IMG/VR virus record: IMGVR_UViG_3300047557_002814
Location: 1-26,103 of that record
Reading direction: 5' to 3' (one strand)
Source: a virus
DNA: 26,103 nucleotides
Position numbers and translations under genes: made by a program. Under the pieces are notes generated by a model. It saw nothing but the letters and a program-made list of their open reading frames with translations. It was not told the origin of the DNA and ran no database searches. This document shows, piece after piece, positions 1 to 26,103 of the stretch; position 1 is the stretch's first letter; each line of letters begins with the position of its first letter.

Positions 1-211
1 GAACAAAACCAAGTCCTGAAAGTTGCATATTAAACTCTCGACCTGTTCTTTTTTTAACAGAGCCACGAGTTTTTAAATCAACATTTACCATTTCAGTAAA
101 CTCGTTATCTAAAAGTCGCTCGTTGGATGTTTCTGTGTTTAGACCGCCTGAAAAATCCATATACGCTTCAAATTCACGCACAGCAGGATTTACGTTAATA
201 TTCTGTCGCAA
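1..211 (-). CDS. Tail-type structural protein, N-terminal part (cut by window edge)
   Basis: An open frame runs off the left edge. It begins at a TTG (211-209) preceded by GGTGAG at good spacing, six bases after the stop of the upstream gene. About 70 residues are visible. They include a phrase like FSGGLNTETSNERLLDNEF, then NVDLKTRGSVKKRTGRE. From general familiarity, N-termini of this kind (a 'sGGLNt' stretch followed by 'NvDl..rGs..kR.G') occur in phage tail or stem proteins encoded just after the connector genes. Position at the end of the virion cluster agrees. The rest of the protein is outside the window, so the exact role is not established. Confidence 0.6.
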   Translation of the reverse strand, partial: MRQNINVNPAVREFEAYMDFSGGLNTETSNERLLDNEFTEMVNVDLKTRGSVKKRTGREFNMQLSGLGFV

Positions 212-216
212 TTAAC

Positions 217-807
217 TCACCACGCTTTCATCCACGAATAAGGCGGCTCTTCTAAATCAGGTCTATCTTCCCAACGAGCAGTTATTTTCGCTCCAACCGC
301 AGGCTCAACATTATAAACTACATCGTACTCAATAGTAAAAGACTTTCCATCTTTAACAAAATAATCGTTTTGTATTCCGTTAATATAGACTTTAAGATTA
401 GAACGTTCAGAATACCCACGTTTTGTAATTGTATATGTGTTTTCATCTGTTGCTGTTTTTGTAAAATGCTGTGTGTTTGTATCATCACGACTTTCGATAG
501 GAATATCGTAATTTTCAATAAAAGATTTTAAACCTTCGTTAAATTGACGAAGGTAACTCTCTTTTTCCGAAATAGACGACTGTGAAGCCATATACATTGC
601 ACACGCATACAATACAGGTATTTCGTGATACTTTTCAGGAAAATCAAACGTTCCTGTCAAGTTATCAACCGATAATTGTGAAAACGACGCTCTTGCTTCC
701 GATGCCATGTAGTTTTGACCTGCGTTTAACCACATAACCGCTATATCAACTTCGGCTACATCATCTACGTTTGCGTTGATTAGGTTTATCATTTCTGTCA
801 AGTTCAA
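217..807 (-). CDS. Connector / head-tail adaptor-like protein with C-terminal beta domain
   Basis: This is a 196-residue protein starting at TTG (807-805), with AAAGGGGG nine bases upstream inside the preceding gene. Residues 1 to about 105 look helical (MNLTEMINLINANV, then WLNAGQNYMASEA), as in small head-tail adaptors that plug the portal. Residues about 115-185 look like a beta-sandwich, with alternating hydrophobics around NLKVYINGIQNDYF and KITARWEDRP. Phages often append such a domain to virion proteins, but I could not name the family. The gene overlaps the upstream gene by 47 bases. An internal ATG six codons in is a possible alternative start but lacks a close ribosome binding site. 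Confidence 0.6.
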   Translation of the reverse strand: MNLTEMINLINANVDDVAEVDIAVMWLNAGQNYMASEARASFSQLSVDNLTGTFDFPEKYHEIPVLYACAMYMASQSSISEKESYLRQFNEGLKSFIENYDIPIESRDDTNTQHFTKTATDENTYTITKRGYSERSNLKVYINGIQNDYFVKDGKSFTIEYDVVYNVEPAVGAKITARWEDRPDLEEPPYSWMKAW

Positions 808-943
808 CTTGCTCTACCCCCTTTGTAGGCGGTTTTAATATTTCTAAAAGTTGTGCTAACATTTCATTTGTCTTTTTTTGCTCTTCGACTAATCTGGTTA
901 TTTGGCTGTCGAAGAAAAACTCATGATGTGAAATAGGTTGCAT
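761..943 (-). CDS. Small helical protein, unknown function
   Basis: This 60-residue protein starts at ATG 943-941, behind a strong AAAGGTGATATT. A longer frame starting at 982 is rejected because its first codons lie inside the terminator hairpin. Residues about 13-37 (ITRLVEEQKKTNEMLAQLLEIL) form one amphipathic helix with heptad-like hydrophobics, so a coiled-coil oligomer is plausible. The C-terminus is very basic (NQRKRR). The 3' end overlaps the next gene and carries that gene's ribosome binding site, so the two are probably translationally coupled. The product may be a minor virion or assembly protein, but no family was recognised. Confidence 0.65.
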   Translation of the reverse strand: MQPISHHEFFFDSQITRLVEEQKKTNEMLAQLLEILKPPTKGVEQVELDRNDKPNQRKRR

Positions 944-960
944 AATATCACCTTTCTGGT

Positions 961-988
961 AAAAAACCCCCTTGTTTTGCAAGGGGGT
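961..988 (-). terminator. Intrinsic terminator after the capsid cluster
   Basis: A perfect stem pairs ACCCCCTTG (966-974) with CAAGGGGGT (980-988) around a 5-base loop. On the minus strand it is followed by six T (966-961). It sits directly after the 91-residue gene and before the connector genes, so it probably lowers transcription of the tail genes relative to capsid. Confidence 0.85.
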
Positions 989-995
989 CTTTGTT

Positions 996-1271
996 TTAGC
1001 AATCCCACTTACGCAAGGATTTGTTAATGCGTGAGTTAGGGTCTTTTGCGGTTTTTGCGCTTGTTAGTTTGCTTTTCATACCTTCCATTCTGGCACAAAA
1101 AGATTCTCTACGAGCGGCAGATTTTGGACTTTTAGCAGCTTGTTCTTTGCTAACAGGCGGTTTTAAATTACCGCCTGTCGCTTTGTTGTATGATGCTCTA
1201 CCTTTGGCGTTTAAGCCACCTTCTGGATTTTTACCTTCGCTACGTTGCCACGCAGGAGATTTTTTAGCCAT
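996..1271 (-). CDS. Conserved small basic phage protein (DUF6321-like)
   Basis: This 91-residue protein starts at ATG 1271-1269 with GAGGTG seven bases upstream. The sequence opens MAKKSPAWQRSEGKNPEGGLNAKGRASYN, a phrase I recognise from a widespread family of small phage proteins annotated as DUF6321. It continues with FCARMEGM at about residues 58-65 and closes with INKSLRKWDC. The family's role is not known. It is rich in Lys, Arg and Gly and likely binds nucleic acid or a capsid surface, which is inference. It lies immediately after the major capsid gene and before a terminator, which agrees with high-level co-expression with capsid. Confidence 0.8.
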   Translation of the reverse strand: MAKKSPAWQRSEGKNPEGGLNAKGRASYNKATGGNLKPPVSKEQAAKSPKSAARRESFCARMEGMKSKLTSAKTAKDPNSRINKSLRKWDC

Positions 1272-1292
1272 GAGTTAGCACCTCTTTTATTA

Positions 1293-2243
1293 TTAGGCGT
1301 TACCAACAGTACCTTTTGTTCCAATAACACCACGGTGGTCAGACCAACCGTAACTGAAACGCATACGACCTTTGTATTTTGCAACATCGGTGTCGAAGTC
1401 AGTTTCGTTTTTGAAGGATAATTTTTCACGCCAGAACCAATTTAGTTGGTGAATTTTACTATCCATCAAGAACCACGGCAACGAACCATTTTCACGAGGT
1501 TTTAGGTAGTCAAGAACAACAACTTTAAAACGACCTTTAACTGTGTTAATGTCGTTTTTCGCAAACGCGCCTGCGCCTGCGCCACCAGGCATTGTTGAAA
1601 GTGTAGAGCCGTTAAGAACTTGCGCTACAAATTCAAGTTGTGGTGGAACAATTAGAATGTCAGGATTCATTTGAATCAAGTGACCGCGCTCGTCTACTTG
1701 CTCACGAGCAAGTGTAAGTGCGAGATTAAGGTTTGCTTCATTCAATTTATAACCTGTTGCGCCTGTTTCAAGCATGTTAGTAGTAGTACCGCCGTCAAGA
1801 CGTTTGTGACCTACTTGAACCAATGCTTCTTCTTTATAATTTGCTGGACTTGAATTAAACGCGTTGTTAAGAATAGACGCGCCTTCTTCTTCCAACGTTA
1901 CGCGAGCGGCACGAGCAAGTGCTTTTGGATATTTGTTGATTACCGAATATTGCTCGTCGTCAACCATTTCTTTTTCGATTTGAAAACCTTTTGCAAATGT
2001 TGTATGTTTGTACAACACTTGGTCGGTCTCTGTTGGGTTTTCATACTCAACACCATCAAGCGACGCTTTTGTTCCCCATTTTGAGAATCCGCCCATACGC
2101 AAGTCAGTTTCAACTGCTTTTTTCGAGGACAACACATTATATAGTTGCGAGAATTGTTCTGGCAACTCTTGGTATGTTTCAAAAAAGATTTTACGCAAAC
2201 CTGGTTCAAGTAAGCGTCCGTAATTTCCACTATTGATAGACAT
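1293..2243 (-). CDS. Major capsid protein
   Basis: This 316-residue protein starts at ATG 2243-2241 behind AGGGGGG. It forms the icosahedral head shell. The sequence begins SINSGNYGRLLEPGLRKIFFETY, then KGFQIEKEMVDDEQY at about residues 85-99, LARAARVTLEEEGASILNNAF at about 109-129, and NPDILIVPPQLEFVAQVLNG at about 194-213. These match the layout of HK97-fold capsid proteins of the Mu gpT-like or general phage major head type: a helical spine, then a P-domain with a 'D.LivpP.le' strand. Length and position (scaffold, decoration, capsid) fit. The N-terminus shows no protease propeptide, consistent with use of a separate scaffold. Confidence 0.85.
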   Translation of the reverse strand: MSINSGNYGRLLEPGLRKIFFETYQELPEQFSQLYNVLSSKKAVETDLRMGGFSKWGTKASLDGVEYENPTETDQVLYKHTTFAKGFQIEKEMVDDEQYSVINKYPKALARAARVTLEEEGASILNNAFNSSPANYKEEALVQVGHKRLDGGTTTNMLETGATGYKLNEANLNLALTLAREQVDERGHLIQMNPDILIVPPQLEFVAQVLNGSTLSTMPGGAGAGAFAKNDINTVKGRFKVVVLDYLKPRENGSLPWFLMDSKIHQLNWFWREKLSFKNETDFDTDVAKYKGRMRFSYGWSDHRGVIGTKGTVGNA

Positions 2244-2261
2244 TTTGTTTTCCCCCCTCTA

Positions 2262-2759
2262 TTAAGATGATACGATTGCAGATGCTTTAAATTGGAAATA
2301 AACGTATCCACGTTTTACATCCACATCTACAATTTTGACAGTAAGGTTTGCCGCAGTTGTGTTAGTAGCATCAACCGAAAAACCGTTCAAACCTTTTGTA
2401 AGTGCTTTTTCCGTACCGATAATGTTTTTGTTAATTTCGGATTTTGTAAAAACGCCTGTTGTAGCATCAGACGTACCATACTCACCACGATAAACAGCAC
2501 TACCACTAATACGGATTTTACCTACTTTACGTGCTTGCTCCAAACCTTCAAAGTTAGTTCCTTCAAGAACACCAAGGTTTGCGTTACTTGTTACGACACC
2601 AAACGTAGCCGTAGGTGCAAGTGCAACAGGCTCAATTTTACCTGCTGACAAACGTACCAAATCACCAGATTTTGGTGTGCTGGCGAACGTTCCGAGTTCG
2701 TAGTCTTTTACAGGAATGATACTTTCGGACAGTGCCGATTTTGCGTACTCGATTGCCAT
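2262..2759 (-). CDS. Capsid decoration (cement)-like protein
   Basis: This 165-residue protein starts at ATG 2759-2757 behind AGGGGGG. It is predicted to be mostly beta strand, small and uncharged. Short Gly-turn strands (GDLVRLSAGKIEPVALAPTATFGVV at about residues 32-56, then GKIRISGSAVYRGEYG) resemble phage capsid-cement proteins such as the DUF2190 type. Its place between scaffold and major capsid genes is the usual position for a decoration protein. No motif proves the role, and a minor head protein is the alternative. Confidence 0.55.
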   Translation of the reverse strand: MAIEYAKSALSESIIPVKDYELGTFASTPKSGDLVRLSAGKIEPVALAPTATFGVVTSNANLGVLEGTNFEGLEQARKVGKIRISGSAVYRGEYGTSDATTGVFTKSEINKNIIGTEKALTKGLNGFSVDATNTTAANLTVKIVDVDVKRGYVYFQFKASAIVSS

Positions 2760-2774
2760 TTTAATTTACCCCCC

Positions 2775-3620
2775 TTATTTTTTCCATCTTAAATATTCAG
2801 ATTCACTCATACCCATATTTCTAGCAATGTACCGTTCTTCTTCGGTCAATGTACTGTTGCTATCGTTTGTTTTCATGCTCTGTGGCGGTAAGCCGCCCTT
2901 CTTTCGTCCCGATATTTCGGCTAACGCTTCTTGTTTGGCAAGGTTTTTCAAACTTTCAGTAATTTTATGACCGTGAATAGCAAAAACGGCATTTTGCAAA
3001 GGAATTTCTGGGTTTTGAAGTGTTTCTAACAAAAAGAATTTTGCTTCAACCATATCGTCTTGATTAAGCATCGGATATTGGTTTAGTAGAAGTTGTGCTT
3101 CACCATCAACTCGACTTTGCCAATTTTGAAATTGCATTAAGTTAAGTTGTTGTTGCAGTTGTGCCTGTTGTTGTTCGTAGGTGTTAAGTTGTTTCATAAC
3201 TTCAATCGGCACACCACGTTGTTCCGCTTCTTTTTTAAGGCGAACTTCTTGTAGTTGGTTGTAGAGTTGGTCTACGGGCATACCATACATTTCAGACAAC
3301 ATTTGCGCCATCTGAAACTCTGGTGCTTGTGTTTTTAACTTTTGTAACTCTTGTTGAACACGTTGTTCCACCAAATTTTGGCGACGTTGTTCAGCGTACT
3401 GCGCATTTTGTTCAGGAGTCTGCGTAGAAGGTTTTTCTTGTACTTCTTCCTCAACTTCTTCTGACGGTTCAGTGTAATCACCTTCTTCCGTCTCTTCTTC
3501 TTCAACTTCTTCAACCTCTTCGTCTTCAACCTCTGTTTCAATCGGGTCAAAATCGGATTCTTCAAAATTAAAGTCTTCTGCGTAATCCTCTAACGTAGTC
3601 GGTTCTTTTGGGTCTGACAT
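2775..3620 (-). CDS. Scaffolding protein
   Basis: This 281-residue protein starts at ATG 3620-3618 behind AAAGGAGAA. Residues about 5-65 are extremely acidic, with runs of Glu and Asp. Residues about 70-175 are Gln-rich and helical, compatible with coiled coil. The C-terminus is short, helical and basic (YLRWKK). An acidic N-terminal region, a helical core and a basic capsid-binding C-terminal helix are typical of phage scaffolds, which direct shell assembly and then leave. Position directly upstream of the decoration and capsid genes supports the call. It is the first gene behind the promoter at 3710-3738. Confidence 0.8.
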   Translation of the reverse strand: MSDPKEPTTLEDYAEDFNFEESDFDPIETEVEDEEVEEVEEEETEEGDYTEPSEEVEEEVQEKPSTQTPEQNAQYAEQRRQNLVEQRVQQELQKLKTQAPEFQMAQMLSEMYGMPVDQLYNQLQEVRLKKEAEQRGVPIEVMKQLNTYEQQQAQLQQQLNLMQFQNWQSRVDGEAQLLLNQYPMLNQDDMVEAKFFLLETLQNPEIPLQNAVFAIHGHKITESLKNLAKQEALAEISGRKKGGLPPQSMKTNDSNSTLTEEERYIARNMGMSESEYLRWKK

Positions 3621-3663
3621 AATAATTCTCCTTTCCCTTTTTGCGCTTGGGTAGCGAAATTTT

Positions 3664-3702
3664 GATTAGTAGTGTCTACGCCACCAACCGCTTATACTAA
3701 TC
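3664..3702 (-). other. 5'-terminal mRNA hairpin of the scaffold-capsid transcript
   Basis: An 8-bp perfect inverted repeat (3664-3671 with 3695-3702) encloses 23 bases. It begins at about the predicted transcription start of the promoter at 3710-3738, so the message would start with a stem. 5'-end stems are known to protect mRNA from RppH/RNase J-type decay, which would suit abundant capsid messages. That role here is inference. Confidence 0.55.
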
Positions 3703-3709
3703 TAACAAT

Positions 3710-3738
3710 AATATACCTAAATATTTTGAAAATTGCAA
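3710..3738 (-). promoter_or_regulatory. Sigma-A-like promoter for scaffold-capsid genes
   Basis: On the minus strand, TTGCAA (3738-3733) is followed by a 17-base spacer and TATATT (3715-3710). The promoter lies in the 130-base gap between portal and scaffold, the only sizeable non-coding gap in the structural cluster. It would allow scaffold, decoration and capsid to be made in excess over portal and terminase. Confidence 0.65.
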
Positions 3739-3750
3739 GTATTTTTTTAA

Positions 3751-5667
3751 TTACATACCTTGTGCCATTGACTTCATCGCTAACTCACCTGTTGTTCCTT
3801 GCGGTGCTTGCGGTTGACTTGGTGCAGAAGGTTGTTGTCCTTGCGTTTGTCCTTGGGTTTGTTCCTGCGTCATTTGTGCAACAAATTGACTAAGTAGTGC
3901 TTCGATTTGTTCTTGCGGCGCTCCGTTCATCATTAGTTCATGAGCGTACTGTGCCGCCTGTACAATTTGTGATTTTAAATCTGTTTGTTGTTGTTGCAAC
4001 ATTTTTTGTCTATCCTCTTCCATACGACGAAGAATATCTTCTTTCATATCAAAATCTTGGAATTGAATCCACTCTTCTGGTGTAATAATCGGTGGGTTAA
4101 ATTGGAACTGACCTTGCATTTGCATCAGTTGGTCGGCTTGTTGACGTTTGCTTGCTTGTGTAGTTGGTGCTTTTGCATATACATCAGAACGCACACGCCA
4201 TTCTAAATTATCTGCTGTCCAATCATCAAACGGTTCAAAATTAGCATATAACGGTTCTCCGTTTGGTGATTGAACGGATAGTGGTCGTTGGTCTTTCCAA
4301 TTATACAAAATAGTCAAAACAATTAAATGTGAAATGTTTTCAACAAATTCGTCAATTTGAATCATCTTGTCTTTATCACGAATTGTAGCACGTTCAATTA
4401 GTGAATTTACACCTGTTGATGTTGTTAGCGAGCCTACCGAATTACCTGTGTAGGCTTCATTGATTCCAACAATTTCTCGAATGTCGTTTTTTAACCTGTC
4501 TTCTAAATCAAACAAACCTCGTGGAATTTCTGGCGGTTGTAGTGTGTGAATTGAGTTTTGCGGGTCTGCATTTGTTGTCCACACTTTACCTGGCAACGTT
4601 CCTGTTTTTGCCAAGTCTGCGGCGTTAATACCGCTTTCTCTTGAAACAATCTTTTGTGGGTTTTGATGAAGCACACCAATAATTGAAGCAATTTGTGAGA
4701 TTTTATTAAGGATTTTTTGATTTTCAAAAATATCCATAATGGTGGATGTTCCCCACATGGTGTTTTCTTCATGCTCGTCTACACACAAAACAAACGGGTA
4801 AATGTTAGGTTTAATATCTTCTCTTTTCAAAAGAATAAAATCCATGTTTTTAATATAGTAGGTACAAGACAGTTTCCACTTTCCATCTTCACCATATTTA
4901 CGCTCCCAATGAGCGTGTAAAACAACCATTTCATCCCCTTGAATGTTCATTCCATTATTCAATGGATTTTCTTCACGGTCGTAAATTGTACCTGCTTCTT
5001 GGTCAGATGTACCTAAGTTTGATTCGTTTAGATTTTTTAGTTTCTTTCCGTTACCGTTTTCTTCGCAATACTTTTTAAACTCTGGGTTGTTTTTGATTTC
5101 AGCCAAAGTCATAATTTCTGTTACTTCAATAAACTTACACTTTTCAACACTATACGCGTCTGGGTCTGGGAAGAAGTTTGCGATTGGGATTGGTTTTACA
5201 CAAATCTTACCAGAATACAGTTGGTTTTCTGGACTGTATTCGTCACGGTAAACTCCACCTACATAACTATCGTCGTTGTAAACATACGCAATTCCCGTAC
5301 CTTGTAGCAAAGTACGGTCAAGAATACGTCTAATGGTTCGCTGGATGTTTTCGCTTTCCCAAACATGTTCGTAGGCTTGTTGCAGTCTTGCAACTTGTTC
5401 TGTGTATTGTGGGTTTACGGGCATAAACGTTGCTTTTCCGATTGCACTTGCTAAATTTGCACGTTTAATTGTACGAACGTAGCGAATGTAGTTTGTAACA
5501 GGTTTTGGAATCCACGGCGGAATACTTGCATTTTTCCACTGCTCGCCACGGTCAAACATATCTAATTCCGCCCACAAGCGTTGTTTATTTGCAACAGCGT
5601 CTTCGGCTTTGCGGTAACGTTGTGTGTACAACTTAATTAAATCAGCATCAGTTGTTTTCTTTGCCAT
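3751..5667 (-). CDS. Portal protein
   Basis: This 638-residue protein starts at ATG 5667-5665 behind GAGAGGGG. It forms the dodecameric ring through which DNA enters and leaves the head. Supporting phrases include LIKLYTQRYRKAEDAVANKQRLWAEL near the N-terminus, PWIPKPVTNYIRYVRTIKRANLASA (residues about 52-76), an aspartate-rich 'PDPDAY' loop at about 166-171, and GSLTTSTGVNSLIERATIRDKDKM at about 414-437. These fit the P22/T7-like long portal family. The C-terminal ~100 residues are Gln-rich and low in complexity, as in other large portals with barrel-like extensions. The start overlaps the upstream gene by 20 bases. Order terminase-portal-scaffold-capsid is standard. Confidence 0.85.
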   Translation of the reverse strand: MAKKTTDADLIKLYTQRYRKAEDAVANKQRLWAELDMFDRGEQWKNASIPPWIPKPVTNYIRYVRTIKRANLASAIGKATFMPVNPQYTEQVARLQQAYEHVWESENIQRTIRRILDRTLLQGTGIAYVYNDDSYVGGVYRDEYSPENQLYSGKICVKPIPIANFFPDPDAYSVEKCKFIEVTEIMTLAEIKNNPEFKKYCEENGNGKKLKNLNESNLGTSDQEAGTIYDREENPLNNGMNIQGDEMVVLHAHWERKYGEDGKWKLSCTYYIKNMDFILLKREDIKPNIYPFVLCVDEHEENTMWGTSTIMDIFENQKILNKISQIASIIGVLHQNPQKIVSRESGINAADLAKTGTLPGKVWTTNADPQNSIHTLQPPEIPRGLFDLEDRLKNDIREIVGINEAYTGNSVGSLTTSTGVNSLIERATIRDKDKMIQIDEFVENISHLIVLTILYNWKDQRPLSVQSPNGEPLYANFEPFDDWTADNLEWRVRSDVYAKAPTTQASKRQQADQLMQMQGQFQFNPPIITPEEWIQFQDFDMKEDILRRMEEDRQKMLQQQQTDLKSQIVQAAQYAHELMMNGAPQEQIEALLSQFVAQMTQEQTQGQTQGQQPSAPSQPQAPQGTTGELAMKSMAQGM

Positions 5668-5923
5668 TACGTTCGCCCCTCTCTAATACTTTCAAATATT
5701 CGTAAACTTCTTGTGACATGTGTTCTGGCACAGCACTATCTGGTAGCGGTTTTTCTTCCTGTTTAGCGATATAACGCACGTCGGCTAATGCAATAATGTA
5801 GTTTGGAAGAAAAACGTGCGTCAATCCACTTGAAATTGCTATTTTTGTTGCTTCGTACTCGTGTCTTTCTAACGAGAATGTAACGTAGTACCCATCTTTA
5901 AAGAAAAACGTATAGTTTGCCAT
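5648..5923 (-). CDS. Small protein between terminase and portal, unknown
   Basis: This 91-residue protein starts at ATG 5923-5921 behind AAAAAGGAG. The N-terminal half looks like beta strands (YTFFFKDGYYVTFSLERHEYEA) followed by FLPNYIIALADVRYIAKQEE. The C-terminal half is helical and charged. The pattern of a short anti-parallel sheet plus 'adVryI' resembles small host-binding or virion-associated proteins, but no family was recognised. It overlaps the portal start by 20 bases and follows the large terminase by 18 bases, so all are probably on one message. Confidence 0.65.
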   Translation of the reverse strand: MANYTFFFKDGYYVTFSLERHEYEATKIAISSGLTHVFLPNYIIALADVRYIAKQEEKPLPDSAVPEHMSQEVYEYLKVLERGERNGKENN

Positions 5924-5941
5924 GTTTTTGCTCCTTTTTTC

Positions 5942-7408
5942 TTAAACGTAGCTTAAATAATCTTTCTTTTCATCAAAATCGTCTTCTTCTTCATCTTCTA
6001 TCTTACTATTGTAACGTTTAGGCGGTTCTTTGGCAACGTTTTTTAACAATTCTGGGTCGTCTGGTAATCGCATCAAGGCGTAACGCAGTGCATCCATCAT
6101 ATGGTCGTTGCGTTTTAACGGTTTTTCGTCCAAGTTTTTCTCATTATCCATCGTCACTTCGGGAAACTTGTAGTTTAAACCTTCTTTAATTGTGTTAACA
6201 CATGTGTTAAACACTTTTAGTTTCCCTTGATTGATGTAACTATTCACTTTAAGTAGACCTGCTTCAATACTATTGTTGCCTTCGGTAAAGAAAAGTCCAT
6301 ACTCTTGGTAAAGAGACTGAACGGACTTTCCGTTTATTGGGTCGCTTTTATTTCTGGCTGATGGGTCAATGACCATAAACCGTAGTCTGCCGTGTGGAAT
6401 TTCTTCAACTTTTGGTTTAATGTATCTTACATGTTCGGGTACAGTGCGGTTCGGCTCGTAGTATTCATCGTAAATGTAGGTAATTCCTGTGTCTGGGTCG
6501 ATTGCACCGAATGGTACTGCTGTCGGGTTACGCAAACCGTGGTCTAATGCAACAAACCGTTCCCAATGCTTTGGCACATCAAACGGAGCAGTTATGGTGT
6601 CCGCAAAATTTGGGTACACCATTCCTTCCGAATGTTCAAACGAGCCTAAAAGGTAGCGCTTAATCCACCATTGTGGTTTACCTTTGGCGTTAATTTCAAT
6701 AAAGTCTGGCGGTAGGTATTGATTTAGTTTGGTTTCCCAAATAAACGTTGTAATGTGTGTGTTATAGTCTTCGTGTTCGGGGTGTAGTGGGTTTTTTCGT
6801 TTTTCATTATCTACAAACACTTCTTTAATCCAACCTAAATCAGGGTTGGAACAGACTGCAAACAACTTATTCTTAACGTAAGGGTCACGAATCCTTGTTA
6901 GTAATTGGTCGTAAATGGAACGTTTAATACCCGACGCTTCTTCCATATGCACTAACCCTGCGTTAATGGAGCGTAACTTTTCTTCATCGTCGGACGGAAT
7001 CGTGTAAAATACGAAACCGTTTTCTAATTCGATTTCACCGTCTGCTTTATTGTACCGTTTAATTAACGGTGGTGGGCATACTTCATTAAAAAACGTTTTG
7101 AGGGTAGTTCGCTTTAACTGTTGTAAGGTTGGTGCGGTTAAAAGTCCTGTGCCTTTTGGGTTTTCTAATGCTCGTAAAAATATTTCTTGCAAGGAAGTTT
7201 TTGATTTACCCGAACCGTAGCCACCGAAAAAACCGACGATTTGTAATGCGGTTTGGCTTGGTAGTTGGTGCGCTTTCAGTTGATACGACTGTGGTTCGTA
7301 GATTAGTTCAATCGCTTGACAGTTTGGGCAAATCAGATAGGCTGGGTGCTGGTCTATTGGCGTTATCGGTGTTGTTGTTTTGCAATTTTCGCAAAGCATC
7401 GGCTTCAC
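5942..7408 (-). CDS. terL: Terminase large subunit with N-terminal zinc ribbon
   Basis: This 488-residue DNA-packaging motor starts at ATG 7408-7406, with a GGGTGA site just upstream. Residues 1-35 carry CxxC pairs (Cys6, Cys9, Cys27, Cys30), a zinc ribbon not found in all terminases. Walker A is GGYGSGKS at 62-69. Walker B with the catalytic Glu is GLVHMEEAS at 151-159. The nuclease domain shows Asp289 (VALDHG), Asp348 (MVIDPSA) and NDHMMDALRYAL at 434-445, the RNase H-like metal ligands. The enzyme uses ATP to pump DNA into the prohead and cuts the concatemer. The first 101 bases of the gene are shared with the upstream small gene in another frame. The C-terminus is acidic (EDEEEDDFDEKKD). 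Confidence 0.93.
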   Translation of the reverse strand: MKPMLCENCKTTTPITPIDQHPAYLICPNCQAIELIYEPQSYQLKAHQLPSQTALQIVGFFGGYGSGKSKTSLQEIFLRALENPKGTGLLTAPTLQQLKRTTLKTFFNEVCPPPLIKRYNKADGEIELENGFVFYTIPSDDEEKLRSINAGLVHMEEASGIKRSIYDQLLTRIRDPYVKNKLFAVCSNPDLGWIKEVFVDNEKRKNPLHPEHEDYNTHITTFIWETKLNQYLPPDFIEINAKGKPQWWIKRYLLGSFEHSEGMVYPNFADTITAPFDVPKHWERFVALDHGLRNPTAVPFGAIDPDTGITYIYDEYYEPNRTVPEHVRYIKPKVEEIPHGRLRFMVIDPSARNKSDPINGKSVQSLYQEYGLFFTEGNNSIEAGLLKVNSYINQGKLKVFNTCVNTIKEGLNYKFPEVTMDNEKNLDEKPLKRNDHMMDALRYALMRLPDDPELLKNVAKEPPKRYNSKIEDEEEDDFDEKKDYLSYV

Positions 7409-7511
7409 CCACTTTCTTGCCTTGTGTGAAACCCATCTGAAAACCTTCGCTAAATGCTTGGGCGTTGGCGTGGCGTTGTTCTTCTTTTTGATTTTTAGTT
7501 CGTTTTTTCAT
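7308..7511 (-). CDS. Small basic protein overlapping terL, unknown
   Basis: This 67-residue protein starts at ATG 7511-7509 behind AAGGAG. A longer upstream extension has no ribosome binding site. The sequence is helical and basic at the start (KKRTKNQKEEQRHANAQAF), then GFQMGFTQGKKVGEADALRKL. The last 33 codons overlap the zinc-ribbon region of the large terminase in a different frame, and the first 17 bases overlap the small terminase gene. Both overlaps and the good ribosome binding site suggest it is translated. It may be a packaging accessory protein, but no family was recognised. Confidence 0.6.
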   Translation of the reverse strand: MKKRTKNQKEEQRHANAQAFSEGFQMGFTQGKKVGEADALRKLQNNNTDNANRPAPSLSDLPKLSSD

Positions 7512-7917
7512 TTTGTTTTTGCTCCTTATGATTATCACGGTCAATACGATGTAAAACAATGATTTTGTTAGTGTCGATGTTGTTTAAAATGCCTGATAGT
7601 TCGTTAATCTGTTTGGCGGCGTTTACATCGCCGTTAACAGCTTCGCGCTCTAATGCCTGAAATGCTTTGCGTTGAGCGATTTGTGCGTTAAACGCTTGTT
7701 GTGACTTAATAAACTGTCTGGTAGGTTCGAGATTTAGAAAGTCTTGCCACAAATGCTTGTTTCCGAGTTTTAAAACGTTTGTTAATTCGGTTGGTGTGAG
7801 GTGTAGTGTGTGTTCAGAGTGTTCCTCAAACACCGTTGCAAGTCTGATGGTGATTTCTTTTTGCTCTTCGGTTAGGTTTTGGTAAGATTTGGAAGATTTT
7901 ATCATATCTAACAACAT
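7495..7917 (-). CDS. Terminase small subunit-like protein
   Basis: This 140-residue protein starts at ATG 7917-7915 behind AAAGGGGG. A longer frame to 8100 is rejected because it runs through the promoter and has no ribosome binding site. It is helical throughout: an N-terminal segment TEEQKEITIRLATVFEEH, a central LTPTELTNVLKLGNKHLWQDFL that could be the DNA-binding helices, then FQALEREAVNGDVNAAKQINELSGIL. The last phrase and the following beta end (TNKIIVLHRI) are typical of small terminases that recognise the packaging site and stimulate TerL. Position as first gene of the packaging operon supports it. Confidence 0.7.
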   Translation of the reverse strand: MLLDMIKSSKSYQNLTEEQKEITIRLATVFEEHSEHTLHLTPTELTNVLKLGNKHLWQDFLNLEPTRQFIKSQQAFNAQIAQRKAFQALEREAVNGDVNAAKQINELSGILNNIDTNKIIVLHRIDRDNHKEQKQNEKTN

Positions 7918-7939
7918 TTTGGTTTCCCCCTTTGATAGT

Positions 7940-7968
7940 ATTGTACTACAAAAAAACCAATTTGGGAA
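7940..7968 (-). promoter_or_regulatory. Probable promoter of the packaging/structural operon
   Basis: On the minus strand, TTCCCA (7968-7963), a 17-base spacer and TACAAT (7945-7940) form a plausible sigma-A-type promoter starting about 15 bases before the ribosome binding site of the small terminase. The -35 box is weak (4 of 6). The -10 box is overlapped by the palindrome at 7941-7951. Confidence 0.5.
7941..7951. promoter_or_regulatory. Operator-like palindrome TTGTA-N-TACAA
   Basis: TTGTACTACAA is an odd palindrome with 5-base arms around one base. It overlaps the -10 box of the structural-operon promoter. The same arms recur at 11724-11734 as part of the GTA-N-TAC cluster, so one regulator could bind both places. 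Confidence 0.45.
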
Positions 7969-8164
7969 GGGATTGGGTGGGGGTTGCATGTGCGTTTTAT
8001 ATAATAAGGGTAAAGCCTTTATAAAGGGGGTTGTTTTTGAGCCTATCCCCGTCGAATAGTTACATATTGTCACTAAAATACTCTTTATGTGCTTATACAT
8101 AGCAAAAAAGACTCTTTTTTATATGAAAAAAAGCAAAAAAAACATTTTTTTTGTGTTTTTTTGC

Positions 8165-8193
8165 TTGACATACTCATATACACATGTTTTAAT
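8165..8193 (+). promoter_or_regulatory. Strong sigma-A promoter, rightward unit 1
   Basis: TTGACA (8165-8170), a 17-base spacer and TTTAAT (8188-8193) match the consensus at 11 of 12 positions. Long A and T tracts just upstream (8132-8165, forming AGC-A7 / T7-GCT arms) could act as an UP element. The transcript would start near 8200 with a small stem, GTGAG (8201-8205) with CTCAC (8212-8216). It drives the 381-residue gene. Confidence 0.8.
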
Positions 8194-8244
8194 GAATGTA
8201 GTGAGTGACGGCTCACAACAAAAAAACTGAAAGGATTTGATAGC

Positions 8245-9390
8245 ATGGTAAAAGTAGCAATGCAAGTTGTCGCTATGGTGTACGCGCTAGCAGTTGCATA
8301 CGTCAATGCACACCGCGCTGTCGTGCATGTGGACGATAGCACAACAGACTTCGGATTGTACGAGTTTCATGTACAATTCGAAGAAGCCGCAAGATTTTGC
8401 GACAAAAACGGCGTTTTTTCCCGTTTCAACGACGGGAGCGCAAGCGAAGACGAACGAAAATTAGTTCGTCTGCTGTACAAATGCAAGAGCAAAGCCGAAA
8501 AGATTCAGTCCAGAGCGTTGTATGAGATTGACGAATCCATACACCGCGCAAACTCTCTCAATGACGATGTTGCCTGGACGTACAAGCAAGCGAATGATGC
8601 GTTAGACGCATTGATTCGCTTTGAAGAAGACGGCGGCATGTTGATTGTACGCGACGCTGTGAGCCTTGAAACTTGGCAACTGATTAAAGATGTTGCTTAC
8701 GCGTTTTCAAACTCGGTGTTGTTCAATCAATTCTCGCTAGCTCGCACCAGATTTGAAGATTTAAAAGATTTGATTTACGTAGTCAACGGCGAAGCCGTAA
8801 CAACATTCGCAATCGCCGCCGTCAACGGCGACCCCGTGATGTTGGAATTGTTTGAGAAAATGGACGCTTTCAGAAGCGTCACACGCGACGACTACAAGCG
8901 ACTGTCGCGCAACATAGAACGACGCTCGACGACGACCAACAAAAAAGCCGTGCAGGATGCACGCACGGCAATCGTCCACCGCCTACCGACACGATTGAGT
9001 TTGTACACAAGCAACACGCCTGACGACAACGTCCCTGACGCGACGCGTTGGAAATTCACCGCAGACGCAAAAGGAAAGAAACCAGAGTTGGTTGCGAAAG
9101 TGAAGCGTGAACGCAAAAAAATTGTCCCGACTGTGTGGAGACACCACACAATACTCCCGCAATACCGAGACGAGTTGTTGAAACCGTGGCTCGACAAAAA
9201 TGAGCCGTCCGAGTTGCCCTTCGCGAACCAACCGCGAAGCATCGCAGTGAGCACAACACCGAAACTACCACCAACGCCACCGAAACCGCGACCAACGCTC
9301 GGCACAAAAGAATCACGAGAGTTGGCACAACGCCGATACACATACAGCCCAGAGTTGGCGGAAAACATAATCCACCACGGAGCGAGATAA
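8245..9390 (+). CDS. Early protein of 381 residues with hydrophobic N-terminus, unknown
   Basis: It starts at ATG 8245 behind AAAGGA nine bases upstream. Residues about 3-21 (VAMQVVAMVYALAVAYVNA) are hydrophobic and could be a signal peptide or membrane anchor, or a buried helix. Residues about 45-215 are rich in charged helices (EDERKLVRLLYKCKSKAEKIQSRAL; RFEDLKDLIYVV). Residues about 215-310 are basic. Residues about 330-360 are a Pro-rich linker (PKLPPTPPKPRPT), followed by a short charged tail. I do not recognise a family. Its own strong promoter and place next to the divergent control region suggest an early, host-directed role. Base composition is richer in G+C than the virion genes. 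Confidence 0.8.
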   Translation: MVKVAMQVVAMVYALAVAYVNAHRAVVHVDDSTTDFGLYEFHVQFEEAARFCDKNGVFSRFNDGSASEDERKLVRLLYKCKSKAEKIQSRALYEIDESIHRANSLNDDVAWTYKQANDALDALIRFEEDGGMLIVRDAVSLETWQLIKDVAYAFSNSVLFNQFSLARTRFEDLKDLIYVVNGEAVTTFAIAAVNGDPVMLELFEKMDAFRSVTRDDYKRLSRNIERRSTTTNKKAVQDARTAIVHRLPTRLSLYTSNTPDDNVPDATRWKFTADAKGKKPELVAKVKRERKKIVPTVWRHHTILPQYRDELLKPWLDKNEPSELPFANQPRSIAVSTTPKLPPTPPKPRPTLGTKESRELAQRRYTYSPELAENIIHHGAR

Positions 9391-9398
9391 AATAGAAC

Positions 9399-9419
9399 GG
9401 GGATGGTGACAGCATCCCC
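9399..9419 (+). other. GTGACAG-loop hairpin, copy 1
   Basis: GGGGATG (9399-9405) pairs with CATCCCC (9413-9419) around the loop GTGACAG. It sits between the stop of the 381-residue gene and the ribosome binding site of the 24-residue gene. Two other intergenic hairpins (10841-10863 and 11066-11090) have different stems but exactly the same loop and closing G-C pair. Only a short pyrimidine run follows, so it is not a clear terminator. Confidence 0.75.
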
Positions 9420-9448
9420 CTTCTTAAAAAAAAAGGAGAATGTCAAAA

Positions 9449-9523
9449 ATGAAAACTCTTTTTAGAATCGCAGTAACAATACTCGGCATCACGTTCGAGT
9501 ACAAAATCAGCCGTCGCAAATAA
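9449..9523 (+). CDS. 24-residue hydrophobic/basic microprotein
   Basis: It starts at ATG 9449 behind AAAAGGAG ten bases upstream. An in-frame ATG at 9440 is too close to that site. The peptide MKTLFRIAVTILGITFEYKI ends with SRRK. It has a hydrophobic stretch of about 15 residues and a basic tail, so it may lie in or on the membrane. It follows hairpin copy 1 and precedes a strong terminator. It is short, and translation is inferred only from the ribosome binding site and context. Confidence 0.5.
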   Translation: MKTLFRIAVTILGITFEYKISRRK

Positions 9524-9544
9524 TAACATCGAAATAAAAGCCGA

Positions 9545-9581
9545 AGAGTCAGAGCGCCGTCACGCTCTGGCTCTTTTTTTT
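9545..9581 (+). terminator. Intrinsic terminator of unit 1
   Basis: A 12-bp stem (9545-9556 with 9563-9574, one G-T pair) around a 6-base loop is followed by a run of eight T. It ends the transcript carrying the 381- and 24-residue genes. Confidence 0.9.
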
Positions 9582-9689
9582 ATTTTCAAATAAACTATTT
9601 TTTACAACAGTCTCGTGACGCTTTGCGTTCTCGCCTGTTCTAATAAATAGTTTTTTTAAAAATAAAAAAAAGCCTAGCTTTTTTCTATG

Positions 9690-9775
9690 TACCGGTTACG
9701 GTTTAACGGTTACTTTTTATTTTCACCACTTCAAAGACGTTAACGGTAGCCGTCAAAAACGGTAACGGTCACGGT
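9690..9775 (+). repeat. ACGGT repeat array A (iteron- or operator-like)
   Basis: Six ACGGT copies start at 9698, 9706, 9743, 9759, 9765 and 9771, plus the palindrome ACCGGT at 9691. The last three are spaced 6 bases apart. It includes TTATTTTCACCACT (9717-9730) and TAACGGTAGCCGTCA (9741-9755), both repeated exactly, in the same order and with nearly the same gap, in array B. The second contains the palindrome ACGG-TAG-CCGT. Confidence 0.8.
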
Positions 9776-9825
9776 TGCCGCGCTGCATTTTTTGTGACAG
9801 CGCGTCTATGTAAAGTAAATAAGTG

Positions 9826-9834
9826 TGTTATACT
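9826..9834 (+). promoter_or_regulatory. Extended -10 promoter, rightward unit 2
   Basis: TGTTATACT is an extended -10 element. No good -35 box lies 16-18 bases upstream, so it may rely on the TG extension or on an activator bound at the ACGGT array about 55 bases upstream. The predicted start is near 9841. Confidence 0.6.
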
Positions 9835-9840
9835 GTATAC

Positions 9841-9912
9841 ATGAAGGGGATACAAACAAAGCACATGCTAGTTAGCGCATTAAATAGTAAATGCTTTGTT
9901 TGTACTCTTCAT
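9841..9912 (+). other. Long 5'-leader hairpin
   Basis: ACAAACAAAGCA (9852-9863) pairs perfectly with TGCTTTGTTTGT (9892-9903), extended by the T9851-A9904 pair. An outer ATGAAG (9841-9846) pairs with CTTCAT (9907-9912) across a small internal loop. The hairpin begins at the predicted transcription start. It may stabilise the message or regulate the leader frame and the amidoligase gene. Confidence 0.7.
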
Positions 9913-9975
9913 AACGCTTCGAAAACGTCCTTGATGACGTTAAAGACACACTCAAAAAACGGGGGATTAACATGA
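9841..9975 (+). CDS. Possible leaderless 44-residue leader peptide
   Basis: An open frame begins with ATG at 9841, exactly where transcription is predicted to start, and ends in TGA at 9973-9975. That stop overlaps the amidoligase start as ATGA. The peptide begins MKGIQTKHMLVSALNSK. No upstream ribosome binding site can exist if the start is at 9841, so translation would be leaderless. The frame also contains the whole leader hairpin. It could couple translation into the amidoligase gene, or it could be chance. Confidence is low. Confidence 0.25.
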   Translation: MKGIQTKHMLVSALNSKCFVCTLHNASKTSLMTLKTHSKNGGLT

Positions 9976-10817
9976 AAATTCGCTATGCATATGACAATGC
10001 ACCTGTCAATTTTTGCGGGTTGGCAACCGAAAGCCGTTTGCGCGGCTTCATTGGAATCGAGTTGGAAATTGACGGGCGCTCGGTGCGCACGTTCGAAGAC
10101 GAAATCGAATTGCAGTGCGATTGCTGCGGCTCATGGTACACAGAAGAGTCGTACGTCGAAGCAGATTACACCCAGGAAAGAGTCGCCGATGTAGTGGCGA
10201 CAGCCTTCAATGACTTCGATGAAGAACAAGTGTTTTTTGCATATGACTGCTCCATTGGCGGTGTGGAGTGCAAATTCCAACCATCAACATACGAGCATCT
10301 TTTGTCGCTCAAACCGCAATTCGACGAAATGTTCGAAGAACTCCGATACATGGAGCTCAACGACCGCTTTGACAGTGACAACAATGCAGGAATGCATGTG
10401 CATTTATCAAACACCGTCTTTGCGGATGGTTATCACATGAAGAGATTCATACAATTCTTCCAAGTGAATTACAGAAAGTTGCTCCGATTCGCGCAACGTG
10501 AAGAAACCACGTTTTGCGAGTCAACGGGAGTTAATCCTGAGTTGCCACCGACAAAATTCAAGTCTCAATACCTGGCGAATGGGCGCAATCGCGTCAAAAT
10601 GCAAGTCGTGAACACGGCACATTCGAATACAGTCGAAGTGCGCGCGTTCGCAGCGCCCGACAACACACAGGCATTTTTTGCCTACGTCGAGTTGTGCGTG
10701 CTTGCCGTCGAGTTGACAGCCAGTCCCGAAAGCGACCCACGTCGCTTTACCTGGGAGACGCTCAAACAACTAGCGGAAAAACACAATCTTCTGCACTTGG
10801 TCGCTGAATTGTCATAA
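9972..10817 (+). CDS. Amidoligase-like protein 1 (glutamine synthetase fold)
   Basis: This 281-residue protein starts at ATG 9972 behind CGGGGGATT. It shows the motif series of the putative amidoligase family (Amidoligase_2 type, COOH-NH2 ligases of the glutamine synthetase superfamily): GIELEI at 28-33, VECKFQP at 98-104, AGMHVHLS at 139-146 and NTAHSNTVEVRAF at 214-226. The Glu, His and Arg residues in these motifs are those expected to bind metal-ATP and acyl phosphate. Cysteines at 49, 51 and 52 within an inserted loop (residues about 45-65) could bind metal. Such enzymes join a carboxylate to an amine using ATP; the substrate is unknown. It has its own promoter and leader and is followed by two microproteins. 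A larger paralogue lies at 11947-13566. Confidence 0.78.
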   Translation: MKIRYAYDNAPVNFCGLATESRLRGFIGIELEIDGRSVRTFEDEIELQCDCCGSWYTEESYVEADYTQERVADVVATAFNDFDEEQVFFAYDCSIGGVECKFQPSTYEHLLSLKPQFDEMFEELRYMELNDRFDSDNNAGMHVHLSNTVFADGYHMKRFIQFFQVNYRKLLRFAQREETTFCESTGVNPELPPTKFKSQYLANGRNRVKMQVVNTAHSNTVEVRAFAAPDNTQAFFAYVELCVLAVELTASPESDPRRFTWETLKQLAEKHNLLHLVAELS

Positions 10818-10840
10818 ACATACCTGATAGTGAGTAAAGT

Positions 10841-10863
10841 GGGGGGCGGTGACAGCGCCCCTT
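10841..10863 (+). other. GTGACAG-loop hairpin, copy 2
   Basis: GGGGCG (10843-10848) pairs with CGCCCC (10856-10861) around GTGACAG, with two further G-T pairs outward. It sits between amidoligase 1 and the 55-residue gene. The stem differs from copies 1 and 3 while pairing is kept. Confidence 0.75.
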
Positions 10864-10892
10864 CTATTATCTTCTAGAAGGGTGGTGAAGAC

Positions 10893-11060
10893 ATGAAGAA
10901 AAAGTTGCTAGAAATGAACATCGACGACAAACTCCACACAACACGTGGTTTTATCGTGCGATGCTCGCCAACACATTGGCGGGTAATTGTACTGAATCCA
11001 AAACCAAAGTGGGCACACACGTTCGTGCTGGTAAACGGAAAATTCGTAAAATTGCTCTAA
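10893..11060 (+). CDS. 55-residue basic microprotein
   Basis: It starts at ATG 10893 behind GAAGGGTGGTG. The sequence begins MKKKLLEMNIDDKLHTTRGF, then IVRCSPTHWRVIVLNPKPKW and a strand-like end (FVLVNGKFVKLL). It is basic and probably a small beta-rich fold, perhaps an SH3-like or RNA-binding barrel, but that is a guess from strand pattern only. It follows hairpin copy 2 and precedes copy 3. Confidence 0.65.
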   Translation: MKKKLLEMNIDDKLHTTRGFIVRCSPTHWRVIVLNPKPKWAHTFVLVNGKFVKLL

Positions 11061-11065
11061 TTCAG

Positions 11066-11090
11066 AAGAGGGTGGTGACAGCACCCTCTT
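11066..11090 (+). other. GTGACAG-loop hairpin, copy 3
   Basis: AAGAGGGTG (11066-11074) pairs with CACCCTCTT (11082-11090) around GTGACAG. It lies between the 55- and 38-residue genes. The base run after it is TATATTATTA, not a T tract. Confidence 0.75.
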
Positions 11091-11112
11091 TATATTATTA
11101 AGAGGTGATAAT

Positions 11113-11229
11113 ATGCTAATTGAAAGACTTCAAATGTTGCTGGTCGTAGTAATCTTCTTCGCCGTGCCGCTCGGCATCGTTTTTTTAAAGATATGGATTG
11201 AAGAAAACCCGTACAACGAAAAGAAATGA
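11113..11229 (+). CDS. 38-residue single-span membrane microprotein
   Basis: It starts at ATG 11113 behind AAGAGGTGATAAT. The sequence MLIERLQMLLVVVIFFAVPL continues GIVFLKIWIEENPYNEKK. Residues about 7-26 form one hydrophobic membrane span, with a charged C-terminal tail. It is the last gene before a strong terminator. Membrane microproteins of this size in phages are often linked to lysis timing or superinfection exclusion, but nothing here proves either. Confidence 0.65.
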   Translation: MLIERLQMLLVVVIFFAVPLGIVFLKIWIEENPYNEKK

Positions 11230-11234
11230 TTAAC

Positions 11235-11274
11235 AACCACTCATAGAGCGCCGGCTCTGTGAGTGGTTTTTTTT
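11235..11274 (+). terminator. Intrinsic terminator of unit 2
   Basis: A 15-bp stem (11235-11249 with 11254-11268, one G-T pair) has a 4-base loop GCCG and is followed by eight T. It closes the amidoligase 1 and microprotein transcript. Confidence 0.92.
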
Positions 11275-11310
11275 GTGTTTTTTTATTTATTTATATGTAT
11301 TTTTATCCTG

Positions 11311-11422
11311 TACCGGTAACGGTAACGGTTATCAAGTAACGGTTATTTTCACCACTGCAAAACACCCTAACGGTAGCCGTCACTTTCCGCCGCTACCTAA
11401 ACGGTGCATAATTTGTGACGGT
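11311..11422 (+). repeat. ACGGT repeat array B (duplicate of array A)
   Basis: Six ACGGT copies start at 11319, 11325, 11339, 11370, 11401 and 11418, plus ACCGGT at 11312. It shares with array A the 14-mer TTATTTTCACCACT (11343-11356) and the 15-mer TAACGGTAGCCGTCA (11368-11382). The distance from the 15-mer to the following -10 box is also similar (67 against 74 bases). Confidence 0.8.
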
Positions 11423-11445
11423 CAGGCTCGGTATTACAAAACCCG

Positions 11446-11454
11446 TGTTATAAT
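11446..11454 (+). promoter_or_regulatory. Extended -10 promoter
   Basis: TGTTATAAT is a perfect -10 with TG extension. The upstream -35 position is poor (GGCTCG-like). The surrounding sequence GTATTACAAA...GTGTTATAATAAT is nearly repeated at the 11860 promoter. Its transcript would begin near 11461 and run into the three-stem structure. Confidence 0.65.
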
Positions 11455-11551
11455 AATGGTGTAGGGGAAAGGGAAAGGGCAACAACGCCACGTAATACGC
11501 GAAAGATAATACAGTACAGTGTAATACGTGGAAGGGTAGTAAAAATGAATC

Positions 11552-11640
11552 ATAGTAAGATTTTTTTTATTAACATTATATGTATATTATATACATATAA
11601 TAACAACAATATCCACTATATGGATATTATATCTTACTAT
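11552..11640 (+). other. AT-rich three-stem (cloverleaf-like) inverted-repeat structure
   Basis: An outer 10-bp stem (11552-11561 with 11631-11640) encloses two perfect hairpins. One has a 12-bp stem (11575-11586 with 11590-11601) and a 3-base loop. The other has an 8-bp stem (11608-11615 with 11621-11628) and a 5-base loop. All stems are perfect. It lies downstream of the 11446 promoter, so it could be a structured RNA, or a cruciform in an origin of replication. No known RNA family was recognised. Confidence 0.6.
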
Positions 11641-11859
11641 AAGTCATTAAAAAGCAACTTTTAATTTTCACTACAATTCACTACACCGAAGGGAGCTGGT
11701 TTTCAAACTGTAACACGTACCTATTGTATTACAATAACACTATTCGCCGTCATTGTTTTTGCCCGTGTAATACGCTAAACATGCGTGTACACACACTTTT
11801 TGCACATGCTTTTCGCACGACGCTGTATTTGTAACACTGCAAACTTTTGTGCAATACAC

Positions 11860-11888
11860 TTGCACGTATTACAAACATGTGTTATAAT
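11860..11888 (+). promoter_or_regulatory. Promoter for amidoligase 2 and the replication operon
   Basis: TTGCAC (11860-11865), a 17-base spacer and TATAAT (11883-11888) with an upstream TG form a strong sigma-A promoter. The spacer contains the GTATTAC palindrome (11866-11872), so a bound regulator would block RNA polymerase. The start site is near 11895, about 50 bases before the gene. Confidence 0.8.
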
Positions 11889-11946
11889 AATAGTACAGAG
11901 AGAGCGAAAAGCCAAAAAAAAAACAAAACGAAAAGGGGAATGTTCT

Positions 11947-13566
11947 ATGAGTATTAACAACCAACAAACATGTATTGCCTGCAACGCCGTTTTAACAGAA
12001 GAGCAAGTCAACGCTTTGCCAAACGCAACACTACAAGGGGAAGACGCGCACGTATGCGACGATTGCACACCAGGTGATTACGACGTATGCGAACACGACA
12101 ACGTAACAGTCGCACACGTCGATGAGTTTTACGAAGTGTTCGCCGTGACGCAACGCTTTCCGTATTCCCGTTCATTCTTCGTGTGTGGGGACAATATTCT
12201 CAACTACACACATACAATTGCTGGCGAATATTGGCGAGACGAAGATTGCCTTGAATTAGCGTATGGGGGTTATATTGACCGCAACACGTACGAAAACGGG
12301 AATTACGCGACTTGCGCTCACACGGGCGACTTGTACCATACGGACGAGTTGTACTATTGTGAGTGGGATGAAGAATATTACTCTTCGACAAGTTATTTCC
12401 CTGAAAATCCTGACGACGACGACGATTATTATAACCCACACCTTATCAACGAACATAACTACCGACCGCACGCTTTCTTTCATACAACGCCGTCAGAATC
12501 CGAAAACGACACCGTTGGACTTGAAATAGAGATGGACGGCAAGTCGTCGTACGTCGTTGAGTCCGAGAGACACGCCGTTGCCAAATATTGGCTAGATACG
12601 CTCGGTACGTTGGTGTATCACAAAAAGGACGGTTCGCTAACACGTGGGGGTTTTGAAGCCGTGACACATCCCGTCACATACGGCTACTTGAAAGAAAACC
12701 GCGACAAACTAAAAGCGTGCCTAGACTTTGCAATGCAGAACGGCTACCGTGCGCATGATACAGACACTTGCGGACTTCACGTGCATATTAGTCGTAAATC
12801 GTTCAAGTCGCAAAAAGCGCAGGATAACTTTATCTTCCTGTTTGAACGCTTCTACAATCAAGTGTTAAAGTTTTCACGCCGTACAGAATATTCTATGCAA
12901 CGTTGGGCAGAACGATACGGGATTTACTCGGCACGCGACAACAACGAAGATTTTTCCAACAAACTTCGCAACGCACACCGCGACAAATACCGTATTGTCA
13001 ACACGCTCCATTCGGCAACGCTTGAAGTACGTGCTTTCAAAGGTACGCTTAACATTGACACGTTGTTTGCGACCGTGCAATTCATGTTAGTTATGCGCGA
13101 CCTTGCTAACCAAAACAACAACGTCGTCAATAACTTAACGTGGCAATCCGTTGTCAAACTTGCCAAAGTCAAAGGGTACGCCGAGTTAGTAGGGTACTTA
13201 GAAAAGCGCGAGTTGTTGAATGAACGTACGCAACGTGTACCGTATAAAGAGCGACGTGTCGTAGAACGCGCCGTATCATTAGGCGACAAGTTGTATGTTG
13301 TCAGTAACTCACCTGGTTGCCGTCACTACTTCCGAAGCACGCCTATGCTCGTCAAAGTCCTTGACTTATTGCAATATGAAAATCGGTTCGTTGTTGAACC
13401 CGTTGACGCGCAGGATAGAGACGACCTAATTGTAGAGACGCAAGGGCGATGGTCGCAATACGTACTTTACAATGACCTTGCCTTCGTTGACGACTTTGAA
13501 GGCAACCAAAACGGACAAATTGACCTAGTTACACGATTGTCCGACTATGCAATTCAAGTTAACTAA
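11947..13566 (+). CDS. Amidoligase-like protein 2 with N-terminal Cys-rich region
   Basis: This 539-residue protein starts at ATG 11947 behind AAAAGGGGAA. A longer frame from 11785 is rejected because it begins upstream of the promoter. Residues 9-48 hold Cys9, Cys12, Cys37, Cys40 and Cys48, a likely zinc finger. A second Cys/His-rich stretch lies at about 80-140. Residues about 155-161 are an Asp run. The ligase core shows VGLEIEM at 190-196, GFEAVTHP at 235-242, CGLHVHIS at 275-282 and NTLHSATLEVRAF at 352-364, the same series as the protein at 9972-10817. The C-terminal 130 residues are a further domain of unknown type. It is followed 40 bases later by a glutamine amidotransferase, which could supply ammonia. 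The substrate is unknown. Confidence 0.8.
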   Translation: MSINNQQTCIACNAVLTEEQVNALPNATLQGEDAHVCDDCTPGDYDVCEHDNVTVAHVDEFYEVFAVTQRFPYSRSFFVCGDNILNYTHTIAGEYWRDEDCLELAYGGYIDRNTYENGNYATCAHTGDLYHTDELYYCEWDEEYYSSTSYFPENPDDDDDYYNPHLINEHNYRPHAFFHTTPSESENDTVGLEIEMDGKSSYVVESERHAVAKYWLDTLGTLVYHKKDGSLTRGGFEAVTHPVTYGYLKENRDKLKACLDFAMQNGYRAHDTDTCGLHVHISRKSFKSQKAQDNFIFLFERFYNQVLKFSRRTEYSMQRWAERYGIYSARDNNEDFSNKLRNAHRDKYRIVNTLHSATLEVRAFKGTLNIDTLFATVQFMLVMRDLANQNNNVVNNLTWQSVVKLAKVKGYAELVGYLEKRELLNERTQRVPYKERRVVERAVSLGDKLYVVSNSPGCRHYFRSTPMLVKVLDLLQYENRFVVEPVDAQDRDDLIVETQGRWSQYVLYNDLAFVDDFEGNQNGQIDLVTRLSDYAIQVN

Positions 13567-13584
13567 AACTAAAACTAAAACTAA
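13561..13584 (+). repeat. Short tandem repeat (AACTAA)4
   Basis: Four direct copies of AACTAA overlap the stop of amidoligase 2 and precede the amidotransferase ribosome binding site. It offers repeated in-frame TAA stops and could vary in copy number. Confidence 0.7.
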
Positions 13585-13606
13585 ATATGAGAAGGGGTTT
13601 TGCCTT

Positions 13607-14683
13607 ATGTGTGGACTTTATGGATTTATTAACAGGGGAGACAAAAAAATCAATAGCAACGGACTTGTTAAAGCAATGTCAGTTGCGGCTATGACCCGTG
13701 GCACACACGCCACGGGCGTAGCCTACAACGTCGGTAAAAAACTGATTGTGCTTAAAGCGCCTGTATCGGCGGACAAATTTGTACTAGACTTGCCCAAAAA
13801 CGTGTCGGCGGTCATTGGACACACACGACACACGACGCAAGGTACGCAATTTAAAAATCACAACAACCATCCGTTTTTAGGTGTCGCAGGGGACACGCAA
13901 TTTGCCCTAGCGCACAACGGCGTACTTGACAACGACGATATTCTGCAATACACCGAAAAACTTCCAAAAACCGAGATTGAGACGGACACATACGTTGCCG
14001 TTCAGTTAATGGAAAAATACGCAAACAACGAACCGCTTGACATTGGCGCAATTCGCAACGCTTCCGAGTTAGTATCGGGTATGTTTGCCTTCACTGTGTT
14101 AGATAATAACAACAACTTTTGGATTATCCGCAACGACAGTCCGCTTTACCTTGTGTACTTTGACAAACTGAACCTGTACGTATACGGCTCGACGAAAGAG
14201 ATTGTTGAAGCAGGGTTAAAAGCGGCAGGTTTAGCAACGTACACCGTTGTCAGTGTTGGTGTCGGTGAGATTATCCGTATCGACGAAAACGGCGTGTTAC
14301 ACCGCTTTAACTTTGAAGTTAACGAACGCTACTATAACCCTAGTAGTAAATGGTATTCGATAGCGAATGGTAACAAAACCGCAACGACAACGACAACAAC
14401 GTACTACAACGACGGGTGGGGCGCAGGTTGGCAGGAAGACTATTACGACCAACTATTACGCCACGACTTGTTTGACTACGGATTCGAGGATGAAGAAGTA
14501 GACCTTCTCTTTGACACATACGGCACACGTTATGTTGAAGAGACGTTGTACGGCACGGACGGTGAGAATCAAGTCAGAGACTTACTGTACGAAGCCTTAC
14601 GGACTTTTTTCATCAACACATACGAAAGGGGGTATGCGAAAAAAGACAATGTAGTACCGTACGTAAGCCCGATTTACAAGTAA
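13607..14683 (+). CDS. Class II glutamine amidotransferase (Ntn hydrolase)
   Basis: This 358-residue protein starts at ATG 13607 behind AAGGGG. This start places Cys directly after Met (MCGLYGF), as required for the N-terminal nucleophile; a longer frame from 13547 would destroy it. Family motifs are RGTHATG at 31-37, GHTRHTTQG at 71-79, NHPF at 87-90, AHNG at 102-105 and ETDTY at 125-129, as in GlmS and PurF glutaminase domains. It releases ammonia from glutamine. There is no GlmS or PurF synthase domain. The C-terminal ~90 residues (Thr-rich linker, then acidic helices) are unrelated. With two amidoligase-like proteins nearby, it probably feeds ammonia or acts as an amidase on their product. 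Confidence 0.88.
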   Translation: MCGLYGFINRGDKKINSNGLVKAMSVAAMTRGTHATGVAYNVGKKLIVLKAPVSADKFVLDLPKNVSAVIGHTRHTTQGTQFKNHNNHPFLGVAGDTQFALAHNGVLDNDDILQYTEKLPKTEIETDTYVAVQLMEKYANNEPLDIGAIRNASELVSGMFAFTVLDNNNNFWIIRNDSPLYLVYFDKLNLYVYGSTKEIVEAGLKAAGLATYTVVSVGVGEIIRIDENGVLHRFNFEVNERYYNPSSKWYSIANGNKTATTTTTTYYNDGWGAGWQEDYYDQLLRHDLFDYGFEDEEVDLLFDTYGTRYVEETLYGTDGENQVRDLLYEALRTFFINTYERGYAKKDNVVPYVSPIYK

Positions 14684-14714
14684 GTAAAAACCAAAATCAA
14701 AAGGAGCAATCAAA

Positions 14715-14978
14715 ATGGAAAAAATGGACAAAGGCTTTTCAAAAGATACTATCTTAGTACACACCGAGTATGACTACAAAACCAAAACAAAAGAAATGTT
14801 GGAAGCGGAGTTGCGTTTTGCACACTTGCCCGTCGGCGGAGTCGTTTACGAAGATTCGGGGGACTACTACACAAAACGGATTAGCGAAAAAGAGTTTCAC
14901 GTGTACCGTACGTCTGACGACAAACTTAACGAAGTGTTTTCAATCATAAACAACTCTTTCCAATATATGGGGTGTTAA
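14715..14978 (+). CDS. Small protein, unknown (87 residues)
   Basis: It starts at ATG 14715 behind AAAAGGAG. It is charged, with a helix at about 22-35 (KTKEMLEAELRFAH) and a strand region GGVVYEDSGDYYTKRISEKEFHVYR. A C-terminal helix ends in YMGC. No family was recognised. It lies between the amidotransferase and the next gene with a one-base gap, so it is part of the same operon. Confidence 0.75.
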   Translation: MEKMDKGFSKDTILVHTEYDYKTKTKEMLEAELRFAHLPVGGVVYEDSGDYYTKRISEKEFHVYRTSDDKLNEVFSIINNSFQYMGC

Positions 14979-14979
14979 T

Positions 14980-15438
14980 ATGAGTAATTATGACAACTTT
15001 ATCAACTCCATTGTAGACGGCGACCAAAAAGACGACAGCCTACGGCAATCCACGACCGTAGGCGACGTGCTAGACGCTTACGAACGTCGCATGAAAGAAG
15101 CAAACAAAAACTTGTCAGACGAAGAAGTGGAAAAACTTGTTGAAAAAATACTAAACGACACATTCGAGCATGAACCGTACGCTACACGCGCCGTGTTTTT
15201 TGACATGGCGGTTGATAGCGTGTTTCTATCCACCGAACCATCACTCTTAGTCAAAGAAAATAGATTGAAAGAAGTGTACGGTTCGGTGTATGTTGACACG
15301 GAGCTAAATTGTTTGGTACTGTTACAAAAAGTCCTACCTGTCGATAGTGAGAAAAAACTTTACATGAACGAAGACGGGCAAATTATAAGCCTGTCCGCCG
15401 ACACACCAGAAGGACTTTACAAAGAAAAGGGGAATTGA
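14980..15438 (+). CDS. Acidic protein, unknown (152 residues)
   Basis: It starts at ATG 14980 one base after the previous stop, with GGGGTG upstream. It is acidic, with a predicted helical stretch at residues about 27-65 (VGDVLDAYERRMKEANKNLS, then EEVEKLVEKILND) and a C-terminal beta-like part (VYVDTELNCLVLLQKVLPV). No family was recognised. It sits in a chain of closely packed genes and is likely co-translated with its neighbours. Confidence 0.75.
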   Translation: MSNYDNFINSIVDGDQKDDSLRQSTTVGDVLDAYERRMKEANKNLSDEEVEKLVEKILNDTFEHEPYATRAVFFDMAVDSVFLSTEPSLLVKENRLKEVYGSVYVDTELNCLVLLQKVLPVDSEKKLYMNEDGQIISLSADTPEGLYKEKGN

Positions 15439-15439
15439 T

Positions 15440-15901
15440 ATGGAAGCGTTAGGTATACAATGTAATGCGTGTGGGGTGAAGCGTAGGCACAAAAATCTAC
15501 GCTATCATCCCGAAACATTTTTTGCATATTGCGAAAACCCGTACACGTGCAACGACGAAAATCCGAACAGCCCTTCTAACGTTATCAAGCGAAAAGGTAA
15601 GATAGATATGTTGACGCATGAAGAAGCCGAGTTTGCTAATGCGGCTAATATAAAATCGACGAAAAGCGACCGTATTAAACGGCTATTAAACAGTCCTTTA
15701 ACCGTCCGTATTCAATCGGTCGATATGGCGGAGTTTCTTGTGACGCACGCCGAAAATACCGACTTAACCGTGTCGCAACTAATTCGTAAATTAGTTGAAG
15801 CAACTATGAGCGAAGAGTCGCAACAACAACCAGAGACGCAACCGCAAAAAACACCCGAACCAACAGTACAAACACTTAATGACGACGATTTGATTTTTTA
15901 G
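15440..15901 (+). CDS. Zinc-finger and RHH-like protein with SSB-type acidic tail
   Basis: This 153-residue protein starts at ATG 15440 behind AAAGGGGAA. Cys8, Cys11, Cys31 and Cys37 form a probable zinc-binding module. Residues about 80-120 (LTVRIQSVDMAEFLVTHAE, then LTVSQLIRKLVEAT) have the strand-helix-helix spacing of a ribbon-helix-helix DNA-binding domain. A Gln/Pro/Thr-rich linker follows, and the last residues are NDDDLIF, close to the acidic DDDxPF tail by which bacterial SSB recruits partners. It may be a DNA-binding regulator or a replication accessory protein. All three assignments are by eye. Confidence 0.7.
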   Translation: MEALGIQCNACGVKRRHKNLRYHPETFFAYCENPYTCNDENPNSPSNVIKRKGKIDMLTHEEAEFANAANIKSTKSDRIKRLLNSPLTVRIQSVDMAEFLVTHAENTDLTVSQLIRKLVEATMSEESQQQPETQPQKTPEPTVQTLNDDDLIF

Positions 15902-15911
15902 GGGTGGTTAA

Positions 15912-16622
15912 ATGGAAAACTTTACAATACGGCTCGATGATAAACCGAATCTAACAAAGGCGTTACAGACGAACCCTGCCCTTGCGAAGCAGGTAATTGC
16001 AACGTTCGTCAGTCTGATGGAAGAGTCCTTCGACGATTCCAAAGGTATAACGTGGGCAGACCTTCCGCAACAACTACACCAGGATTTGACCTTTTCTGAC
16101 CTTGTAAAGGGGACGTTGCGTGGAGTGTTGGACACCAAAAAGATGAACCCGATTACCTTTGACGCTTTACAAGTCGAAGTACATCCGCTATCCATACTTT
16201 CGCCTAGAAAAAACTATGTTGACGGCGTTATGAAGTATTATCAGTGGCGAGAACACTTCAAACTACCATCAGACGCTTACGTATCAGGTGAGTTAGTCGA
16301 AGAGATTCTTCGCAAATTGCTTCGCTATGCAAAGGTATTGAACATTGAAACATTGCAACGACACATTGAAGCGAATCAGATAACGACTTATCGTGGACTA
16401 GGTGACGAGCAGGTGAAGAAGTTACCATACTACCCTGCCTTACGATACCAACGTGAGACGTTCGGTGATTTACACGTCGGTAAGTTTTATGACGACGTAG
16501 GTTTTTTCGATTGCGGTACAAGTGACAAAGATTTTTGTGTAGCGTGTAATCGTTACGACTTGCAACAAATAGGTAAGTACAAGGTTTGTCTATCCTGTAA
16601 TGCAGGATATAATTCAAATTAA
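15912..16622 (+). CDS. Protein with C-terminal zinc ribbon, unknown (236 residues)
   Basis: It starts at ATG 15912 behind GGGGTGG. Residues 1 to about 190 are mostly helical with no recognised family. The C-terminus carries CVAC at 209-212 and CLSC at 226-229, a four-cysteine zinc ribbon likely to bind nucleic acid. The central region includes VEEILRKLLRYAKVLNIETL and KKLPYYPALRYQ. Its position just ahead of the helicase and nuclease genes suggests a role in DNA metabolism or its regulation. Confidence 0.75.
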   Translation: MENFTIRLDDKPNLTKALQTNPALAKQVIATFVSLMEESFDDSKGITWADLPQQLHQDLTFSDLVKGTLRGVLDTKKMNPITFDALQVEVHPLSILSPRKNYVDGVMKYYQWREHFKLPSDAYVSGELVEEILRKLLRYAKVLNIETLQRHIEANQITTYRGLGDEQVKKLPYYPALRYQRETFGDLHVGKFYDDVGFFDCGTSDKDFCVACNRYDLQQIGKYKVCLSCNAGYNSN

Positions 16623-16636
16623 AAGGGGTAATTACA

Positions 16637-16861
16637 ATGAAAAAAACAAGTTATACTGACGTGTATGTTAATGAGTTTGCGGAAATTTTGAAAAAATATT
16701 CTGAAAATCCCGACTCAAAATTGTTCGACTTGATTGTTGCAAAATACAGATATGCCATTATGCTTCGCGAAGAAAATGTTGCCACATTGTTGAAAATTAG
16801 TGATTTGTGTAAAGAAATTTCAAACACAGCCAAAAATTCAGCGTTCATAGATGGCGAATAG
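16637..16861 (+). CDS. Small helical protein, unknown (74 residues)
   Basis: It starts at ATG 16637 behind AAAAGGGGTAA. The sequence is nearly all helix (VNEFAEILKKYSENPDSKLF, then YAIMLREENVATLLKISDLC). No family was recognised. It lies 10 bases before the helicase gene. It is more AT-rich than most neighbours. Confidence 0.75.
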   Translation: MKKTSYTDVYVNEFAEILKKYSENPDSKLFDLIVAKYRYAIMLREENVATLLKISDLCKEISNTAKNSAFIDGE

Positions 16862-16871
16862 GTAAACGATT

Positions 16872-18473
16872 ATGTTGGTTACTTATAACGACAATTTCAT
16901 TTATTTTCAAAAACTGACAACCGAAGAGCGTCACATTTTAGAAACAAACTTTTCGCCTTATTACGATAAGAAGAAAGGTTATCGGGTTGCGCTTAATTTG
17001 TGGTCATTGCGTGAGTTGTGGCAACTATTCCCTGACTTACGCAACAGCAACATTGAGAGTATCGGCAAAGAAATGAAGGCGAAGTTTGACCATCTTCTAG
17101 CGCTACGCAACTTACCTTTTGTACCTAAGTATCACGAATTGTTACGCTCGTACCAAAACGAAGATATTGATTACCTAATCAATTTGCCACGCGCAGGTGT
17201 TTTCAACGAGCCACGAACAGGTAAGACACCGACGATGATTACGTTGCTTAAAACAGTAAAACCGAATAGAGCGATTGTTGTTTGTCCTGCTTCGCTTATT
17301 TATAATTGGAAACATGAGTTTGATAAATGGTATCCAGAAGCCGCATATTGTGTAATCAGTGGCGACAGGAATAAGCGACGCACACAATACGAACAACCGT
17401 ACGACGTGTTTATTGTGTCAAAAGACACACTAAAACTAGATGTGGGTGTATTAACCCGTCCATTCGATATGATTATCGTAGACGAAGCACACTTCTTACG
17501 CAATTACAAAAGTAGTCAATCACGAGCGGTTTTTAAATTGAAGGGCGACCGCAGGTACGCCTTGACGGGTACGCCGACAGTCAAACACCCTTCTGACATT
17601 TTCGGTATACTACACTTTCTGTACCCAGAAAAGTTTACAAGTTATTGGCAATTTGTAGAACGTTATTTTGAGATTCAAACTAGCCATTTGGGTTACGCCG
17701 AATTAGGCGAACCGAAGCCACACCGAGTCAAAGAGTTGCAGGAAATAGTTGGTTTGTTGTCCGTGCAACGTAAGCGGAAAGATGTGATGGAGTGGCTACC
17801 AGACAAACAACACACTACGTTTTGGTGTCATATGAGTACCAAACAACAAAAGTTGTACGACGATATGCTAACGTATTTTTTAGCGACAGACGGCGACGTA
17901 GAGTTAGATGCGCCGAGTATTTTGGCACAACTAACACGGCTACGACAGATTTGTATTGACCCGTCGTTAGTCGGCTTCGACTACGATTCGGGTAAGACTG
18001 AATCACTTGTTGACTTTGTTACCGACTTAGGACGACCTGTTGTAATTATGAGCATGTTTTCAAGTTACCTAGATAAACTTGAAAATATTTTCGCCAAAAC
18101 ACATAAAGTTTCAAAAATCACAGGTATAATAAGTAGTAGAGAGAAGAAAGAAGTAGCGGACAAATTTCAAAGGGGTGAAATAGATGTACTATTGTGCAAC
18201 ATTATTTCAGCAGGTACAGGCTTCACGCTTGACCGCGCCGACACCGTTATCTTTACGGATAAAGCCTACAATCCTGCCGACAACGAGCAAGCCGAAGACC
18301 GCATTACGCCCACTACAAAGGATAACTTGCATAAACACGAAATTATTTCCTTTGTCTGTAAAAACACAATCGAAGAAAAAATAAGCAAGTTATTGGAGCA
18401 AAAAAAATCTTTAACTGATATTGTAAACGAAGGGGGTATGAAGGCAATAAAAAAATTATTGTTTAATGTTTGA
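16872..18473 (+). CDS. SNF2-type superfamily 2 helicase/translocase
   Basis: This 533-residue protein starts at ATG 16872; the site upstream is weak (AGGTAA). Motif I is NEPRTGKT at 112-119, motif Ia is near VVCPASLIYNWKHEF at 136-150, motif II is DEAH at 204-207 and motif III is LTGTP at 231-235. In the second RecA lobe, LCNIISAGTGFTLDRADTVI and NPADNEQAEDR near residues 440-475 are motifs V and VI. The SNF2 spacing (short, no insertion of remodeller size) fits phage helicases that translocate on double-stranded DNA during replication or recombination. The N-terminal ~90 residues look like a small substrate-binding module. Genes for a RecB-like nuclease and a Sak4-like ATPase follow. Confidence 0.9.
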   Translation: MLVTYNDNFIYFQKLTTEERHILETNFSPYYDKKKGYRVALNLWSLRELWQLFPDLRNSNIESIGKEMKAKFDHLLALRNLPFVPKYHELLRSYQNEDIDYLINLPRAGVFNEPRTGKTPTMITLLKTVKPNRAIVVCPASLIYNWKHEFDKWYPEAAYCVISGDRNKRRTQYEQPYDVFIVSKDTLKLDVGVLTRPFDMIIVDEAHFLRNYKSSQSRAVFKLKGDRRYALTGTPTVKHPSDIFGILHFLYPEKFTSYWQFVERYFEIQTSHLGYAELGEPKPHRVKELQEIVGLLSVQRKRKDVMEWLPDKQHTTFWCHMSTKQQKLYDDMLTYFLATDGDVELDAPSILAQLTRLRQICIDPSLVGFDYDSGKTESLVDFVTDLGRPVVIMSMFSSYLDKLENIFAKTHKVSKITGIISSREKKEVADKFQRGEIDVLLCNIISAGTGFTLDRADTVIFTDKAYNPADNEQAEDRITPTTKDNLHKHEIISFVCKNTIEEKISKLLEQKKSLTDIVNEGGMKAIKKLLFNV

Positions 18474-18498
18474 CTTTATCCGTTTTGTTGTGTATAGT
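18470..18498 (+). promoter_or_regulatory. Sigma-A promoter before the nuclease operon
   Basis: TTGACT (18470-18475), a 17-base spacer and TATAGT (18493-18498) give a good promoter. It overlaps the stop of the helicase gene and drives the nuclease, ATPase and replication genes. The transcript would start near 18505 with only a weak 4-bp stem. Confidence 0.7.
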
Positions 18499-18538
18499 TA
18501 TAATACAACGAAATAGTTGAAAGGGGTGATGTGTCTAT

Positions 18539-18745
18539 ATGATGAATGTGCATATGTTAAAACACTTGATGGATATTGACGAGTGGGTGAGTAAGAGAGA
18601 AGGTTATTGTTACTCAATGTCAGTCCACACTTGGAGTACGGAGTTTTGGATTTACAACATCGCAACAGACAAAGGACAATCCGTTAAGTCAGTGTCCGAG
18701 ATTGATGAAAAAAAACTAAGTGGAGCGGAAGGTGTGGAAGTATGA
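18539..18745 (+). CDS. Small protein, unknown (68 residues)
   Basis: It starts at ATG 18539 (or the next codon, also ATG) behind AAAGGGGTGATG. It has His- and Met-rich residues at the start (MMNVHMLKHLMDIDEWV), then strands (YCYSMSVHTWSTEFWIYNIA). The end overlaps the nuclease start by four bases (ATGA type). No family was recognised, but tight coupling suggests a partner or regulator of the nuclease. Confidence 0.7.
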   Translation: MMNVHMLKHLMDIDEWVSKREGYCYSMSVHTWSTEFWIYNIATDKGQSVKSVSEIDEKKLSGAEGVEV

Positions 18746-19683
18746 AAAGTGTAAGGGGTACGGAAGTGACCGATTTTCTACGGTGTAGGACGAAGTGGGA
18801 TTACGCATGGAATCAAAAACTAAAACCAAAAACACCGAACGACAAATTATGGTTCGGTACATTGTTTCACAAGTACCTTGAAAGTTATTACACCAATTTT
18901 AGTCAGGCACAGGCTTTAAACGATATGAAAAAATTGTTTGACGAAACAACAACAGATGGTATGGAGCAAGTAGAGATTGACGAGTTGTGGGAGTTAGCCT
19001 ATAACGTAGCCGAGAATTACTTTGCAACGTGGGCAAAGGAAGATAACAAGGTAGAAGTGTTGGCAACGGAATTGCAATTCGCAATTCCCTTGTCCGACAA
19101 CGTAACATACACAGGCACGATTGATTTAGTTGTCAAAGATTCGTACGGTCGAGTGTACTTCTATGACCACAAAACAACTTCTAACGTAGAGTCGTATGAA
19201 AAACGAGCAAGTATGGACAGACAGATTAGCCGATATTGGTGGGCTTTGCAACAACTAGGTTATAACGTAGACGGGTTTATCTATAACATTATTCTCAAAG
19301 ATTACCCACTACCGCCTACCGTGTTGAAGAACGGTGGTTTATCTCAAAACAAGTCCCAGAAAACGACGTACGACTTGTATCTAAGCGAGATACAACAACG
19401 TGATTTAGACCCGAACGACTATCGAGAGATTCTCGAACATTTAAAAGTTGTCGGCAACCGATTTTTCAAGCGCCTGTCAGTTACACGTACGCAATCCGAG
19501 ATTGATAACGCAATACAGGAAATGTTAGATGTAACTCACGATATGGACGGCGCACGAGTGTACCGCAACATTACAAAAGACTGTTCGTGGGATTGTCCGT
19601 TTCAGTCGATATGTCAAGCGTCGATGGACGGTAGCGATGTAACATATCTAACCGAACAACTGTTTACAAAAGGGGGTGTGTGA
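18742..19683 (+). CDS. Cas4/RecB-like PD-(D/E)XK nuclease with Fe-S-type cysteines
   Basis: This 313-residue protein starts at ATG 18742, overlapping the previous stop. GTLFHKYLE at 39-47 provides the motif-1 His. GTIDLVV at 125-131 holds the metal-binding Asp128. YDHKTT at 141-146 holds Asp142 and the catalytic Lys144. The Gln/Tyr of DRQISRY at 159-165 are also present. Cys15 plus Cys281, Cys285 and Cys291 have the one-plus-three layout of a 4Fe-4S cluster as in Cas4 and AddB. The predicted activity is resection of DNA ends to give single strands for annealing or recombination. With the adjacent RecA-like ATPase and ssDNA-binding protein, it forms a phage recombination set. It is not part of a CRISPR system here. 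Confidence 0.85.
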   Translation: MKSVRGTEVTDFLRCRTKWDYAWNQKLKPKTPNDKLWFGTLFHKYLESYYTNFSQAQALNDMKKLFDETTTDGMEQVEIDELWELAYNVAENYFATWAKEDNKVEVLATELQFAIPLSDNVTYTGTIDLVVKDSYGRVYFYDHKTTSNVESYEKRASMDRQISRYWWALQQLGYNVDGFIYNIILKDYPLPPTVLKNGGLSQNKSQKTTYDLYLSEIQQRDLDPNDYREILEHLKVVGNRFFKRLSVTRTQSEIDNAIQEMLDVTHDMDGARVYRNITKDCSWDCPFQSICQASMDGSDVTYLTEQLFTKGGV

Positions 19684-19685
19684 TT

Positions 19686-19808
19686 ATGGCGTTACCCACA
19701 TTGACGTTTATTATTGGACTTGTTCTAGGTTGTTTAATCTATATCGAATTTGAAGACTACAAAAACAGAAAGATGTTTGTACAAAGTTTCACAACAAAAA
19801 AAAACTAA
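19686..19808 (+). CDS. 40-residue single-span membrane microprotein
   Basis: It starts at ATG 19686, two bases after the nuclease stop, with AAAGGGGGTGTG in the end of that gene. Residues about 3-20 (LPTLTFIIGLVLGCLIYI) form one hydrophobic span. A charged C-terminal tail (EDYKNRKMFVQSFTTKKN) probably lies in the cytoplasm. No family was recognised. It is embedded among DNA-metabolism genes, so it could tether replication to the membrane or affect the host envelope; neither is shown. Confidence 0.7.
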   Translation: MALPTLTFIIGLVLGCLIYIEFEDYKNRKMFVQSFTTKKN

Positions 19809-19826
19809 CAAAAAGGATGATGTGTG

Positions 19827-20585
19827 ATGTTCAAAATTACCAAACCTGCCGAAGTACGTGAAGGCTTCCACGGAATGTTGTATGGTAAGCCGAAAACAGG
19901 CAAAACAAGTACCGCCGACGACCCGAATATTAAAGTGTTGATTGCCGACCTTGAAGGTGGCACAGCCGTCCTTTCCGACGCAAAAAACGTTGACCGTGTA
20001 GCGATTAACACATTCACAGACTTTCGTGAGTTTACCGAAGTTGTGCAACGTGGCTTTATTGAAAAAGAAGGCGATTTTGATTACGACTTGATTATGATTG
20101 ACAGTATTTCACGATTGCAGGAAATAATTAAGGAGTACGTAGCCAAAGAGTATGCGCCAAACCGTAAGCGTGAGATTCAAGGCAAATTCGGCGCTATGGC
20201 GGATTGGGGCGACTTGCGAGATATTATCCTATCCGCAGTTAAAGTCTGGCACGGAATCACAAAACGTGGCGAAAAATCGTTTCACGTTATGTGGGTAGCG
20301 CATGAAGGTGTTGTCAAAGACGATTTGACCGAGCAGGCGATTGCAACAAAGATTCAACTACAAGGAAAAGACACCGCCGATATTGTTATGGCGCACGTTG
20401 ACGGGATTTTCTATATGTTCAACAAACTAGAAGATGATGTTATCAAGCGTGGGATTTTGACACAAAACTACGGGATTTACCAAGCAGGTGTAAGGCAGTC
20501 AAAACACAGACAGCCACTCCCTGCCGTTATCTACGACCCACAGTGGTCGGATATTTTCAAAAAACTAGGTTATGTAAGGGGGTGA
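19827..20585 (+). CDS. Sak4-like RecA-fold ATPase (AAA_24 type)
   Basis: This 252-residue protein starts at ATG 19827 behind AAAAGGATGATG; a GTG one codon earlier is less likely. Walker A is GKPKTGKT at 20-27. Walker B is DYDLIMIDS at about 85-93. The sequence is typical of the phage ATP-binding proteins related to Sak4, minimal RecA-like proteins that promote single-strand annealing with an SSB partner. The gene is near a RecB-like nuclease and a DUF669-like protein, the neighbours such ATPases often have. It lacks the long N- and C-terminal domains of bacterial RecA. Confidence 0.85.
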   Translation: MFKITKPAEVREGFHGMLYGKPKTGKTSTADDPNIKVLIADLEGGTAVLSDAKNVDRVAINTFTDFREFTEVVQRGFIEKEGDFDYDLIMIDSISRLQEIIKEYVAKEYAPNRKREIQGKFGAMADWGDLRDIILSAVKVWHGITKRGEKSFHVMWVAHEGVVKDDLTEQAIATKIQLQGKDTADIVMAHVDGIFYMFNKLEDDVIKRGILTQNYGIYQAGVRQSKHRQPLPAVIYDPQWSDIFKKLGYVRG

Positions 20586-20590
20586 TTTTA

Positions 20591-20986
20591 TTGGACGCTT
20601 TGATGGTTAAACAAAGAAAAGAACGTTTTAAGCAAGAGATTTTGGAAAGCGCTAGACCGTTCGTAGATGCACAAACTGAAAGTATTAACACGAAAGAGTT
20701 TTTTAACGCTTTCCCGTATTATGCGAACAAAATTGCGTATTATTTTGGCAGTATGGAAAATTTCTACGAAGACTTAGGTGTTCGCAAAAAGTTTAAGTAC
20801 ATCGAGAAAATCAAGACAAGAAAATACCGTTCGGACGCAACTTCGGTTCGTAACCAACTTGCATTAGAAAGGTTAGACCAACTACTGAATGAAGGTTTGT
20901 CGTTAGTCGCTATTGGGCAAAAGTTTGGCGTAAGCAGACAGGCGATTTATCATTTGATGGCTACGCTTGACAAAGATGTAGAGTAA
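20591..20986 (+). CDS. Helix-turn-helix DNA-binding protein
   Basis: This 131-residue protein starts at TTG 20591, with AAGGGGGTGA at ideal spacing. An upstream ATG at 20543 lies inside the previous gene without a site. Residues about 1-75 are basic and helical. The C-terminal LSLVAIGQKFGVSRQAIYHL at about 103-122 is a clear helix-turn-helix of the kind seen in sigma-region-4-like and resolvase-like proteins. It is a candidate for the regulator that binds the GTA-N-TAC or ACGGT sites, though nothing in the sequence links them directly. Confidence 0.7.
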   Translation: MDALMVKQRKERFKQEILESARPFVDAQTESINTKEFFNAFPYYANKIAYYFGSMENFYEDLGVRKKFKYIEKIKTRKYRSDATSVRNQLALERLDQLLNEGLSLVAIGQKFGVSRQAIYHLMATLDKDVE

Positions 20987-21028
20987 TAATATCATTAAAA
21001 TACACTTAAAAAAGGGGATTTGATTAGT

Positions 21029-21496
21029 ATGTTTTTAACAGTAAACCACAATGAAGCAGGTAACAACGAGTACGAGTTGATTGCCGAAGGCAAGTACCAG
21101 GCAATTATCAAAGAAGCGGAAGTGACTAAATCATCGTCAGGCAATGATATGATTAAAGTCACGGTCGTTATTCGGGACGATGTGAAACAACCGTTCGGTA
21201 AGCGTAAAGTTTGGGATTACATTGTAGCGAGCGATAAAGCGAAGTGGAAAATTCAACAGGTGGCAAAAGCGATTGAGTTGCCACAAGGAAAAGCGTTCAA
21301 CACCATTCAAGAGTTTGCCAAAGAGATTTTGTTCAAACCTGTAACGATTGATGTCAAGCACGAAGAAAGCACATACAACGGTGAGACAAAAACAAAGGAG
21401 CGGATTGCGTTCTACGACGTAGCGTCAGTCGGTGTAACAACGCCTTCGTCAGCAGACCCGTTTAGCGCTCCAACAACAACACAGTCGCCGTTTTAA
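21029..21496 (+). CDS. DUF669-like single-stranded DNA-binding candidate
   Basis: This 155-residue protein starts at ATG 21029, with AAAAAAGGGG upstream; a TTG at 21020 is too close to that site. Beta-rich phrases (EGKYQAIIKEAEVTKSSSGN, then DMIKVTVVIRDD, then KVWDYIVASDKAKWKIQQVA) match the DUF669 family of phage proteins, which have an OB-like fold and are thought to bind ssDNA. The C-terminus is Thr/Ser/Pro-rich and ends SPF, resembling the short tail by which SSBs bind partners. It is placed between recombination and primase genes. Confidence 0.75.
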   Translation: MFLTVNHNEAGNNEYELIAEGKYQAIIKEAEVTKSSSGNDMIKVTVVIRDDVKQPFGKRKVWDYIVASDKAKWKIQQVAKAIELPQGKAFNTIQEFAKEILFKPVTIDVKHEESTYNGETKTKERIAFYDVASVGVTTPSSADPFSAPTTTQSPF

Positions 21497-21577
21497 TTCT
21501 GAAACAACTGAACAGGAAAGTACGGCAGGTATGTGCAAATATCCCTGCTTTATTTTCCGCAAGAAGGGGGTTCACAA

Positions 21578-24397
21578 GTGTTTGAAAAAATCTTCCCGAA
21601 TATTGTTGTTAAATCTAACGGGGAAGCAAATGTGTTGTGTCCTTTTCCACATGAGAAAGGATATGAACAGAACCCTTCGGCACATATTAACGTAGAAAAA
21701 CGATTGTTTCATTGCAAAACTTGTCAAGCAGAAGGTAGGTTTGACAACGGCGGTTTGTCTGAAATAGGGTTTGTTGCAAACTACTACAACATGAGTTATG
21801 AACAAGCGGTTCGATTTGTGTCCACGCTAGACGACGCAGATGTTGTAGAATCCGAGTCGTGGGATGTTGCAGTAGAAACTTTGTTTACAAACCAAGACGC
21901 TGTAAAGTTTTTATACGGACGTGGTTTAACAGATGAAACAATCCGTAATTATCGTCTCGGCTATGCTGGTGACGGCGTTATGTACCCCGTGTTTGTGTAC
22001 GGTCAGTTGTGTGATGTACGTACATACAACTACAACCGAAAAGATGGTGAACCGAAAATACGTTCACGGAAAGGTGCGTCGCCACTACTCTTCCCGTTTG
22101 ACGATTGGATTGTAGACGAGCGACCCACGTTACTATGTGCAGGTGAAAATGACACTCTTCTCGCCAGACAGTTAGGGTTTAACGCTTTAACTGTCACGGC
22201 AGGGGAAGGTAATTTTCCGAAGATATTTGCTAACTTGTTTAAAGACAAGACCGTGTATATCTGTTATGATTGCGACGAAGCAGGTCGCAAAGGAGCAAGG
22301 TCAGTTGCATTTGCATTAAACGAAGTCGGTTCGTCTGTTTACCTTGTAGACTTATCGTTAGAGGGGACGAAAGAAAGTAAAGACCTAACCGACTTCATCA
22401 TTAAGCATAACCACACGGCAGAAGATTTATACCATAAGATTGAAGAAGCCTTACAATACAACGAAGATATGTACAAAGAAGATAAGGAAGTGCAATACCC
22501 TGTTATCAATCTTTGGGATGTAGCCGAAGGACGTTACGCAGGTCGCAGGGTGTCCGCTCGTGTTTTGTTGTCAGGTAAGTACGATAGTCCAATGCAGACA
22601 CCAACCGCCGTTGAGTGGCAGTGTACACATCCGAATTTAACATCTGAACGTTCGCCGTGTCACACGTGTCCGTTTCAAAATAAACACGGTTGGTGGACGC
22701 TTGAAGAAAATCTAAAAGATGTAATGGAGTTGGTGGATGTAAATGAGCAACAACAAGATAAAGCGATACAGAAATTTATTGGACTCCCTACAAAATGTCC
22801 AGGAATCAGAAAGCAAGTCAAAGCTCGTAAACCTGTTTACAAAGTTGTATTTACACCAGATGTGCCTAGTGAAGAGACGGAAGAATACAGAGCGGTTGAA
22901 CAGTATGCGTACACATTGGGACTAAACCTGCAAGACGGTGAGCGATACCGAGCGTTCTTTAAACCTTACGCACACCCACTTGATGGTCAACGTGTGTTTA
23001 TGATTGTGGACAGAGTAGAAGAGTCTGACAATGCTATCAATGCGTTTGAAATGACCGACGAGATAGCCGAACAACTAAAAGTATTTCAAGGTAATCCATT
23101 TGAAGTGATGGCACGTAGGGCTGACCAACACCATAACTTTACGAAGGTGTTTAAGCCAAATCCGATGATTGCGAACGCAGTTGATTTAGTTTATCACAGT
23201 CCGTTACGATTCAAGTTTCACGGACGCGAAATGAAAGGTTATCCAGAAATTCTTATCGTTGGCGAAAGTCGTACAGGTAAAACTGAAACAGGGCTTTTGT
23301 TTCAACGATACGTAGGTATTGGTAATTTTATGGCGCTTAAAGGCGCAACGACCGCAGGGATATTAGGCGGTGCGGATAAACTGACCACGGGTGGGTTTAA
23401 AATAAATTGGGGAACAGTGCCGCGCAACCACAAAGGTTTAGTCATTATGGACGAATTGTCGGGTATGTCGAGAGAAGTTATGGCAAGTCTAACCGCTATG
23501 CGTTCCGAACGAATGGCAACGGTGCATAAGATAGCGAAAGGCAAAGCACCTGCCGAAACAAGGTTGTTGTGGTGTAGTAACCCACGAGTAAATCAAACAG
23601 GTCAGTCTGTAAACGTCAAGGACTATCCGACAGGTACGCACGTTATGTTAGATTTAATCGGTAGTGATGAAGATATAGCAAGGTTTGATTTGTGTATGCT
23701 TATAGTTAAAGAGTCGGAATCATCCCCGTTAGACGTACCGACAGTTGAAGCGTATGAACCAGAAGTATACGCAAACTTAATCAAATGGGTGTGGTCACGC
23801 ACAAGCGACCAAGTTATTTTTGCCGAAGGTGTGGAAGAGTATATAGTGCAAGTTGCGAACGAATTAAACGAAAGGTATGATACAGATGTTAAGTTTTTTG
23901 GTGCGGAGTGTTGGAAGAAAATTGCGAGAATTGCCACAGCCTGTGCAGGCGCTACTTTTAGTTGCGACGATAGTTTTACACGGATTCGTGTCACAAAAGA
24001 ATCCGTGGATTGGGCTAGGTCTTTTCTTGTTAGGAATTATGATAATAGTATTTTCCGTTTGGGAGAGTACGTCCGAGAGAAAAGAAACTACAACGAAACG
24101 AATGAAGCGGTGAATACGATTGTTGCAGGTATTTGCCGTAGCAACCCAATCGTTGTCAAAACACTACTCAATTCAGTATCGCCCGTTCCGATGGGCAATT
24201 TACAAGCAGTGTCAGGTCTTGAACGAAACCAATTTTCAGAACTTATAAACAAATTATCATCTAATTTTTTAGTCACAGTTTCGGCACAAGGCTTGCTTGC
24301 TACACGTAGATTTAGGTTAGCAGTTGATGTTTACAGAGACGTTTATCCAAAAACAAAAATGATACCATTGTCACAAGAAGGCGGTGTAAGTGTATGA
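21578..24397 (+). CDS. Primase fused to MCM-like AAA+ helicase
   Basis: This 939-residue protein starts at GTG 21578 behind AAGGGGG at 7 bases; a GTG at 21533 is less well placed. Cys21, His25, Cys46 and Cys49 give a CHC2-type primase zinc finger. The TOPRIM domain shows Glu190 (LLCAGENDTL) and Asp231/Asp233 (ICYDCDEAGRKGA). Residues about 310-530 look like an MCM N-terminal OB region with Cys349, Cys361, Cys364 and Cys407. The AAA+ part has Walker A GESRTGKT at 562-569, Walker B IMDELSGM at 623-630, sensor-1 Asn668 in LLWCSNPR and an ARFDL arginine finger (Arg702), the MCM signature. It would unwind and prime phage DNA. Phage primases are more often fused to DnaB-type helicases, so the MCM partner is notable. 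Confidence 0.85.
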   Translation: MFEKIFPNIVVKSNGEANVLCPFPHEKGYEQNPSAHINVEKRLFHCKTCQAEGRFDNGGLSEIGFVANYYNMSYEQAVRFVSTLDDADVVESESWDVAVETLFTNQDAVKFLYGRGLTDETIRNYRLGYAGDGVMYPVFVYGQLCDVRTYNYNRKDGEPKIRSRKGASPLLFPFDDWIVDERPTLLCAGENDTLLARQLGFNALTVTAGEGNFPKIFANLFKDKTVYICYDCDEAGRKGARSVAFALNEVGSSVYLVDLSLEGTKESKDLTDFIIKHNHTAEDLYHKIEEALQYNEDMYKEDKEVQYPVINLWDVAEGRYAGRRVSARVLLSGKYDSPMQTPTAVEWQCTHPNLTSERSPCHTCPFQNKHGWWTLEENLKDVMELVDVNEQQQDKAIQKFIGLPTKCPGIRKQVKARKPVYKVVFTPDVPSEETEEYRAVEQYAYTLGLNLQDGERYRAFFKPYAHPLDGQRVFMIVDRVEESDNAINAFEMTDEIAEQLKVFQGNPFEVMARRADQHHNFTKVFKPNPMIANAVDLVYHSPLRFKFHGREMKGYPEILIVGESRTGKTETGLLFQRYVGIGNFMALKGATTAGILGGADKLTTGGFKINWGTVPRNHKGLVIMDELSGMSREVMASLTAMRSERMATVHKIAKGKAPAETRLLWCSNPRVNQTGQSVNVKDYPTGTHVMLDLIGSDEDIARFDLCMLIVKESESSPLDVPTVEAYEPEVYANLIKWVWSRTSDQVIFAEGVEEYIVQVANELNERYDTDVKFFGAECWKKIARIATACAGATFSCDDSFTRIRVTKESVDWARSFLVRNYDNSIFRLGEYVREKRNYNETNEAVNTIVAGICRSNPIVVKTLLNSVSPVPMGNLQAVSGLERNQFSELINKLSSNFLVTVSAQGLLATRRFRLAVDVYRDVYPKTKMIPLSQEGGVSV

Positions 24398-26103
24398 TAA
24401 TAACCATAGCAAACGAAGATTATGAAGTGTTATACACGCCGTCGCCTAAACCGATTACAGACGCATTAGAACGTGACAAACCGCAGTACATTACGTTCGA
24501 TACCGAAACAGACGGACTTCACATTAAGAAAAGTCGCCCATTCCTATGCGCAGTTGCGTGGGACAGAAAAGTGTTTGTATTCCCTGCTAACAAAACCGTT
24601 TTATCGGAGTTAGTAAATTGGTCGAAGATGGTTAGTCGTGTTTATGCCCATAATACCACCTACGATATGCACATGATGGCTAATGTATGTGGAGATAATA
24701 TTCCGCTACAAATTACAAATTGGGGCGATACGATGGGATTGTGTCGTCTAATATTTGAAGCAGTATCGTCGAGCGACGGTGGAGATAGTTTAGCGTTAAA
24801 GCAGATAGGTAAAAAGTATATCGACGCTACATCTGACCGATACGAAGCCGAAATCAAGTCTTGGTTAAAAGCAAAGGAGTCAGCAGATAAGAAAATACTG
24901 ATGGCTATGTTAAAGTCGATTGGTTGGTCGTTGGCACGTTTGCAACGAGCATTAGACGGCGCAGAAGAAGTACCTTGCGAAGTGGTCGAAATGTATAATG
25001 ATTTTCAACGTGAATATCCGAAACCGACGTACAAAGATGTACCGTTAGCGATTATGTTACCGTATCTTGCAGTCGATGTGATTTTAACCAATTTGGTCGT
25101 TAGAAAAGCAACACCTGTTGTTTTACACAAAGAGCAACAATCAGTCGCTAAACGTGAGTTTCGGTTGATTCCTGTTATCTACAAAATGGAACGTCAAGGA
25201 TTAGAAGTAGACCGAGCCTATTTAGAAGAAGCACACTACAAGATGGCGCAGTACATTGAAGATTTGCGTATTAAGTCGCACGAGTTAGCAGGTCGTGAGT
25301 TTGCTGTCGGTCAACACGCTTTGATTAAGGATATTTACACCGATAAATTAGGACAAAAACCAGAATCAACTGATAAAAAGTTTTTATCGAAACAAGCGTC
25401 AAACGGTGACGAGTTAGCCAAAATCATTAAGACGTTACGACGGTTAGAAAAATGGCAGTCCACATATATTGAAAAGATTATGAACGACTCCGAATATGAC
25501 GGTCGGTTCTACACCCAGATGAACGCATACAATCCTGTAACAGGTCGTTTTAGTGGCGATGCGCAACAGTTTCCGAAGGAGGCTATAACCGACGACGATG
25601 GTAACGAGATATTTAACCCACGCAGAGCGTTCAAAGGTCGTGTGTACTACCTTGACTACTCCCAAGTCGAGTTACGAGTACAGGCACATTACACCATGTA
25701 TTTTGGCGGTGATTTGAACCTATGCCGAGCGTATATGCCTTTCAAATGTTACGAGCGTGACGGTAAATGGTATCGTGAAGAAGATGATACCGAGTGGACA
25801 CCGACTGATGTTCACTCCGCAACAACTATCAAAGCGTTAGAAGCGATGGGTATTGACTACACGAAACTCGATGAAAAAGAGTTTAAGCGTTGGCGACATA
25901 TCGGCAAGATGTTTAACTTTATGCGTAACTATGGCGGTGGCGATAAGAAAGCCGCAGAAGTGTTAGATATTGACATGGAACACGCAAAAGCGTTAAACAA
26001 AGGTTACACCGACGCATTTCCGTTAGTTATTGAGTATCAAAAAGCGGTTGAACGTTCGTTCTATGACAAAGGGTATGTAGAAAATTTGTACGGTCGCAGA
26101 TAC
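24394..26103 (+). CDS. Family A DNA polymerase with 3'-5' exonuclease (3' end cut)
   Basis: It starts at ATG 24394, overlapping the primase-helicase stop by four bases, and is open to the window end (570 residues seen). The DEDD proofreading exonuclease is complete: FDTETDG with Asp36 and Glu38, HNTTYD with Asp91, and YLAVD with Asp228. The polymerase domain shows motif A YYLDYSQVELR with catalytic Asp421, and motif B RHIGKMFNFMRNYG with Arg501 and Lys505. Motif C lies beyond the edge. It is the replicative enzyme of the phage. It lacks a 5'-3' nuclease domain, as usual for phage Pol I-type enzymes. Confidence 0.92.
   Translation, partial: MIITIANEDYEVLYTPSPKPITDALERDKPQYITFDTETDGLHIKKSRPFLCAVAWDRKVFVFPANKTVLSELVNWSKMVSRVYAHNTTYDMHMMANVCGDNIPLQITNWGDTMGLCRLIFEAVSSSDGGDSLALKQIGKKYIDATSDRYEAEIKSWLKAKESADKKILMAMLKSIGWSLARLQRALDGAEEVPCEVVEMYNDFQREYPKPTYKDVPLAIMLPYLAVDVILTNLVVRKATPVVLHKEQQSVAKREFRLIPVIYKMERQGLEVDRAYLEEAHYKMAQYIEDLRIKSHELAGREFAVGQHALIKDIYTDKLGQKPESTDKKFLSKQASNGDELAKIIKTLRRLEKWQSTYIEKIMNDSEYDGRFYTQMNAYNPVTGRFSGDAQQFPKEAITDDDGNEIFNPRRAFKGRVYYLDYSQVELRVQAHYTMYFGGDLNLCRAYMPFKCYERDGKWYREEDDTEWTPTDVHSATTIKALEAMGIDYTKLDEKEFKRWRHIGKMFNFMRNYGGGDKKAAEVLDIDMEHAKALNKGYTDAFPLVIEYQKAVERSFYDKGYVENLYGRRY

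Follow-up and report, generated by a model that had tools for sequence, protein, structure and literature searches.

What might a phage do with two amidoligase-like proteins and a stand-alone glutaminase encoded in the same part of its genome? The locus that raises this question lies in a linear IMG/VR virus record, the whole 26,103 bases of which constitute the window analysed here and which may be a fragment. The late genes, for capsid, portal and terminase, are found on the minus strand as far as about 8.1 kb; on the plus strand, an early block precedes a replication set made up of an SNF2 helicase, a PD-(D/E)XK exonuclease, a Sak4-like annealing protein, a primase/helicase and a single-strand binding protein of the DUF669 type. 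The three genes of interest, amlA (9972–10817), amlB (11947–13566) and the gene for a class II glutamine amidotransferase (GATase, 13607–14683), all on the plus strand, sit in the early block, ahead of the replication genes.

AmlA, a short form of 281 residues, contains GIELEI, GMHVHLS and TVEVRAF, and AmlB, 539 residues long when counted from the ATG at 11947 in a frame that opens at 11785, contains GLEIEM, GLHVHIS and TLEVRAF; the glutamine synthetase (GS) superfamily motifs GIELEI/GLEIEM, HVHxS and TxEVRAF that a sequence-only reading had reported in both proteins are thus confirmed in the open reading frames. That reading had also looked to a match with PF12224 (Amidoligase_2). In HMM searches this family scored 14.4 bits with AmlA (E 0.036, weak support) and 19 bits with AmlB (E 1.3e-3, moderate support), both below the curated cut-off of 22 bits, so that the two proteins are filed as related to the family and not as formal members; four homologues pass the cut-off (L004 with 45, L041 with 38, L094 with 34 and L006 with 30 bits). 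PHROG 16683 lent weak support for AmlA (E 2e-7) and matched AmlB with an E-value of 7e-41, and AmlB also matched PHROG 2443 'amidoligase' (5e-10) and PHROG 7469 'amidoligase enzyme', at about 1e-9 to 1e-10. Since the HMM evidence was thin for AmlA and moderate for AmlB, relatives were collected and both proteins were modelled.

The AlphaFold model of AmlA has a pLDDT of 84.6 and a pTM of 0.86, and in that of AmlB the core (residues 165–425) has a pLDDT mostly above 80, a large part of it at 90–98. Foldseek aligned the AmlA model with GS chains (E 2e-6), and structural comparison gave Z-scores of 11–12 with YbdK, plant glutamate-cysteine ligase (GCL) and GS, the VIA value for YbdK being 12.3. 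The significant fold matches of AmlB were YbdK (Foldseek E 6e-5 to 8e-5, VIA Z 12.6), GS, GmaS and Dop, PafA being a weaker match; PafA and Dop were among the PDB matches in the fold searches with AmlA and AmlB. A search of the PDB by sequence with the amidoligase profile returned no GS match, and it was the fold search that revealed the kinship. When 43 sequences headed by AmlA, and including AmlB, are aligned, the invariant columns, in AmlA numbering, are G28, E30, E32, D92, S94, G97, E99, P104, G140, H142, H144, N214, T220, E222 and R224, among which are the GS-type GxExE (E30/E32), HxH (H142xH144) and TxExR (T220, E222, R224) elements; every one is kept in AmlB as well, and the loss of catalytic residues that would have spoken against the assignment is not observed. 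Both proteins thus have the GS fold and keep the GxExE, HxH and TxExR elements of the amidoligase superfamily intact. The expected relationship to amidoligases stands at the level of the fold, where the searches place both proteins, and falls short at the PF12224 cut-off.

The third gene encodes a stand-alone class II glutamine amidotransferase of the Ntn glutaminase type. Its frame opens at 13547 (13547–14683), and translation likely starts at the ATG of MCG at 13607, because AAGGGG lies just upstream and the protein of a sister phage (L175) begins with MCGLYGF, as does this one from that position. The glutaminase had been recognised beforehand by a Cys at residue 2, GHTRHTTQG and AHNG; these motifs are present and the class II catalytic set is complete (C2, R74, N104, G105, D127), with the qualification that the Cys is residue 2 only when counted from 13607. 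PF13522 was matched with 43.8 bits, above its cut-off of 27. A search of the protein for a SIS or PRTase synthase domain found none, and the resemblance to GlmS and PurF covers the glutaminase part only: the NCBIfam GlmS models scored 63–71 bits (cut-offs 381–418) and the purF model 40 (cut-off 350). With both cut-offs missed and no synthase domain, the GATase is, by its sequence, not a GlmS or PurF enzyme.

The proximity of the amidoligase and GATase genes is not peculiar to this phage. A DNA-level search of a phage collection with the whole stretch gave no match, and a scan of viral contigs with AmlB as a single sequence retrieved no relatives, whereas an alignment query did. An AmlB-based profile led to 80 viral loci, of which 71 have a GATase in the fetched DNA and 67 have it directly adjoining the amidoligase, on its downstream side, with a median gap of 7 bp; the same arrangement occurs in 74 of 80 bacterial loci. 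Removal of near-duplicates left 75 amidoligases; a GATase follows within 3.5 kb in 67 of them and, in 58, at no more than 250 bp. By comparison, loci sampled by their terminase contained a GATase in only 1 of 37 cases, and there it lay beside an amidoligase. Since 67/80 viral and 74/80 bacterial loci contrast with this base rate of 1/37, the gene order represents a conserved unit, and the co-occurrence in other genomes by which the initial proposal was to be judged is borne out. The triple of two amidoligases and one GATase is likewise not unique, since two amidoligases precede a single GATase in three viral loci (L029, L041, L045) and flank it on either side in two others (L013, L024); a fourth candidate for the former arrangement, L087, was set aside as its two pieces look like one broken gene. 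The suggestion that the system was undescribed cannot be upheld, as the pair, including its two-amidoligase form, has been published for phiEco32, LUZ24, RIO-1/PSA-HP1, OM43 phages and Marvin, and is predicted to be a wall-modification or superinfection-exclusion cassette (PMC5498523, PMC3890496, PMC10580990).

The reading that in our view best accounts for these data, to which we assign a probability of roughly 55% as a whole, is that the GATase would hydrolyse glutamine and pass the ammonia to AmlB, which would activate a carboxylate with ATP in the manner of glutamine synthetase and turn it into an amide; that AmlA, as a diverged copy of AmlB with its active site kept, would probably act as a second ligase for another substrate or partner; and that the modification would be made early in infection, because the genes lie on the early strand ahead of the replication genes, with a host carboxylate as the most likely target. 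The class of enzyme, a glutamine-dependent amidating pair of AmlB and GATase, appears quite probable, the reaction class following from family membership. Its logic would resemble that of MurT/GatD and AsnB/LtsA, peptidoglycan amidation enzymes composed of a split or fused glutaminase and an amidating synthetase, although their synthetase folds are unrelated to those considered here and the comparison is an analogy only. The hand-over of ammonia is suggested by gene order: fused amidoligase-GATase frames were sought among the loci as proof of channelling, and as none was found, gene order is what channelling rests on. Furthermore, the amidoligase may be able to work without the GATase, since 9 of the 80 viral loci have no GATase in the fetched DNA. 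A separate observation concerns the Clostridioides phage AR1086-1 (L004), in which an amidoligase at 7959–10148 has no GATase nearby and adjoins an RlaP RNA-repair polymerase, with KptA near, an example of this ligase family with another partner. As to the target, our best guess is a peptidoglycan stem-peptide precursor, which is tentative and fits the host spread of the pair as well as the published proposal; such a modification could make the cell less usable for competing phages.

The relationship between the two amidoligases bears on the role of AmlA. In the phylogenetic tree, AmlA and its orthologue join the AmlB of the same phage with support of 99/94, in agreement with the earlier description of the two proteins as paralogues, and the branch between them is very long, 2.9 changes per column, so that the placement must be taken with caution. 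With this reservation, AmlA is by sequence a lineage-specific duplicate of AmlB that has diverged far and retained its active site. The orthologue comes from a sister contig (L174, the same as L093) whose terminase is 99.6% identical in protein and whose DNA is 92% identical over 3889 to 9998; the identity breaks off sharply at 9998, after the first 27 bases of amlA, and returns near 11,069. The two AmlA proteins are only 50% identical, and an attempt to detect diversifying selection from dN/dS met with saturated dS. It appears that the amlA allele has been exchanged by recombination between otherwise close phages; allele exchange is common in host-facing genes. Between amlA and amlB lies a 55-residue open reading frame (10893–11060, plus strand) with 46% identity to its counterpart in the sister contig. 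A more distant sister phage (L175, terminase 84%) encodes AmlB (39–42% identity to that of this phage) and GATase (52–53%) without AmlA, and because it manages with one amidoligase and GATase, AmlA is best seen as an optional addition. In yet another relative (L185), the flanking genes are kept and the whole cassette is absent in the fetched stretch, so the cassette is, on comparative sequence grounds, optional cargo at this site; by eye, the corresponding region (2.7–9.0 kb of that contig) holds other accessory genes, including one for a RadC-like protein. A different view, in which AmlA is a duplicate that decays as constraint relaxes and has a regulatory or non-catalytic role beside AmlB, could draw on the long branch and on single-amidoligase relatives such as L175; it is nonetheless quite unlikely, since neither AmlA nor the orthologue, 50% identical to it, has lost any conserved motif residue.

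A challenge to a wall precursor as the target comes from the N-terminal regions of the relatives. At least two CxxC/H pairs, and up to 14, precede the catalytic core in 46 of 55 non-redundant phage amidoligases, and a Cys-pair array is likewise present in 78 of 80 bacterial loci, with a repeating unit of CxxC-G-x(about 17)-CxxC. AmlB retains a remnant, CIAC and CDDC together with degenerate units, its L175 counterpart keeps more, and AmlA has none. Such arrays stand on GS-fold amidoligases in L014, L024, L073 and others, and no further Pfam domain was reported for those of L006 and L007. A dependence of the array on the GATase was considered and dropped as weak (Fisher p 0.02, with few array-less cases and phylogeny uncorrected). 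The pairs may bind zinc in the manner of zinc fingers and dock a target macromolecule, and this would suit a protein or nucleic-acid target equally well as a wall precursor, which counts against our preferred explanation. A protein-modifying system, in which the array docks a host or phage protein and a carboxylate on one of its side chains or at its C-terminus is amidated or ligated, as with PafA/Dop or other GS-type ligases whose substrates are proteins, would agree with the prevalence of the Cys pairs, with the presence of PafA and Dop among the fold matches, and with the sharp exchange of AmlA between near-identical phages, as expected of a host-facing protein. At the same time, the array is only a remnant in AmlB and missing from AmlA, GS and YbdK match as well as or better than PafA/Dop, and Cys-pair arrays can also be structural; we therefore regard a protein target as somewhat unlikely.

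Most of the bacterial copies belong to Clostridia, among them Ruminococcus, Pseudoflavonifractor and Butyricicoccus. Because their neighbours are serine recombinases, integrases and MobA/VirD2 relaxases, along with DUF960 and DUF3846 proteins, the pair moves on mobile elements; L103, L119, L139, L163 and similar loci in Ruminococcus and relatives have it beside a relaxase, serine recombinase, integrase or DUF960 protein. A defence-island setting was also considered for them and rejected, the PADLOC matches being scattered methyltransferases and DUF1848 with no consistent system, and PADLOC models gave no match to the three phage proteins and the relatives tested. A bolder possibility, which we put forward as speculation and would not bet on, is a mobile glutamine-dependent amidation system of phages and of mobilizable elements in gut Clostridia, in which the GS-fold ligase docks on a protein or nucleic acid by means of a zinc-finger-like array and exchanged or duplicated ligases such as AmlA reach new targets; if true, it would serve mobile elements in conflict with one another as a weapon or shield that tags macromolecules.

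A further possibility is that the genes serve to make a small amide metabolite or peptide, or to modify a phage DNA base. YbdK, GmaS and GCL, all fold matches, are GS-fold amidoligases with small-molecule substrates, and class II GATase domains are generally known to supply ammonia to some base-modification pathways. Relatives with arrays suit a small-molecule role poorly, however, and the scanned frames of this record, of only 26 kb and possibly partial, contain no hypermodification or 7-deazaguanine genes; we consider both variants distinctly improbable.

The duplicated control sequence noted in the sequence-only reading is real. Its copies, at 9679–9755 and 11300–11382 on the plus strand, contain GTAACGGTTA-like repeats, are 75% identical over 68 bp (E 4e-7), and each lies downstream of a terminator-like hairpin (9543–9576 and 11235–11268, plus strand). 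TGTTATA(A/C)T boxes occur downstream of both copies. A ribbon-helix-helix-like protein is weakly predicted at 15440–15901 (PF07878, E 0.044) and could, on this prediction, bind the duplicated segment. A hairpin recurs directly past gene ends at 9400–9418, 10843–10861 and 11069–11087 (plus strand), with a 6-bp stem and an invariant 7-nt loop, GTGACAG; GGTGACAGC occurs three times, against 0.1 expected. The stems vary by compensatory changes (GGGATG/CATCCC, GGGGCG/CGCCCC, AGGGTG/CACCCT, and GGGCTG/CAGCCC in the sister phage), and L174 has the hairpin on its minus strand near 1950, 501 and 260. It looks like an RNA element; an Rfam scan of all 26,103 bases gave no match. Across viral contigs the hairpin pattern yielded more than 119 scattered matches, mostly one per contig, which with 15 fixed bases are largely due to chance.

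How, then, does the amidation system proposed here compare with those already described? PSA-HP1 and RIO-1-like podoviruses carry a cassette of seven genes, among them those for two amidoligases, one of which is a gamma-glutamyl amidoligase, for an ATP-grasp enzyme, for a glutamine amidotransferase and for GGCT; the cassette is conserved in phiEco32, 7-11, PA11, tf, MR299-2, LUZ24 and PaP3 and hypothesised to alter peptidoglycan and block superinfection (PMC5498523); the predicted peptidoglycan modification genes of PSA-HP1 are expressed immediately on infection (PMC7082346). The LUZ24-like phage UFV-P2 has PF12224, COOH-NH2_lig, GATase, ATP-grasp and GGCT genes near each other (PMC3890496), and the OM43 phages MEP401/402 have PF12224 and PF13522 (PMC10580990). 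The combination of amidoligase and GATase with a predicted function goes back to Iyer 2009, as cited in PMC10580990; that paper, Mageeney 2012 and Hardies 2013 are cited here via later ones. We found no functional or biochemical test of any phage member in the literature, and the target of the pair has been guessed at for more than 15 years. As in the RIO-1/PSA-HP1/phiEco32/LUZ24/PaP3/tf cassette, an amidoligase and a class II GATase lie near each other in the early region of the present phage, which like PSA-HP1 has two amidoligases, the second being here a paralogue of the first. Two components of the classic cassette were not detected, which weighs against our preferred explanation: GGCT (PF06094) had no match in the record, possibly a fragment, with a positive control that matched 9 of 14 genomes, and ATP-grasp had none among the scanned frames of this possibly partial record. 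COOH-NH2_lig (PF14395) was not matched in the record either, nor in its positive control.

Closer in gene order are Marvin gp105-gp106, from a Mycobacterium phage, and the podovirus ctgrD200, in which a GATase directly follows an amidoligase with N-terminal Cys pairs; they differ in having one amidoligase only, 25–26% identical to AmlB. The mobile elements of Ruminococcus/Oscillospiraceae and the fecal contig MT839723, whose GATase comes nearest to the present one within the phage collection (43%), share the gene order, and their amidoligases are about 31–37% identical, with full Cys-pair arrays unlike those here; the bacterial copies differ also in adjoining a resolvase, relaxase and DUF960. 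YbdK, GCL, GS, GmaS and PafA-Dop have the fold and the metal/ATP-site motifs in common with the phage proteins, at only about 8–14% identity, so their substrates are not transferable. The pair described here is therefore a known type of cassette in a compact, duplicated form, one that recurs in phages infecting Gram-positive as well as Gram-negative bacteria and, in gut Clostridia, on mobilizable elements. What it adds is a second ligase that is a diverged paralogue of the first and whose allele is replaced in a near-identical sister phage, Cys-pair arrays in most relatives that suggest macromolecule docking, the occurrence of the pair on mobilizable elements of Ruminococcus and relatives, and, unlike the classic cassette, no GGCT gene. 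Since a sister phage has the one-amidoligase version, the core comprises two genes and is small enough for direct expression and assay, and what is recognised can be approached through the swapped AmlA allele and through the Cys-pair arrays.
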